A stretch of DNA of 64,000 nucleotides from Dehalococcoidia bacterium (GCA_020850615.1 JADZEI010000018.1:1-64000); one strand, 5' to 3'. Counted from the first letter of the stretch, positions 1 to 64,000 are shown. Notes: generated by a model from the letters alone, not told the origin. Made by a program: numbers and translations.

Positions 1-2977
<2,977 letters not shown>

Positions 2978-3026
2978 GCGGCGTCCGGAACACCACAACA
3001 GGGCCGCGCCACGCTATCCTCTGCGC

Positions 3027-3635
3027 ATGAGGCGGCGCCGCGGCCCTGTTGACGTCCCCCGGCTGCAACCGCTGCTCTTCCAGCCGTTCGAGCCGCGCAC
3101 CCGTTTCTCGTTGACAGAGACGCTCAACGAAGCGCGGGCGGTGCATTTCCCCGGGATCGCGGGCGACATCGAAGTGCGCATCGCGGCAGCGGGACCCCTC
3201 GCCTTCGTGCGGGCCAACGGCATGGGGCCGCTCGCGCATCTCGTCGTCTTCCACCCGGTGCTGAACCACCCGGACACCCCCATCGAAGTCGTGCGGTTCA
3301 TCGCCAAGCATGAGCTGACGCACCTTGTGGAACGGCCGCGCATTATCAACGGCGCATGGGAGACCCACCCGGCGGAGTTCTGGGACCACGAGTACGCGGT
3401 CGCGCCCGAGCGCTGGGCCGCCTGGCAGTGGGTCTTTGGCAACATCGGCGGCTGCCTCCGCAACCGCCCTGACGGGATCTCGGTCACACGCCGCTGGATG
3501 GCCATCCACGACCGGCCCCGCCGGCCCTACACGCCCGAGCTGCCGTTCAACGGCGAACGCTGGGACCGCCTCTGCCCCGGATACGGCGCGCAGCTCCGGC
3601 TGCCCGCCAGCTGGGTCGCGTCGCCCGCACCCTGA
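3027..3635 (+). CDS. YgjP/SprT-like zinc metallopeptidase-fold protein
   Basis: This 202-residue protein has the zinc signature KHELTHL, followed about 18 residues later by H-x3-FW (HPAEFW). That is the arrangement seen in YgjP/WLM (DUF45) and SprT-like proteins, where two histidines of HExxH and a downstream histidine bind zinc. I see no signal peptide or membrane segment, so it is probably cytoplasmic. The region after the motif is rich in Trp and Arg and does not suggest a further domain. Substrate is unknown. It sits 49 bases after gltD and 40 bases before hflX, with no clear functional link to either. Confidence 0.7.
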   Translation: MRRRRGPVDVPRLQPLLFQPFEPRTRFSLTETLNEARAVHFPGIAGDIEVRIAAAGPLAFVRANGMGPLAHLVVFHPVLNHPDTPIEVVRFIAKHELTHLVERPRIINGAWETHPAEFWDHEYAVAPERWAAWQWVFGNIGGCLRNRPDGISVTRRWMAIHDRPRRPYTPELPFNGERWDRLCPGYGAQLRLPASWVASPAP

Positions 3636-3675
3636 GCCGCGCCAGCCATTGCCCGGTTCCTGTACGCTGGTAGCA

Positions 3676-4905
3676 ATGGCACGAAGCACTACCCACTCAA
3701 CGGCGGCCGTGGCCGACCGTGCATACCTGGTGGCCGCCGACATGCGCGGCGCCCTGCTCCCCGCGCAGGAATCGCTGGAGGAGCTCGCGGAGCTCGCGAA
3801 GACGGCCGGCGCCGTGGTCGTCGGCAGCACCTACCAGAAGATGGAATCGCCCAACGTGGCTACCTATATCGGCAAGGGCAAGGTCGACGAGGTGGTCGAA
3901 GCGATCCGCGAGGCCGGCGCAAACGTCGCCATCTTCGACGACGAGCTCGCCCCGTCGCAGCAGCGGAACCTGGAACGCGCCCTCGGCGTGAAGGTGATCG
4001 ACCGCACCGCGCTCATCCTCGACATCTTCGCCACCCGCGCGCAGACGCGTGAGGGGCGTCTCCAGGTTGCGCTGGCGCAGCACCAGTACCTCCTGCCGCG
4101 CCTGGCCGGCCAGTGGTCGCACCTGGAACGGATGGAGGGCGCCATCGGCACTCGCGGCCCCGGCGAAACCCAGATCGAGACCGACCGCCGCCTCGTTCGC
4201 GGCCGCATCGCGAAGATCAAGCGGGACCTGGAGGACGTGCGCAAGCAGCGCGCCCTCTACCGGCGGAACCGCTCGCGCCACGGCATCCCCGTCGTCGCGC
4301 TCGTCGGCTACACCAACGCCGGCAAGTCCACCCTGATGCGGGCGGTCTCAGGCGCCGATGTCCTCGCCGAGAACAAGTTGTTCGCAACGCTGGACCCGGT
4401 CACGCGCCGGATGCGCCTCCCCACGGGCGAGACCGTCCTCCTGACCGACACCGTGGGCTTCATCCAGAAGCTCCCGCACGACCTCGTGGCGTCGTTCCGG
4501 GCCACGCTCGAAGAGCTCGAGGAGGCCGACCTGCTCCTGCACGTGGTCGACATCTCCCACCCGCACGCCTGGGAGCACACCCGCACCGTGGAAGACACGC
4601 TCGCCGAGCTCGGCGTGGGCGACCGGCCGGCGTTGCTCGCGCTGAACAAGGCCGACCTGTTGCGGCACGCCGATGGCGAACCGGTGCGGGACTACGGCGA
4701 AGCGCGGGACCTGCTCGCCGAGGCCGGCGCGCCGCCCGCGAACGTCGTCCTCATCGCCGCCGAGAAGCGGTGGGGCCTGGATGTGCTCCTGCAGCGGATC
4801 GCCGACGCGCTGGACGGCAGTCTCGGCGCCGGGCTCAGCGGCGCGCAGTACTTCGCACCGGCCGTGGACGAGCGCGAAGCCGAGCCCGGGCGCGCTGTGG
4901 TTTGA
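3676..4905 (+). CDS. hflX: GTPase HflX
   Basis: This is a 409-residue GTPase of the HflX family, which binds the large ribosomal subunit and splits stalled or heat-damaged ribosomes. The N-terminal HflX domain includes the glycine-rich GTRGPGETQIE stretch. A basic coiled linker follows, then the G domain: G1 GYTNAGKST, G3 DTVGFI, G4 NKAD. I chose the ATG at 3676 because family members begin just before the AYLVA-type strand. The frame is open further upstream, but that part overlaps the previous gene and has no family character. The upstream metallopeptidase-like gene reads the same way. Confidence 0.95.
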   Translation: MARSTTHSTAAVADRAYLVAADMRGALLPAQESLEELAELAKTAGAVVVGSTYQKMESPNVATYIGKGKVDEVVEAIREAGANVAIFDDELAPSQQRNLERALGVKVIDRTALILDIFATRAQTREGRLQVALAQHQYLLPRLAGQWSHLERMEGAIGTRGPGETQIETDRRLVRGRIAKIKRDLEDVRKQRALYRRNRSRHGIPVVALVGYTNAGKSTLMRAVSGADVLAENKLFATLDPVTRRMRLPTGETVLLTDTVGFIQKLPHDLVASFRATLEELEEADLLLHVVDISHPHAWEHTRTVEDTLAELGVGDRPALLALNKADLLRHADGEPVRDYGEARDLLAEAGAPPANVVLIAAEKRWGLDVLLQRIADALDGSLGAGLSGAQYFAPAVDEREAEPGRAVV

Positions 4906-4936
4906 ATCTCGGCGGCGAACGGGGTAGAACACGGCG

Positions 4937-6208
4937 ATGACCCCACCCGTGCCCATCCCCCACCCCACCGGTCCGCTCGCGGGCTACCGCGTGCTGGACC
5001 TTGCCGACGAAAAGGGACAGCTCTGCGCGCGGCTCCTCGGCGAGCTCGGCGCCGACGTGATCAAGGTCGAGCCGCGCGACGGCGACCGCACGCGCGAGAA
5101 CGGGCCGTTCTTCCGCGGCGAAAAGGGCCCCGACACGAGCCTCTACTGGTGGACCATGAACGCCGGCAAGCGTTCCATCACCTGCGAGCTCAAGCTCGAA
5201 GCGGGCCGAGCGCTGCTCCACCAGCTCGTGGCACAGAGCGACATCGTCATCGAGACCAACATGCCCGGTACGTCCGCGGCGCTCGGGCTCGATTACGCGA
5301 CCCTCGAGCGGGTGAACCCGGGCATCATCCTCGTGAGCATCACCAATTTCGGGCAAACGGGGCCGTACAAGGACTGGCTCGCGACCGATATTGTCGGCTC
5401 GGCGATGGGCGGGCAGATGCACCTGAGCGGCGACGACGAGCACGGCCCCGTGCGCACGCTCGCTCCGCAGGCCTACACCCAGGGGAGCTTCCAGGCCGCG
5501 GTCGGCGCGATGACCGCGCTCTATGCGCGCGGGGTTAACAACGGCGCCGGCCAGCACGTCGATGTCTCTATGCAGGAAGCCATGGCCAACGCCATGGACA
5601 ACGCCCAGGCGACCTGGGACATCCGCCGAGTGAACCTCCAGGGCCCCGGCGTGCGGCGCAACAACCGTGGCGACAAAGGCCCGCAATACCTGTTCGAAGC
5701 GGCTGACGGCTGGGTCGCCTGCCTCCAGGCCGGCGGCCTCATCGGCCCCCAGGGCGGCCCGATCATCGACTGGCTCTCCGAAGCCGGCGAGGCGAACGGC
5801 CTCGATTCGCCCGAGTGGCGCGAGAAGCTCGGCGCGCTCGTCCCGCTCTCACCGGAGGACACCGCGTACGTGGAGCAGACCATGGCCGCCTTCGCGCGGA
5901 CCCGCCCGAAGCTCGCGCTCGTCGAGGAGGCCCAGCGGCGCCAGTCCGGCTGGGCGCCCGTCCTCAGTCCGCGGGAAATCGTCGACTGCGAGCAGCTCGC
6001 CGCCCGTGACTACTGGGTCCGCGTGCAGCACGACGACCTTGGCGAGTCGTTCATCTACCCCGGCGCGCCGATCATCTTCGGCGAGACGCCGTGGAAGCAG
6101 CGCGGCCGCGCGCCGCACGCGGGCGAACATAACGAGCAGGTCTACGGCGAGTTGCTCGGCCTCGATGCCGCCGAGCTCCGCCGCCTGAAGATGCGGATGG
6201 TGATCTGA
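4937..6208 (+). CDS. Class III CoA-transferase (CaiB/BaiF), subunit with catalytic Asp
   Basis: A 423-residue member of the CaiB/BaiF CoA-transferase family, which moves CoA between carboxylic acids through an aspartyl-CoA thioester. The family N-terminus is clear (GYRVLDLADEKGQLCARLLGELGADVIKVE). The expected catalytic aspartate lies in the ATDIVGSAMGG segment. The stop codon shares one base with the ATG of the next CaiB/BaiF gene, so the two are almost certainly co-translated. The partner lacks the aspartate, so the pair resembles two-subunit transferases such as BbsEF or SmtAB. Substrate cannot be read from sequence; succinyl-CoA is a common donor in such pairs. Confidence 0.88.
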   Translation: MTPPVPIPHPTGPLAGYRVLDLADEKGQLCARLLGELGADVIKVEPRDGDRTRENGPFFRGEKGPDTSLYWWTMNAGKRSITCELKLEAGRALLHQLVAQSDIVIETNMPGTSAALGLDYATLERVNPGIILVSITNFGQTGPYKDWLATDIVGSAMGGQMHLSGDDEHGPVRTLAPQAYTQGSFQAAVGAMTALYARGVNNGAGQHVDVSMQEAMANAMDNAQATWDIRRVNLQGPGVRRNNRGDKGPQYLFEAADGWVACLQAGGLIGPQGGPIIDWLSEAGEANGLDSPEWREKLGALVPLSPEDTAYVEQTMAAFARTRPKLALVEEAQRRQSGWAPVLSPREIVDCEQLAARDYWVRVQHDDLGESFIYPGAPIIFGETPWKQRGRAPHAGEHNEQVYGELLGLDAAELRRLKMRMVI

Positions 6209-7497
6209 TGGGCGACCAACTCAAGCTGCCGTTCGAAGGGCTCCGCGTGGCCGACTTCGCCTGGGTCGGCGTCGGCCCGACCGTTTCCAAGTACCTCGCC
6301 GACCACGGCGCCGAGGTCATCCGCATCGAGTCCACCACCTACCCGGAGGCGCTCCGCCGCGCCGGGCCGTTCGTCGACGACGAGCCGGGCATCGACCGGT
6401 CGGGGTACTACGCCAACTTCAACAGCTCGAAGCTTGGCATGTCGGTGAACCTGAAGCACCCACGCGGCACCGAGCTGGCGAAGCGCCTCGTCGCGCAGTG
6501 CGACGTCGTCACCGAGTCCTACACCCCGGGTACGATGAAGCGGTTCGGGCTCGACTACGAGGCGCTGCGCGAGGTCCGTCCGGATGTCCTCATGATCTCG
6601 ATGCCACTCTACGGCCAGACCGGGCCCTGGTCTCCCTGGTCCGGCTACGGGCACGTGCTCCAGGCGGCCGCCGGCTACAACCACCTCACCGGCTGGGCCG
6701 ATGGCCCGCCCATCGGCACCGGCGTCGCCTACACGGACTTCCTCGTCCCACACGTGGCCGCGGCGGCGCTCATCGCGGCGCTGGACTACCGCCGCCGCAC
6801 CGGCAAGGGCCAGTACATCGACTTCGGCCAGCTCGACGCCGCCGTGCACGGGCTCGGCACGGCCATGCTCGACTGGACCGCGAACGGCCACGAGCAGGTC
6901 CGCATGGGCAACCGCGACCCCGAGGCGGCGCCCCACGGCTGCTACCGGGCGAAGGACGGCCGCTACGTCGTCATCGCCTGTTTCACCGAGAAGCAGTGGG
7001 ACGGGTTCAAGGCCGCGCTCGGCCGGCCGGACTGGTGCGACCTCGAGCGGATGCGGCGCGTCTGGCAGCGGCTGAACGAACAGAAGGAGATCGACTTCCA
7101 CACCCAGGCCTGGATCGAGGACCACACCGTCGACCCGAAACGGCCGGACGTGGTGGACCCGGATGGCCCCGAGATGGCGCCGATCCAGCAGTTCACGACC
7201 GAGCAGGTCGTCGCGCACTTCCAGAAGTTCGGCGTGCCCGCGGGCATCGTCCAGTCGCCCGAGGCGATGCACGCGGACCCGCAGCTCCGCCATCGTCACC
7301 ACTACTGGACCCTGAAGCACCCGGTGATGGGCGACCGTACGTACGACGGCCCCGCCTTCCGCCTCTCGAAGACGCCGGGCCGGCTGACCAAGGCCGCGCC
7401 CTGCCTCGGCGAAGACAACGAGTACGTCTACCGCGAAGTGCTCGGCCTGAGCGAGGAGGAGTTCATCGAGCTCCTCGCCGACGGCGCGCTGGAGTAA
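6208..7497 (+). CDS. Class III CoA-transferase (CaiB/BaiF), partner lacking the Asp
   Basis: A 429-residue CaiB/BaiF family protein starting inside the stop codon of the previous one (TGATG). The N-terminal fold signature is intact (GLRVADFAWVGVGPTVSKYL, ADHGAEVIRIE). At the position of the active-site aspartate the sequence reads SGYGHVLQAAAG, so the nucleophile appears to be missing. In known heterodimeric class III transferases one subunit is likewise inactive, so I read this as the non-catalytic partner. The gene ends just before a 17-bp hairpin terminator that faces the convergent cupredoxin gene. Assignment to the family is certain; the heterodimer is inference. Confidence 0.85.
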   Translation: MGDQLKLPFEGLRVADFAWVGVGPTVSKYLADHGAEVIRIESTTYPEALRRAGPFVDDEPGIDRSGYYANFNSSKLGMSVNLKHPRGTELAKRLVAQCDVVTESYTPGTMKRFGLDYEALREVRPDVLMISMPLYGQTGPWSPWSGYGHVLQAAAGYNHLTGWADGPPIGTGVAYTDFLVPHVAAAALIAALDYRRRTGKGQYIDFGQLDAAVHGLGTAMLDWTANGHEQVRMGNRDPEAAPHGCYRAKDGRYVVIACFTEKQWDGFKAALGRPDWCDLERMRRVWQRLNEQKEIDFHTQAWIEDHTVDPKRPDVVDPDGPEMAPIQQFTTEQVVAHFQKFGVPAGIVQSPEAMHADPQLRHRHHYWTLKHPVMGDRTYDGPAFRLSKTPGRLTKAAPCLGEDNEYVYREVLGLSEEEFIELLADGALE

Positions 7498-7518
7498 CGA
7501 GCCGCGACAGCGGTGGAA

Positions 7519-7555
7519 CGAAGAGAAGGGCCCTCATTGAGGGCCCTTCTCTTCG
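7519..7555. terminator. Perfect 17-bp hairpin between convergent genes
   Basis: Bases 7519-7535 and 7539-7555 are perfect reverse complements around an ATT loop. The stem contains CGAAGAGAAGG and GGCCCTC. It lies 21 bases after the CoA-transferase stop and 23 bases beyond the stop of the minus-strand cupredoxin gene. The position and A/T-rich outer stem fit a bidirectional Rho-independent terminator. Confidence 0.85.
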
Positions 7556-7578
7556 TGGTGTGTTCGGGTCGCCCGCCG

Positions 7579-8952
7579 CTACTGGACCGTGAAGGTCCCG
7601 GGCATCTCGGTGATGTGGACATCACATTGGAAGTAGTACGTTCCGGGGTTCGCCACCGTGAAGGTGAGCGTCTCGGACTGGCCGCCCTGGATGATCTTGC
7701 CCTCGGCCCCTTCGGCCAGGATCTTGCCGCCCTTCTTGTCGTAGAAGCTGATGTTGTGCGGGATCTTGCCCTTGTTCTCGATCGTGATCGAGTACTCGGT
7801 GCCGGCCGTCGCGGTGAGGGTCGACTTGTCCCACTTATTGTCGGTAGCAACGATGGTATTCGCGCCGGCTCCGCCGCCTCCCGCACCGGCATCCGCCGCA
7901 GGCGCGGCGCCACCGGGAGGAGCTGCACCCTCCTGGATGGTCAGCGTGCCCGTCATCTCCTCGGGGTGGAAGTCGCACACGAAGAAGTAGGTGCCCACGC
8001 CGGGAGTGGTGAACGTCGTCTCACCAGACTCGCCGCCCTTGATCGGCGGGCCCATGACGATCTCGGCGCCGCCCTCGCTTTCGTAGAAACTGATGTTGTG
8101 GACCGTCTGGCCGCGGTTGTTCAGCGTGTAGGTGACCTCGGTGTTCGGCGGCGCGACGAGGTTCGCGACGTTGAACTTGTTGTCGGTGGCGATCACCGTG
8201 TACGGGTCGGCCGCCTGGGTCGGCGTAGGAGCCACGCCTTCGCCACCGCCGCCGTTGTCTTCCTGGAACGCGGTGAGGCCTGCTCCCACCATGAAACCGC
8301 CGAGGAGCAGCGCGCCGAACATCGAAGCAGCGGCACTGAGCCCGAACCGGACGGCCGTGTCCTTGGTGTCGCGGACCACTTCCATGTCGAACGCCTGGAC
8401 CGAGCCGGGGACGACCTGGTCCGGGTGCGCAGCGAGCACGTCGAGGAGCGACTGGCGCGTGGCGTTGTACGCCTCGAGTTCGTCGCGGCCCGACCACGTG
8501 GTCTCGACGAGCACCTGCGAAGGGCCCGTCGCCGCCGGCGAGACGATGATGCGGAGGTCCTGGAAGCCCGCGAGGCTGCGCAGGTCGGACGTCTCGACGG
8601 ACTGGAGGACGCCGCCCGCAGCGCGAGCCGCTTCGAGCTGGCCTTCGGCGACCGCGAAGGTGAGCACCTGCGTGAACCGCGCGTCGCGGCCGGCGTGGAG
8701 CGCACCCTGGGCCGCCTTGCGGCGCATGTCGCTGTCCTGCCACGCCCAGCCAGCGGCCGAGAGGAGCACGAAGACGAGCGCGGCGCCGACGAACGGGCCA
8801 GCGAAGTCGCTGTCCTGGTTGCGGGACCAGAAGATCAGGGCGGCGCCGGCCAGTAGCGCGGCGAGGCCCACCACGAGCGGCCAAATGCTGGGATCAGGGA
8901 GATGGATCTCGCTATCGCCGTGGCCGTCGTGTCCGGGGGTCTGTGAACTCAT
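7579..8952 (-). CDS. Membrane protein: oxidase subunit IV-like N-terminus plus two cupredoxin domains
   Basis: A 457-residue protein, last gene of the oxidase operon. Residues 17-25 read HLPDPSIWP, a motif I associate with small subunit IV proteins of bacterial oxidases, followed by helices at about 25-42 and 51-70. Residues 92-195 form a soluble domain that weakly resembles a dimeric ABM/ferredoxin-like fold. A third helix (205-228) leads to two cupredoxin domains (about 250-340 and 365-457). Type 1 copper ligands are complete in both: H285, C326, H329, M333 and H399, C443, H446, M450. A Gly/Ala/Pro linker joins them. Three helices would put the copper domains outside the membrane. Start chosen at 8952 because AGGAG lies 10 bases upstream. 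Confidence 0.8.
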   Translation of the reverse strand: MSSQTPGHDGHGDSEIHLPDPSIWPLVVGLAALLAGAALIFWSRNQDSDFAGPFVGAALVFVLLSAAGWAWQDSDMRRKAAQGALHAGRDARFTQVLTFAVAEGQLEAARAAGGVLQSVETSDLRSLAGFQDLRIIVSPAATGPSQVLVETTWSGRDELEAYNATRQSLLDVLAAHPDQVVPGSVQAFDMEVVRDTKDTAVRFGLSAAASMFGALLLGGFMVGAGLTAFQEDNGGGGEGVAPTPTQAADPYTVIATDNKFNVANLVAPPNTEVTYTLNNRGQTVHNISFYESEGGAEIVMGPPIKGGESGETTFTTPGVGTYFFVCDFHPEEMTGTLTIQEGAAPPGGAAPAADAGAGGGGAGANTIVATDNKWDKSTLTATAGTEYSITIENKGKIPHNISFYDKKGGKILAEGAEGKIIQGGQSETLTFTVANPGTYYFQCDVHITEMPGTFTVQ

Positions 8953-8978
8953 GCGGTGCGGTCTCCTGAAATGCCGTA

Positions 8979-9596
8979 CTAGCTGCGGGGGCCAACTATG
9001 TACAGCGTAGTGAACAGGGCCAGCCACACAACGTCAACGAAGTGCCAGTAGAAAGAGCACGCCTCCACCGCTTCGTGGTTCCCGGCGTCGAACTGGCCCC
9101 CCGCGGAGCGCACGAGGACAACGAGCATGAAGATGACGCCGCCCGCCACGTGGGCGCCGTGGAAGCCGGTCAATGTATAGAACGTCGTGCCGAAGATCGT
9201 GTCGTCCGCCCGGAACGGCAGCTGCGCGTAGTCGTACATCTGCATCGCCAGGAAGATCAGGCCCAGGACGATGGAGACGAAGAGCCACCACATCAGGGCC
9301 GTGCGGTTCCCGCGCTGGATCTGCATGACGCCGATCTGAATGGTCACCGAGCTCAGGACCAGGAGGACGGTCGCGATCGTCGGGAGCACCCATTCGAGGT
9401 GGAGCTCCACCCCGGCCGCCAGCTGCTCCTCGGTGAGCAACTCGGTCGGCGGCCACGACGGTGCGTCGGCCCGGGCGATGAAGTAGGCGGCGAAGAGCCC
9501 TCCGAAGAACATCACCTCCGAGGCGACGAAGAGGATGAAGCCGAGCATCCCATTGCTCAGGCCCTGTCGATGCTGGACTGCGCCGTGTGCGGCCAT
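8979..9596 (-). CDS. ctaE: Cytochrome c oxidase subunit III
   Basis: A 205-residue integral membrane subunit of the aa3-type oxidase. The conserved first helix region (GFILFVASEVMFFGGLFAAYF) and the closing region (FYWHFVDVVWLALF) are both typical. The length fits the short five-helix form rather than the seven-helix mitochondrial form. It lies 12 bases after subunit I and 26 bases before the cupredoxin-bearing protein on the same strand, inside the coxB-ctaD-ctaE operon. Subunit III stabilises the catalytic core and supports proton uptake. Confidence 0.95.
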   Translation of the reverse strand: MAAHGAVQHRQGLSNGMLGFILFVASEVMFFGGLFAAYFIARADAPSWPPTELLTEEQLAAGVELHLEWVLPTIATVLLVLSSVTIQIGVMQIQRGNRTALMWWLFVSIVLGLIFLAMQMYDYAQLPFRADDTIFGTTFYTLTGFHGAHVAGGVIFMLVVLVRSAGGQFDAGNHEAVEACSFYWHFVDVVWLALFTTLYIVGPRS

Positions 9597-9608
9597 GGTA
9601 CCTCTGCC

Positions 9609-11249
9609 TTAGCCCCGGCCTTCGCCGGTCGCGGGATGGACGCCGTGGCCGCCAATGCCGTGGCGCTGGTCGAACAGCGGCCGCTCCGAGTGGATCTCGG
9701 GCAGGCTATCGAAGTTGTGGACGGGCGGCGGCGAGGTGGTCGCCCATTCGAGCGTGTTCCCCTCCCACGGGTCGTCTGGCTGGTCCTTCGGCCGCATGAA
9801 CGCCGCCACCACCGCGATGAGGAACGGGATCATCGAGACCCCGATGAGGAACGCGCCGATGGTGGAGGCCATGTTGAGCGCTTCCCAGTCCGCCTCGTTG
9901 TAAGTCGCGATGCGCCGGGGCATGCCGTCCAGGCCGAGGAGGTGCATCGGGAAGAAGGCCAGGTTGAACCCGACGATCATCAGCACGAACTGCGTGACGC
10001 CGAGCTTGTCGTTTAGCCGCCGCCCGAAGAACTTCGGGAACCAGTAGTACAGCCCGCCGAAGACGGCGAACACCGACCCGCCGAAGAGCACGTAGTGGAT
10101 GTGCGCGACCACGAAGTACGTGTCGTGGATGGCGAAGTCGACCGGGACGGCGGCGCTGTAGGTGCCGTTGATGCCGCCGATGAGGAACATGCTCACGAAG
10201 CCGAGGGCGAAGAGCATGGGCGGTTCGAACGTGATCGAGCCGCGCCAGAGGGTCGCGAGCCAGTTGAAGATCTTCACGCCCGTCGGCACGCCGATCATGA
10301 ACGTCATGAAGCCGAAGAACGGCTTGAGCACCGCGCCCGTGGTGAACATGTGGTGGGCCCAGACGCTGAAGCCCAGGCCGCCGATGCCGAGCGTCGCGAA
10401 GACGAACGCCTTGTAGCCGAACAGCGGCTTGCGCGCGAACACCGGCAGGATCTCGGACACGATGCCCATGCCCGGGAGGATCATGATGTAGACGGCCGGG
10501 TGCGAATAGAACCAGAAGACGTTCTGCCAGAGGATGACGTTCCCGCCGCCGTTGGGGTCGAAGAACGAACCACCGAAGTTGCGGTCGATGTAGAGCATGC
10601 AGAGCGCGGCGGCAAGGACGGGCGTGGCGAGGAGCTGGAGGATCGAGGTGACCAGGACGTTCCAGCAGAACACCGGCATTCGGAACATCGTCATGCCCGG
10701 CGCGCGCATCCGGAACATCGTCACCAGGAAGTTCGCCGCGCCGATGGTGGACGAGATGCCGAGCAGGATGACGGCGATGATCCAGAGGTCCATGCCCGTG
10801 CCGGTGTTCCGCGCGAGCGGGCTGTAGGCGGTCCAGCCGGCATCGGCCGATCCGCCGAAGAAGAACCCGGAGAACATGAGGATGCCCGCCGGCGGCAGCA
10901 GCCAGAAGGAAAGCGCGTTGATCCGCGGGAAGGCCATGTCGACCGCGCCGATCTGCAGCGGCACGATGTAGTTACCGAACGCGGCCCAGATCGGGATGAT
11001 GAACAGGAAGAGCATCGCCGACGCGTGCATCGTGAAGATCTGGTTGTAGGCGTCGTTGCTCACGAAGGTGCTGTCCGCGACGGCCAGCTGCGTGCGCACC
11101 AGCAGCGCGAGGATGCCGCCGACGGCGAAGAAGAACATCGTGAAGTACAGGTAGAGGATGCCGAGCTTCTTGTGGTCGACCGTCGTCAGCCAGTCGAGCA
11201 CCGCCGGGCGAAAGGCCGAGCCCGTCCTTGGTACCGCTATCGTCGCCAT
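9609..11249 (-). CDS. ctaD: Cytochrome c oxidase subunit I, A2 type
   Basis: A 546-residue catalytic subunit carrying heme a, heme a3 and CuB; it reduces oxygen and pumps protons across the inner membrane. Seen: the heme-ligand helix IFTMHASAMLF, the helix VI segment WFYSHPAVYIMILPGMG, the CuB histidine pair in SVWAHHMFTTG and the lysine-containing GVPTGVKIFNW. In helix VI the usual GHPEV is replaced by YSHPAV. This YS motif marks the A2 subgroup known from Thermus and Rhodothermus, which lacks the classic glutamate of the D channel. The start at 11249 (MATIAVPR) is preferred because upstream codons look unlike the family. It sits 85 bases downstream of coxB. Confidence 0.96.
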   Translation of the reverse strand: MATIAVPRTGSAFRPAVLDWLTTVDHKKLGILYLYFTMFFFAVGGILALLVRTQLAVADSTFVSNDAYNQIFTMHASAMLFLFIIPIWAAFGNYIVPLQIGAVDMAFPRINALSFWLLPPAGILMFSGFFFGGSADAGWTAYSPLARNTGTGMDLWIIAVILLGISSTIGAANFLVTMFRMRAPGMTMFRMPVFCWNVLVTSILQLLATPVLAAALCMLYIDRNFGGSFFDPNGGGNVILWQNVFWFYSHPAVYIMILPGMGIVSEILPVFARKPLFGYKAFVFATLGIGGLGFSVWAHHMFTTGAVLKPFFGFMTFMIGVPTGVKIFNWLATLWRGSITFEPPMLFALGFVSMFLIGGINGTYSAAVPVDFAIHDTYFVVAHIHYVLFGGSVFAVFGGLYYWFPKFFGRRLNDKLGVTQFVLMIVGFNLAFFPMHLLGLDGMPRRIATYNEADWEALNMASTIGAFLIGVSMIPFLIAVVAAFMRPKDQPDDPWEGNTLEWATTSPPPVHNFDSLPEIHSERPLFDQRHGIGGHGVHPATGEGRG

Positions 11250-11334
11250 CGTCTTCCTCCCCCTGTGGCCGCCGCGCGGCCGTGCTGCCGGACGTTGAGG
11301 TGCCGCCAGGACGGCGGCACGGGTAGTGAGTGGG

Positions 11335-12138
11335 TCAGGGCACGCGTGCCTGTTCGAGCTGTTCGGAAGCAAGGCCCGCGATGTACGCGTCGAAGTCGGG
11401 CCGCTCCATCACCTGCACCTGGAAGCGCATGAGGGCGTGATCCAGGCCGCAGAGCTCCGCGCACTGGGCTTCGAAGGTGCCGGTTTCGTGCGCCGTCACC
11501 TTGAACGAGTTGTCCAGCCCGGGGACCACGTCGAGCTTGTAGAGGAAGTTCCGGACGTAGAACGAGTGGATCACGTCGTTCGAGGTGAGCTTGAACTCGA
11601 CCGGCTCGTTGACCGGGATGACGAGGAGGGGTTCCTCCGAACCGGTGCCGATGACCGAGACGGTGCCTTCGCCGCCCGGGCCCTCGCCGCGACCGAGGTC
11701 CGCCAGGTCGTACACGAACTCCCACGAGAACTGGAAGCCGGTGACGTTGACCGTGAGGTCCTCCGGCTCCGCGTCCTCTTCGACGTCAAGGAGCACGACG
11801 AAGGACGAAACGAAGAGGAAGAGGACGATGACGATCGGGATCGTCGTCCAGATCACTTCAAGCAGGTTGTTGCCGTGCGTCTGCGGGGGGAGCTCGTCGC
11901 TGCGGCGCCGGTAGCGGACGACCATGTAGAGCAGCGCTCCGGTCACGAGCGCGAAGACGATGAACCCCGCGACGGTGACCAGCAGGTAGAGCGTGTGCAG
12001 GCTGTCGGCCTCTTCGGTGACGGGCTTCGGCTGGCCGAACTGGGCCGAGGCCGCGCCCACCGAGAGGAGCGAGCCAAGCAACACCAGGGAAAAGATGAGC
12101 ACGAACCGATGAGTCAATCGCCGAGCGGCGTTTCGCAT
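11335..12138 (-). CDS. coxB: Cytochrome c oxidase subunit II
   Basis: A 267-residue subunit that receives electrons from cytochrome c or a cupredoxin through the CuA centre. A signal peptide (1-32) is followed by two membrane helices (about 48-72 and 92-116) and an external cupredoxin-fold domain. All CuA ligands are present: H191, C226, E228, C230, H234, M237. No fused cytochrome c domain is present, so this is aa3-type, not caa3. It is the first gene of the minus-strand oxidase operon and is divergent from ctaG across a 251-base gap. Confidence 0.96.
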   Translation of the reverse strand: MRNAARRLTHRFVLIFSLVLLGSLLSVGAASAQFGQPKPVTEEADSLHTLYLLVTVAGFIVFALVTGALLYMVVRYRRRSDELPPQTHGNNLLEVIWTTIPIVIVLFLFVSSFVVLLDVEEDAEPEDLTVNVTGFQFSWEFVYDLADLGRGEGPGGEGTVSVIGTGSEEPLLVIPVNEPVEFKLTSNDVIHSFYVRNFLYKLDVVPGLDNSFKVTAHETGTFEAQCAELCGLDHALMRFQVQVMERPDFDAYIAGLASEQLEQARVP

Positions 12139-12389
12139 TTCCCTGCGCCCCCTTCAAACCCCGCCACCGCTAAAGGACGGCCGTCTGGACGGCGCACGAG
12201 GGCCTGTTTGGCGGTTGTGCGGCCCGTCGTGAACGAAGTATCGGCTTTGGCCCTCTCGGGCGTCAAGGAACGTCAAAGGCGAGCGGCAACGGCCGCATGG
12301 CCCTGATTTCTCGCCCCCTTCGGCGGGGTGTGCGAGACTGATGGCCGGGGCAGGGGAGCTCCGCCAGGGACCAGCGACTGGAGGCGCGA
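12139..12389. promoter_or_regulatory. Divergent intergenic region between coxB and ctaG
   Basis: These 251 bases separate two genes transcribed outward, so they must hold promoters for both the oxidase operon and ctaG. I found no convincing -35/-10 pair. The only repeat noted is GGAACGTCAAAGG at 12267-12279, which recurs exactly at 13371-13383 beyond ctaG. The start of ctaG is preceded by a purine-rich CTGGAGGCG at 12378-12386. Confidence 0.5.
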
Positions 12390-13343
12390 ATGTACGCGCG
12401 CAGGGTCATGATACTCTTTTCCGGACTCGCTGTGGGAATGTTTCCCACGGCGGCGCTTGCGCACGGCGGAGGACAGGGCGAACCCACCCCTGCGACGCTC
12501 ATCACCGGCTGGGAGCTCGACCCGCTGTTCCTCATCCCCCTGGGGCTCGTCACCTGGGGCTACGTCGCGGGCGTGCGGCACGTGGACCGGCATCACCCCG
12601 GGTCGCCGTGGCCGCGCAAGCGCTCCGTGTTCTTCGGGCTGGGGCTGGCAGCGCTGGTCATCGGCATCGCGTCGCCCCTCGCCGCCTACGACACGACCCT
12701 GTTCGCCGCGCACATGTGGCAGCACATGCTGCTGACGATGGTGGCGCCGCCGCTGTTGCTCCTCGGCACGCCGATCACGCTCCTCCTGCGGGTGGCGACG
12801 CCGAAGGTGCGCCGGCAGATCATCCTGCCGGTCCTGCACAGCTGGCCGGTGAAGGTCCTCGCCTTCCCGGTGTTCGCGTGGCTGATCTTCGCGGGCACCA
12901 TGTGGGCATCGCACTTCTTGCCCATCTTCGATGCCGCGCTCGAAGACCCGTGGCTGCACCGGCTCGAGCACGCCTGGTATCTGTCGGCGGCGCTGCTCTT
13001 CTGGTGGCCCGCGATCGGGACCGACCCGGCGCCCTGGCGGCTGAACCACCCGATGCGGATGCTCTACGTCTTCCTGCAGATGCCGCAGAACTCGTTCCTG
13101 GCGCTGGCCATCTACAGCGCCGGTTCGCCGATGTACGACCACTACGAGACGCTGGGGCGCGACTGGGGGCCATCGGTGCTGCTCGACCAGCAGCTCGCCG
13201 GGATCACGATGTGGGTGTTCGGCGACATGATGTTCCTGGTCGCGCTGGCGTTCATGGCCTACGCCTGGGTGAAGCACGAAGAGCGGGAGGCGAAGCGCAC
13301 CGACCGCGCCCTCGCGCGGCAACGTGCCGCCATGGGAGGCTAA
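12390..13343 (+). CDS. ctaG: Cytochrome oxidase assembly protein CtaG (caa3_CtaG family)
   Basis: A 317-residue polytopic membrane protein of the Bacillus-type CtaG family, required for assembly of the oxidase copper site. It begins with a signal-like segment ending in TAALAHGGG. Family positions seen include AAHMWQHMLLTMVAPPLLLLG, with its conserved histidines, the FWWP loop and the closing LAGITMWVFGDMMFL helix. This family is unrelated to the Cox11-type CtaG of proteobacteria. It is transcribed away from the oxidase operon and faces ctaB, with an inverted repeat between them. Confidence 0.92.
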   Translation: MYARRVMILFSGLAVGMFPTAALAHGGGQGEPTPATLITGWELDPLFLIPLGLVTWGYVAGVRHVDRHHPGSPWPRKRSVFFGLGLAALVIGIASPLAAYDTTLFAAHMWQHMLLTMVAPPLLLLGTPITLLLRVATPKVRRQIILPVLHSWPVKVLAFPVFAWLIFAGTMWASHFLPIFDAALEDPWLHRLEHAWYLSAALLFWWPAIGTDPAPWRLNHPMRMLYVFLQMPQNSFLALAIYSAGSPMYDHYETLGRDWGPSVLLDQQLAGITMWVFGDMMFLVALAFMAYAWVKHEEREAKRTDRALARQRAAMGG

Positions 13344-13444
13344 GGCCAAAGGCTAATCGCAGTCGAAGGCGGAACGTCAAAGGTGGAACGTCGCCTGCCA
13401 GCGTCGCGCCGGGGCGTTACCCTTCGCCTTTAGCCCTTAGCCTC
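13336..13444. terminator. Long-armed inverted repeat between convergent ctaG and ctaB
   Basis: The arm at 13336-13354 (GAGGCTAAGGCCAAAGGC) is an imperfect reverse complement of the arm at 13426-13444, with about 70 bases between them. The arms include the stop codon of each convergent gene. A bidirectional transcription stop is the likeliest role. The loop contains two short GGAACGTC repeats (13371 and 13385). Confidence 0.5.
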
Positions 13445-14340
13445 TAAACCGCTGCGTCGACGCCCATCGCCACGAACACGACCCCCAGGTACAGCAGCGA
13501 GTACTTGTAGAGCGTCATCGGCGATTCGGTCTCCGGGTGCCGGAAGAGCCGCCAGGCGTACCAGATGAACGCCGAGCCCGACGCGAGGGCCACGCCGAGG
13601 TAGACCCAGCCGAGGTCCGCGGCCGGCCCGAGCGTGAGCGTCACGAGCACCAGCACGACCGAGTAGACGAGGATCTGCACCCGCGTGTGGGCTGGGCCAT
13701 GGGTCACGGGCAGCATCGGGACGCCCGCTTCGGCGTAGTCGTCCTTCAGCTTGAGCGCGAGCGCCCAGAAGTGGGGCGGCGTCCACATGAAGATGATCGC
13801 GAACATGATCCACGGCGCGAGCGAGAGGTCGCCGGTGACCGCAGCCCAGCCGACCATCGGCGGGAAGGCGCCAGCTGCGCCGCCGATGACGATGTTCTGC
13901 GGCGTGCGGCGCTTCAACCAGATGGTGTAGATGAAGACATAAAACAAGAGCGCCGCGAGTGCCAGGATCGCCGCCGCGAGCGTCGTCGCCGCCCAGAGGA
14001 ACACGAACGCCATCGCCCCGAGCGAGATGCCGAACGCGAGCCCGTGCCGCGGCTCGACTTCGCCGGTCACCAGCGGGCGCGAGCGCGTGCGCTTCATGAC
14101 CTGGTCGATGTCGCGGTCGTACCAGCAGTTGATGGCGTTGGCGCCGCCGGCACTGAGCGTGCCGCCGATCAGGGTGACGATGACAAGCCAGCTGCCCGGC
14201 CAGCCGTTCGCAGCGACGACCATCGCGGGGACGGTGGTGATGAGCAGGAGCGAGATGATGCGCGGCTTCGTCAGCGCGATGTAGGCGCGGACGGTGGCAC
14301 CGAATTGGGGGCGGGCCATGGCCATCGCATCTGCACTCAC
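13444..14340 (-). CDS. ctaB: Protoheme IX farnesyltransferase (heme O synthase)
   Basis: A 298-residue UbiA-superfamily membrane prenyltransferase that adds a farnesyl group to heme B, giving heme O for the oxidase. The first aspartate-rich motif is clear (NCWYDRDIDQVMKRTRSRPL). So are LKRRTPQNIVIGGAAGAFPPMVGW and the second polar motif at KDDYAEAGVPMLP. The GTG start at 14340 overlaps the stop of ctaA by four bases (GTGA), so the two heme A genes are translationally coupled. An internal ATG six codons in is a possible alternative start. Confidence 0.94.
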   Translation of the reverse strand: MSADAMAMARPQFGATVRAYIALTKPRIISLLLITTVPAMVVAANGWPGSWLVIVTLIGGTLSAGGANAINCWYDRDIDQVMKRTRSRPLVTGEVEPRHGLAFGISLGAMAFVFLWAATTLAAAILALAALLFYVFIYTIWLKRRTPQNIVIGGAAGAFPPMVGWAAVTGDLSLAPWIMFAIIFMWTPPHFWALALKLKDDYAEAGVPMLPVTHGPAHTRVQILVYSVVLVLVTLTLGPAADLGWVYLGVALASGSAFIWYAWRLFRHPETESPMTLYKYSLLYLGVVFVAMGVDAAV

Positions 14341-15278
14341 GCGGTCACCCCAAGGCGCCGCGAAGCACGATACCCCGCACGCGAAACCACTGGCTTGTAA
14401 TACGCAAACACCACAGCGACCGACAGCGTAACCCAGACGGCCGATGCAATCGCGGTGTGCGAGACGGTGAGCAGGTCCGGGAACACGTACCAGACGTTCA
14501 GCGCGCCCACCAGGACCTGCACGGCGTAGAGCACGGGCGCGGCGATGGCCACCGGGGCCGCCCAGAACACCTCGTGCCGCGCCCGCCAGGCCGCGATGGT
14601 GAACGGCACGATGAAGAAGAGCAGCGCACCGGCAAGATACCGGTGGACCATGTGCGTGATCTCGTGGTCATCGTTCGCCGGGAAGGGGCCGCCGTTGCAG
14701 AACGGCCAATCGGCGCAAGCCGTGGCGGCGCCGCTCTCGGCCATGTAGCCGCCGATCCAGAGCGTGATCGCCAGCCAGATGGTCGCGGCAAGGCCGATGG
14801 CGCCGATGCGCCGGGCGGGGCCCGTCGTGAACGACGGCCAGGTCGTGTCAGGGTCGTCGAGGTACATCCCGATGGCTACCGCAACCTGGAAGCTCAGGAC
14901 GATCATCGCCGTCAGCAGGTGCGTCGCGACGATCTCCGGGGGGAGCTCCCGCACGACCGTGATGGCACCGAGGATGCCCTGGAAGCCCACCAGCGGCACA
15001 GTCGCGATCGCTGTCCAGAGCACGAACGGCGAATGCCGGTAGTGCTTCCACGCGAGCCAGGCCACGGCAATCACCATCAGCCCGACCACCGAGGCCGTGT
15101 ATCGATGGGACATCTCGATGTAGGCGTGGTACTGGTCCGGCGGCACGATATCGCCGTAACACGTTGGCCAGTCGGGGCAGCCGAGGCCCGAGCCGGTCGC
15201 GCGGACGTAGACGCCGACGGCGACGAGGAAGAGCGTCATGACGACGGTTGCGAGTGCGAGACGTTGGGCGATCTTCAT
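14337..15278 (-). CDS. ctaA: Heme A synthase (CtaA/Cox15)
   Basis: A 313-residue, eight-helix membrane protein that oxidises the C8 methyl of heme O to the formyl group of heme A. Two external cysteine pairs are present (GLGCPDWPTC and ACADWPFCNG), as in the two-pair CtaA type. Histidines for the heme sites lie in EMSHRYTASVVG, ATHLLTAM, HMVHRYLAG and VSHTAIAS. I placed the start at the ATG at 15278, where the family's first helix begins (MKIAQRLALATVV). The frame is open 22 codons further upstream. It is followed directly by ctaB. Confidence 0.92.
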   Translation of the reverse strand: MKIAQRLALATVVMTLFLVAVGVYVRATGSGLGCPDWPTCYGDIVPPDQYHAYIEMSHRYTASVVGLMVIAVAWLAWKHYRHSPFVLWTAIATVPLVGFQGILGAITVVRELPPEIVATHLLTAMIVLSFQVAVAIGMYLDDPDTTWPSFTTGPARRIGAIGLAATIWLAITLWIGGYMAESGAATACADWPFCNGGPFPANDDHEITHMVHRYLAGALLFFIVPFTIAAWRARHEVFWAAPVAIAAPVLYAVQVLVGALNVWYVFPDLLTVSHTAIASAVWVTLSVAVVFAYYKPVVSRAGYRASRRLGVTA

Positions 15279-15454
15279 TCCGGAGTACGTGACGCCTTTC
15301 ACGGGGCGCAAGAGCGCGCAGCGGTGCTCTGCCCGCGGCCGCATACCCCGCGAACTCTCCCCATCCCGCGTTCAGTGTGCCATGGCGGGCCGAACGCGCG
15401 CCACTGAGAGGGCTTCGACAGGTTTACTGTCGCGGCCGCGTGGCGAGGGGCCGA

Positions 15455-16441
15455 TCAGAAGCCCTGCGACCCGTCGAGCCAGCGGAGACCATCGACGAGG
15501 ACGCCCGAGACGCTGAGCTCCCAGTGGAGGTGCGGGCCCGTCGACAGGCCGGTGGAACCGACATAACCGACGACGTCCGAGTGCTGCACCGCCTGGCCGA
15601 CGGAGACCGCGCGTTCCTGCAAGTGCCCATAGAGCGAGAAGATGCCCGCGCCGTGGTCGACGATCACGATGTTGCCACGCGTGCGGTAGAGGCCGCTCAT
15701 CACGACCACGCCGTCGTTCGTGCTTCGGATAGGCGTCCCCGCCTCGACGCCGAAGTCAGTCCCCCCGTGGTGGCCGCCGCGCGGGCCGCCGTTGAACGAG
15801 CGCTCCTCGCCGAAGTAGCCGGTCACCCGCGGTTCGCCATCGAGCGGCAGGCGCCACCGGTTCGCCCACTTCCGCGGCGTGATGCCCGCGTAGATCCCGG
15901 GGAGCAGCGGCCCCTCGTCGGGCGGTGGCGGCGGCGGTTCCGGCGCGTTGGGGTCCGGTGGCGGCGCGGGCGGGATGATGATGTCGTCAAACGTCCACTG
16001 CGTCGCGAGGATGCGGACCACGAAGTCGTACCGGAACGCTTGGCCGGATGCCTCGACCGCATCGACGGAGACGGTCATCGCCCCGGGCGGGTCCTCGGTC
16101 CCGAACCCCACGTAGCCTTCGGCCACGTTGCCCAGCTGGCCGAGCGGGTAGACGCGGTCGAACGCCAGCGCGTTCCCGGAGACGGCGTTCTCGACCATGA
16201 CCCGGAGCGCACCGCCCTGGTAGGCCTGGAACGCCGAGATGCTCGCCACAGGGAGGTAGCCGTCGGCGGCGAGCGCCGGCACCCGGACCAGCGACGGGCC
16301 GGTGAGCTGTTCCCGGACCTGCGTGGCGATCGCCGCAGCAGCCGAACGAGGCGGTGCGTCTTGCCGGGAGAGCTTGATCGCAGCGGGGGCCGCCAGCAGC
16401 GGCGCACCGGCGGCGAGGGCAAGGAATGCGCGGCGTCGCAT
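15455..16441 (-). CDS. Secreted M23 family metallopeptidase
   Basis: A 328-residue exported protein with a twin-Arg-containing signal region (MRRRAFLALAAGAPLLAAPAA). After a beta-rich N-terminal half and a proline-rich linker (about residues 160-180), the LytM/M23 domain occupies roughly 205-320. Zinc ligands are seen in GGHHGGTDFG and HLHWEL. The family cleaves peptidoglycan cross-bridges, or acts as a non-enzymatic activator when zinc ligands are lost; here they look complete. It probably works on the cell wall outside the cytoplasmic membrane. It stands alone between ctaA and smpB. Confidence 0.88.
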   Translation of the reverse strand: MRRRAFLALAAGAPLLAAPAAIKLSRQDAPPRSAAAAIATQVREQLTGPSLVRVPALAADGYLPVASISAFQAYQGGALRVMVENAVSGNALAFDRVYPLGQLGNVAEGYVGFGTEDPPGAMTVSVDAVEASGQAFRYDFVVRILATQWTFDDIIIPPAPPPDPNAPEPPPPPPDEGPLLPGIYAGITPRKWANRWRLPLDGEPRVTGYFGEERSFNGGPRGGHHGGTDFGVEAGTPIRSTNDGVVVMSGLYRTRGNIVIVDHGAGIFSLYGHLQERAVSVGQAVQHSDVVGYVGSTGLSTGPHLHWELSVSGVLVDGLRWLDGSQGF

Positions 16442-16527
16442 ACCCGCAAGCTACGCCGCGCAATGGATTCGTGATACCGCCGCAAGGCCGTGACCGCGCC
16501 GAATTTGCCTACCTTTTACCGGGTCGG

Positions 16528-16980
16528 TCAGGCGTTACGGCGGACGGCGCGGTCCATCTCGCGCTTCTCTTCGCGCTCCTTGACCTTCTCGCGCTTGTCA
16601 TAACGATGAAGGCCACGGGCGACGCCCACCTCGACCTTCGCCTTGCCCCGCTTGAAGTACATCGCCAGCGGAATGAGCGTGAGGCCCTTTTCGCCGAGGA
16701 GCTCCTGGATCTTCGCGATCTCCTTCTTGTGGAGCAGGAGCTTGCGGTCGCGGGTGGGGTCGTGCGGGGCGTAGCCGGCGTTCTGGTAGGGCGCGATGTG
16801 CGCGTCCTGCAGCCACACCTCGCCGTCCCGGACCCGCGCGTACGAGCCCTGGAGCTGCACCTTGTGCGCTCGCACAGACTTGATTTCCGAGCCCGTGAGG
16901 ACAATCCCGGCTTCGTAGCGGGCGATGATCTCGTAGTCGTGGCGGGCGCGCCGGTTCTGCGCGATGGTCGATTCGCTCAT
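16528..16980 (-). CDS. smpB: SsrA-binding protein SmpB
   Basis: A 150-residue partner of tmRNA in rescue of stalled ribosomes. The OB-fold core is well conserved (NRRARHDYEI, GIVLTGSEIKSVRAHKVQLQGSYARV) and the basic C-terminal tail needed in the decoding site is present (KREKVKEREEKREMDRAVRR). The start at 16980 gives the usual MSESTIAQNRRARHDY N-terminus; an 11-codon extension is open upstream. No tmRNA gene was found in this window. A hairpin terminator for the upstream peptidase gene lies just before smpB. Confidence 0.96.
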   Translation of the reverse strand: MSESTIAQNRRARHDYEIIARYEAGIVLTGSEIKSVRAHKVQLQGSYARVRDGEVWLQDAHIAPYQNAGYAPHDPTRDRKLLLHKKEIAKIQELLGEKGLTLIPLAMYFKRGKAKVEVGVARGLHRYDKREKVKEREEKREMDRAVRRNA

Positions 16981-16990
16981 GTCCCTGGCC

Positions 16991-17025
16991 AAACGAAAGC
17001 GGCCCCGGCGCAAGGCCGAGGCCGC
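16991..17025 (-). terminator. Rho-independent terminator after the S41 peptidase gene
   Basis: Read on the minus strand, GCGGCCTCGGC (17025-17015) pairs over 11 bases with GCCGGGGCCGC (17009-16999) around a five-base loop, and a TTTCGTTT run follows. It lies 28 bases past the peptidase stop and ends only 11 bases before the smpB start. Transcription into smpB must therefore either read through or begin inside this gap. Confidence 0.8.
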
Positions 17026-17052
17026 GTGCTCATGCGAGTGTAGCGCGAACCG

Positions 17053-18444
17053 CTACTGACCGCGCAGGACCTCGATCGCCTTGAAGACCTGCAGGTCGCC
17101 CTCAGCGATGTACTGCTCGGAGGTCATCGGAACTTCGATGTCCGGGGTGACGCCGAGGCCCTCGATCTGGTCGCCGCTCGGGGTGAGCCAGCGGCCGATG
17201 GCGATGTAGAGCGCGCCGCAGCCCTTCGGGTCGCCACAGCTCTTGAGCTCGACCGGGATGTTGACCGTGCCCTTGCCGAAGCTCCGGGTGCCGACGATCT
17301 TGCCGCGCCCGTTGTCGCGGATCGCCGCGGCGAGCACTTCGGCGCCGCTGGCGCTGCCGGCGTCCATCAGGACCACGACCGGGATCTCGGTCAGGAGGCC
17401 GCCGCTGCGGGCGCCGGTGCTCTGCTGCTGCCCGTCGGCGTCCACCTCGGTGATGATCGTGCCGTCGTCGAGGAACTCGTCGGCCACGTGGACCGTCGGC
17501 GTGAGGTAGCCGCCCGGGTTGGAACGCAGGTCCAGGATCAGCCCCTTGTAGCCCTTCGACTCGATGTCGCGGGCCTTTTCGCGGAGTTCGTCAGCCGTGT
17601 TCTCCCGGAAGCGCGAGATGTTGACGTAGGCGATGTCGGTCACCACCGCGCCGCTGCGGTCGACGAGATCGGTGTCGCTTTCGCCGGGGATGACTTCGAG
17701 GATCGGTTCGCGGAAGACGCTCTCGAGCGGGATTTCGCCGCGCTCGATGGTCAGCGTCTCGGTCGTGCCGTCGGTGTGCCGGACCTCGATCTCGACCGGG
17801 CTGCCCTTGGGCCCGCGGATCTTCTCGACGGCCTGGTCGTCGGTCCAGCCCTCGGTGCTCTCGCCTTCGACCGCGAGGATGACGTCGCCGGCGCGGACGC
17901 CCGCCTTCTCGGCCGGGGAGTCGCGGTAGGGGGCGACGATTTCGACGGCACCGTTGCGGTCCGTCACGGTCGCGCCGATGCCTTCGTAGCTGGAGCCGCT
18001 ATCGAAGGTGAATTCCTTGAGCTGGTCCTGCGAGATGTAGCTCGTCTCCCGGTCGTTCAGCGACTCGAGGATGCCGCTGATCGCGGCTTCCTTGAGCTGT
18101 TCGGGGTCGAGCTCGTCGCGGTCCACGTACTGGTCCTGGAGGATCTTGACGATCTCGTCGAGGACTTCCGTGCCGAACTCGTCGTCGGTGCCGTTCGATG
18201 TCGTGGTGGTACGGGGAGCCGCGCCGGTAGTCCCGTTGTCGTCATCGCCGAAGACGTCCTTGACGGCGAAGCCGAGGCCGAAGGCGAGGGTGAGGCTGGC
18301 CACGAGGAGGAGGACGACGACGGCCCAGCGCGCAACGCGCTCCGCCGTGGTGGGCTGAGCCGGGGGTTGATACGACGCCAAGGAGGGGGCCTTTCCGGCG
18401 CACACGCCGTACGAAGGTAGGCCGAGTGTACCGGCCACGCTCAC
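17053..18444 (-). CDS. S41 family carboxy-terminal processing peptidase (CtpA-like)
   Basis: A 463-residue, membrane-anchored serine protease with one N-terminal helix (about 40-62) and an external part. An acidic/Thr-rich linker, a PDZ domain (DRNGAVEIVAPYRDSPAEKAGVRAGDVILAV) and the S41 catalytic core follow. The catalytic serine lies in DAGSASGAEV and the lysine in SFGKGTVNI. Such enzymes trim C-termini of exported proteins or cell-wall hydrolases. The GTG at 18444 is the longest start. A GTG or TTG further in would still keep the membrane anchor, so the exact start is uncertain. A strong terminator follows. Confidence 0.92.
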   Translation of the reverse strand: MSVAGTLGLPSYGVCAGKAPSLASYQPPAQPTTAERVARWAVVVLLLVASLTLAFGLGFAVKDVFGDDDNGTTGAAPRTTTTSNGTDDEFGTEVLDEIVKILQDQYVDRDELDPEQLKEAAISGILESLNDRETSYISQDQLKEFTFDSGSSYEGIGATVTDRNGAVEIVAPYRDSPAEKAGVRAGDVILAVEGESTEGWTDDQAVEKIRGPKGSPVEIEVRHTDGTTETLTIERGEIPLESVFREPILEVIPGESDTDLVDRSGAVVTDIAYVNISRFRENTADELREKARDIESKGYKGLILDLRSNPGGYLTPTVHVADEFLDDGTIITEVDADGQQQSTGARSGGLLTEIPVVVLMDAGSASGAEVLAAAIRDNGRGKIVGTRSFGKGTVNIPVELKSCGDPKGCGALYIAIGRWLTPSGDQIEGLGVTPDIEVPMTSEQYIAEGDLQVFKAIEVLRGQ

Positions 18445-18474
18445 GCGCCATCAATTTGTCGACTTACCGGCCGT

Positions 18475-19638
18475 TTACGGTGGGTAGAACGCCAGGTCCC
18501 CGGGGCGCAGCACGTCGAGTGGCGTGTGCGGCGCGGCGTCCCACCGCAGCACCAAATCGCCCACGGAATCGCCGAACGACGGGGCAACGCCGTCGTTCAC
18601 GAAGCGCCCGCAGATGAGGAAGCTCGCGCTATCCGGCGACCAGAGGCGGTGCGAGAGGTTGTACTGGTCGAAAAAGCCGAGAAGCACGCGGTAATCCTGC
18701 CCTGGGACGACCGCTTCCGTTGACGTAATGTGCTTTCCGCCAGCGTCGTAGAGCCGGAACGTGTAGCGGCTGTCGCCCGTCTGGGCCGGCGCCACGGTGA
18801 TGACTTTGGTCCCGTCGGGCGACCACGTGTACGCGACGAACGGCCCGCGGGCGATCGGCGTGCGCGCGCCGCTGTCGATGTCGATGGTCCAGAGCTGGTC
18901 GAACACCCCGGCTTCGGCCTCGCGCGTGACCGCGACCGCCAGCTCGCGGCTGGCCGGGCGAAACGCCATCGCGACGGCCGAGGGGAAGGCCGCGACCTCA
19001 CGGGCGGCTTCCGCGGCGATGTCGTACGACATAATCGCGACGCCCTCGGTCGAGGGTTCGGCGTAGCAGGCGCTGGCACCGTCCGGCGACCAGGCCGGCG
19101 TCCGAAAGCCAAGGGCCTGGGACGAGACGATGAAGGGCGGCGAGCCGGGGTCATCCGCGCGGACGAAGCAGAACTGGGTGCCGGTGTGCACCGCCAGGCG
19201 GGCCCCGTCCGGGCTCCAACTGCTGAAGATAGGTGCGCCGGTCGCGACCGTGCGGGGCCCGTGTTCTCCGGACGGGTCGTGGAACTGCAGCTCGAGCCCG
19301 AGCGGCCCCTGGCCCACCACCGCCATCACGTCGCCGCGTGGCGACCAGAGCAGGTAGTGCGGTACGCGCGGCGCGATCACCGGCACCACGCCTGCGGCGC
19401 TCTCGAAGAGCTGCGTCGGCGACCCGGAGGAGAGGCTGTGCAGGTCGACGCGGCTCTGGACGCGCTCGCCGTGGGTCACCACCGATGATGCGGCGATGAC
19501 ATCGCGCGACGGCGACCACGCGGGCCAGCGGCCTTCGCGTGCGAGCGGACGCCAATCGTAGCCGCCGTCGGCCGCGGGGATGCCGGCGTGCAGCCCGCCG
19601 GAGCGGTCCACGAGCGCGATGGGGAACTGGTCGGCCAT
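18475..19638 (-). CDS. TolB-like beta-propeller protein
   Basis: A 387-residue protein built of repeating WSPDG units (WSPSRDVIAASS, WSPRGDVMAVV, WSPDGARLAVH, WSPDGASACY, WSPDGTKVITV, WSPDSASFLI). These are the PD40/TolB-type beta-propeller blades; I count at least six. There is no clear signal peptide, so it may act in the cytoplasm. Propellers of this kind usually form binding platforms and I cannot name a ligand. It ends 30 bases before the S41 peptidase start, and the spacing allows one transcript. Fold confidence is good; function is unknown. Confidence 0.75.
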   Translation of the reverse strand: MADQFPIALVDRSGGLHAGIPAADGGYDWRPLAREGRWPAWSPSRDVIAASSVVTHGERVQSRVDLHSLSSGSPTQLFESAAGVVPVIAPRVPHYLLWSPRGDVMAVVGQGPLGLELQFHDPSGEHGPRTVATGAPIFSSWSPDGARLAVHTGTQFCFVRADDPGSPPFIVSSQALGFRTPAWSPDGASACYAEPSTEGVAIMSYDIAAEAAREVAAFPSAVAMAFRPASRELAVAVTREAEAGVFDQLWTIDIDSGARTPIARGPFVAYTWSPDGTKVITVAPAQTGDSRYTFRLYDAGGKHITSTEAVVPGQDYRVLLGFFDQYNLSHRLWSPDSASFLICGRFVNDGVAPSFGDSVGDLVLRWDAAPHTPLDVLRPGDLAFYPP

Positions 19639-19967
19639 GTCTGGAGGGGAAGGCTACCAGAGGGTGGGGAGAGAGGCTCACCTGGGGGGCCTCTTCGTAA
19701 TCGGAGAACTTCGCACTATATCAGTTATGTTTGAGACGACGCAGGAATTGGCCTCCCGTGCGCGGATACCTCCTCGGGTGGCGTCCCGCCGCTCAACACC
19801 GAACCGTCGCACTCGGCGCGCGCCCGCCGGTGCCTGTGGCATTGGCACTCGGTCCCGCGGAGCAATGCTCCGCGGCTACGCCTGCGGCGCTCTGCCCCGC
19901 GGCCGCGGTCGTGCCGGTGGGGGCCGGGTGTGCTGGCGGGTTCGGAGCCCGGCCCACACACCCGCGA
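19639..19967. other. Intergenic gap with hairpins, no gene seen
   Basis: These 329 bases lie between the start of the propeller gene and the stop of copA, both on the minus strand. They should hold the propeller-gene promoter and the copA terminator. Besides the terminator at 19921-19955 there is a perfect 9-bp hairpin, CCGCGGAGC (19855-19863) with its complement at 19867-19875 around AAT. An open frame crosses the gap on the plus strand, but its codon usage and composition do not look coding. No tRNA fold was found. Confidence 0.5.
19921..19955 (-). terminator. Probable terminator of the csoR-copZ-copA operon
   Basis: GGGCCGGG (19921-19928) and CCCGGCCC (19948-19955) form a perfect 8-bp stem with a 19-base loop, 13 bases beyond the copA stop codon on the minus strand. 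No T-run follows, so the assignment rests on position and stem strength. Confidence 0.5.
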
Positions 19968-22676
19968 TTATGTAACGGTAAACGTCGCCACCATGCCCTC
20001 CGCCTGGTGGCTGATCGTGTCCTCGTGGATCTCCTCGACGAGGTCGCAGACCAGCTCGTACTCGCCGGGCGCGAGCGTGACGGTCAGGCGCTCCTGTTCG
20101 CCCACGCCCAGCTCGCGCGAGCGTGCCACCAGCTCGTAGCTGCCGTCCGGGAGCTTCCGGAGTATGGCGAGGTCGTGGATTGTGCCCGCCTCGTCGTGGC
20201 TGTCGCCGCCGTGCACGTGGTTGCCGGGGTGGACCGCGATGAACGTGACGTCGCCCGCGGAGATCGACTCCCGCGAGGGCGCGACCTCCCAGCTGGTCAG
20301 CTCGACCCGCACTTCGCGGTCGCCAATGCTGGCCTCGTCGCCGCCGAACCAGTCGCGCTCGATCCCGGTGAAGACCACCAGGGGCAGGACGAGCACCGCC
20401 GCCGCGGCGCCCATCGCCAGCAGCGGCGCCCTGTTCGCGCGGAAGAAGCCCCGCCCGCCGGAGGGCCGCGGGTTGCCCGATGCCACGGCGATCCGGCCGC
20501 CCTTCGTGCGCAGGCGGAGGCTGTTGGCCATCACGCTGACCGAGCTGAACGCCATCGCCGCGCCCGCGATGATCGGGTTCAGCAGCCCCGCGGCTGCGAT
20601 CGGGATTGCGATGACGTTGTAGCCGAACGCCCAGGCGAGGTTCTGGCGGATAGCCGCCAGCGTCGACCGGCCGAGCATCACCGCCTCCGCGATGCGCGAG
20701 ACGTCGCCGTGGAGGAGCGTGATGTGCCCCGCCTCGATCGCCACGTCGGCGCCAGTCGCCATGGCGATGCCGATGTCGGCGCGGGCCAGCGCCGGCGCAT
20801 CGTTGATGCCGTCACCCACCATCGCCACGTGGCGCCCCTGCGCCTGGAGCTGCTCGACGAGCGCGAGCTTGTCCTCCGGCCGGGCGCCCGCGCGGAACTC
20901 GGCGATGCCGACCTGCCGCGCGACCGCGCCGGCGGCCCGCTCGTTGTCGCCAGTCATCATGATGACGCGCAACCCGAGGTCCTTGAGCGCCTGGACCGCG
21001 CGCGCCGCGTTCTGCTTGACCGCGTCGGCGATGCCCAGCGCGCCGTTCACCGTCCCGTCGACTGCGACGAGGATGACCGTCTGTCCTGCCGCCTCCAGCC
21101 GGTCGAGCGCCTCCGCGGCCGCAGCGGTGACCACGATGCCCTGCTCTTCGAACAAGCGCCGGTTCCCGGCCACCACGGCGCGGCCATCGACCGATGCGGT
21201 CACGCCGCGGGCGGTGTGCGCGTGGAAGTCCTCGGGCGAGCCCATGGTCATGCCGGCTTCGACCGCGGCGTCGACGATGGCCCGGCTCAGCGGGTGTTCG
21301 CTGCCCGATTCGGCCGTCGCTGCAAGCAGGAGCAGCTCATCGCGCCCGATCGCCCCGAAGGTGACCGTCTCCTGGAGCTGCGGGCGGCCTTCGGTGAGCG
21401 TCCCGGTCTTGTCCAGCACGATCGTGTCGAGGCCGCGCATGCGTTCGAGCACCTCGGCGTCCTTGATCAGGATGCCGCGCTCGGCGCCCATGCCCGTGCC
21501 GACCATGATCGCCGTCGGCGTGGCTAACCCAAGCGCGCAGGGGCACGCCACCACGAGCACCGCCACGGCGTAGACCATCGCGTCGACCCAATCGCCGCCG
21601 AGGAACCCCCAGGCGAGGAAGACCGCCGCCGCGATGACGATGACGACCGGCACAAACACCGCCGCGACCTGGTCGACGAGCTTCTGGATGGGCGCCTTCG
21701 AGCCCTGTGCCTCTTCGACGAGGCGGGCCATGCGCGCGAGGGCGCTGTTGTCGCCCACGGCCGTGGCTTCGACTCGCATCACGCCGTCCTGGTTCACCGT
21801 GCCGCCGATGACGGCATCGCCCGGGCGCCGCTCCACCGGGATCGATTCGCCGGTGACCATCGACTCGTCGACCGTGCCGAGCCCCTCGCGGACGACGCCA
21901 TCGACCGGGACGCGCTGTCCGGGCCGGACGACGACGATGTCTCCCCGGCGGACCTGGTCGAGCGGAAGCTCGAGCTCGTTGCCGTCGCGGAGCACCGCGG
22001 CCGACTTCGCGGACATGCCGAGCAGCTTGCGGATGGCGGAGGACGCCTCGCCCTTCGACCGCTCTTCGAAGTACTTGCCCATGGTGATGAAGACGAGGAC
22101 CGCCGCGCTGACGTCGAAGAACATGTGGCGGTCTTCGTTGGCGAGGACGACCCAGGCGCTGTAGCCGAAGGCGACGGACGTGCCCAGCGCGACCAGGACG
22201 TCCATGTTCGGGTTGAAGTGGCGCAGGCTGGTCCAGCTCCCGCGGTAGAAGCGCCAGCCGAGGCCGAACTGGATCGGCGTGGCCAGGGCGAGCAGGAGAC
22301 GCCCAGTGAGCTGGTGGTCGTCGTTGATCGCCAGGTCCGCGATGTCCATGCCCATCGCGAGGATGATGGTGGGGATCCCCAGGGCAGCGCCGAAGAGGAG
22401 CGTGTAGAGCGTGGCACGGGCGTGGTGGGCCCGCGCCGCCTCGCGGTCCGTGTCGGGCTGGCGTTCGGCGGCCTCGTAGCCCGCCTTCTGGATGGCCGCG
22501 ATGAGCGTCTCGACCGGGACGGTGCCGGCGTGCGTCACCTGCGCCGTCTCGGCGGCGAAGTTCACCGACGCCGTCTCGACGCCTTCGACCTTGTTGAGCG
22601 CTCGCTCGACGCGGCGGACGCAGGACGCGCAGGTCATGCCGTTGATGTCGAGGGTCACGGATTGTTCGGTTGCCAT
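19968..22676 (-). CDS. copA: Copper-exporting P1B-type ATPase with C-terminal cupredoxin-like domain
   Basis: A 902-residue Cu(I) exporter. An N-terminal heavy-metal domain has GMTCASC (C16, C19). The core has the CPC ion site (378-380), DKTGTLT with phosphorylated D422, HP at 461-462, GDGINDAP at 621-628, and the Cu(I)-pump signatures YN (GYNVIAIP) and MAFSSVSV. About 160 residues then follow that ordinary CopA lacks: an extra helix (752-771) and a beta-rich domain (about 787-902) with cupredoxin-like ligands H834, C877, H890 and M895. One added helix would place this tail outside the cell membrane. The C877-H890 spacing is long for a blue copper site. It is the last gene of the csoR-copZ-copA operon. 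Confidence 0.93.
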
Positions 22677-22708
22677 GGGGATCTCCGGGGATGTGCTGGG
22701 CGGGGCAG

Positions 22709-22921
22709 CTACTTCAGCGCCGCCTCGTACCCCTCGTCCGCGATTGCGGCGACGATCGCCTTCTCGTCGAGCGATTCGCCCTGGACCGTCGCGGACTTGC
22801 CTTCGAGGCTGACCTTCACGTCGGCGACGCCCGGGAGCTCGCCGACGGCGTTCGTGACCGACTGGACGCAGTGCCCGCAGGTCATGCCGGTGACGTTGAA
22901 TTCGAGGGTCTGGGTGGCCAT
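22709..22921 (-). CDS. copZ: Copper chaperone CopZ (heavy-metal-associated domain)
   Basis: A 70-residue single-domain HMA protein with the GMTCGHC metal site at about residues 12-18. It would carry Cu(I) in the cytoplasm to CopA or CsoR. The start at 22921 is supported by AAGGAG about 8 bases upstream, within the end of csoR. The gene lies 4 bases after csoR and 32 bases before copA, the classic copper-responsive operon order. Confidence 0.93.
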
Positions 22922-22925
22922 GGTG

Positions 22926-23255
22926 TTACTCCTTATGTGCTGTTTGGTGCTGATGTGAGGTGCCGAGCGAATCCAGCCCGGCGGCATCGAGCGGCCCCTG
23001 CACCTTATAGAGGCGAAGGAGCTCGCTGATCGCGCGGTCGGCTTCGCCGCCCTGCATCATCTCGACGACGTGGGTGCGAAGGTGGCCCTCCATGACGAGT
23101 CCGTCGAGGCTGCGCAGGGCCTTCTGGATGCTCAGGGACAGGTCCAGGATGTCGATGCAGTACCGGTCGTCCTCGAGCTGGCGCTCCAGGGCGTCCACCT
23201 GTCCCTTGATGATCTTGAGCCGGCGGAGCGCCTGGCGCTGGGTGTCGGGGGTCAT
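22926..23255 (-). CDS. csoR: CsoR/RcnR-family metal-sensing repressor with Cys-His-His site
   Basis: A 109-residue all-helical DUF156 repressor; metal binding makes this family release DNA. The ligand positions fit CsoR spacing (C33, then H58 and H62), but the third ligand is His where most CsoR proteins have Cys. Y32 before the cysteine also matches CsoR. A His-rich tail (SHQHQTAHKE) follows residue 99. Co-transcription with copZ and copA makes copper the probable signal. A C-H-H site is known to me for Thermus CsoR and, for nickel/cobalt, RcnR. The start at 23255 lies 15 bases from a G-tract operator-like palindrome. An upstream extension is open but unlike the family. Confidence 0.9.
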   Translation of the reverse strand: MTPDTQRQALRRLKIIKGQVDALERQLEDDRYCIDILDLSLSIQKALRSLDGLVMEGHLRTHVVEMMQGGEADRAISELLRLYKVQGPLDAAGLDSLGTSHQHQTAHKE

Positions 23256-23270
23256 TGCAACGCCGCCTGA

Positions 23271-23287
23271 ATAGGGTACCCCCCTAT
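23271..23287. promoter_or_regulatory. Likely CsoR operator
   Basis: The sequence ATAGGGTACCCCCCTAT is an inverted repeat (ATAGGG and CCCTAT, 5-base spacer) containing a run of six C on this strand. Operators of the CsoR/RcnR family typically have a G/C tract flanked by AT-containing half-sites. It is placed 16-32 bases upstream of the csoR start, where a bound repressor would block the promoter. Autoregulation of the copper operon is inferred. Confidence 0.72.
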
Positions 23288-23420
23288 CCTGCTCCCGCCG
23301 GCGGCCAAATGCAAGTGGCCCACGCCACATGCCGCCGCCCGTTTCCGTATCGGTTGCCGGCACGCGGCGAAGCCCGGCTATTGCCGGGCTCCGTTCCGCT
23401 GCCGTGACGAAGGTTTTGGT

Positions 23421-23843
23421 TTACTCGTTGTTGGGGCAGTCCCCGGCGTGGCCCGCACCTGCGCCGGCGCCGCGCCCCATGCCCTGTCCCATGCCGGCTC
23501 CGTGGCCTGCGCCGGTGCCGGTGCCGGTCCCGTCCATCGCTCCGTGGCCGTGGCCGTTGCCGGCCCGGTCGGGCCGCAGTTCGGTGAGGTCGATGCCCTT
23601 CTCGGCGGCGATCTCGTGTGGTGTCTGGCCCCCGGCGATGGCGGCGTCGAGCTCTTCGACGGTCATCCCGAGGATGCCGGCGATCTCGGCGTGGCGCTCG
23701 TCGTGGCGGGCACCGGGCTCTTCGGCGGGCGTTGGGTTGGCGCCCGGGCCTTCCGGCGCCTGGGCGAGGGCGAAGCTGACGGTGCCGAGGGCAAGCAGCC
23801 CCGCGGCGAGGGTTGCGGTGAGGATGGACTTTGGCTTGTTCAT
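23421..23843 (-). CDS. Secreted His/Met/Gly-rich protein, probable metal binder
   Basis: A 140-residue protein with a signal peptide (MNKPKSILTATLAAGLLALGTVSFALA). The middle part (about 50-85) contains GILGMTVEELDAAIAGGQTP, a helix-turn pattern seen in small DUF2680/SHOCT-like envelope proteins. The last 50 residues are almost only Gly, His, Met, Ala and Thr (HGHG, GHGAGMGQGMG), ending in a single cysteine. Such tails bind copper or other soft metals. It lies between the two-component genes and csoR on the same strand, which supports a copper role outside the membrane. Start supported by GGAGG upstream of 23843. Confidence 0.7.
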   Translation of the reverse strand: MNKPKSILTATLAAGLLALGTVSFALAQAPEGPGANPTPAEEPGARHDERHAEIAGILGMTVEELDAAIAGGQTPHEIAAEKGIDLTELRPDRAGNGHGHGAMDGTGTGTGAGHGAGMGQGMGRGAGAGAGHAGDCPNNE

Positions 23844-23943
23844 CTCACGCCTCCTGGCGTTGTGCGTCCGGGCGTCTTGGCCCGGCACCATCAGCATCGC
23901 CCTCGAACCTCAAGCGACGGCCCCTGGGAACCTCAAGGTTCGC

Positions 23944-25068
23944 TCAAGGCGCGGCAGGCAGGCGGACCGTGAACGTCGCACCCCGCCCGGGGCCGTCGCT
24001 CGCCGCGTCGATCGTGCCGCCCATCGCGACGACGAGTGCGTGCGCGATCGTGAGCCCGATGCCCGCCCCGCCCGACCGCCGCGAACGCGAGGGGTCCGTG
24101 CGGTAGAAGCGCTCGAAGACCAGGGGCAGTTCGTCGGCGGCGATCCCGATGCCGGTGTCTTCCACCGCGAAGCAGACGTGGCCGCCGTCCCGCCGCGCGC
24201 GGAGCCGCACGCTACCCGGGGCCTCCGTGTAGTGGAGGGCGTTCGCGGTGAGGTTCGAGAGCACCTGGAGCACGCGGTCGCGGTCGGCCACCACCACGGG
24301 CAGCGCCGCCGGCGCGTCGATGGAGAGCGCGAGGCCCCGTTCCCGGGCGGCCGGCGCGAACCGGGACTCCGTCTCGGCCAGCAGGTCGGCGGGCTCGAGG
24401 CGGGTGGGGTGAAGCTCGAGCTGCCCGGATTCGGCGCGCGAAAGCTCGCGCAGCTCGTCGAGCAGCCGCGTGATCCGGCCGGTTTCCTCGCCCAGCAGCG
24501 CCCAGGTCTCGCTGTTCGGCGCGAAGACGCCGTCGGCCAGGCCTTCGATGTAGCCCCGGAGCACCGCGACCGGCGTGCGCAGCTCGTGGGCGATGTCGCC
24601 GATGAGCGCGACCCGGCGACGCTCGACATCTTCGAGGGCAGCAGCCATGGAGTTGAACCCGGCTGCGACCTGCCGGTACTCATCCGCGCCCGCGACCGGC
24701 AGCCGCTGGCTGTAGTCGCCGGCAGCGATGTGCGTGCTCGCCGCCGCCAGCCGGTTCAGCGGTTGGGAAAGGCTCCGCGCGACCACGATGCTGGCCAGCA
24801 CCGACAGCGGGAGCGCAATCGCGAAGGCGAGGAGGAACCCCTGGTTGATGGTGTCGACAAGCGCCTGGTCCAGGTCGGCGCCGAGCTCGGCCATGCGCGT
24901 GCCGCCCTGCCCGCGCAGGCCCATCCCGGCGGCAATGTGCTGGTCGAAGAAGCTCGGCGCCGTCAGCCGGACCGTGAGGAACAGCGCCAGCAGTCCGACA
25001 CAGGACACCGCGAGATAGCTCAGGAACAGGCGCAGCCAGATGGCACCGGGCAGACGTGGTCCGGTCAT
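23944..25068 (-). CDS. Sensor histidine kinase, HAMP type
   Basis: A 374-residue membrane sensor kinase. Two helices (about 12-32 and 78-98) enclose a short external loop of about 45 residues. Then come a HAMP domain (SLSQPLNRLAAASTHIAAGDYS), the phosphoacceptor motif DIAHELRTP, the N box NLTANALHYTE, and the ATP-lid glycines DTGIGI and GGAGIGLTIA. The ATG at 25068 overlaps the regulator stop by four bases (ATGA), so kinase and regulator are coupled. Its place in the copper island suggests metal or envelope stress sensing of the CusS/BaeS kind; the loop has no obvious metal site. Confidence 0.92.
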   Translation of the reverse strand: MTGPRLPGAIWLRLFLSYLAVSCVGLLALFLTVRLTAPSFFDQHIAAGMGLRGQGGTRMAELGADLDQALVDTINQGFLLAFAIALPLSVLASIVVARSLSQPLNRLAAASTHIAAGDYSQRLPVAGADEYRQVAAGFNSMAAALEDVERRRVALIGDIAHELRTPVAVLRGYIEGLADGVFAPNSETWALLGEETGRITRLLDELRELSRAESGQLELHPTRLEPADLLAETESRFAPAARERGLALSIDAPAALPVVVADRDRVLQVLSNLTANALHYTEAPGSVRLRARRDGGHVCFAVEDTGIGIAADELPLVFERFYRTDPSRSRRSGGAGIGLTIAHALVVAMGGTIDAASDGPGRGATFTVRLPAAP

Positions 25069-25796
25069 GCCGGTGCGCCGGCGCGGTAACCGACGCCGCG
25101 GACGGTCTGGACGTAGCGCGGGGCGCCCGGGTCGTCCGCGAGCTTCCGGCGCAGGTTCGCGACGTGCACCTCGACCACGTGGTCGTCGAAGTACTCGCTC
25201 TCCCAGACGCGCTCGAGGATCTGCTGGCGCGTGAACACCCGGCCGGGCTGTTCCGCCAGCATCGCCAGCAGCGCGAACTCCCGCGGGGTGAGGTCGACCG
25301 GCTCGCCGGCGCGCGTGACCAGGTGCCGGTCGGAGTCGATCAGGATGTCGCCGAGTTGCCGCGCGCTCGCGTTGACGGCGGGTGTGCCCGCACCGGTCCG
25401 CGGACGACGCAACATGGCCCGGATGCGGGCGACGAGCTCGCTCGGGCTGAACGGCTTCACGAGGTAGTCGTCGGCGCCGACGGTGAGCCCCACAATCCGG
25501 TCGACCTCCTCGCCGCGCGCCGTGAGCATCACGACGTAGGCATCGGAAAACGTGCGGATGCGCCGGCAGACCTCGATACCGTCGAGTCCGGGCAGCATCA
25601 CGTCGAGCACGATGACATCGGGTTCCCACGACGCGGCGAGGTCGAGCGCGGCCGGACCGTCGGCGGCGGTGGCGATGTCCCACCCTTCGCGCTCCAGGTA
25701 GCCCCGGACGAGGCGGACGATGTTCGGCTCGTCGTCGACCACGAGGACGCGGGACGGGTGAGTGGGGCCTGTGGCGGTCGGTGTGCCGTTGGCCAT
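25065..25796 (-). CDS. OmpR-family response regulator
   Basis: A 243-residue regulator. Receiver domain: acidic pair VVDDE, phosphoacceptor Asp in VIVLDVMLPGLDG, Thr/Ala in MLTARG, Lys in LVKPFSPSEL. A winged-helix DNA-binding domain follows (LTPREFALLAMLAEQPGRVFTR, HVANLRRKL, TVRGVGYR). It is the first gene of the minus-strand run that reaches copA. It probably controls envelope or copper genes with its coupled kinase. Targets cannot be named from this sequence. Confidence 0.93.
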   Translation of the reverse strand: MANGTPTATGPTHPSRVLVVDDEPNIVRLVRGYLEREGWDIATAADGPAALDLAASWEPDVIVLDVMLPGLDGIEVCRRIRTFSDAYVVMLTARGEEVDRIVGLTVGADDYLVKPFSPSELVARIRAMLRRPRTGAGTPAVNASARQLGDILIDSDRHLVTRAGEPVDLTPREFALLAMLAEQPGRVFTRQQILERVWESEYFDDHVVEVHVANLRRKLADDPGAPRYVQTVRGVGYRAGAPA

Positions 25797-25872
25797 GCCT
25801 CCACGGTACCGGTGGAGGGTATGCGCAACCCCGGCCGGTCGGGCGCCAAATGCGCGACCGATAGGACGGGCG

Positions 25873-27093
25873 CTACCGCGGACCGATGGCGCCGGCAGCG
25901 GCGAGCGCGGAGATCTCGTCCCAGGTGAAGCCGCACTCGTCCAGCACCTGCTCCGTGTGCTCGCCGAACTCCGGCGCGCCGCGGCGAATGCTGCCCGGGC
26001 TCGCCGAGAGCTGGGCCACCGGGCCGACGATGCGGAGCTCCTTCCCGCTGTGGTGCGCGAAGGGCACGACGTAGCCGTTTTCGATGACCTGCACGTCCTC
26101 GGCGACCTGGGCGTAGTCCTGCACCGGCCCGACCGGCAGGCCGCACTCGCCGCTCAGGTAGTTCACCCAGTCCCACTGGTCGCGTTGTTCGAAGACGCGG
26201 TCGAACTCGGCGATGAGCTCGCGGCGGTTCTCGATGCGACCCTTGAAGTCGCAGAAGCTCGGGTGACTGTGGAGGTCCATGCGGTCGAGCGCGCGGCAGA
26301 GCGGCTCCCACCAGCGGTCACCCTGGGCCATGGCGACGGCGACGAAGCCGCCGTCGCGGCAGCGGTAGACGTTCCACATTGCGTCGGCGTCGTCCCGCGA
26401 GCGCGGTGCCGGGATGCGCCCCGTGAACAGCGACGTCGTTATGTTGAACGACTGGAGCATGACCTGACCGCCGAGCAGCGACGCGTCGACCTGCTGGCCT
26501 TCGCCCGTTCGCGCCCGGTGCCAGAGCGCGATGAGGATGCCGTAGGAGAGCGAGACCGCGCCCACCTGGTCGGCCATGCCGCCGAACGCGGACATCGGCG
26601 GCATCCCCGGCGCGCCCTGGGCCGACATCGTCCCGCCGCGCGCCTGCCCGAGGATGTCCATCGCCGCCCACTTCGCGTGCGGGCCCTTCGCGCCATAGCC
26701 GCTGGCCGAGGCGTAGATGATGGCGGGGTTGCGCGCCTTCATCGCCTCGTAGCCGAGCCCGAGCTTCTCCATCACGCCCTGGCGCATGTTCTGGACGAAG
26801 ACGTCGGCGGTCTCCACGAGCCGGAGCAGCGTCTCCCGCCCGTCCGGGTGTTTGAGGTCCAGGACGATGCCGCGCTTGTTGCGGTTGTGGCTTTCGAAGT
26901 AGCCGCTTGGCTCGTCTGGCAGCGCAGCGAACCCCCGGCCGGGGTCGGGCGAATCGGGGCCTTCGACCTTGATCACGTCGGCGCCGAAGTCGGCGAGCAT
27001 CGCCGTCGCGTAAGTGCCCTGCTGCCAGATCGTGCAATCGATCACGCGCAGGCCGGAGAGCGGCAGGCCGTTGTGCGGGGCATCCGGGAACAT
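25873..27093 (-). CDS. Class III CoA-transferase (CaiB/BaiF)
   Basis: A 406-residue CaiB/BaiF family CoA-transferase. The N-terminal signature is GLRVIDCTIWQQGTYATAML and ADFGADVIKVEGP; the catalytic aspartate is present in AAMDILGQARGG. Unlike the pair at 4937-7497 it stands alone, so it is probably a homodimer with its own substrate. The ATG at 27093 is preferred over one 11 codons upstream because GGGAGGA lies 9 bases before it. It is divergent from the methyltransferase gene. The substrate is unknown; members act on carnitine, oxalate, bile acids or 2-methylacyl-CoAs. Confidence 0.88.
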   Translation of the reverse strand: MFPDAPHNGLPLSGLRVIDCTIWQQGTYATAMLADFGADVIKVEGPDSPDPGRGFAALPDEPSGYFESHNRNKRGIVLDLKHPDGRETLLRLVETADVFVQNMRQGVMEKLGLGYEAMKARNPAIIYASASGYGAKGPHAKWAAMDILGQARGGTMSAQGAPGMPPMSAFGGMADQVGAVSLSYGILIALWHRARTGEGQQVDASLLGGQVMLQSFNITTSLFTGRIPAPRSRDDADAMWNVYRCRDGGFVAVAMAQGDRWWEPLCRALDRMDLHSHPSFCDFKGRIENRRELIAEFDRVFEQRDQWDWVNYLSGECGLPVGPVQDYAQVAEDVQVIENGYVVPFAHHSGKELRIVGPVAQLSASPGSIRRGAPEFGEHTEQVLDECGFTWDEISALAAAGAIGPR

Positions 27094-27183
27094 GGAGTGG
27101 GTCCTCCCTCGCTGCTTCGCGGTCATCTTGGGAATGACGCCCCGGGGGTGTCAACGGGTCGCACAGGCCGTATCGTCCGCGCC

Positions 27184-27846
27184 ATGGGAACCACACGAGG
27201 GCATCGCGGGTTCGCCCGCTTCTGGGCATGGATGACGGCGCACGAGGGCGAGCAGCAGCACGCCGCGCGCCGGCGCGTCGTCTCGCAGCTCCGCGGACGC
27301 GTGCTCGAGATCGGCTTCGGCCTCGGCACGAACTGGGAGTACCTTCCCGAAGATGTCGAATACACCGGCATCGAACCCGATCCCTACATGCTCGAACGGG
27401 CCCGGGCGCACGCGGCGACGCTCGGGCGGCCGATGCAGCTCGTCGACGCCCGGGCGGAATCGCTGCCCTTCCCCGACGCGAGCTTCGATGCCGTCTTCAC
27501 GACGCTGACCTTCTGCACGGTCGAGGATGTGCCGGCCGCGCTGGCCGAAGTGCGGAGAGTACTCAGGCCCGGCGGGGAGCTCCACTTCTGGGAGCACGTC
27601 CGGCCGGGCGGGCGCGTCACGGGCACGCTCACGGACGCGATCGCACCGGCCTGGCGGCGCCTCGGCGGCGGCTGCAACCCCAACCGGCGCACGGCGGTCG
27701 CGTTCCAGCGCGGTGGCTTCGAATACACCGAGTTCAAGCGCGTCACCGCGCCGCCGATGCCGATGATCTTCGGCCGCGCGCGGGTTGCGGGGGACACCGC
27801 GGGACGCGCGGATATACTCGACCGGGAAGTGGCGGCGGAAGCCTGA
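27184..27846 (+). CDS. SAM-dependent methyltransferase (class I)
   Basis: A 220-residue methyltransferase of the Methyltransf_11/UbiE-like type. The SAM-binding motif I is VLEIGFGLGTNWEYLP, motif II is the acidic GIEPDPYM, and motif IV is FDAVFTTLTFCTV; a VRRVLRPGGELHFWEH strand follows. The C-terminal half resembles methyltransferases acting on lipids or quinones, so phosphatidylethanolamine or a small lipophilic acceptor is possible. I placed the start at 27184, where the family begins. The open frame extends much further upstream, but only as antisense to the CoA-transferase. Confidence 0.82.
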   Translation: MGTTRGHRGFARFWAWMTAHEGEQQHAARRRVVSQLRGRVLEIGFGLGTNWEYLPEDVEYTGIEPDPYMLERARAHAATLGRPMQLVDARAESLPFPDASFDAVFTTLTFCTVEDVPAALAEVRRVLRPGGELHFWEHVRPGGRVTGTLTDAIAPAWRRLGGGCNPNRRTAVAFQRGGFEYTEFKRVTAPPMPMIFGRARVAGDTAGRADILDREVAAEA

Positions 27847-27862
27847 CCCCGGGGGATATGCG

Positions 27863-28720
27863 TTGCGGATAGGTGCTCACATCTCCAGTGCGGGCGGGCC
27901 GCAGAACATCTGGGCGAAGCAGGCGGAGATTGGCGCCGAGGCGGTGCAGCTCTTCATCTCGGCGCCGCAGCAGTGGCGGCTGCCCGCACTCAAGGACGAA
28001 CAGGTGGCGGCGTTCCGGGAGCGCCACGCCGCTGCGGGCGTGCCCGCGTTCTTTCACGGCGTCTACCTGATGAACTTCGCGAGCCAGGACCCCGCGATCC
28101 TCGAGAAGTCGGTCGCCTCGCTGACGTCCTACCTGGACTGGGCCGCAAAGCTGGGCGTGGTGGGCACGATCTTCCACGTCGGCAGCCACCTCGGCGCCGG
28201 GTTCGACGCGATGGTCCCGCAGATGTGCCGCCTCCTGCGCCAGTGCCTCGACGGCGCACCAAACGACACGCTCCTCATCCTCGAAAACAGCGCAGGGCAG
28301 GGGAACTGCTGCGGCAAGGACTTCACGGAGCTCGCGGCGCTTGTCCGCGGCCTCGACAACGACCCGCGCGTGGCGATTTGCATCGATACCTGCCACGCCT
28401 TCGCCATGGGATACGACATCACGAGCCGCGAAGGCTGCGAGATCGCGATGGAGGAGTTCGACCGCGCAATCGGGCTCGACCGGCTCGCCGCGGTCCATGC
28501 CAACGACAGCAAGATGCCCTTCGGCGGCGTGCGGGACCGGCACGCCAACATCGGCGACGGCCACATCGGCTACGACGGCTTCCGGACGCTCATGGCGCAC
28601 CCGGCGTTCCGCGATGTGCCCTTCCTGCTCGAAGTGCCGGGCATGGACGACAAGGGCCCGGACCGCGAGAACGTCGACCGCCTGAAGCGATTACGCGCTG
28701 AGGTTGGGCTCCGATCGTAG
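27863..28720 (+). CDS. nfo: Endonuclease IV-type AP endonuclease
   Basis: A 285-residue TIM-barrel enzyme of the endonuclease IV family, which cuts DNA 5' of abasic sites using three zinc ions. Family motifs seen: RIGAHISSAGG at the N-terminus, HVGSHLGAG, LILENSAGQG, CIDTCHAFAMGYD, HANDSKMPFGGVRDRHANIGDGHIG and LLEVPG. The start is probably the TTG at 27863, since the family begins at this LRIGAHI strand and a GGGGGA tract precedes it. It follows the methyltransferase stop by 16 bases. Zinc-binding His, Glu and Asp residues appear complete. Confidence 0.93.
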   Translation: MRIGAHISSAGGPQNIWAKQAEIGAEAVQLFISAPQQWRLPALKDEQVAAFRERHAAAGVPAFFHGVYLMNFASQDPAILEKSVASLTSYLDWAAKLGVVGTIFHVGSHLGAGFDAMVPQMCRLLRQCLDGAPNDTLLILENSAGQGNCCGKDFTELAALVRGLDNDPRVAICIDTCHAFAMGYDITSREGCEIAMEEFDRAIGLDRLAAVHANDSKMPFGGVRDRHANIGDGHIGYDGFRTLMAHPAFRDVPFLLEVPGMDDKGPDRENVDRLKRLRAEVGLRS

Positions 28721-28790
28721 CTGCCGGGCACACCCGTTGGCGCGAGCGAGCGCCGTCACGTAGGGTTTCGGGCGCCGGGAGGTGTTCGCA

Positions 28791-29906
28791 ATGACGAAGA
28801 AGACGGTGCTCATCGCCGGGGCGTCTGGCCTCGTGGGGGAGGCGGCCGCGCGCAAGTTCGCCAGCCAGCCGGACTGGGACGTGATCGGCGTTTCGCGGCG
28901 GATCCCGCCGGACCTGCCCGGGGTGCAGCTCCAGAGCGTCGACCTCCTCGACGAAGCCGCCTGCAAGCGCGCGTTCGGTGCGATGGGCCACGTCACGCAC
29001 CTCATCTACGCCGCGGTCAACGAATCGCCCGGGCTGTTCGCCGGCTGGATCGACGACGACCAGATCGAGCGCAACGGACGCATGCTGCGCAACCTGTTCG
29101 AACCCCTGTCCGAGGTGGCCGCGGGCCTGGAGCACGTCTCGCTGCTGCACGGCACGAAGGCCTACGGGCTGCACCACCCATCGATCCCGCCGGAGCGCGT
29201 GCCCATCCCGCTCAAGGAGCGGGCGCCCCGCGTGGAGCACCCGAACTTCTACTGGGTGCAGGAGGACTACCTCCGCGCGAAGCAGGCCGGGCGGAGCTGG
29301 GGCATCACCACCATGCGCCCGACCGTCATCTACGGCGAGGCGCCGGGGAACAACCTCAACCCGCTCCCGGCGCTCGCGGCCTACGCCGCACTGCTGCGCG
29401 AAGCCGGCGAGCCGCTGCACTTCCCCGGCTCCGAAGAGACGCGCGTCATCCGTGAGGCCGTGGACGCCGAGCTGGTCGCCGATGCGCTGCTCTGGGCGGC
29501 GACTTCGCCGGCGGCGCGCGGCGAGGCGTTCAACCTCACAAACGGCGACGTCTACGTGTGGGAGCACACCTGGCCGGCCATCGCGGACGCGCTGGGCATG
29601 GCCGTGGGCGAGCAGCGGCCGGTCACGCTCGGCGCGTGGCTCCCGGCACACCAGGACGCCTGGGCCGCGCTCGTCGCGAAGCACCGGCTGGCCGCAGCGC
29701 CCGACATCGTGGAGTTCGCCGGGGCCAACTCCATCATCTACGCCGACATGCTGCTCGGGCCGGGTGGGCGGTCGAATGTGCCCTTCCTGAACAGCACGAT
29801 CAAGGCGCGCCAGGCCGGCTTCCAGGCCTGCATGGACACCGGGGACATGTTCGGGAAGCTCTTCCGGCGGCTCGTCGAGCGACGGATGATCCCGCCCGCG
29901 CCCTGA
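28791..29906 (+). CDS. PRISE-like SDR reductase (progesterone 5-beta-reductase/iridoid synthase type)
   Basis: A 371-residue atypical short-chain dehydrogenase. The NAD(P) motif GASGLVGEAAA is at the N-terminus. The PRISE-type active-site segments are LHGTKAYGLH, carrying the lysine, and FYWVQEDYL, carrying the tyrosine. This replaces the usual YxxxK. Enzymes of this group reduce enones in plants and bacteria; the bacterial substrate is not known to me. Start at the ATG at 28791, since GGGAGG precedes it by 8 bases. It faces ispG convergently with a 6-base gap. Confidence 0.82.
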   Translation: MTKKTVLIAGASGLVGEAAARKFASQPDWDVIGVSRRIPPDLPGVQLQSVDLLDEAACKRAFGAMGHVTHLIYAAVNESPGLFAGWIDDDQIERNGRMLRNLFEPLSEVAAGLEHVSLLHGTKAYGLHHPSIPPERVPIPLKERAPRVEHPNFYWVQEDYLRAKQAGRSWGITTMRPTVIYGEAPGNNLNPLPALAAYAALLREAGEPLHFPGSEETRVIREAVDAELVADALLWAATSPAARGEAFNLTNGDVYVWEHTWPAIADALGMAVGEQRPVTLGAWLPAHQDAWAALVAKHRLAAAPDIVEFAGANSIIYADMLLGPGGRSNVPFLNSTIKARQAGFQACMDTGDMFGKLFRRLVERRMIPPAP

Positions 29907-29912
29907 GCCGGT

Positions 29913-31076
29913 TCAGACGGCGGCGGGCTTGCGCTTCGTCTCGATGATCGCGTCGAGCTCGGCCTTGAGGCGGTCCAGCACCGTGTCGTACTGGAAGGCG
30001 CCGAGCTCCTCCTCACCGCGCTTCAGGTTCACGAAGTTCGGCGCGCACCAGAGGCCGAGGTCGGCGTCGTCCGTCTCGCCGGGGCCGTTCACGCGGCAGC
30101 CCATCACGGCGATCGTGACGTTGTAGTCCTTCGCGTACGCGGCCATCTCCTTCACGTTGAAGGCGAGGTCGACGAACGCCTCGTTCTCGACGCGGCTGCA
30201 GCTCGGGCAGCTGATGATGTTGAGCCCTTCGCCGAAGTTCTTCGGCACGCTGCGGAACCGGCCGGCCTCGATGTCGTCGATGAGCTGGCGGCCAACCTCG
30301 ACTTCGCGCCACTTCTCGGCGAACGGCAGCGTCAGCGAGACGCGGATCGTGTCGCCGATCCCCTCGGTGAGGAGCTGCTCGAAGGCGATGCGCGTCTTGA
30401 TCGCGCCGTCCGGCAGCATCCCCGCCTCCGTGACGCCGAGATGGAGCGGCACGTCCGGCCGCTGGGCCGCGAACAGCCGGTTGCCCGCGACCACCTTCTT
30501 GGGGTCGCTGTCCTTGAGCGAGACGACGTAGCGCGTGAACCCCAGCGAATCGAGGATGCCGCAGTGTTCGAGCGCGCTCTCGACCATCGCGCGGACGCCC
30601 TCCAGGCCCGGCTCGTCCGCGCCTGCGAACTTCGCGTCCATCTCGGGGTCCACGGACCCGCAGTTCACGCCGACGCGCAGCGCCAGGTCGTGCCGGACCG
30701 CGGTCTCGGCGATGAGCGCGACTTTGTCCCGCACCGGCTTCTGCTTCTCGTGGTGGTAGAGATGCCCCGGGTTGTAGCGCACCTTGTTCACATGCGGCGC
30801 GACCTGCGTGACCAGCCGGTAGTTCTCCTGCAGGTCGACCACAAGGTTCGCTTCCGGCACGCGCGCGCGCACTTCGGCCAGTGCTTCGACGTCCTTCGTG
30901 CTGTCGACGGCGATCCGGACGAGCCCGGCGCCGGCCTCGTGAAGCATGCGAGCCTGGGCGACGGTCGCATCGATGTCCTGCGTGCGGGTGGCGCACATGG
31001 ACTGGATGACGATGGGATGGCCGCCGCCGATGGTGACGCTGCCCGCGCGGACGGGCCGGGAGTTCGCACGCTTCAT
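29913..31076 (-). CDS. ispG: 4-hydroxy-3-methylbut-2-enyl diphosphate synthase
   Basis: A 387-residue Fe-S enzyme of the MEP isoprenoid pathway, which converts MEcPP to HMBPP. The TIM-barrel N-terminus ([23 protein letters not shown]) and the 4Fe-4S domain (ISCPSCSR with CxxC, then [15 protein letters not shown]) are complete. The flavodoxin/ferredoxin-dependent short bacterial form fits the length. The start at 31076 is chosen; a 13-codon extension reaches 31115. With dxs and a polyprenyl synthase elsewhere in the window it supports an MEP-type isoprenoid route. Confidence 0.96.
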
Positions 31077-31162
31077 GATTCGAAGTGTATCAGCGGGCCC
31101 TGTGACCGTCGTCAACCGCGCTTACGCCGCTATGATGCGCGGCGACCACACCGGGGGAACCC

Positions 31163-32131
31163 ATGCCACTGCCGCTCCTCGAAGCTGACGCGCTCGAAAT
31201 AACGATCCTCGTGGACAACCAGATCGACATGCTCCTGCCGGGCGATGAGCAGGTGGTGCGCCACCCGTATGGGCCGCGCGTGTACAACCCCATCCTCGAA
31301 GACGACGTGACCACCACGCTCCACGCCGAGCACGGCTTCTCCGCGCTGGTCACGCTCATCCAGGACGGCGCGAAACGGCACATCCTCTTCGACGCTGGCG
31401 TCTCGGCGAACGGACTCATCGAGAACATGGACCGCCTGGAGCTCGACTCGAAGGACATCGAGGCGGTGGTGCTCTCCCACGGCCACTTCGACCACACCGG
31501 CGGGCTCGCCGGGCTCGTCGACCGGCTCGGCCGGGTCGCGATGCCGATGATCATCCACCCGGGAGCCTATACGAAGCGGCGGTCGGTGCCGCCCGGCCGG
31601 TTGCCCACGCCCCTGCCGCCGCCCTCGCGCACTGCGATGGAAGGCGCCGGCTTCGAGCTGCTCGAATCAGCGGACCCCTCGCTGCTGTTCGAAGACCGGC
31701 TCCTGGTCACCGGCGAAGTGCCGCGTGCAACGGACTTCGAGCAGGGCTTTCCGTTCTTCCAGTCCCAGGACGCCGGCGGCGAGTGGCACCCCGAGCCGCA
31801 CCTCATGGACGACCAGGCGGTGATCGCGAACGTGAAGGGCCGCGGGCTCGTCGTGCTCACCGGCTGCGGCCACGCGGGCATCGTGAACATCGTCCGGCGG
31901 GCGCAGGCGCTGACCGGCGTGGACCAGGTGCATGCCGTCCTGGGCGGCTTCCACCTCAGCGGCCCGTTCTTCGAACCCATCATCGCGCCCACGATCGAGG
32001 CGCTGCGCGGGTTCGCCCCGTCGCTGGTCGTGCCGGGGCACTGCACCGGGTACAAACCGCAGATGGCCATCGCCCAGGCACTGCCGGAGGCGTACGTGCA
32101 CAACGCCGTGGGCACGACCTACCGCCTCTAA
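31163..32131 (+). CDS. MBL-fold metallohydrolase, dihydropterin/RFA-P synthase-like
   Basis: A 322-residue metallo-beta-lactamase-fold enzyme with the metal motif SHGHFDHTGG, a second histidine in TGCGHAGIVNI, and HLSG and VPGHCTG near the C-terminus. This C-terminal pattern matches the archaeal/bacterial group annotated as 7,8-dihydropterin-6-methyl-4-aminobenzene-phosphate synthase-like proteins. The reaction in this organism is uncertain. It is divergent from ispG across 86 bases and has no membrane segment or signal. Confidence 0.8.
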   Translation: MPLPLLEADALEITILVDNQIDMLLPGDEQVVRHPYGPRVYNPILEDDVTTTLHAEHGFSALVTLIQDGAKRHILFDAGVSANGLIENMDRLELDSKDIEAVVLSHGHFDHTGGLAGLVDRLGRVAMPMIIHPGAYTKRRSVPPGRLPTPLPPPSRTAMEGAGFELLESADPSLLFEDRLLVTGEVPRATDFEQGFPFFQSQDAGGEWHPEPHLMDDQAVIANVKGRGLVVLTGCGHAGIVNIVRRAQALTGVDQVHAVLGGFHLSGPFFEPIIAPTIEALRGFAPSLVVPGHCTGYKPQMAIAQALPEAYVHNAVGTTYRL

Positions 32132-32358
32132 CGGCTGACCTCCGATTCCGCAATCCGCGATACGCACCGGCCGTCCACCGGGCGGCCACCGACCCCAGGT
32201 CCCGGTTTTCTTATGTCCGGCGCTGTTACCGAAGAGCCACGGAGGCGTCACCACTATTTCGTTGTCCTGTCACCGGACTCACCTGAACACTGGGCCCACT
32301 CGACCGACAACCAAGGGGAACCCGTTGCAGTCGAGGTGTTCGTTCGGGGGAACAAGAG
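32132..32358 (+). promoter_or_regulatory. Leader of the sigma factor gene
   Basis: A 227-base gap before the sigma gene. GTCCGG at about 32216 and CCGGAC at about 32275 could close a structured element of roughly 65 bases. I compared it by eye with c-di-GMP, c-di-AMP, cobalamin, guanidine and fluoride riboswitch cores and found no match. No clear -35/-10 was seen. Confidence 0.3.
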
Positions 32359-33129
32359 ATGGAATGGCTGTCGCCAGAAACAGAAGACGTCGAAGAGGAA
32401 GCGCCCCAACAGCGGTTGTCGCTGGAGGAGCAGCAGCAGCTCGTGATGCAGTACGCGCCACTGGTCCGGCGTGTCGCACGGTCGCTGCCGCTGGAGATCC
32501 CGGGGCTCCTGGAGTTTGAGGACGCCGTCGGCTACGGCACCTGTGGCCTCGTCGAGGCGGTGCGGAGGTACGACCCGTCGAAGGGCACGAACTTCCACGC
32601 CTACGCCGTGCGCCGCATCCGCGGGTCGATGATCGACGCCTTCCGGCGGATGGATCGCCTGAGCCGCACCATGCGGCAGAAGGCCCGCGACGTGCAGCGC
32701 GCCCAGAGCGAGCTCGAGGTCATCCTCGGGCGGTCGCCCAACGAAACCGAAGCGGCAAATCACCTGGGTTTGTCGATCGAGCAGTACCGCGACGCGTCCT
32801 CCAACGCGCGCTGGGTCACGGTCTCCCTGGACCGGATGCTCGAGAAGGACGACGACGGGGACTCGTTCCCGGCCGCGGAAATGCCCACGGCCGACGAGGA
32901 CATCGACTTCACCCGCAGCTTCGAGGAGAAAGAGTTGTACGAAGACCTGGCGCGCGCGGTCCAGGGGCTGCCCGAGCGGGAGCGCCTGGTCGTCTCCCTC
33001 TATTATGTCGAGCACTTGACCATGAAGGACATCGCCAACGTCCTCCAGGTCTCCGAGACGCGGGTCAGCCAGCTCCACGCCCAGGCGGTGAAGCGCCTCC
33101 GCCGCACGATGCTGCACGAAGCCGCGTAG
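32359..33129 (+). CDS. Sigma-70 family factor, FliA/WhiG-like
   Basis: A 256-residue alternative sigma factor with regions 2, 3 and 4. Region 2 contains LEFEDAVGYGTCGLVEAVRRYDPSKGTNFHAYAVRRIRGSMIDAFR, of which the YDP-x5-F-x-YA-x-RRIRG pattern is typical. Region 3 follows with RSPNETEAANHLGLS. Region 4 is LPERERLVVSLYY followed by the helix-turn-helix TMKDIANVLQVSETRVSQLH. The FliA/WhiG/SigB-type group fits best; there are no flagellar genes nearby. A strong terminator hairpin lies 23 bases downstream, so the gene is probably monocistronic. Confidence 0.9.
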   Translation: MEWLSPETEDVEEEAPQQRLSLEEQQQLVMQYAPLVRRVARSLPLEIPGLLEFEDAVGYGTCGLVEAVRRYDPSKGTNFHAYAVRRIRGSMIDAFRRMDRLSRTMRQKARDVQRAQSELEVILGRSPNETEAANHLGLSIEQYRDASSNARWVTVSLDRMLEKDDDGDSFPAAEMPTADEDIDFTRSFEEKELYEDLARAVQGLPERERLVVSLYYVEHLTMKDIANVLQVSETRVSQLHAQAVKRLRRTMLHEAA

Positions 33130-33151
33130 CCTCGCTTGCTACTACGCCCAT

Positions 33152-33186
33152 GCACAGCCGCCGCGGGTTTCTCGCGGCGGCTGTGC
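33152..33186 (+). terminator. Terminator hairpin after sigma factor gene
   Basis: A perfect 14-bp stem (33152-33165 with 33173-33186) encloses a seven-base loop, GGTTTCT. It begins 23 bases after the sigma stop codon. The stem is GCACAGCCGCCGCG. A short T-containing stretch follows, without a long T-run. Confidence 0.75.
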
Positions 33187-33411
33187 TGTGTCTCCGCCGG
33201 TGTCGAATCAGTAAGGGGGACCGTTGGAGAGTGGACGTACGGGGATCCCGCTACTTGCCGGCAACGTGCCGATCCACCCCTAGTGGCGTGGACATTCCTG
33301 CCGAACATATGAATGAACGGCAGGAGACCGCGCAAGTCGAAGCGGGGTGGAGGGCCGGCGGATGTGGGGTGGTGGCCCCTGGGGTAGAAGAAGTCCGAAA
33401 CGGGGGAAGTT
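33187..33411 (+). promoter_or_regulatory. Leader of the atypical response-regulator gene
   Basis: About 225 bases between the sigma terminator and the next start. CCTGCCG and CGGCAGG near 33297-33324 form a 7-bp hairpin with a 14-base A/T-rich loop. A GGGGGAAG ribosome-binding tract precedes the ATG at 33412. No confident promoter boxes were seen. Confidence 0.3.
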
Positions 33412-34182
33412 ATGGCAGAGCGACATGATGACGGGTACCGCAACGCCGTTGCGTTCGTGACCCATACGCGTGACTACCGGTCGGCTGAGGTCTTGCCCGC
33501 GCTCGCGCGCCACGGCTACACGACCACGGAACGTCCGCACGACCGCGAGACCGAACGGCTGCTCGCGCAGTTCGACCCGGACCTCGTCGTGCTCGCCGTG
33601 GACCCGCGCCACGAAGGCGACCTCGCGCTCATCCGCTCGGTCGCGCGCACGTGCCAGGGCGCGTTGCTGGTGCTCGCCCCCGGGCCGCACGGCAACGGGC
33701 TGAGCGCCGCGCTCGAAGCCGGCGCCGATGTCTGCCTGCGCGACACCGACGGCGTCGAGATGCTCGGGGCGCAGCTCTCCGCCCTCTCCCGGCGCAAGTC
33801 ACGCGGTGTCGAACCCGAGGAAGAGTCGCTCAGCGTCATCACCGTCCGCGACCTCGTGCTGGACTTCGACCGCTGCCAGGCCGTTCGCGACCAGGACCTC
33901 ATCCCGCTCACGCCGACTGAGTTCAAGATCCTCGCCTACCTCGCGAAGAACGCCGGCAAGGTCGTCAGCCCCGTCGAGATCCTCCGCGCCGTGCAGGACT
34001 ACACCTACTCTGACCGCGAAGCGCAGGAGATCGTGAAGGTCTACATCCGGCGCATCCGGCGGAAGGTCGAGCTCGACCCGGCGGAGCCGAACTACATCAT
34101 CAACGTCCGCGGCTTCGGCTACATGCTGGAGCGGCGGCTCATGAAGCGGCCTGAAAGCGGGCGCGTCACCGAAGCCGCCTGA
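33412..34182 (+). CDS. Response-regulator-like protein with degenerate receiver and OmpR-type DNA-binding domain
   Basis: A 256-residue protein. The C-terminal half is a clear OmpR winged helix (LIPLTPTEFKILAYLAKNAGKVV, VKVYIRRIRRKVELDP, INVRGFGYML). The N-terminal half has the strand pattern of a receiver, but key residues are absent. The acidic pair after the first strand is replaced by VTHTRD. The phosphoacceptor position in DPDLVVLA reads Ala (A62), although D64 is close, and there is no KP motif. It probably acts without classic phosphorylation, like other pseudo-receivers. No kinase is adjacent. It lies between a sigma factor and a class II aldolase, each separated from it by a terminator. 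Confidence 0.85.
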   Translation: MAERHDDGYRNAVAFVTHTRDYRSAEVLPALARHGYTTTERPHDRETERLLAQFDPDLVVLAVDPRHEGDLALIRSVARTCQGALLVLAPGPHGNGLSAALEAGADVCLRDTDGVEMLGAQLSALSRRKSRGVEPEEESLSVITVRDLVLDFDRCQAVRDQDLIPLTPTEFKILAYLAKNAGKVVSPVEILRAVQDYTYSDREAQEIVKVYIRRIRRKVELDPAEPNYIINVRGFGYMLERRLMKRPESGRVTEAA

Positions 34183-34207
34183 CGCGATTTCAGACCAGTA
34201 GCGACTG

Positions 34208-34240
34208 AGACGGCGCCCCAATGGGCGCCGTCTTCGTCTT
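34208..34240 (+). terminator. Rho-independent terminator after atypical regulator
   Basis: AGACGGCGCCC (34208-34218) pairs perfectly with GGGCGCCGTCT (34223-34233) around a CAAT loop, followed by TCGTCTTT. It lies 26 bases after the regulator stop and 25 bases before the aldolase start. Confidence 0.85.
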
Positions 34241-34264
34241 TACGGCGATGGTAGAATCGCACGC

Positions 34265-35611
34265 ATGAATAGCACCCTCGCCGACATCTTGGACCTCAGC
34301 GGTCCCCGCCCCCAGCTCCGCGACGCAAAGGCCGTCCGGGCGCAGATCGACGACGTGGTCCGTCTCGCGGTCTTCGGGTCGGACCAGGAGAAGGCCCTCG
34401 CGCGCTATGCGATCCACACCGCGGCCCCGCAGCTGGGCGCGGTGTCCTCCTCCATCTGGGGCCTCTATTCGGCACGCGGCCGCGGCGAAGTCAACGGATT
34501 CACCTGCCCGGCGGTGAACATCCGCGGCATGGCCTACGACATGTCGCGGGCGCTCTTCCGCGCGATCAAGTCCACCGACGCCACCGCGACCATCTTCGAG
34601 CTCGCGCGCTCCGAGATGGGCTACACCTTCCAGGAGCCGGCCGAGCTCGCCGCCGTCGTGCTCGCCGCCGCCATCGCCGAGGACTACGTCGGCCCGGTGT
34701 TCATCCAGGGCGACCACTTCCAGGCCAACGCCAAGAAGTTCGCGACCGACGCCGAGGGCGAGACGAAGGCGCTCGAAGACCTGATCCGCAAGGCGGTCGC
34801 GGCGCAGTTCTACTGCATCGACATCGACGCCTCGACGCTCGTCGACCTCAGCTTCGAAAAGGTGCGTGACCAGCAGGCGCCGAACTCGAAGCTCACCGCC
34901 CGCCTCTCGAAGCTCGTGCGCGAGCTGGAGCCGGAGGGCGTGACCATCTCGCTCGGCGGCGAAATCGGCGAAGTCGGCAAGGAAAACAGCACCGTCGAGG
35001 AGCTGACCGAGTACGTCGACGGCTTCCGCGAGATCGTCGGTGGCGACTTCACCGGCCTCGCCAAGGTCAGCGTCCAGACGGGCACGAGCCACGGCGGCAT
35101 CCCACTGCCGGACGGCACGATTGCCAGCGTCGCGATCGACTTCGACACCCTGGAGCAGCTCTCCCGCGTGAGCCGCGAGCGCTACGGCATGGCCGGCGCG
35201 GTCCAGCACGGCGCCAGCACCCTCCCGGACGAGCTGTTCCACCGCTTCCCTTCGGTCGAGACCGCCGAGATCCACCTCGCGACCGGCTTCCAGAACATCA
35301 TGCTCGGCCACGAGCGGTTCCCTTCGGACCTGCTCGACGAGATGCGCCGCTGGTGCGAATCCGAGCTCTCGAACGAGCGCAAGTCCGGCGAAACCGATAC
35401 CCAGTTCTTCTACAAGACGCGGAAGAAGGTCTGGGGCCCGTTCAAGCCGCAGACCTGGGGCCTGCCTGAGGACATCCGCGGCGCGCTCAACGCCGAGCTC
35501 CAGGCGAAGTTCGAGTTCCTCATCCGCCAGCTGAAGGCCGACGGCACGAAGGACATCACGCTGCGCCACGTGGTGCAGAAGCCGGTCGAGCTGGCGCCGC
35601 CCAGCCTGTAG
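34265..35611 (+). CDS. Class II (zinc) aldolase-like protein, long form
   Basis: A 448-residue protein with class II fructose/tagatose-bisphosphate aldolase features: zinc-binding FIQGDHFQ, EIGEVG, SVQTGTSHGG, and AVQHGASTLP near the phosphate site. Class II FBA enzymes are usually about 280-360 residues. Here the extra length is an N-terminal segment of about 60 residues before the barrel and a long helical C-terminus (TDTQFFYKTRKKVWGPF and beyond). It may supply the organism's glycolytic/gluconeogenic aldolase or act on a related ketose phosphate. It is not in a sugar operon; the next gene is a response regulator. Confidence 0.75.
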   Translation: MNSTLADILDLSGPRPQLRDAKAVRAQIDDVVRLAVFGSDQEKALARYAIHTAAPQLGAVSSSIWGLYSARGRGEVNGFTCPAVNIRGMAYDMSRALFRAIKSTDATATIFELARSEMGYTFQEPAELAAVVLAAAIAEDYVGPVFIQGDHFQANAKKFATDAEGETKALEDLIRKAVAAQFYCIDIDASTLVDLSFEKVRDQQAPNSKLTARLSKLVRELEPEGVTISLGGEIGEVGKENSTVEELTEYVDGFREIVGGDFTGLAKVSVQTGTSHGGIPLPDGTIASVAIDFDTLEQLSRVSRERYGMAGAVQHGASTLPDELFHRFPSVETAEIHLATGFQNIMLGHERFPSDLLDEMRRWCESELSNERKSGETDTQFFYKTRKKVWGPFKPQTWGLPEDIRGALNAELQAKFEFLIRQLKADGTKDITLRHVVQKPVELAPPSL

Positions 35612-35717
35612 GCCGGCTCACAGCTCGATTGCAACCGCGGCGCAGAGCGGGCGCCTTTACCTTCGCTTCGTACGAGTCCAACTACGGTGGTTGGTAAAGA
35701 AGGCTCGGGGTCAGTGC

Positions 35718-36380
35718 ATGAGAGTCCTGGTCGTTGAAGACGAAGAGCCCATTGCAAGCGCGATCGAACGCGGTCTCATCAAGATCGGGTACGCGGTCGA
35801 CGTGGCCTACGACGGCGTGGAAGCGCTCGATAAGGCGGGCGTCAACAACTACGACGTTATCTGCCTGGACCTGAACCTGCCCCGCATGGATGGCATGGAG
35901 GTGTGCCGCCGGCTCCGCGAGGACCGCTTCGCCGGCGGCATCATCATGCTCACCGCGCGGAGCGCTATCCGCGACCGGATCGAGGGCCTCGACCAGGGCG
36001 CCGACGATTACCTCGTGAAGCCGTTCGCCTTCAGCGAGCTGGCCGCCCGCATCCGCGCGGTTACGCGCCGCGAGGGCGGCCTTCGCGAGCCGGTGCTGAA
36101 CACCCGTGGGCTCGAGCTCGACCCGAACACGAACCGCGTGAAGCGCGACGGCAAGGACATCCACCTGACGCCGAAGGAGTTCTCGCTGCTCTACTACCTG
36201 GCCCGCAACGAAGGCCGCGCGGTGCCGCAGGAAGAGCTCCTCGAGCACATCTGGGACGAGCACGCGAACCCATTCACACAGACCGTCAAAGTGCACATGA
36301 ACAACCTCCGTCGGAAACTTAACGAGGGCTTTGACGACCAACTGATAGAAACGATCCGGGGGAAAGGCTACGTCCTCTAG
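35718..36380 (+). CDS. OmpR-family response regulator
   Basis: A 220-residue regulator with a complete receiver: VVEDEEP acidic pair, phosphoacceptor Asp in ICLDLNLPRMDG, MLTARS, and LVKPFAFSEL. The winged-helix effector follows (LTPKEFSLLYYLARNEGRAVPQ, HMNNLRRKL, TIRGKGYVL). I chose the ATG at 35718, which gives the family's MRVLVVEDE N-terminus; the frame extends nine codons further up. It precedes a sensor kinase on the same strand and the two surely form one system. Confidence 0.94.
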   Translation: MRVLVVEDEEPIASAIERGLIKIGYAVDVAYDGVEALDKAGVNNYDVICLDLNLPRMDGMEVCRRLREDRFAGGIIMLTARSAIRDRIEGLDQGADDYLVKPFAFSELAARIRAVTRREGGLREPVLNTRGLELDPNTNRVKRDGKDIHLTPKEFSLLYYLARNEGRAVPQEELLEHIWDEHANPFTQTVKVHMNNLRRKLNEGFDDQLIETIRGKGYVL

Positions 36381-36444
36381 CGTACGGGTCCCGGCTTTCG
36401 CTCGAACCGTCCGTTTCCGCCTGACTATCTGGTACTCGAGCCTC

Positions 36445-37575
36445 ATGCTCGTGTTCGGCATCGCGTTCGTCGTCGCGCTCAATGTTGCCGCGCGCCTCGA
36501 CCGGCCGAACCTCGTGCAGCCCGTGGGTGTCGAATTCCAGATGGTGCAGACGTCGGGACCGGGCGGTACGTGGCGTACCATCAGCCAGCCGCGCGTCACC
36601 TGGCGCGACGTGGAGGACAGCCTCTACTCGCAGAACCTGGACCAGCTGCGCAACTGGTCGATCTTCGCCGTCGTCGGGCTCGCGCTCGCTTCCGGCATCG
36701 GCGGCTACGTGCTCTCCGGGATGATGCTCCAGCCGGTCCGCGACATCACCGACGCCGCCTCGACGATCAGCGCGACGAACCTCAGCCGGCGGATCAACCA
36801 CCAGGGCGCCGATGACGAGATGAAGGCCCTCGCGGACACGTTCGACCGCATGATCGAGCGGCTCGAGCACTCCTTCGAACAGCAGCGCCAGTTCGTGCAG
36901 GACGCCTCGCACGAACTGCGCACGCCGCTCGCCGCGATCCGCACGAACATCGAGGTCGCGGAGATGGACCCGCAGCTCAGCGACGACGAGTACCGCGACC
37001 TGCTCGCGCTGATCAAGTCGCAGACCGAGCGGCTGACCCGCCTGAGCGAGGACCTGCTCCTCCTTTCCGCTTCGGAACGGGACGGCCGCGCCGAGTTCGA
37101 GCCCGTGAACCTGGTGAGCCTCGCGCACGACGTGAGCCGCCAGCTCACCCCGCTCGCCCACGGGCGCCAGATGGTCCTCCGCGTCGAGGGCGATCCGGAC
37201 GTGGAGGCGCAGGCCGACCCCGATGCGCTCTTCCGCTGCCTCTTCAACCTCGTCGACAACGCGATCAAGTACTCGGGCGACGGCCGGCTGGTGACCATCT
37301 CGGTGCAGCGGGAACCGGCCTGGGCCACCGTCAGCGTGACCGACAATGGCCCGGGTATCAGCGCCGAGCAGCAGGCCTCGATCTTCGAGCGCTTCTACCG
37401 CGTCGACGCGGGCCGGAGCCGCCGCGAAGGGGGCACCGGGCTCGGCCTCGCCATCGTCCGCGAGCTCGTCCAGACCATGAATGGCACCGTCAGCGTCGAA
37501 TCGACGCCCGGCGCGGGGGCGACGTTCCGCCTCCGGCTCGCGCCGGCCCCCGTCGCGGCGCCCCTCCTGGTCTGA
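36445..37575 (+). CDS. Sensor histidine kinase paired with the preceding regulator (start uncertain)
   Basis: A 376-residue kinase as counted from the ATG at 36445. Motifs: a second helix (WSIFAVVGLALASGIGGYVL), HAMP, phosphoacceptor DASHELRTP, N box NLVDNAIKYSG, DNGPGI and GGTGLGLAIV. In-frame codons before 36445 encode a typical kinase N-terminus (ARTVRFRLTIWYSSLM) that belongs to the first helix. Back to the stop at 36346 there is no ATG, GTG or TTG in that frame, only a CTG at 36421. The true start may be that CTG or another rare codon. From 36445 the first helix is short but usable. Confidence 0.88.
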   Translation: MLVFGIAFVVALNVAARLDRPNLVQPVGVEFQMVQTSGPGGTWRTISQPRVTWRDVEDSLYSQNLDQLRNWSIFAVVGLALASGIGGYVLSGMMLQPVRDITDAASTISATNLSRRINHQGADDEMKALADTFDRMIERLEHSFEQQRQFVQDASHELRTPLAAIRTNIEVAEMDPQLSDDEYRDLLALIKSQTERLTRLSEDLLLLSASERDGRAEFEPVNLVSLAHDVSRQLTPLAHGRQMVLRVEGDPDVEAQADPDALFRCLFNLVDNAIKYSGDGRLVTISVQREPAWATVSVTDNGPGISAEQQASIFERFYRVDAGRSRREGGTGLGLAIVRELVQTMNGTVSVESTPGAGATFRLRLAPAPVAAPLLV

Positions 37576-37615
37576 GCTGTCCAGCAACGTCCGGAAAAGG
37601 GCCGGGCCTCGATTC

Positions 37616-37644
37616 TTGACCCTCCGCAGGGGGCATCCTACGTT
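37616..37644 (+). promoter_or_regulatory. Candidate sigma-70 promoter for dxs
   Basis: TTGACC at 37616-37621 and TACGTT at 37639-37644 are 17 bases apart, a good fit to -35 and -10 boxes. They lie about 95 bases upstream of the dxs start, just after the kinase gene. The identification is by consensus alone. Confidence 0.45.
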
Positions 37645-37738
37645 GACGGGAAGGGCTCCGAGGCGCGACTGGTAAGCCTCCGCACGGCGGCACACGCCGC
37701 CCTGTGGCCTACTGTCCCCAGCGCACAAGGAGTCCACG

Positions 37739-39655
37739 TTGACGGCTTTGCTCGACCGCATCCATAGCCCCGCCGACCTGCGGGGGCTCTCCTACGATGA
37801 GTTGCACCAGCTGGCCGGCGAGATCCGCGGCTTCCTGGTCGACACGGTCGAGTGCATCGGTGGCGGCGGGCACCTGGCTTCGAACCTGGGCGTGGTCGAG
37901 CTGAGCATCGTCCTCCACCGGCTCTTCGATACCCCGCAGGACAAGATCCTCTGGGACGTGAGCCACCAGGTCTACGTGCACAAGATCCTCACCGGCCGCC
38001 GCGAGCGCATGTCCACCATCCGCCAGTACGGAGGCCTCTCCGGCTTCGCCGACCGCAACGAGAGCGACCACGACGCGTTCGGCGCCGGGCACGCCGGAAC
38101 CGCCATCTCGGCGGCCGTCGGCATGGCCGTCGCGCGCGACATGAAGGGCGAAGACTTCGATGTGATCGCAGTCGTCGGCGATGGCGCGATGACCGCCGGC
38201 ATGGCCCTCGAGGCGATGAACCACGCCGGCCACATGAACACGCAGCGCCTCATCGTCGTCCTCAACGACAACGCCATGTCGATCTCGCCGAACGTCGGCG
38301 CGCTCAGCCGGAACGTGAACAAGCTGCGCGTCGACCCGCACTACCGGCGCGCCAAGAAGGACCTCGGCAACATCGTCGAGCACCTCCCCCTCGGCCACCA
38401 GATGTGGGAAGGCGCGAAGCGCGTCAAGGCGAGCATGCGCGACATGCTCGTGCCCGCGAGCTTCTGGGAGCAGTTCGGGTTCGAGTACTACGGCCCGATC
38501 GACGGGCACGATATCCACGAGCTCGAAGAGACGCTGACGAAGATCCGCAAGGTGAGCTCGAAGCCCGTCCTCCTCCACATCCTCACCGAGAAGGGCCACG
38601 GCATCCCCGAGGCGGCCGCGGACCCGATCAAGAGCCACAGCGGCACCTTCTGGCTCAAGCAGAGCGACGGCAAGGTCCCCGCGCCGACCTACAGCCAGGT
38701 CTTCGCCAACGCCACCCAGGAGCTCATCGAGTCGGACGAGCGCGTCGTGGCCGTGACCGCGGCGATGCTCGAAGGCACCGGCCTCGCTCCCGTGCACGCG
38801 AAGCACCCCGACCGCGTCTTCGACACCGCGATCGCGGAGCAGCACGCCGTGACCTTCGCCGCCGGCATGGCGACGCAGGGCATCCGGCCCATCGTCGCTA
38901 TCTACAGCACCTTCCTCCAGCGCGGCTTCGATTCGGTGGTCCACGACGTGGTGGTCCAGGACGTCCCGGTCGTGTTCGCGCTAGACCGCGCCGGTTTCGT
39001 CGGCGACGACGGCAAGACGCACCAGGGCTTCCTCGACATCAGCTACCTGCGCTGCCTGCCGAACATGGTGGTGGCGGCGCCGAAAGACGAGAAGGAGCTG
39101 CGCGACCTGCTCTACACCGGCGTGAACCAGGATTCGCCCTTCGCGATCCGGTTCCCCCGCGGCGCCGGCCCTGGCGCGCGCACCGACCTGCCGATGGAGC
39201 GCATCCCGGTCGGCAAGGGCGAGGTGCTCCGCGAGGGCCCCGACATCACGCTCGTGGGCTTCGGCGTCACGGTGAACGAGTGCGAAAAGGCCGCGCGCAT
39301 CCTCGAAGAGGATGGCATCGCGGCCACCGTGATCAATGCCCGGTTCGCGAAGCCGCTCGATGAGGACCTGCTCCTCCATGCCGCCCGGGCGACCGCCGGG
39401 CTGGTCACCGCCGAGGAGAACGTCCGCGCGGGCGGCTTCGGCGAGGCCGTGATGGCGCTGCTCGCCGGGAACGGGCTCGGCGACCGCTTCCTCGACGCGA
39501 TCACCATGCCGGACGCAATCGTCGACCACGGCCCCCAGTCCACCTTCCGCAAGCTCTGGCAGCTCGACGCCGCAGGCATCGCCGAACGTGCGAGGCTCGC
39601 GCTTGCCCGGCGTGGCCATGCGGCAGGCGAACCGGCCGCCGCCGTCCTGGCCTGA
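37739..39655 (+). CDS. dxs: 1-deoxy-D-xylulose-5-phosphate synthase
   Basis: A 638-residue thiamine-diphosphate enzyme that joins pyruvate and glyceraldehyde 3-phosphate, the first step of the MEP pathway. Seen: GGHLASNLGVVELSIVLHRLF, the ThDP motif VVGDGAMTAGMALEAMNHAG closing in LNDNAMSIS, the DRAGFVGDDGKTHQG region and the C-terminal domain ISYLRCLPNMVV onward. The TTG start at 37739 has AAGGAG 7 bases upstream. A polyprenyl diphosphate synthase starts 5 bases after the stop, so two isoprenoid steps are co-transcribed. Confidence 0.97.
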   Translation: MTALLDRIHSPADLRGLSYDELHQLAGEIRGFLVDTVECIGGGGHLASNLGVVELSIVLHRLFDTPQDKILWDVSHQVYVHKILTGRRERMSTIRQYGGLSGFADRNESDHDAFGAGHAGTAISAAVGMAVARDMKGEDFDVIAVVGDGAMTAGMALEAMNHAGHMNTQRLIVVLNDNAMSISPNVGALSRNVNKLRVDPHYRRAKKDLGNIVEHLPLGHQMWEGAKRVKASMRDMLVPASFWEQFGFEYYGPIDGHDIHELEETLTKIRKVSSKPVLLHILTEKGHGIPEAAADPIKSHSGTFWLKQSDGKVPAPTYSQVFANATQELIESDERVVAVTAAMLEGTGLAPVHAKHPDRVFDTAIAEQHAVTFAAGMATQGIRPIVAIYSTFLQRGFDSVVHDVVVQDVPVVFALDRAGFVGDDGKTHQGFLDISYLRCLPNMVVAAPKDEKELRDLLYTGVNQDSPFAIRFPRGAGPGARTDLPMERIPVGKGEVLREGPDITLVGFGVTVNECEKAARILEEDGIAATVINARFAKPLDEDLLLHAARATAGLVTAEENVRAGGFGEAVMALLAGNGLGDRFLDAITMPDAIVDHGPQSTFRKLWQLDAAGIAERARLALARRGHAAGEPAAAVLA

Positions 39656-39659
39656 CCCG

Positions 39660-40685
39660 ATGGCCAGCCTCGCATCCGCGCCGCCTCCCCTGCTGCTGAA
39701 GCACCGGGACGCGATCGAAGCCGCGCTTCGCGCCGCCATCGGCAGCGACAGCGCGCGGATTAGCGCCGCCGCCCGTTATGTCCTGGGCTGGGAGGACGAG
39801 GCCGGGCGCCCCGCAGCCGGCGGCGGCAAGCGCATCCGCCCCGCCCTCTGCCTCTTCGCCGCCGAGCTCTTCGGCGCCGACGCCGCCGTCGCCATGCCGG
39901 GCGCCGTGGCGGTCGAGATCGTCCACAACTTCTCGCTCGTGCACGACGAGGTGCAGGACCACGACGCCGAACGCCACGGCCGCCCCACGCTCTGGGCGCG
40001 GCTCGGCGAAGGCCAGGCGATCAACGCCGGTGATTACCTCTACACGCGCGCCATCGCCGCCCTCTCGGCCGGGCCCGGCGACGCCAGCCTGCGTCTCGCC
40101 GCCCTCAACGTCCTCCAGGACGCCATCCAGCGCATGATCCGCGGCCAGTGGGAAGACATCGCCTTCGAATCCCGCCTCGACGTGGGCGTCGACGAGTACC
40201 TGGCGATGGTCGCCGGCAAGACCGGCGCCCTGCTCGGCGCGCCGCTCGAGATCGGGGCGCTCCTGGCAGGCGCCGCGCCGACCGATGCCGCGGTCCTCGG
40301 GCGGTGGGGCGTGCAGGTGGGCCTCGCCTTCCAGGCCCAGGACGACTACCTCGGCACCTGGGGCGACCCCGGCGAGACCGGCAAGTCCAACGTCAACGAC
40401 ATCGCCCGCCGGAAGAAGACGCTGCCCGTGGTGTACGGCCTCTCGCACCCGGCATCGAAGGACGCCGTCGCCGCTGCCTACACCAAAGCCGGCGAGCTCA
40501 CGTCAGGCGATATCGCCGCCGTCGTGGCCGCGCTGGACGCCGCCGGGGCGGCCGAAGACTGCCGCGCGCGCGCCCGCCAGTACGCCGAGGCCGCGGAGGC
40601 GCTCCTCGAGTCGCTCTCGCTGGACGAGGCCCGCCGCGCACAGCTCCGCGAAGTCGCGGACTACCTCGTCGACCGGCGGAGCTGA
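39660..40685 (+). CDS. Polyprenyl diphosphate synthase (IspA/GGPP synthase family)
   Basis: A 341-residue trans-prenyltransferase that extends allylic diphosphates with IPP. GGGKRIRPALCLFAAEL binds the diphosphate. The first aspartate-rich motif reads LVHDEVQDHD, so it is DExxD rather than DDxxD. The second is AQDDYLGTWGD, followed by GKSNVND. Product length is hard to predict, though residues before the first motif (NFSLVHDE) suggest a C15-C20 product. It directly follows dxs; the longer upstream frame lies within dxs and is not used. Confidence 0.9.
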   Translation: MASLASAPPPLLLKHRDAIEAALRAAIGSDSARISAAARYVLGWEDEAGRPAAGGGKRIRPALCLFAAELFGADAAVAMPGAVAVEIVHNFSLVHDEVQDHDAERHGRPTLWARLGEGQAINAGDYLYTRAIAALSAGPGDASLRLAALNVLQDAIQRMIRGQWEDIAFESRLDVGVDEYLAMVAGKTGALLGAPLEIGALLAGAAPTDAAVLGRWGVQVGLAFQAQDDYLGTWGDPGETGKSNVNDIARRKKTLPVVYGLSHPASKDAVAAAYTKAGELTSGDIAAVVAALDAAGAAEDCRARARQYAEAAEALLESLSLDEARRAQLREVADYLVDRRS

Positions 40686-40730
40686 CCGGGCAGGGCGTGC
40701 CGGCCGCTCACCGGCGGTCCACAGGGCCCG

Positions 40731-41894
40731 TTACAGGCCCTTCCACGCCTCCAGGCGGCGCATCCCCTCTTCGAGGCGGTCGTCGGGCGTGGTCACGCTC
40801 AGGCGGATGTAGCCCTCGCCGTTCACGCCGTAGCCCCGGCCCGGGGTCACCACCACGCCCGTGTCCTCTATCAGCCGGGCGGCGTACTCCGCGCTGGTCA
40901 CGCCCTCAGGCAGCTTGGCCCACACGTAGAGCGATGCTTTCGGCGTGTCGACTTCGAGCCCAACGCGGCGCAGCACCTCGACGATGCGGTCGCGGCGCCG
41001 CTGGTAGATCGCGTTGTGCTCGTCGACCGTTTCCTGGGGCCCGTACACGGCTTCGATGGCCATGCGCTGGATCGCCTGCGGGATGCCACTGTCGATGTTC
41101 GACTTGACGCGCATGAGGGCGTCGACCATCTGCTGGTTGCCCACGAGCATGCCGATGCGCCAGCCGGTCATGTTGTAGATCTTCGACCAGCTGTTGAACT
41201 CGACCGCCACCTCGCGCGCGCCGGGCACCTGGAAGATGCTGACCGGCTTGTAGCCGTCGTAGGCGACGTCGCAGTAGGGATTGTCGTGGAGGATCGCCAC
41301 GTCGTACTTCCGCGCGAACGCGACGGCCTTCTCGAAGAACGCCAGGTCAGCGACGGCACCCGTCGGGTTGTTTGGGTAGTTGAGCCAGAGCACCTTCGCA
41401 CGCTGGGCGACATCCGCCGGGATCGCGTCGAGGTCCGGGAGCCAGCCCGATTCGCGCGTGCAGTTCAGCTTGTACGACTCGCCGCCAGCGAACATCGTGC
41501 CGATCTCGTAGACCGGGTAGCCCGGGTCCGGCACGAGCGCGATGTCACCGGGGTCGATGAAGCAGAGGGCGATGTGCGCGATGCCCTCTTTCGAACCGAT
41601 GAGCGGGAGCGTCTCCTTCATCGGCTCGAAGCGCACCTCGAAGCGGCGGAAGTACCAGTCGGAGATGGCCTGGCCCAACTCCGGGAGCCCCTCGGACTCG
41701 GGATAGCGATGGTTGACCGGCTCGTCCGCCGCCCGGTGGAGGGCATCGAGGATGTTGGGCGGCGTGGGCAGGTCCGGGTCGCCGATGCCGAAGGTGACGA
41801 TGTCGACGCCCTGGGCGCGCTTGGCGGCGATCTTCTTGGAGATCTCGGCGAAGAGATACGGAGGCAGGGCCTCGACGCGACGGGCGAGCTTCAT
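40731..41894 (-). CDS. dapL: LL-diaminopimelate aminotransferase or close class I aminotransferase
   Basis: A 387-residue PLP-dependent class I/II aminotransferase. Features: VTFGIGDPDLPTPP, HRYPESEGLPELGQAI, WLNYPNNPTGAV, and the PLP lysine in FNSWSKIYNMTGWRIG. The NYPNNPTGA/SWSKIYNMTGWR combination is typical of DapL, which makes LL-DAP in one step from tetrahydrodipicolinate. dapF, the next enzyme, lies at 49724-50563. The start has GGAG about 10 bases upstream. A malY/alaT-type activity cannot be fully excluded. Confidence 0.82.
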   Translation of the reverse strand: MKLARRVEALPPYLFAEISKKIAAKRAQGVDIVTFGIGDPDLPTPPNILDALHRAADEPVNHRYPESEGLPELGQAISDWYFRRFEVRFEPMKETLPLIGSKEGIAHIALCFIDPGDIALVPDPGYPVYEIGTMFAGGESYKLNCTRESGWLPDLDAIPADVAQRAKVLWLNYPNNPTGAVADLAFFEKAVAFARKYDVAILHDNPYCDVAYDGYKPVSIFQVPGAREVAVEFNSWSKIYNMTGWRIGMLVGNQQMVDALMRVKSNIDSGIPQAIQRMAIEAVYGPQETVDEHNAIYQRRRDRIVEVLRRVGLEVDTPKASLYVWAKLPEGVTSAEYAARLIEDTGVVVTPGRGYGVNGEGYIRLSVTTPDDRLEEGMRRLEAWKGL

Positions 41895-42184
41895 GGTGGT
41901 CTCCGGGGGTGGTAGCCGGTGGCCGGTTACCGCGAATCAGGGGATTGGAGACATGGTAGCGGCGGCACGAGTTGGGGGCGATCCGGGCCGGTAGTGCGCA
42001 GGTAGCCGTCCTTTTGCTGTGACGCAACTATTCGGATGCGAGCGGCATCACGTTTCGGCCCGTGCTGTATGCCTTTTCGGGAAATCGCACAAACTTCACA
42101 GATAGGCAACTGTTATGTGGTAGCGCGGATTCGACAGGGTTCGCGCTACACGCGGAACATGTCGCGAATAGGACGGTAGCGCAC

Positions 42185-42214
42185 TTGACACAATAGCAGC
42201 CAGCCGGGTATACC
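42185..42214 (+). promoter_or_regulatory. Candidate sigma-70 promoter in the long leader
   Basis: TTGACA at 42185-42190 is a perfect -35 box. TATACC at 42209-42214 is a fair -10 after an 18-base spacer. If used, transcripts would carry a leader of about 650 bases before the TTG start at 42871. Confidence 0.5.
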
Positions 42215-42750
42215 GGCGCGGCAATCGTCAACGTCGAAGGCGAAGGAGACGGCAATCCTTCATGAGGGGCTAACAGACATGCTGGTCCATCCGCCCCTTG
42301 CTCCCCTAACGCCGGGCCGGCCCGAGGGCTCGACCACGGAGCCCCATCGCGGGCGCGTTGCGATGCAATCTCAGCCCGCCCGTGCAGCAGCTCCCGGCCA
42401 ATCGCCGGGTGGCCGGGTGTTCGAAACCGGGCCAGGAGGTGCCGTATTCGCCGAATGAGCACAGGTGAGACACCGCCTCATTCGGGGCGTTGCCGCTAAC
42501 CACTGGAACACATAGAGGGCCCCGCCGAGCTGGCACTCGACGGGGCAGGTCGCAAGGATGACGGTCGGGCACCCTTGCAGTTCGGCATGGTAACACCGTG
42601 CCGGAATTGTGAGCATCGGGCCTGACCCCTATACGGGCAGGCCCGTCCCGTCTCCGCTGCGGCCGGAAAGGAGATCGCCGGCGCAGAGAGAGTGTGGCGT
42701 AGAACCTGGCATTGCGGGCAGGCACTCCACTTGTCTCCTGGTAACGCGCG

Positions 42751-42770
42751 ACACCGGCCATGGCCGGTGT
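42751..42770. repeat. Perfect 20-bp palindrome
   Basis: ACACCGGCCATGGCCGGTGT is its own reverse complement. It lies 100 bases upstream of the start of the von Willebrand A gene. It could be a dimeric regulator site or a tight RNA hairpin. Confidence 0.6.
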
Positions 42771-42870
42771 GCGGGCTGCGCGTGCCGCCGGGGGTGCAGG
42801 TGCCATGGCCGGCTCGCCCTTCCTGGCGCTGCCGGCGAGGGTTGAGCCGCCACTCACGGAGGAGTTCCAC

Positions 42871-44127
42871 TTGAAACTCGAGAGGTCGGTCTCGTGGGGC
42901 ATCGCCCCGGCCCTGGTCACCCTGATGCTCGTCCTCGCGTCCTTCGTACCGGCGACGGGCGGGACACCGGTGGTCCGGGCACAGGCTCCTCAATGCGGGC
43001 CCATGGATGTGGCGTTCATCATCGACTCGACGGGAAGCATGGGCGGCGCCATCAACAACGTGAAGTCGGAGCTCGGCGCCATCCTTGGCGACATCGCGGC
43101 GGCGTCCGGCAACGACTACAGCCTCGCCGTGGTGCGGTTCGAAGACAACGTCACCATCGACGAGACCTTCGCGCCGAACAACCAGGCGAGTGCCGCGGCA
43201 GACATCAGTGCGATGATCGCAAGCGGCGGACTCAATGAACCGGAAGCATCCGACGAGTCGCTGAACACCGTCGTAAACGCCCTCGCTGCGGCCGGCCGGC
43301 CCCAGAACATCGACTTCACGCCGGCCTACCGTGCAGGCGCCCTGAAGATCGCGGTGCTGGTCACCGACGCGCGCCCGGGCGGCTTCGATGACGAATACGT
43401 CGCCGGGACGGACGACGTGAACGCGCACAACGTGGCCCTCGCCGCGGCGGCGCAGGGCATCAAGATCTCGGCGATCCATGTCCCCGGTGGGTTCGATGGG
43501 ACCACCGCCGTCATCATGAACGACTACGCGACGACGAGCGGCGGCCGGTACGTCCTCACCGCGCCTGACGGCTCGGGCACGGGCACGGCCATCCGCGAGA
43601 TCATCAACGCCTGCGGCAGCGGCGAGGGACCGGACCTGGTCGTCACCAAGACGCCGAAGCCGGGCCAGCCGGCGCCGCGGCCGGGCGGGCTGTACTCGTT
43701 CATCATCCAGGTCACCAACGAAGGCACCGACCCGACGCCTCCGCCCCCCACGGACGTGACGCTGCGCGACGACCTCTCGGGGATCGGCTCGTTCTCCTCG
43801 TGGACAGCGAACTCCGGCAACTGCTACAGCTCCCGGCCATACGTCAACTGTAGCCGCGGCCGGCTCAATCCCGGCCAGACGTGGTGGGTCGAGATCACGG
43901 TGCGGCTGCCGCGCACCTGCGGCGAGTACATCAACCGCGTGACGGTCGACCCGAACGACACCATCCCGGAGACCAACGAGGCGAACAACGCCGCAGAGCT
44001 GCTGGTCGATGTGCCTTGCATCACGAGCCACATCCCGTCCTGGTACGAGCTGATTGGAGGCGGGACGCCGGATGGCGCCACCGCCGGCTCCGGCGTCGTC
44101 GCCCGGGCGAGGTTCGCCACCATCTGA
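42871..44127 (+). CDS. Secreted von Willebrand factor A protein with CARDB/DUF11-like domain
   Basis: A 418-residue exported protein. It has a long signal peptide (MKLERSVSWGIAPALVTLMLVLASF, cleavage near VVRAQA). A vWA domain (about 45-255) carries the MIDAS motif DSTGSM (D52 onward). A beta-sandwich follows (about 265-390) of the CARDB/DUF11 type, recognisable by VTNEGTDPTPPP and PETNEANNAAEL. vWA domains bind protein partners through a metal ion, often in adhesion or surface assembly. The TTG at 42871 has GGAGGAG 7 bases upstream and directly precedes the signal peptide. It is the first of four exported proteins in a row. Confidence 0.85.
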   Translation: MKLERSVSWGIAPALVTLMLVLASFVPATGGTPVVRAQAPQCGPMDVAFIIDSTGSMGGAINNVKSELGAILGDIAAASGNDYSLAVVRFEDNVTIDETFAPNNQASAAADISAMIASGGLNEPEASDESLNTVVNALAAAGRPQNIDFTPAYRAGALKIAVLVTDARPGGFDDEYVAGTDDVNAHNVALAAAAQGIKISAIHVPGGFDGTTAVIMNDYATTSGGRYVLTAPDGSGTGTAIREIINACGSGEGPDLVVTKTPKPGQPAPRPGGLYSFIIQVTNEGTDPTPPPPTDVTLRDDLSGIGSFSSWTANSGNCYSSRPYVNCSRGRLNPGQTWWVEITVRLPRTCGEYINRVTVDPNDTIPETNEANNAAELLVDVPCITSHIPSWYELIGGGTPDGATAGSGVVARARFATI

Positions 44128-44487
44128 CGACTCTCCCGTGATGTGCCGCGGGCTGGCCCGGGTTGCAGGGCCGGGCCAGCCCCAGCGGCGACGGGGATCC
44201 GGCTGCTACAGGCCATGGCCTCGCAGCGACACGGTCCCGGCATCCGGTGCCCGCATGGGTGCCGGGGCCGGCAGAAACGGAACCGGGCCGGCCTGCGAAG
44301 CGATCGAACGAGGAGGTGTGTATGGAGCGAGATTGAGTCAGCCCTGGAGGGCGTAGGGCACCCGCCAGGGCCGGAGTACGGCATCCGCGCTCAAACGCCT
44401 AGCCGCACGGAAATCATACCCCTGTGGCGGGCAGACGATTGTGAAGCCGCATCTACGACGGCTCGCAACTTCTCACAGGAGGAGAAC
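44128..44487 (+). other. Intergenic leader with hairpins and a four-codon frame
   Basis: A 360-base gap. It starts with a strong hairpin (44150-44182). A 7-bp pairing CCCGGCA/TGCCGGG follows near 44234-44264. At 44311-44316 there is a perfect AGGAGG followed 5 bases later by ATG and a stop after four codons (Met-Glu-Arg-Asp). A second strong ribosome site (AGGAGGAG, about 44477-44484) serves the next gene. No longer gene is supported. Confidence 0.5.
44150..44182 (+). terminator. Hairpin after the vWA gene
   Basis: GGGCTGGCCCGG (44150-44161) pairs perfectly over 12 bases with CCGGGCCAGCCC (44171-44182), 22 bases after the vWA stop. There is no T-run. It may be a terminator or an mRNA-stabilising hairpin that lowers downstream expression. 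Confidence 0.6.
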
Positions 44488-45669
44488 ATGTCTTTGACCA
44501 GGCGATTCAACGTCGCGACCTTGCTCGCGCTCGCCGCGGTCCTCGCTGCACTGGTCGTGCAGGGAAGGGCATTCGCAGACCCGACCGTGCCGACGACAGG
44601 CGAGGTCACCAGCTCCGGCGTCGCCCCTTACATCGAATGCAGCTGGGCGCTCCCGGACATCAACGATGACGCCGGGGACGGCATGCAGTACGGCGACGAC
44701 GACGACCCGGCAACGGGTCCGGACCCGTCATACCCGTGCGACATGGCGGACAGCGGCCGGCCGGGCATGGCCGATGGCGCGACGGGCCTGATCCAGGTGC
44801 TCCCCAACGCGCACGATGAGCCGACCGAAAAGAGCGTCGAGCTCTGGGCAGCCGTCGACCACGAGAACGGCATCAGCAACATCGACGACGTGTACTGGAA
44901 GGTCTTCCACCCGGATGGGAGCTTCAAGGTGCAGGTCCACGGCGTTAGCGAAGAGTGCACAGGACCGGAGGGCATGTTCGGCGCCGCCACCACGACCGGG
45001 CAGGTAACCAGCGTCGCCATCAACGATGTGAACAACGGCATCATCGCGCTCTGCCAGCAGGGCGTGAAGGCGATCTACTCGGCCACCTTCGATATTTCGA
45101 AGCATCAGCCGTCCGGCGACTACCGCATCGAGACGTACGCCGTTGCCGATGGCAACCAGAGCATGATGACGAGCTACATCTACGTCGTGCCGTTCTACAA
45201 CCTCGTGACCGACTTCACCACGGTGAGCTACGGGACCATCTCGCCCGGCCTTACCAAGATCGTCGCCGGTGACCTGGTCATGGGCACGGCCGACCGGCCG
45301 ACCATCCAGAACACGGGCAACTCCGGCATGGGCATCGGTGTCCGGTTCAGCCCGATGCTCCAGCAGGACGTCTCTGGCCCGAAGGAGATCGTCCAGTTCG
45401 ACGCGCGGTTCGGGCGCAGCCCGTCCACGCTCCAGACGATCGACCCGATCTACGCCGGCGAGCTGGCGGAATTCGATGACGACCCGGCGCGGGTCCTCTG
45501 CCCGAACCGGATCGGCAAGATCGACTTCTCCGTCCATCCGCCGAGCACCCTGCCGGCGGGCCAATACGCCGGCGACGTCGAGATCGTCGCCCGCAGCGCC
45601 CCGTACTGCCTGACCGACGACGGCAGCGTTAGCCCGCTGACGGTCGAAGACCCGGTCGCGGCACCGTAA
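44488..45669 (+). CDS. Exported protein of unknown family, beta-rich
   Basis: A 393-residue protein with a signal peptide (about 1-30, ending GRAFA). I recognise no known family. The mature protein is acidic, with an aspartate-rich stretch (GDDDDPATGPDP, 69-80). Two parts recur in the exported protein at 47084-48880. One is residues 115-225 (SVELWAAV ... DGSFK ... YSATF). The other is residues 242-369 (FTTVSYGTISPG, RPTIQNTGNSG, GVRFSPM, LCPNR, PPSTLPAGQYAGDV). There is no membrane anchor. The ATG at 44488 follows AGGAGGAG, one of the strongest ribosome sites in the window, so high expression is likely. Confidence 0.75.
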   Translation: MSLTRRFNVATLLALAAVLAALVVQGRAFADPTVPTTGEVTSSGVAPYIECSWALPDINDDAGDGMQYGDDDDPATGPDPSYPCDMADSGRPGMADGATGLIQVLPNAHDEPTEKSVELWAAVDHENGISNIDDVYWKVFHPDGSFKVQVHGVSEECTGPEGMFGAATTTGQVTSVAINDVNNGIIALCQQGVKAIYSATFDISKHQPSGDYRIETYAVADGNQSMMTSYIYVVPFYNLVTDFTTVSYGTISPGLTKIVAGDLVMGTADRPTIQNTGNSGMGIGVRFSPMLQQDVSGPKEIVQFDARFGRSPSTLQTIDPIYAGELAEFDDDPARVLCPNRIGKIDFSVHPPSTLPAGQYAGDVEIVARSAPYCLTDDGSVSPLTVEDPVAAP

Positions 45670-45681
45670 GCCAACAGCCTG

Positions 45682-45789
45682 CGCGGGCTTACGCCCGCGT
45701 TGGTGGTGAGGGGGATGGGGGCATCCCCCTCACCCGGCCGGGGTTCGAACGTCGCGTTCGGCCCGGCCGGGTGAGGTCTCTGCAAGACC
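45682..45789 (+). repeat. Series of four intergenic hairpins
   Basis: Four stems lie in 108 bases between two exported-protein genes. They are CGCGGGC/GCCCGCG at 45682-45699; a 10-bp G-rich stem at 45708-45731 (GAGGGGGATG and complement); a perfect 14-bp stem at 45729-45775 (CTCACCCGGCCGGG and complement) with an inner CGAACG/CGTTCG pairing; and GGTCT/AGACC at 45775-45789. Stems two and three share three bases and would compete. The likely role is attenuation or mRNA end protection. Confidence 0.65.
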
Positions 45790-45808
45790 AGACATGGAGG
45801 CGAATGCA

Positions 45809-47071
45809 ATGCGGACACGCTTCTTTCGGACGATGATCCTGCTCGTCCTGGTCGCCGGGGCAGCTGCCGCCAGCGCGCGGGAAGCAACCCGTGCCGATGG
45901 TGGCATCGGCGTCTATCCCACCCAGGTTGTGTTCGATGACGCGCTTCGGGGTGGCCAGTACTTCAGCACGCTGGGCGTGATCAACAACCTCGAAGGCGAG
46001 CGCACCTTCGCCTTCGAAGCCGAGGGAGACATCGCCCCGTGGGTGTCATTCACCGACGTCGACGACCGCACAATGCCTGTCACCGAGGTGACGGCGCCGC
46101 GCGGCCGCGATGGCTACGTCCTCCTGCGGCTCTCGGTGCCGGATTCCGCGAGCAACGGCGTCTACCGCGGCACCGTGACGACGACGGTCCCGCTCGGCGG
46201 GGAGGGCAGCGACGAGGATGAGTCCGGCTCGGCCGTCACCGTGGCCGCCGTGATCGACGTCGAAGCGCGGGTCACGGGCGTGCAGAAGATCGACGGCAGC
46301 CTGCTCGACGTCGCCGTGACCGACGTGGAGGTGGGCGTCCCGCTGCGCGTCCGCTCGGTTGTCGCCAACCGCAGCAACGTCCGCGTGGTCCCCGATGTGC
46401 AGGTCGCGATCCTGAACGGGACGACCACGGTGGCGACTGCCGCGACGGTCGACGCACCGATCGACCCCGACGAGACGCGCACGATCGAGACGCAGTGGCC
46501 GACGGACGCCGCACCGCCGGGCGACTACTCGGTCAAGGTCTCGGCGACGCTGCCGGGCATGCAGCTCGGCGAAAGGACGATGAGGTTCCGGGTCCTGCCC
46601 CGTGGCACGCTTACGCGCAGCGGCGCATTCGAGAACCTGGAGCTGGTGAACGACCCCACGGCGGGCGGGGTGGCCAAGATCATCGCGACCTTCCGGAACA
46701 CGGGCGAGATCGAATCGACGGCCGTCTTCGCGGGCGAGCTCTACCGCGATGGCGTGCTGGTGAAACCGATCGTGAGCCTGCAGAAGCTGGTCCGAAAGGA
46801 CGAGGCGCAGGAGCTCGAAGCGCTCGTCGAGGTGCCCGGCACGGGGACCTACGTCCTCCGCGGCAAGGTCAACTATGAAGGAAAGGAGACCGAGGTCCGC
46901 GAGCTCCTGTTCACCATCGCGCCCGAGGTCGTCGAAGGGCGCGGCTCGCCCTCCGGGGTCGTCTGGGGGTTCGCCGGCGGTGCCGCCGCCCTGGTGGTGG
47001 TCGCGGCCGCGAGCAGCGGCTGGTTCGTCGTCCGGCGCAAACGCCAGCCAGTCAACACGGGCGGCAGGTAG
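45809..47071 (+). CDS. Exported Ig-like protein with C-terminal membrane anchor
   Basis: A 420-residue protein with a signal peptide (MRTRFFRTMILLVLVAGAAAASA). The long beta-rich ectodomain starts GGIGVYPTQVVFDDALRGGQY, reminiscent of DUF916/NEW3-type Ig-like domains. At least two later Ig-like units follow (VPLRVRSVVANRSNVRVVPDVQV and VAKIIATFRNTGEIESTAVF). A C-terminal helix (about 382-406, GFAGGAAALVVVAAASSGW) and a basic tail RRKR anchor it in the membrane. It may tether the neighbouring exported proteins. I chose the ATG at 45809, preceded by GGAGG; an earlier in-frame ATG at 45794 overlaps that site. Confidence 0.78.
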   Translation: MRTRFFRTMILLVLVAGAAAASAREATRADGGIGVYPTQVVFDDALRGGQYFSTLGVINNLEGERTFAFEAEGDIAPWVSFTDVDDRTMPVTEVTAPRGRDGYVLLRLSVPDSASNGVYRGTVTTTVPLGGEGSDEDESGSAVTVAAVIDVEARVTGVQKIDGSLLDVAVTDVEVGVPLRVRSVVANRSNVRVVPDVQVAILNGTTTVATAATVDAPIDPDETRTIETQWPTDAAPPGDYSVKVSATLPGMQLGERTMRFRVLPRGTLTRSGAFENLELVNDPTAGGVAKIIATFRNTGEIESTAVFAGELYRDGVLVKPIVSLQKLVRKDEAQELEALVEVPGTGTYVLRGKVNYEGKETEVRELLFTIAPEVVEGRGSPSGVVWGFAGGAAALVVVAAASSGWFVVRRKRQPVNTGGR

Positions 47072-47083
47072 AGGACGGGCGCC

Positions 47084-48880
47084 ATGAACACGCGAAGGAC
47101 TCGAGGCAACACGCCGGTGGTCGCCGGGTCGCTCAGCGCGCTGGCGGGCGTGCTCCTGGTCGCGGCGTCGATCGCCGGGCCGGGAAGCGGCGCTCGCGCG
47201 GTCGAGCCGGAGGAATGTGCAAGCGTGACACCCGAGGTGACCATCGCCGCGCTGGCGGACGACACGGCGACGGCCAACCCGACGGACACGGAAACGGCGG
47301 TGCCCACCGCCACCGCCGAGGTCACGGATTCGCCCGCGCCCACCGCCACCGCAACCGCGACAGAGGAACCGGCACCCACGGCTACGCCATCCCCATCCGC
47401 GACGCCCAGCCCAGCGGCAACGGCGGACGCGAGCTCGACGGCTGAGCCCACGGACACGCCCGGTGCCGATGCGACGGAGTCCGCCACGCCGAGCCCAACG
47501 CCCACTCCACCGCCGAGCCCCACGCCAACGCCGACGGAGGTACCAACGCCGACGCCAATGCCATCGCCCGGGCCCTCCCCGGAGCCGTCCGACACGCCCG
47601 CGACGGTCGCTGCCGCGGCGGCGGACGACGGCAGCCCGGCGCCGGCCGATTCGCCCACGGCAACGGCCTCGACCGAGGCGGCGCCGAGCGCAACGCCGTG
47701 TACCCCGGCCGCGACCAGCTCCGAGACCGAAACGACGGAGGAGAGCACCGAGACCGCAACCCCGGCAACTGACGAAGACGGCTCGAGCACGCCAACCGGC
47801 ACCTCGACGCCAACGCCCGGTGGCACGCCGAGCGCGACCCTGAGCCCCACGCCGACCGGCACATCGACGCTCTCACCCACGCCGAAGCCGGCCGAACTCG
47901 CGTGCCAGTGGCTCGCGACAGCGACGGACAGCGCGTCCCCCGGGCCGGACCCGGCCTGGGACGAGCGCTGCGCTGCGCCCGTCCCGGGGGACCTGTCGGT
48001 CCAGGCCCACGCGGGCGACGTCTCCGGCAAGCTGTCCGTGACGCTGTGGACGGTGGTGCGCAACAGCTCGCGGGACAGCGATATCGTCGCGACGCTCCGC
48101 CGGGCGGACGGCAGCGAGCTGGCACTGGCGCCGGCGTTCGTCGAAACGCGCTGCGCCGCCCCGTCGCCACTGCCAGCCACGCCGGTGGCGACGCCCTCAC
48201 CCGCGCTGGACGAGCCCGCGCTGGACGCCCCCGCGCTGGACGCCCCCGCTCCCGGCACACCCGAGCCCACCGACGCCACGGTGACACCGTCGCCCACGGC
48301 TGCGGCGCCGACTCCCTGCGGCGACTCGCTCACGCTGTTCCGCGCCACCTTCCCGGTGTCGTACCGTGATGCCTGCGGCGTCTACGAAGCGGCGACGAGC
48401 CTGGCCGGCGAACGCCCGGCGATGCTCGCCTTCGAGAACCGCTGCTTCGTGGCCCTCGAGCTCGACTTCGACGCCCTCTCCTGGGGCCGGATTGTGCCCG
48501 GCCAGCTGACCGGCATCACCGGCGACCTCGCCTGGGGCGCGCGGGACACGCGCCCCACGGTGCGGAACGCCGGCAACGCGCCGCTCTCCCTCGGTGTGCG
48601 GTTCGAACCCCTGACACAGGGCGGCGCCAGCGGCGCGCCGGCCACGCTGGGCAGCTTCCGCGCCTGCCTCGGGCTCGATGCGGGCGGTGTGCAGTGTGTC
48701 GAAGTGAGCGCAGACCGGACGGCGTGGGTCGGCGAGGAGACCGGCCAGGCGCTGTGTCCCGGCCAGGCTGCGCGGCTTGACCTTTTCGTGCTGCCCCCCG
48801 CGACCGTGCCCGAAGGGACCTACGCGGGCGACATCTCGTTCCCGTCGAGGCCGGCGACCGGCGCAACCTGCGGTCCGTAG
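47084..48880 (+). CDS. Exported protein with P/T/S-rich stalk, paralogue of the 44488 product
   Basis: A 598-residue exported protein. A signal segment (about 10-40) is followed by a low-complexity stalk (about 60-270) of TPTP, TATA, SPSP and EPTDTP units, like heavily glycosylated mucin-type linkers. The globular part matches the protein at 44488 in two blocks split by a second P/A/T-rich insert (358-412). Residues 318-355 have SVTLWTVV and DGSELA; residues 416-586 have TLFRATF, FDALSWGRIVPGQ, RPTVRNAGNAP, GVRFEPL, LCPGQ and PPATVPEGTYAGD. No membrane anchor is seen. It starts 13 bases after the anchored protein and closes the cluster. Confidence 0.75.
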   Translation: MNTRRTRGNTPVVAGSLSALAGVLLVAASIAGPGSGARAVEPEECASVTPEVTIAALADDTATANPTDTETAVPTATAEVTDSPAPTATATATEEPAPTATPSPSATPSPAATADASSTAEPTDTPGADATESATPSPTPTPPPSPTPTPTEVPTPTPMPSPGPSPEPSDTPATVAAAAADDGSPAPADSPTATASTEAAPSATPCTPAATSSETETTEESTETATPATDEDGSSTPTGTSTPTPGGTPSATLSPTPTGTSTLSPTPKPAELACQWLATATDSASPGPDPAWDERCAAPVPGDLSVQAHAGDVSGKLSVTLWTVVRNSSRDSDIVATLRRADGSELALAPAFVETRCAAPSPLPATPVATPSPALDEPALDAPALDAPAPGTPEPTDATVTPSPTAAAPTPCGDSLTLFRATFPVSYRDACGVYEAATSLAGERPAMLAFENRCFVALELDFDALSWGRIVPGQLTGITGDLAWGARDTRPTVRNAGNAPLSLGVRFEPLTQGGASGAPATLGSFRACLGLDAGGVQCVEVSADRTAWVGEETGQALCPGQAARLDLFVLPPATVPEGTYAGDISFPSRPATGATCGP

Positions 48881-48884
48881 GAGG

Positions 48885-49727
48885 TCAGCGAGAAGGCTGC
48901 CAGCTGATCAGCAGCTCGCGTGCCACGGGCACCCACGCCGGGCGGAACCCGCCGCCCGGCTCCAGGGCGAACAGCTCGTCGAAGTGGGCGTCGAGCGTTG
49001 CGCGCAGGTCGGCGTCGGCGGGGTCGGCGTCGATGGTCTCGGCGGCGTAGGCGAGCGCGGCCTCGCGCGTGGGCCGGGCAGTGGAGCCCCGCGTCACGCG
49101 GAACGGCTCCGGAAGGACGCGAACGTCCGCGAGGATGCCCATCTCCCAGAGCACGGGCAGGAGTTCGCGGTACGACGGCGCCGGTTCCAGGCGCTCCCCC
49201 TGGGCCAGCTCGTAGAGTGCGGCGGGATGGTCCGGCGGCGGCACGGACCAGACAGAGATGACCACCAGCCGCCGGGCGGCCCGCTCCAGCGCCGCCAGGA
49301 ACGGCACGATCTCGTGGATGAAGTACGTGACGTTGTTGACGATCACCACGTCCGCCTCGAACTGCGCGGCGTCGCCGGGCCAGGAGGCGTCAACCGCGCA
49401 CGCGTTGGTGATCCCGGCGCCCGCGGCCGACTCGTCGAACTGCGCCCGCATCGCCGGCGAGGGCTCGAGGTTCGTGACCTCGCGGCAGCGCAGGGCGAGC
49501 GGCAGGCACACGCGGCCGGCACCTCCTCCGACATCGAGCACGGTATCGCCCGGCTCGACCAGCGCAGCGAGCGCGGCCAGGTTGGCGTCCGGTTCGCGCC
49601 GGGGGTCGAGACGGAAGGATGCGGCGCGCCTGTTCCAGCGGTCGTTGCCTTCGACCTTGCGCCAGCGGGCCCGCTGGGCCGACATCGCTTCGACGCGGGC
49701 GGCGTAGAGCCCGGCCGCGCTGGTCAC
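48885..49727 (-). CDS. SAM-dependent methyltransferase (class I)
   Basis: A 280-residue methyltransferase with SAM motif I VLDVGGGAGRVCLPLA, an acidic motif II NLEPSPAM and motif IV ADVVIVNNVTYF. The remaining sequence does not show its substrate. The GTG at 49727 overlaps the dapF stop by four bases (GTGA), so it is coupled to dapF. The longer open frame upstream overlaps dapF and is rejected. It is convergent with the exported-protein cluster, with a gap of only four bases. Confidence 0.8.
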   Translation of the reverse strand: MTSAAGLYAARVEAMSAQRARWRKVEGNDRWNRRAASFRLDPRREPDANLAALAALVEPGDTVLDVGGGAGRVCLPLALRCREVTNLEPSPAMRAQFDESAAGAGITNACAVDASWPGDAAQFEADVVIVNNVTYFIHEIVPFLAALERAARRLVVISVWSVPPPDHPAALYELAQGERLEPAPSYRELLPVLWEMGILADVRVLPEPFRVTRGSTARPTREAALAYAAETIDADPADADLRATLDAHFDELFALEPGGGFRPAWVPVARELLISWQPSR

Positions 49728-50563
49728 GCCTCGTGCCAGTCGGCCTCGAAGACGCGCGTCGCCGGGCCGGTCATGAACACGGAGCCCTGTCCGTCCCACT
49801 CGAGCACCAGGTCGCCGCCCGGGAGCGAGTCGACGATGCGGTCACCGGTGAAGCCGCGGAGGCGCGAGGCGGCGCACACGGCGCTCGCGGAGGTGCCGCT
49901 GGCGAGGGTGATCCCGGAGCCGCGCTCCCACACGCGGTGCTTCACACGGCCGCGGTCCAGCACCTGGACCACCTGGAAGTTCGTCCGGCGGGGGAAGAGC
50001 TGGTGGTGCTCCACCAGCGGCCCGACTCGTTCGAGCGGGAAGTCGTCCGGGTCCGAGTCGATGTAGTGGATCGCGTGCGGGTTGCCCATGCTGACGAGCG
50101 TGAGCTTGAGGTCGACGCCGTCCACGGTGAGCGGCAGGTCCACCACCGGCCCGGGGCCCTCGACGTTCGCCGGCAGCGTCGCGGGGTCGAACCGGGGCGC
50201 GCCCATGTCGACGCGCGCAGCTGTGATGACACTACCCTCCCGGAAGATCTGCAGCTTCTTGATGCCGTCCAGCGTCTCGACCGTGACAACCTCGCGGTCG
50301 TGCGGGACGAGGCCCTCTTCCATCGCGAACTTCGCCACGCAACGGATGCCGTTCCCGCACATCTCTGCCTCGGAGCCGTCGGCGTTGAACATGCGCATCC
50401 GCATGTCGGCGACCGTGGACGGCAGCGCGAGGATGAGCCCGTCGCTGCCGACGCCGAAGTGCCGGTCGCTCACCTTCCGGGCGAGCTCGGGCCAATCCCG
50501 CTCTTCGTTCGGGAGGACGTAGACGTAGTCGTTGCCGAGGCCGTGCATCTTCGTGACGCGCAT
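49724..50563 (-). CDS. dapF: Diaminopimelate epimerase
   Basis: A 279-residue epimerase that turns LL-DAP into meso-DAP for lysine and peptidoglycan. The two active-site cysteines lie in EMCGNGIRC and, weakly recognisable, in SASAVCAAS. MHGLGNDYVYV at the start and GSGITLASGTSA near the end are characteristic. The start at 50563 (MRVTKMHGLGND) fits the family; the frame runs 47 codons further up without family character. It is divergent from the MFS gene across 100 bases. With dapL at 40731 it supports the DapL route. Confidence 0.93.
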   Translation of the reverse strand: MRVTKMHGLGNDYVYVLPNEERDWPELARKVSDRHFGVGSDGLILALPSTVADMRMRMFNADGSEAEMCGNGIRCVAKFAMEEGLVPHDREVVTVETLDGIKKLQIFREGSVITAARVDMGAPRFDPATLPANVEGPGPVVDLPLTVDGVDLKLTLVSMGNPHAIHYIDSDPDDFPLERVGPLVEHHQLFPRRTNFQVVQVLDRGRVKHRVWERGSGITLASGTSASAVCAASRLRGFTGDRIVDSLPGGDLVLEWDGQGSVFMTGPATRVFEADWHEA

Positions 50564-50663
50564 TGCGGCAGTGTACCAGAGCCGTCGAAGACCCCGCCTT
50601 GCAGCACTCCGAGCGCGGTTCGGGACTGAGACAGTTGCACCCGAGGGGCGTAAGCTCGGCCCG

Positions 50664-51938
50664 ATGGGCTCCTGGTTTTCGGCTACCTTCAGTGCGCTCA
50701 GCAATCAGCAATTCCGCACGGTCTGGGTGGGCACGCTCCTCGCATTCATCTCCTTCTTTATGTCGACGGTGGCGCAGGCCATCGTCGCATTCGACCTCAC
50801 GGGCAAGAACAGCGCCGTGGGCGTTGTCGTGTTCGGGCAGGGCCTCGGCCAGATGATCTTCGGGCCCATTGGCGGCGCCGCGGCCGACCGGTTCTCCAAG
50901 CGCATGGTCGTGATGGTCTGCCAGGCCGCGATCACGTTCGCCTTCGGAGCTGTCGGCGTCCTGCTGGTTTTCGACTGGCTGACCGTGTGGCTGCTCGCCC
51001 TGTCGTCGTTCATCGTCGGCTCGGCGTTCGGCTTCCTCGGGCCGGCCCGCACCAGCCTGATGGTCGAGTACGTCGGCCCGGAAAAGCGGGGCAACGCGGT
51101 CGCTCTCTCGCAGGTCGCGCTCAACGCATCGCGCGTCGTCGGCCCGGCGATCGTCGGCGGCCTGATCGCGATCTTCTTCGTCCGCGAAGCCGGTGCCTAC
51201 CTCGTGATGGCCGGCCTCTACGCGGCCTCGCTCGTGACGACGTGGATACTCCCGCCCTCGCCGCGCGACGGCTTCCGCAGCGCCGGCCGGAACGTGTTCA
51301 CCGACATGGCAGTCGGCATGCGCTACGTCTGGCAGATCCCGCGGCTGCGCCTGTTCGTGCTGTCCTACGTGGTCGTGATCATGTGCGGCTTCCCCTACGT
51401 CGCCGTGCTGCCGGGCCTGCTCGAAAACGAGCTCGGCCAGGACGAGGGCGCGCTCACGATCGTCTATACCGCCACGGCCGCGGGCGGTCTCGTCGCCAGC
51501 CTCGCGGTCGCCTCGCTCGCGGATTCGAAGCTGGCGTCGATCGTCTACCCGGCGATGGCGCTGCTCTTCGGTGTCACCCTCATCGCGACCGGCCTGTCGC
51601 CGAACTACCTGGCGGTCATCATCGTGATGTTCGTGCTCGGAATCGGCAGTGGCGGGTTCCAGACCCTGAACGGCGCGCTCGTGGCGCAGGCCTCCGACCC
51701 CGAGTACTTCGGGCGGGTGCTGTCGCTGACGTTCCTCGCGTTCGCCGCCTTCGGGCTCATCGCCCTGCCCGTGGGCCTCGCGGCTGACCACTGGGGCGAG
51801 CGGTCGGTGCTCGTCGCGATGGGCGCGATCGTCTCGGGCGCGATGGTGCTGTTCGCCATCGCCGCCGCCCGGGTTTCGAACAAGACCGAGGGCGCCGTTG
51901 CGCCACTGACCGGGCCGCAGCCAGGCGGCGGCCAGTAG
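50664..51938 (+). CDS. MFS transporter (EntS/MFS_3-like)
   Basis: A 424-residue major facilitator with about twelve membrane helices. The motif between helices 2 and 3 reads GGAAADRFSKRMVV, the usual G-x3-D-R-x-x-R type. The N-terminus MGSWFSATFSALSNQQFRTVWVG resembles the MFS_3/enterobactin-exporter group. The substrate is unknown; drug, siderophore or metabolite export are all possible. A PPOX-fold gene starts 13 bases after it, suggesting a two-gene operon. Confidence 0.85.
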   Translation: MGSWFSATFSALSNQQFRTVWVGTLLAFISFFMSTVAQAIVAFDLTGKNSAVGVVVFGQGLGQMIFGPIGGAAADRFSKRMVVMVCQAAITFAFGAVGVLLVFDWLTVWLLALSSFIVGSAFGFLGPARTSLMVEYVGPEKRGNAVALSQVALNASRVVGPAIVGGLIAIFFVREAGAYLVMAGLYAASLVTTWILPPSPRDGFRSAGRNVFTDMAVGMRYVWQIPRLRLFVLSYVVVIMCGFPYVAVLPGLLENELGQDEGALTIVYTATAAGGLVASLAVASLADSKLASIVYPAMALLFGVTLIATGLSPNYLAVIIVMFVLGIGSGGFQTLNGALVAQASDPEYFGRVLSLTFLAFAAFGLIALPVGLAADHWGERSVLVAMGAIVSGAMVLFAIAAARVSNKTEGAVAPLTGPQPGGGQ

Positions 51939-51951
51939 GAGGAGCTCAGCC

Positions 51952-52458
51952 ATGCCACGACTCACCCCCGAAGAGCGCGAAGCGTTCCTCGCCACGCCCG
52001 GCATCCTCTGCCGGATCGCCACCCTTAAGGAGGATGGCGCACCGGCGGTCACCCCCATCTGGTACATCTACGAAGACGGCAAGGTGTTCGTGACCCCGCG
52101 GCGCGAGTCGGCCTGGCTCTGGAACCTGAAGCGCGACCCGCGCGTCGCGATCACCATCGACGAAGAGGCCCACCCCTACCGGAAGGTCGTGATCGAAGGC
52201 GTGGCGCAACTCGCCTACGACCTCGGCCACGACGACGAGTGGCGCGACCAGTACCGCCGCATCGCCCGCCGCTACGTGCCGCCCGAGGGGGCCGAACACT
52301 ACATCCAGGAGACCATCGACCAGCCGCGGGCGCTCATCGCGGTCCCGCTCGAAGGGTCGAAGGTGCAGACCTGGCGCATGCCGGTGCCCGGCGAGGAGTA
52401 TCGCGGCATCTGGCACGACCGGTACTACGTGCCCGGCTCGAAGATGGCGCGCGAGTAA
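51952..52458 (+). CDS. Pyridoxamine 5'-phosphate oxidase-fold (PPOX) protein
   Basis: A 168-residue split-barrel flavin or F420-binding protein. Typical strands are CRIATLKEDGAPAVTPIWYIYEDGKVFVTP and DPRVAITIDEE followed by PYRKVVIEGVA. PPOX-fold proteins include F420- and FMN-dependent reductases, and the cofactor cannot be decided here. AGGAGGAG upstream of 51952 gives a strong ribosome site. It follows the MFS exporter closely. Confidence 0.82.
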   Translation: MPRLTPEEREAFLATPGILCRIATLKEDGAPAVTPIWYIYEDGKVFVTPRRESAWLWNLKRDPRVAITIDEEAHPYRKVVIEGVAQLAYDLGHDDEWRDQYRRIARRYVPPEGAEHYIQETIDQPRALIAVPLEGSKVQTWRMPVPGEEYRGIWHDRYYVPGSKMARE

Positions 52459-52479
52459 GCCTCGCCCCGGCGCCGCAGC

Positions 52480-53520
52480 TCAGTGCAGGATCACGTCGTC
52501 CGCGGCGCGGCGCGGCGTCGGCCGCTCGGCGTGTCCGTAGCCGAACCGGAGGATGAGCTGCGGGTGCCCCTGTGTGCGCTGGATTAGCCGCATCACCTTC
52601 GGCCGGAGCGACGGCACCTCGATCGGCTGGTTCAGGAATGAAGCGTGCAGCCCCTCGGCGGCGGCCGTGAGCAGGATGCGGTCGAGCGCCTGCCCCGCGT
52701 TGAGCCAGTCCGCCACCGTGTTGCCGTCGGTGCCGAGCACCACCAGCAGCGGCGCGTGGCGGGCGAGCTCGGAGTCCGCATTCGCCTGGTTATGTCCGAT
52801 GTCGAACGTTCGGACGACCCACGCCGCAGCCATCGACATGGCATCGCCCATCCCGCGAGCGTAGCCAGGCATCCCGTCGGGCTGGTGGGAGTGGTTCGAC
52901 CGCAGCCAGGCGCTGAGCTCCTTCCGGAACTCCGGGTCGGCGAACTGCGCCTCGTCTCCTTCCGCGATGAGGTCGGCGAGGCGCTCCTTTTCGTCTTCGA
53001 AGGCGATGGGGATGAGCCACGCGCCTTCTTCCGCAGCCCCGAACACGAGCCGCTGGGTGATGTCCGGGTCCACGGGGCGGTCGTCGAACGGCTGGCGGTC
53101 GGTGTGCCGTTCGCGGAGCACGCCGAAGAGGTCGCGCGTCGGGGCGACGGAACGGATGCGGTCGCCGCGCTTGAAGCGCGCGAGCAGGTCGCTCTCGGGG
53201 CCGTTCGGCAGCACCTGGACCAGCGGCACGAACCCGAAATGCGTGGCCGCAACGCGCAGATGGTACAGCGCCGCCGCGCAGCTCATGACCAGCGCCCGGT
53301 CGTCGGGGTCGACCACGGGCAGCGAGCGTGAGCGGTCGGCGAAGAGCTCGATCGCGCCATCGTCGATGCCGAACAGCCACGGCTGGCTGTTGTGGCTCGA
53401 AGGGGCGAGCGTTGCGAATTCGACGAGGAACCGGAGCTGCTCCTCGACCGGGGCATCGGCCGGGAAGAGCGGCTGGCCGGAGGTAGCGACGTGGGACGGG
53501 TGGGCGGAGAACGTGGTCAT
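52480..53520 (-). CDS. Nitroreductase-family protein, Acg-like
   Basis: A 346-residue FMN-binding nitroreductase-fold protein of the double-domain Acg type known from mycobacteria. Segments seen: RFLVEFATLAPSSHNSQPW (FMN/phosphate contact), RHTDRQPFDDRPV and LGTDGNTVADWLNAGQALDRILLTAAAEGL. Acg-like proteins often look catalytically weak and may store or sequester flavin. The start at 53520 gives MTTFSAHPSH; the open frame upstream overlaps the recQ promoter side. It is divergent from recQ across 154 bases. Confidence 0.82.
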   Translation of the reverse strand: MTTFSAHPSHVATSGQPLFPADAPVEEQLRFLVEFATLAPSSHNSQPWLFGIDDGAIELFADRSRSLPVVDPDDRALVMSCAAALYHLRVAATHFGFVPLVQVLPNGPESDLLARFKRGDRIRSVAPTRDLFGVLRERHTDRQPFDDRPVDPDITQRLVFGAAEEGAWLIPIAFEDEKERLADLIAEGDEAQFADPEFRKELSAWLRSNHSHQPDGMPGYARGMGDAMSMAAAWVVRTFDIGHNQANADSELARHAPLLVVLGTDGNTVADWLNAGQALDRILLTAAAEGLHASFLNQPIEVPSLRPKVMRLIQRTQGHPQLILRFGYGHAERPTPRRAADDVILH

Positions 53521-53674
53521 GGGGGCGGCCTCGGCGCGAAGTGGCCGTTCCATCGTGTCGCAGCCGCGCCCGGGCTGCGGAGGGCCCAACGGGCGGACGT
53601 GCGGAGCCGTTCGGCGCAGCGAAGTGGCGCCGGGGTGTTTCGGCGTATCGCTCAAATGTTCTACACTGCCGCCA

Positions 53675-55752
<2,078 letters not shown>

Positions 55753-55756
<4 letters not shown>

Positions 55757-56676
55757 CCCCGCGCCTGCGTCTCCGCCGGCTCCGTCTTCGTTTCCGTGTC
55801 GCCGAGCGCGCCGCGGACGAGCTCGCTCAGCGGCGGCATCGACGAGCGGTTGCGCAGGTAGAAGATGGTCGCCGGGACGCTCACGCCGAGCGCGATCAGC
55901 ACGAGCGTGATCCCGCGCGCCGTCCACGAGCTATCGAACGAGTCCCCGAAGCTAACCACCACCGTCGTCGGCACGATCGACCCGAGGAACACGAGCACGA
56001 TGAACAGCCGGAACGACATCGTCGTCAGGCCCGCCGCATAGGCCGCGAAGTCGAACGACACGGGCATCATCCGCCACCAGAACACGATCTGCGGGCCCAT
56101 GTCCTTCGCGATGCGGTCGATCGTCGCTGTCGCCTCTTCGCCGACGAGCTTCGGGATGAACTGACGGCCGAACTTTCGGCTGACGAAGAAGATGATCGCC
56201 GAGCCGATGAGCTGGCCCGCCACGGAGTAGATGACGCCCCAGAAGGTGCCCCAGACGATCCCGGCGGCGATCATGAACGGCGGGTTCGGGATCGGCGCGA
56301 CCACCATCGCCACCGCGAGGACGGTGATAAGAAGGATGGGCCCCCACGCGCCGAGGTCGTTCACCTGTTCGCGGATGTCGGCCGAGTCGATCTCGCCGAT
56401 CATGAGCTCGAGGACCACGAGGCCGCTCGCGCCGGCAAGCGCCAGGATGCCCAGCAGCCGCCGCCGGATGACCGGGTTCAGGAAGATCGGCGTGCCTGGC
56501 TCGACCCGGTTGCGGTCGGGCCCGGCGAAGAGGTCGCCGAGCTCGCCCCAGGCGAAGTAGCCGGCTACGAGCCCGAGCCCGCCCGCGATGCCCTTGCTGT
56601 GGAGGAAGTAATAGGCTGCCGCGGCCACGCCGAGGCCCACGACGAGGCCGAGGACGACCGGGATACGTGCACGCAT
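55753..56676 (-). CDS. VTT (DedA/TVP38/SNARE-associated) domain membrane protein
   Basis: A 307-residue membrane protein. Two or three N-terminal helices precede the VTT domain (about 115-270), with the signature APIPNPPFMIAAGIVWGTFWGVIYSVAGQLIGSAI, FVSRKFGR and the second repeat YAAGLTTMSFRLFIVLVFLGSIVPTTVVV. VTT proteins of the DedA/TMEM41 group scramble lipids or undecaprenyl phosphate across the membrane. Here the role is unknown. The gene overlaps the end of recQ on the opposite strand. Confidence 0.83.
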
Positions 56677-56728
56677 CGCACGATTGTACGGCCCCCACCA
56701 CAAACGACGAATGAACCGGCAAGCGCGT

Positions 56729-57010
56729 CTATACGAGCGCGTTCACCCGCTCCGCGAGTCGCACATCGCGCGCGGTCACGCCGCCGGCGTCGTGCGAGCT
56801 CAGGCGCAGCTCGACGCGGTTGTAGACGATCCGCAGGTCCGGGTGGTGGTCCATCGCTTCCGCGGCCATCGCCACGCGGACGACAAACCCCATCGCCGTG
56901 ATGTGGTCTGCGAATTCGAACCTGCGGACGAGGCTGTCGCCATCGGCGGCCCAGCCGTCGAGCGCGGCCACGGCTTCGGCGACCTGGGCCTCGGTGAACT
57001 TCGTGGGCAT
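56729..57010 (-). CDS. Pterin-4a-carbinolamine dehydratase
   Basis: A 93-residue enzyme that dehydrates 4a-hydroxytetrahydropterin during aromatic amino-acid hydroxylation; in bacteria it may also serve pterin cofactor metabolism. The active-site motif DHHPD and the following YNRVELRLSSHDAGGVTARD are diagnostic. The ATG at 57010 has GGGAGG about 6 bases upstream; the long upstream frame is not coding. It is divergent from the solute-binding protein gene across 46 bases. No phenylalanine hydroxylase is visible nearby. Confidence 0.93.
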   Translation of the reverse strand: MPTKFTEAQVAEAVAALDGWAADGDSLVRRFEFADHITAMGFVVRVAMAAEAMDHHPDLRIVYNRVELRLSSHDAGGVTARDVRLAERVNALV

Positions 57011-57056
57011 CGTAAACCTCCCGATTGCCGGTGCATGAACCGGGTGACCCGATAGT

Positions 57057-58817
57057 ATGACCGGTATGGAAGGAAAACGGCCGTCTCCCCGGCGGTTCAC
57101 GCGGCGTGCCGTCCTTGGCGGCGCGGCGGCGATCCCTGGCCTCGCCGCGGCCGCATGCAGTGGAGGCGGTGGCTCAAAGGGGACCGCGACGCCCGGTACC
57201 AGCACCGGGACCGCGCCCGGCAGCTCCGCCACGCGCGCCGCGACTTCGCAGCCCACCCGGCTGCCGGGGCTCAGCGACCGCCACGGCGAGACGCTGCGCT
57301 ACAGCGGCTTCGTCAGCAGCGACGGCGTCTGGGACCCGCACCGGACGCAGGCCGGGCCGTTCTATGGACAGCAGGCGCTCGCCTTCTCTCGGCTCCTCTG
57401 CTACGCCGACCAGGCCGACGGCACCATCGTCCCCGACCTGGCCGCGGCCCGCCCGGAGCGCCCGGACGCCCAGACCGTCGTCTTCCGGCTCAACCCGTCG
57501 GCGCGCTGGCACGAGCGGGCGCCCCTCGATGGCCGCTCCGTCACCGCCGAGGACGTGAAGTTCAGCATCGAGCGGCAGATGGCGGGCGACCTCAGCTTCG
57601 TGCGGCGGGCGCGCTGGTCGGTCATCGATACCATCGAGTCGGCCTCGCCGGACCACATCACCTTCAAGCTCAAGACGCCGTTCGCCAACGCCGAGGGCAT
57701 GTTCGCCGACGTGAACGCGTTCATCGTGCCACGCGAAATCGCCGACGCCGGGTTCACCGCGGGCAATCAGGTCGGCAGCGGGCCGTTCAGCTGGGTCGAA
57801 TGGCAGGATGCGAACTTCGCGAGCGTGCGCCGGAACCCGGCCTGGCACGGCGGCGGGGCCCGGCCCTACCTCGAGGGCATCAGCGTCATCCAGCCGAAGA
57901 ACACCGACGCGATCGAAGCGGGCCTGCGCACGAAGCAGCTCGACGCCGCCTTCGTGGGCCGGAAGGTCGCGGACCGCCTGCGCGAGAACATCGAGCAGCT
58001 CCAGGAGCAGCAGGTCGGCCACTCGCTCTCGTTTGGCATGCGCTTCTTCCTGCGGCAGGTGCCCTACGACGACCTGCGGTTCCGGGCCGCGCTCTCGATC
58101 GCCGTCGACCGCCGCGAAATGGTGCAGCGCTTCTTCGAAGGCTCCGGCGACATCAACCCCTGGGTGAGCTGGCCGATCAAGCGCTGGACGCTGCCGCAAT
58201 CCGAGCTGACCACCTTCGCGGGCTACCGGCCGGGCACCGGCGGCCGCGACGCCGACATCGCCGAGGCGAAGGCGCTGCTCGCGGCGTTCGCCGCCGAGAA
58301 GACCGTCCCCGCGGACATCCCGATCTTCGTCGAGTCCGTCGCCGAGGCGAACCTGGGGCTTGGGTCGCTGATAAGCGAGCAGCTCGCCCGCAACCTCGGG
58401 CTCAAGGTCACCGTCTACGCCGTGCCGATCGGCGAGCTGATCCGGCGCATGTTCGCGGGCGAGGCGCCCTGGGTCGCGGGGCCCGATACCGGCTGGGTCG
58501 ACCTCGACGACTGGCTCTACCCGTACTTCCACAGCACTGGCACGAACAACAGCTTCCCCATGCGGGATGAGGAGCTGGACAAGCTCATCGAATCGCAGCG
58601 CACCGAGCTGAACGAGGAGAACCGCCGCGCCATCGGGTTCGATGTCCAGCGGAAGCTGCTCGGCCTGCACGCCGGCGTGAGCTTCTGCAGCGAGCGCCTC
58701 ATCTCGCTGACCTGGCCCTACGTGAAGGGCTTCCCGCTCGACACGGCCGACGGCTACCAGCACCGCTTCGCCGACACCTGGATCGACCGCAACGACCCCA
58801 CCTTTCGCGGACGCTGA
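57057..58817 (+). CDS. Solute-binding lipoprotein, family 5 (peptide/opine/nickel type)
   Basis: A 586-residue ABC-type substrate-binding protein. The N-terminus combines a twin-arginine-like stretch (RRFTRRAVLGG) with a lipobox (LAAAAC), so it is probably a membrane-tethered lipoprotein. The family 5 hallmarks are the early RYSGFVSSDGVWDPH region, LAAARPERPDAQTVVFRLNPSARWHE and FAGYRPGTGGRDADIAEAKALLAAF. No permease or ATPase gene lies next to it, so its transporter must be elsewhere. A second in-frame ATG at 57066 is an alternative start. Confidence 0.88.
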   Translation: MTGMEGKRPSPRRFTRRAVLGGAAAIPGLAAAACSGGGGSKGTATPGTSTGTAPGSSATRAATSQPTRLPGLSDRHGETLRYSGFVSSDGVWDPHRTQAGPFYGQQALAFSRLLCYADQADGTIVPDLAAARPERPDAQTVVFRLNPSARWHERAPLDGRSVTAEDVKFSIERQMAGDLSFVRRARWSVIDTIESASPDHITFKLKTPFANAEGMFADVNAFIVPREIADAGFTAGNQVGSGPFSWVEWQDANFASVRRNPAWHGGGARPYLEGISVIQPKNTDAIEAGLRTKQLDAAFVGRKVADRLRENIEQLQEQQVGHSLSFGMRFFLRQVPYDDLRFRAALSIAVDRREMVQRFFEGSGDINPWVSWPIKRWTLPQSELTTFAGYRPGTGGRDADIAEAKALLAAFAAEKTVPADIPIFVESVAEANLGLGSLISEQLARNLGLKVTVYAVPIGELIRRMFAGEAPWVAGPDTGWVDLDDWLYPYFHSTGTNNSFPMRDEELDKLIESQRTELNEENRRAIGFDVQRKLLGLHAGVSFCSERLISLTWPYVKGFPLDTADGYQHRFADTWIDRNDPTFRGR

Positions 58818-58864
58818 GCCGGCGTAAAGTACGGCGCCGGGGACATCTCCCCCGGGAGGCGCAC

Positions 58865-59206
58865 GTGCGCACGTTCATCGTCGAGCTCGGGACCGGCGCC
58901 GACCTGCACGGCGGAGACGCCACGACGGCCGCTCTGCGCGCCGTGCAGGACTGCTTCAACCACGTTTCGCTCCCCGGCCTCTTCTCGGTCGCCGGGCTCA
59001 AGGACCCGAACGAGATGGAGGTCGAGGTCATCCTCGGCGTGCCCGCCGGCGTCCCGCCCGTGGACCTCAACAAGGTCGCCGCGAACTTCCCCTTCGGCCG
59101 CGTGTCCGTCAGCGTCCAGGACGGCGGCCTCTCCGCCCCGGGCGGGGGGCGCGAAGACGACACGATCACGATGGTGAACGCCGCGGTCTACGTCCGCGTC
59201 CCATGA
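58865..59206 (+). CDS. Lin0512-family conserved protein
   Basis: A 113-residue protein recognisable as the Lin0512 family (TIGR02058 as I recall it): MRTFIVELGTGADLHGGDATTAALRAVQDCFNHVSLP, VEVILGVPAGVPPVDLNKVAANFPFG and the C-terminal AAVYVRV strand. Its function is unknown; the fold is likely a small beta-alpha protein. GTG start with GGGAGG upstream. It follows the solute-binding protein by 47 bases and may share its transcript. Confidence 0.78.
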   Translation: MRTFIVELGTGADLHGGDATTAALRAVQDCFNHVSLPGLFSVAGLKDPNEMEVEVILGVPAGVPPVDLNKVAANFPFGRVSVSVQDGGLSAPGGGREDDTITMVNAAVYVRVP

Positions 59207-59233
59207 GCCTGCTTCGGGATCGACGGGCTTTCG

Positions 59234-59251
59234 GGCCGCGAAAAGGCGGCC
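59234..59251 (+). terminator. Small hairpin after the Lin0512 gene
   Basis: GGCCGC (59234-59239) and GCGGCC (59246-59251) pair around GAAAAG, 28 bases after the stop. The stem is short and has no T-run, so the terminator assignment is weak. Confidence 0.35.
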
Positions 59252-59340
59252 GGACGGGCTGAAACCACCTTGCGCAGGGGTGCTAGAGTGCGCGCGCCGT
59301 CGTCGCGTGTACTTCATCGCGGGCGGCGAAGGAGGGCATC

Positions 59341-60303
59341 GTGCCGCTTGATCACGAACAGCTCGTCGCTATGTACCGCGCGCTTTCCGGCACACGCATC
59401 GCGGAACAGACGATTACAGACCTGAACAAGAGCGGGGTCCTGCGCGGACACCACTCCGGACTTGGCCACGAGGCTGTCGGCGTCGCCGTCGGCATGGCCG
59501 TCCGCCCGGACGACTGCGTCCAGATGAGCCACCGGTCGGGCATGATGCTCTCGCACGCGCGCGGTGGGTACTCCCTGCGCGAAGCGGTGCTGAGCCAGTT
59601 CGGCCGCGCGCCGAGCCATTACGCCAGCCTGCCCGGGCGGCCGCGCACCCTCACGATCGTCGGCCTCGTCGGTACGTGGGTCCCGATGTCCGTCGGCATC
59701 TCCATGGCCGACCGCCTGCGCGGCAAGGACACGGTCACCGTCACGTTCTTCGGCGATGGCGCCGCCAACGAAGGCGCCGTCCACGAGGCGATGAACCTCG
59801 CCGGCGCCCGCCGCCTGCCGATGGTCTTCCTCATCGAGAACAACGGCATGGCCGTAAGCATGCCCACGAGCGAGGCGACCGCCGCATCCGACTTCGCGGC
59901 CCGCGCCGCCGGCTACGGCATGCCCGGCGTGCTGGTCGACGGCCACGACCCCGTCGCGCTCCACGAGGTCGCGGAAGAAGCGGTCGCCCGCGCGCGCCGC
60001 GGCCAGGGCCCGACCCTCATCGAAGCGAAGCTCATCCGCTGGGAATCGCACGCCAACGGCATCGCCGACCTGCGCACCCCGGAGGAGATCGAGGAGGCGC
60101 ACCGCCGCGACGGCGTCCGCCAGCTGCGCGATGCCCTCATCGGCCAGGGCATCCTCTCCGAGGCGGACGCCGATGCGATCGACGACGCCGCCCGCGCGGA
60201 AGTCGATGCCGCCGTCGAAGAAGGCCGCACCGCCGGGTTCGACATGACCGTACCGCCGCCGATGGACGCCGCCGACGCCTGGCGCCTGACCTACGCCAAC
60301 TGA
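59341..60303 (+). CDS. 2-oxoacid/acetoin dehydrogenase E1 alpha subunit (first set)
   Basis: A 320-residue thiamine-diphosphate-dependent E1 alpha subunit. The ThDP motif is FFGDGAANEGAVHEAMNLAG closing with IENNGMAVS; QMSHRSGMMLSHARGG lies before it and AKLIRWESHANG after. It matches the AcoA/PdhA/BkdA group, which decarboxylates a 2-oxoacid or acetoin and passes the acyl group to lipoyl E2. GTG start with GGAGGG upstream. E1 beta follows 16 bases later. No E2 or E3 gene is in the window. Confidence 0.9.
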   Translation: MPLDHEQLVAMYRALSGTRIAEQTITDLNKSGVLRGHHSGLGHEAVGVAVGMAVRPDDCVQMSHRSGMMLSHARGGYSLREAVLSQFGRAPSHYASLPGRPRTLTIVGLVGTWVPMSVGISMADRLRGKDTVTVTFFGDGAANEGAVHEAMNLAGARRLPMVFLIENNGMAVSMPTSEATAASDFAARAAGYGMPGVLVDGHDPVALHEVAEEAVARARRGQGPTLIEAKLIRWESHANGIADLRTPEEIEEAHRRDGVRQLRDALIGQGILSEADADAIDDAARAEVDAAVEEGRTAGFDMTVPPPMDAADAWRLTYAN

Positions 60304-60319
60304 GACCCGGGAGGACGAG

Positions 60320-61324
60320 ATGGGCTCTACGCTCTACATCAATGCGATCAACCGGGCGCTCCACGAGGAGATGGCCCGCGACAACGAGGTCGTCGCGATC
60401 GGCCTCGACATTGGGCGACAGGGTGGCCTCTTCGGCGTCACGCGCGGGCTGTTCGAACGCTTCGGGCCCTCCCGCGTCATGGACACGCCGATCTCCGAGG
60501 CCGGCTACATGGGCGCCGCCATCGGCATGGCCATGGAGGGCGTACGCCCGGTCGTGGAAATCCAGTTCGCCGACTTCGTGACCGTCGCCTTCGACCAGAT
60601 CGTCACGGTCGCCGCGAAGATGCACTACATGACCGGCGGCGGAAAGAACGTACCAATCGTCGTGCGCCTGCCGTACGGCGTGAACGTCAGTGGCGAGGGC
60701 TACATGACGGGCGCGGGCCCGCACCACTCGCAGAGCCCCGAGGCGTGGTTCTGCCACTGCCCGGGCCTGAAGGTCGTGATGCCGAGCTCCCCCGCGGACG
60801 CCCTCGGGCTGCTCAAGGCGGCGATTCGCGATAACGACCCCGTCATCTACTTCGAGCAAAAGGGCCTCTACTACACCCTTTCGGGCGAGGTGCCGGAAGA
60901 CGGCGAGGACCACATCGTGCCCATCGGCAAGGCCGCCGTCCGCCGCGAAGGCACCGACGCCACGATTGTCGCCACCGGCGCCATGGTCGGCCTCTCGCTG
61001 GCCGTCGCCGAGAAGCTGGCGGGCGAAGGCGTTTCCGTCGAGGTCGTGGACCCGCGGACGCTCGTGCCACTGGACCGCGAGACCCTGGTCGCATCCGTGC
61101 GCAAGACCGGCCGTGTGGTGGTCACGCACGAAGCCTCGCAGACCGGTGGCTTCGGTGCGGAGGTCGCGGCGGTGCTCGCCGACGACGCCTACGCGAGCCT
61201 GCGCGCGCCGGTGAAGCGTGTGGCGGCGCGGGACATGCCCGTCCCGGCCGGGCTCGCCGCACGGGCCGCCCTCCCGGGCGAAGCCCGTATCGAGAAGGCC
61301 GTGCGCGCGGTGCTCGGCAAGTAA
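60320..61324 (+). CDS. 2-oxoacid/acetoin dehydrogenase E1 beta subunit (first set)
   Basis: A 334-residue transketolase-like E1 beta subunit. Segments seen: AINRALHEEMARDNEVVAIGLD, RVMDTPISEAGYMGAAIGMAMEG, VEIQFADFVTVAFDQIV and VVDPRTLVPLDRETLV. It pairs with the alpha subunit immediately upstream to form the E1 heterotetramer. GGGAGG precedes the ATG. The substrate may be a branched-chain 2-oxoacid, pyruvate or acetoin. Confidence 0.92.
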   Translation: MGSTLYINAINRALHEEMARDNEVVAIGLDIGRQGGLFGVTRGLFERFGPSRVMDTPISEAGYMGAAIGMAMEGVRPVVEIQFADFVTVAFDQIVTVAAKMHYMTGGGKNVPIVVRLPYGVNVSGEGYMTGAGPHHSQSPEAWFCHCPGLKVVMPSSPADALGLLKAAIRDNDPVIYFEQKGLYYTLSGEVPEDGEDHIVPIGKAAVRREGTDATIVATGAMVGLSLAVAEKLAGEGVSVEVVDPRTLVPLDRETLVASVRKTGRVVVTHEASQTGGFGAEVAAVLADDAYASLRAPVKRVAARDMPVPAGLAARAALPGEARIEKAVRAVLGK

Positions 61325-61339
61325 CCCCGCGCCGCCCGG

Positions 61340-62338
61340 CTACAGCCGGACGATGGTCGTGCCGATCGTGCCGCCGTGGAGCAACTCCACGAAGGCACGC
61401 GGCGCGGCCTCCAGGCCCTTGAACTCCGTGACCCGCGGCGCCAGCTCGCCCCGCTCGATCCAGCTCGCGAGCTCGCGCCGGGCCTCGCCGTAGCGCGCCG
61501 CGAAATCGAACACGAGGAACCCCTCCATCCGGACCCGGTTGTTCACCAGGAGGCCGGGCACCCCGCGCGGCCCCGGGCCCGGGTTCGATGTGTCGTACTG
61601 GCTGACCACGCCGCAGCAGACGATCCGGCCGCGCAGGTTCATCCGGAAGAGCGCGCTCTCGAGGATGTCGCCGCCGGTGTTGTCGAAGTACACGTCGATG
61701 CGGTCCGGCGTCACGGCCTTGAAGGCGGCGCGGAAGCCGGGATCCTTGTAGTTCACTGCCTCGTCGAAGCCGAGCTCCTTCACGAGGAGCTGGCACTTCT
61801 CGTCCGACCCGGCGACCCCGACGACGCGGCAGCCCTGGCGCTTCGCGACCTGCCCCACGATGTGCCCGACGGAGCCGGCCGCCGCGGAAACGACCACCGT
61901 CTCGCCCGCCTTCGGCCGTCCCACTTCGAGCAGCCCGAAGTACGCCGTGAGGCCGTTCGTGCCGAGGACGCCGAGCTGCAGCGCCGGGTCGATGCCCGCC
62001 TCGACGCGCTGGAGCCCCGCGCCGTCGTGCACGGAGAGTTCCTGCCAGCCCGTGGGCGCGACGACGATGTCGCCGGCCGCGAGCCCGGGCGCCCGCGATT
62101 CCTCGACCCGGGCGATGCCGGTGCCGCCCATGACGACGCCCGAGACGGGCGCGCCGGCGTAGCTCGCGCTGCCCTGGAGCCCCGCCCGCTGCCCCGCGCC
62201 GATGGTGAGCGCGAGCGTGCGGCAGAGCACCTGCCCTTCGCCGGGCGCCAGGGCATCGCCCTCGCGGACCTCGAAGTTCGACGGCTCCAGCGGGCCGGTG
62301 GGCACGTTTGCGATGACGACCTGGCGATTGCCGGGCAT
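61340..62338 (-). CDS. MDR-family NADP-dependent oxidoreductase (CurA/LTB4DH-like)
   Basis: A 332-residue medium-chain reductase without catalytic zinc. The cofactor motif is SAAAGSVGHIVGQVAKRQGCRVVGVAGSDEK; CCGVVSQYD and MEGFLVFDF are typical of the YncB/CurA/leukotriene B4 12-hydroxydehydrogenase branch, which reduces enal or enone double bonds with NADPH. It lies between the two E1 sets but on the opposite strand. It is therefore not co-transcribed, though it may share the metabolic theme. Confidence 0.88.
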   Translation of the reverse strand: MPGNRQVVIANVPTGPLEPSNFEVREGDALAPGEGQVLCRTLALTIGAGQRAGLQGSASYAGAPVSGVVMGGTGIARVEESRAPGLAAGDIVVAPTGWQELSVHDGAGLQRVEAGIDPALQLGVLGTNGLTAYFGLLEVGRPKAGETVVVSAAAGSVGHIVGQVAKRQGCRVVGVAGSDEKCQLLVKELGFDEAVNYKDPGFRAAFKAVTPDRIDVYFDNTGGDILESALFRMNLRGRIVCCGVVSQYDTSNPGPGPRGVPGLLVNNRVRMEGFLVFDFAARYGEARRELASWIERGELAPRVTEFKGLEAAPRAFVELLHGGTIGTTIVRL

Positions 62339-62529
62339 GGGGACCTCCTCGCGGCGGGCGCAGACGCCAGCGCGCGGCGCCGAATCTACGGACTATGGCC
62401 GATGGTCGCAAGGGAACGTACCCCGTGGCCGAGACAGTGGCGCCGGTTGTGGCAGAATACGCCCGCCGCCTGCCGGGCTGCCTCACGGCGCCCGCGGCCG
62501 TGGACAGCATTCCCTGGAGGCGCTCGGAT

Positions 62530-63513
62530 ATGGACGTCAACCGGGAGGTCCTGCTGGACCTCCACTATCGCATGTTGCGGATCCGGCTGTTCGAAGAGGA
62601 AGCCGGGAAGCTGAGCGAGGCCGGGCGCATCCCGGGCGCGCTCCACCTCTACGTCGGCGAAGAAGCCGTCGCCGCGGGCGTCATGGCCCACCTCACCGAC
62701 GCCGACCAGCTCACGAGCACCCATCGCGGCCACGGGCACCTGGTCGCCAAGGGCGGCGACTTCAAGAAGATGTACGCCGAGCTGTTCGGCCGCTCCACCG
62801 GCTACTGCAAGGGCAAGGGCGGCAGCATGCACATCGCCGATGTCGACCTCGGCATGCTCGGCGCGAACGGCATCGTCGGAGGCGGGCCACCCATCGCCAT
62901 CGGCGCCGCCTTCGCGAACAAGTACCGCGGCACGCGCAACGTGACCGTGTGCTTCTTCGGCGACGGCGCCAGCAACGAGGGCACCTTCCACGAAGCGGCG
63001 AACATGGCCGCGCTCTACCGGCTGCCGGTCGTCTTCGTATGCGAGAACAACGGCTTCGGGGAGTTCACCCCGCAGGCCAAGCACCAGGCCATCCGCGATG
63101 TCGCCGACCGCGCGACCTCATACGGCATGCCCGGGCTCATCGTCGATGGCATGGACGCCGTGGCCGTGTACGAAAGCGCCGGCGAAGCGATCGAGCGTGC
63201 CCGCCGGGGCGAAGGCCCAACCCTGCTCGAAGCCAAGACTTACCGCTTCTTCGACCACGTCGGCGTGCGCGGCATGGGCGTGAGCTACCGCGCCGACGAA
63301 GAAGTGCTCGAATGGCGGAAGCGCGACCCGCTCCTCAGCTTCGAACAGAAGCTCGTCGAGACCGGCGTGACCGACCAGGGCTCGATCAACGCCCTGCGCG
63401 AGCGCGTCCTGTTCGAAATCAACGAGGCGATCACGTTCGCCCAGGAGAGCCCGTTCCCGGACGAGAGCCAGCTCCTCGAAGACGTGTATGCGGTGTCCGG
63501 AGGTGTGCGATGA
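62530..63513 (+). CDS. 2-oxoacid/acetoin dehydrogenase E1 alpha subunit (second set)
   Basis: A 327-residue E1 alpha subunit distinct from the first. ThDP motif FFGDGASNEGTFHEAANMAA with CENNGFGEF; TSTHRGHGHLVAKGGDFKKM and GKGGSMHIADVDLGMLGANG are the pattern of acetoin- and pyruvate-dehydrogenase E1 alpha. I chose the ATG at 62530, with GGAGG 8 bases upstream; the frame extends 45 codons further without family character. The stop overlaps the next E1 beta ATG by four bases (ATGA). Confidence 0.92.
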   Translation: MDVNREVLLDLHYRMLRIRLFEEEAGKLSEAGRIPGALHLYVGEEAVAAGVMAHLTDADQLTSTHRGHGHLVAKGGDFKKMYAELFGRSTGYCKGKGGSMHIADVDLGMLGANGIVGGGPPIAIGAAFANKYRGTRNVTVCFFGDGASNEGTFHEAANMAALYRLPVVFVCENNGFGEFTPQAKHQAIRDVADRATSYGMPGLIVDGMDAVAVYESAGEAIERARRGEGPTLLEAKTYRFFDHVGVRGMGVSYRADEEVLEWRKRDPLLSFEQKLVETGVTDQGSINALRERVLFEINEAITFAQESPFPDESQLLEDVYAVSGGVR

Positions 63514-64000
63514 CGACCGCGGAAGCCCCAGCGGCGCGCGAAATCCCCTACGTCTCGGCGGTGAACGAGGCCATCCGCCAGCTCATGGAAGCCGACCCCG
63601 ATGTCTTCATAGCCGGTGAGGACGTTGCCGGCTATGGCGGCGTCTTCGGCGTCTCGCGCGGGCTCCTCGGGGAGTTCGGCGAACGGCGCGTGGTCGACAC
63701 ACCCATCAGCGAGTCCGCCATCGTCGGGCTCGGCGTGGGCGCCGCCGCGGCCGGGCTGCGGCCCATCATCGACATTATGTTCATGGACTTCATGGGCGTC
63801 TGCATGGACGAAGTCGTGAACCAGATGGCGAAGATGCGCTACATGTTCGGCGGCAAGGCACGCCTGCCGCTGACGCTCCACACCATGGCCGGCGGCGGCA
63901 TGAACATGGCCGCCCAGCACAGCCAGTGCCTCGAGGCGTGGTTCTGCCACATCCCCGGGCTCAAGGTGGTCATGCCCTCCGGTGCCTACGAAGCCAAGGG
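63510..64000 (+). CDS. 2-oxoacid/acetoin dehydrogenase E1 beta subunit (second set), 3' end outside window
   Basis: The first 163 codons of an E1 beta subunit, cut by the window end. Visible: EIPYVSAVNEAIRQLMEADPDVFIAGEDVAGYGG, VVDTPISESAIVGLGVGAA, IDIMFMDFMGVCMDEVVNQ and MNMAAQHSQCLEAWFCHIPGLKVVMP, all standard for the AcoB/PdhB family. It is translationally coupled to the preceding alpha subunit. An E2 gene probably follows beyond the window. Confidence 0.93.
   Translation, partial: MTTAEAPAAREIPYVSAVNEAIRQLMEADPDVFIAGEDVAGYGGVFGVSRGLLGEFGERRVVDTPISESAIVGLGVGAAAAGLRPIIDIMFMDFMGVCMDEVVNQMAKMRYMFGGKARLPLTLHTMAGGGMNMAAQHSQCLEAWFCHIPGLKVVMPSGAYEAK

Follow-up and report, generated by a model that had tools for sequence, protein, structure and literature searches.

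WxL clusters are defined by at least one WxLIP together with two WxL-domain proteins (PMC10599100), and WxL systems have been described as an almost entirely Bacilli trait, tied to host attachment (PMC9772566; PMC10599100). For these systems, Hassan et al. reported an AlphaFold-predicted insertion between WxLIP and WxL, and proposed that the helix of WxLIP inserts into the membrane of the host (PMC10599100). In a limited search of one open-access library, the results listed included neither a paper that connects WxL or DUF916 with Chloroflexota nor a prior description of the cassette considered here. In this study, we analysed a window of 64,000 nucleotides (the whole stretch of DNA) from a Dehalococcoidia bacterium, in which four genes, g1 to g4, lie in a row (table 1). 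Our findings favour a model where g2, g3, and g4 probably make up a WxL-type surface complex, its WxL domain either replaced by another beta-sandwich subunit or diverged past recognition.

Table 1. Genes and hairpins of the locus and the neighbouring genes (positions in the window)
Feature	Position	Strand	Description
Aminotransferase gene, neighbour	40731-41894	-	
g1	42871-44127	+	Exported VWA + DUF11/CARDB protein, 418 aa; TTG start behind GGAGGAG
Hairpin after g1	44150-44185	+	Strong, no U-tract; fold z -3.55
g2	44488-45669	+	Small exported subunit, two predicted beta-sandwich domains; small-WxL position
Two tandem long hairpins, g2-g3 gap	45700-45775	+	MFE -83.9 kcal/mol, z -7.3
g3	45809-47071	+	WxLIP-superfamily anchor (assigned from sequence); three predicted Ig domains + C-terminal transmembrane helix
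g4	47084-48880	+	Large subunit; stalk, then full-length g2 paralogue; large-WxL position
Methyltransferase gene, neighbour	48885-49799	-	

The original prediction, made from the DNA alone, had placed here four plus-strand genes for exported proteins between unrelated genes, and both points hold: an N-terminal hydrophobic signal segment is present in all four products, with a second, C-terminal, one in g3 only, and the neighbours encode an aminotransferase and a methyltransferase, both on the minus strand. It had also read g1 as a vWA/CARDB protein, in agreement with our search; the best Pfam match of g1 is DUF11 (54.1 bits), VWA (PF00092, 37.8 bits) and CARDB (33 bits) are likewise above their Pfam cut-offs, and the MIDAS motif DSTGSM is of the DxTxS form, metal binding being predicted from this motif. 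A search of g2, g3, and g4 against Pfam and NCBIfam gave no match above cut-off. Third-codon GC is 0.87-0.89 in each of the four genes. The spacing between them is uneven: the g1-g2 gap (360 bp) holds a strong hairpin and the g2-g3 gap (139 bp) very strong ones, and tight coupling is confined to the g3-g4 pair (12 bp). The hairpin after g1 suggests that g1 is transcribed separately from g2; a scan for sigma-70 promoters found none. The predicted lack of a sortase is true of the locus but not of the source genome, where seven sortase-domain genes lie elsewhere (contigs C29, C60, C74, C79, C32, and C91); thus, sortase-dependent anchoring exists beside the g2-g3-g4 cassette. Peptidoglycan transglycosylases are also encoded in this genome, and therefore a cell wall is present to bind or cross.

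As judged from sequence, g3 is a member of the WxLIP (DUF916/DUF3324) superfamily. We file it as a distant relative and not as a Pfam-defined member, since g3 has no direct match above cut-off to PF06030 or PF11797; a search of the source genome with PF06030 found none, and two of 14 g3-family members give sub-threshold matches to PF11797 (WxLIP_HBD; best E 5e-4). Searching PDB sequences with g3 alone returned no matches; with a profile of the 14 g3 proteins, the only PDB entries below 0.01 are those of the Enterococcus faecium protein EfmWxLIP1 (9i25_C, E 6.1e-4; 9i1y_A, 6.9e-4). In profile-profile comparisons (hhalign, local mode with reversed controls), the first two domains of g3 align collinearly with Dehalococcoidia WxLIPs (99.5%, E 4e-22; reversed control 1.5%), and these in turn with Bacillota WxLIPs (98.0%, E 3e-13), reversed controls staying at or below 2.7% across the WxLIP comparisons. 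The homology of g3 covers the WxLIP PGBD and HBD domains, in that order. The direct comparison of g3 with Bacillota WxLIPs is weak (32-56%), so the link depends on the Dehalococcoidia intermediates. Like WxLIPs, g3 has a signal peptide and a C-terminal helix: one hydrophobic segment is N-terminal, and the other, picked up by windows that begin at 381-391, is followed by RRKR. Its AF2 model (pLDDT 85) comprises three Ig domains and matches 9i25_C (Foldseek E 7e-9) and 9i1y_B (VIA-align Z 13.2 over 214 residues, model 3-239, two Ig domains). The large rmsd of the latter alignment (13 A) is probably due to the angle between the domains. WxLIP is equalled in fold-search score by other Ig-like and chaperone structures, and for this reason the sequence chain is our main argument. 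In the model, two long strands (88-100 and 114-128) are joined by a tip of low confidence (104-111), and the region aligns with its counterpart in EfmWxLIP1; from this alignment, the 88-128 hairpin of g3 would correspond to the one predicted to insert in the WxLIP/WxL pair.

The partners of g3 are related to each other. g2 and g4 share 34% identity over 178 aa (E 5e-27) and are paralogues; in alignment with relatives, all of g4 beyond an acidic stalk (P/T/S/A 77% over 222 residues, about residues 49-270) corresponds to mature g2. The locus is thus an anchor flanked by two copies of one subunit. The original prediction overlooked this paralogy, treating g2 and g4 as distinct proteins among four complementary components, where there are one anchor, two subunit copies, and one accessory; its tether and stalk roles suit g3 and g4. 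Its statement that the genes could not be matched to a named envelope system no longer applies, given the WxLIP homology of g3 and a layout that is that of WxL clusters, the adhesion loci known from lactic-acid bacteria: in the Bacillota loci L071, L072, and L077 the order is small WxL, WxLIP, large WxL, with 13, 23, and 13 bp before the large gene, against 12 bp in the window. Nevertheless, the locus, with one WxLIP relative, falls outside the definition of a WxL cluster, because no WxL domain is detectable in g2 or g4. WxL domains are recognised by a PF13731 match and two W-x-L motifs, and g2 and g4 give no such signal: PF13731 has no match in the source genome at E <= 10, no W-x-L motif was found in the second domain of g2, and hhalign of g2/g4 against WxL gives 1-9% only, so that profile comparison rejects them as WxL by sequence. 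The WxL structure 9i25_A is absent among the fold matches listed for the g2 model, which is no evidence that the folds differ. It could be argued that the second domain of g2 and g4 is a true, very diverged, tryptophan-free WxL domain, and the cassette simply a WxL cluster. The gene order and spacing shared with WxL clusters would agree with this, as would the 26-residue C-terminal hairpin of g2 (IDFSVHPPSTLPAGQYAGDVEI), which aligns with the ends of Dehalococcoidia WxL domains at 9% (reversed control 0.2%); yet that probability is far under significance, neither WxL motif is present, g2 and g4 carry an extra conserved first domain that WxL proteins lack, and Dehalococcoidia hold separate, recognisable WxL + WxLIP loci too. 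We thus regard it as unlikely.

The latter loci emerged among the weaker class-wide matches of g3, which include three Dehalococcoidia WxLIPs (L128, L133, L134). Two of them, from L128 and L133, pass the Pfam cut-off for WxLIP_PGBD (scores of 47.8 and 29.2 vs. 27.3 bits), and that of L134 is just under it. As for their small neighbours, one in L134 is above the WxL cut-off, a second in L134 matches WxL at a sub-threshold score, as does that in L128, and the L133 neighbour has no WxL match. The loci are found at L134 230-3741 (G011), L133 5975-7640 (G001), and L128 7256-9458 (G190), and one of these genomes, G011, carries both systems, a WxL + WxLIP locus and a g2-g3 cassette. Two L134 proteins combine an N-terminal plastocyanin-like copper domain with a C-terminal WxL domain, one of them above the Pfam cut-off.

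The AF2 model of g2 (pLDDT 90.5) shows two beta-sandwich domains, and its top Foldseek matches are tandem CfaB donor-strand pilin subunits (E 5e-8). VIA-align scores the CfaB match at Z 7.6, in a 7-8 range typical of common arrangements, and we therefore assign g2 and g4 to no known family; a g2 profile has no matches among PDB sequences. These similarities raise the case of a chaperone-assisted donor-strand fibre, with g3 as a membrane-tethered PapD/FimC-like chaperone or base and g2 and g4 as polymerising pilin-like subunits, g2 the major one and g4 a stalked tip or base. Besides the CfaB matches, the first Ig domain of g3 resembles FimC and SfaE (Z about 11.5, 2.3-2.7 A over 106-114 residues, single-domain matches), and the hairpins that follow g2 would be in keeping with overproduction of that subunit. 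We consider such a fibre rather improbable: no usher or pilus assembly gene was seen in the cassette, nor an usher gene among its neighbours, the g2-CfaB alignment stays at the modest Z given above, and g3, with three Ig domains ahead of its C-terminal transmembrane helix, is WxLIP-like and unlike periplasmic chaperones.

From the g2 sequence alone the search for related loci found none; from an alignment of the g2 family it retrieved 11, and the fetched loci carry Dehalococcoidia/Chloroflexota record titles. In a tree of 35 g2/g4 domains the upstream or downstream label changes at least five times, which rules out a single ancient g2/g4 duplication; doubling or conversion therefore occurred repeatedly. 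The domain is also found in other contexts. In contigs of two other Dehalococcoidia MAGs it is followed by seven cadherins and fn3, and further fusions in the same MAG contigs join it to fn3 alone or to a PT repeat and an F5/8C-like region. Because it is fused to exchangeable cadherin/fn3 or F5/8C-like modules, the g2/g4 domain looks like a docking platform, a common part bearing exchangeable binding parts by analogy with large WxL proteins. Many g2-domain genes with cadherin and fn3 modules occur in the MAGs PL25a_bin.1 and PL23a_bin.120 (L053, L054, L056-L059, L061), in frames of up to 1830 aa, an apparent lineage expansion.

Co-occurrence of g2 and g3 is strict. Among 61 relatives searched, the five genomes with g2 are precisely those with g3; across the class, the g2/g4 profile matches 13 of 393 genomes, the strong g3 matches (E <= 9e-53; next match 3e-16) fall in the same 13, and in every one the g3 gene adjoins a g2-family gene. 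When 400 genomes across the phylum were searched, convincing matches outside the class were limited to one, G549, of another Chloroflexota class, which has two sets: in one, g2, g3, and g4 are all complete and the downstream gene encodes a P/T/S-rich stalk, whereas in the other the contig ends within the downstream gene. That these are unrelated exported neighbours, g3 resembling WxLIP through generic Ig similarity, is scarcely credible, for although Ig-like folds match many proteins and several cassettes lack g1, co-occurrence and adjacency are complete in 13 of 13 genomes for genes present in only 3% of the class genomes sampled, and the two-domain profile match is collinear with clean reversed controls. 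The proposal that the four genes serve one surface apparatus is backed by conserved order and perfect co-occurrence, and we found neither a failure to co-occur nor a separate known system for each protein; as for the apparatus being particular to this lineage, this stands for the 13 class genomes but not for the other class. Directly behind the cassette of G058 (L019 10745-13505), two small exported proteins of AFTATNTV type lie on either side of a signal peptidase-like protein that contains a DUF5305 domain. This arrangement resembles SipW-type loci.

Hairpins of unrelated sequence occupy the g2-g3 gap in G011, G003, G005, G301, and G549, and are less striking in G058 and in the second G549 set; the hairpins of the window (45700-45775) and of this gap in L017, L018, L020, L063, and L126 are very stable. 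Of four Bacillota loci tested at the same place, two show a hairpin of terminator type followed by a U-run (z about -5), and in a third the hairpin is weaker. The window hairpin matches only itself, which rules out a genome-wide repeat. Such hairpins may act as a partial terminator or attenuator, would be consistent with a surplus of the small subunit, and could amount to a conserved attenuation reached by convergent hairpins.

g1 lies outside the core and is, by its sequence relationships, an accessory of the extended locus, because the strong relatives of its DUF11 domain sit near cassettes and bear differing heads. In 26 genomes, the strong matches of this domain are g1 itself, three copies in G003, all flanking the cassette, and one in G058, about 4 kb downstream of it; weak matches (E >= 2e-7) lie elsewhere in G011 and G301. 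Close copies are thus located only near the cassette. The heads vary, being VWA in the window and other, with no assigned family, in G003, and g1 is missing from several cassettes. The DUF11 accessories of G003 (L018 5649-7202) and G058 (L019 14217-15245) have in common a C-terminal tail type, FDSNGNGLWDNGEDIVLDVNGNGIFD, that is perhaps calcium-binding.

Overall, we suggest that g3, as a relative of WxLIP, would serve as the anchor and sit in the cell membrane through its C-terminal helix; of its Ig domains, the first is PGBD-like, the second is HBD-like, and the third is additional. A helix in the cell's own membrane seems the simpler reading for a free-living cell. The soluble small g2 and the stalked large g4, which have no anchor of their own, would dock on g3. 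Beta-strand completion is the most likely mode, pairing the long hairpin of the first g3 domain with the second sandwich of g2 or g4 in the way that AlphaFold predicts for the WxLIP/WxL pair, and g2 may outnumber g3 and g4. The stalk projected by g4 would be disordered and probably glycosylated, g1 and other DUF11 proteins of its kind may add interchangeable heads, and the whole could serve as an adhesion or coat platform. Whether the WxLIP anchor has taken on, in g2/g4, a two-domain partner of unrelated origin is a question on which we lean slightly to the negative; if it has, WxLIP-like proteins would be general surface adaptors with a swappable partner rather than WxL-specific, and the g2/g4 family a novel domain by which Chloroflexota adhesins dock. 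A relative in Chloroflexota whose partner differs would set the general principle, a small and a large subunit docked on an Ig anchor, apart from WxL chemistry and host binding. The cassette would explain how large unanchored adhesins stay on the cells of mostly uncultured bacteria, and two unnamed protein families gain a hypothesis of function; since WxLIP-WxL structures exist (9i25), the docking prediction is directly testable.

Compared with CFA/I (CfaB) and the chaperone-usher pili (FimC, Caf1M), the likeness is one of fold, in the chaperone-like first domain of g3 and the pilin-like match of g2; the cassette differs in its membrane-anchored three-Ig g3, with no usher seen and no relationship detected by sequence. 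Pfam places g1 among the DUF11/CARDB and VWA surface proteins; it differs in that the strong relatives of its DUF11 subtype, which three genomes possess, lie near the cassette. The WxLIPs of the Dehalococcoidia WxL + WxLIP loci (L128, L133, L134) are homologous to g3, and that of L128 also has an added CARDB-type Ig domain; these loci, L133 excepted, have neighbours with WxL signal, whereas the window genome has no PF13731 or PF06030 match. With Bacillota WxL clusters (Csc-type; PMC10599100; PMC9772566) the cassette shares a transmembrane-anchored Ig protein between small and large soluble partners, gene order, orientation and tight anchor-large gene coupling, a hairpin that in some loci follows the small gene, and variable modules on the large partners. 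It departs from them in g2 and g4, which have an extra domain and neither WxL motif nor sequence match, in the third Ig domain of g3, and in having VWA/DUF11 accessories and no LPXTG gene. The layout and the anchor are thus common to WxL clusters, and what is new is the partner family, g2/g4, hitherto undescribed.
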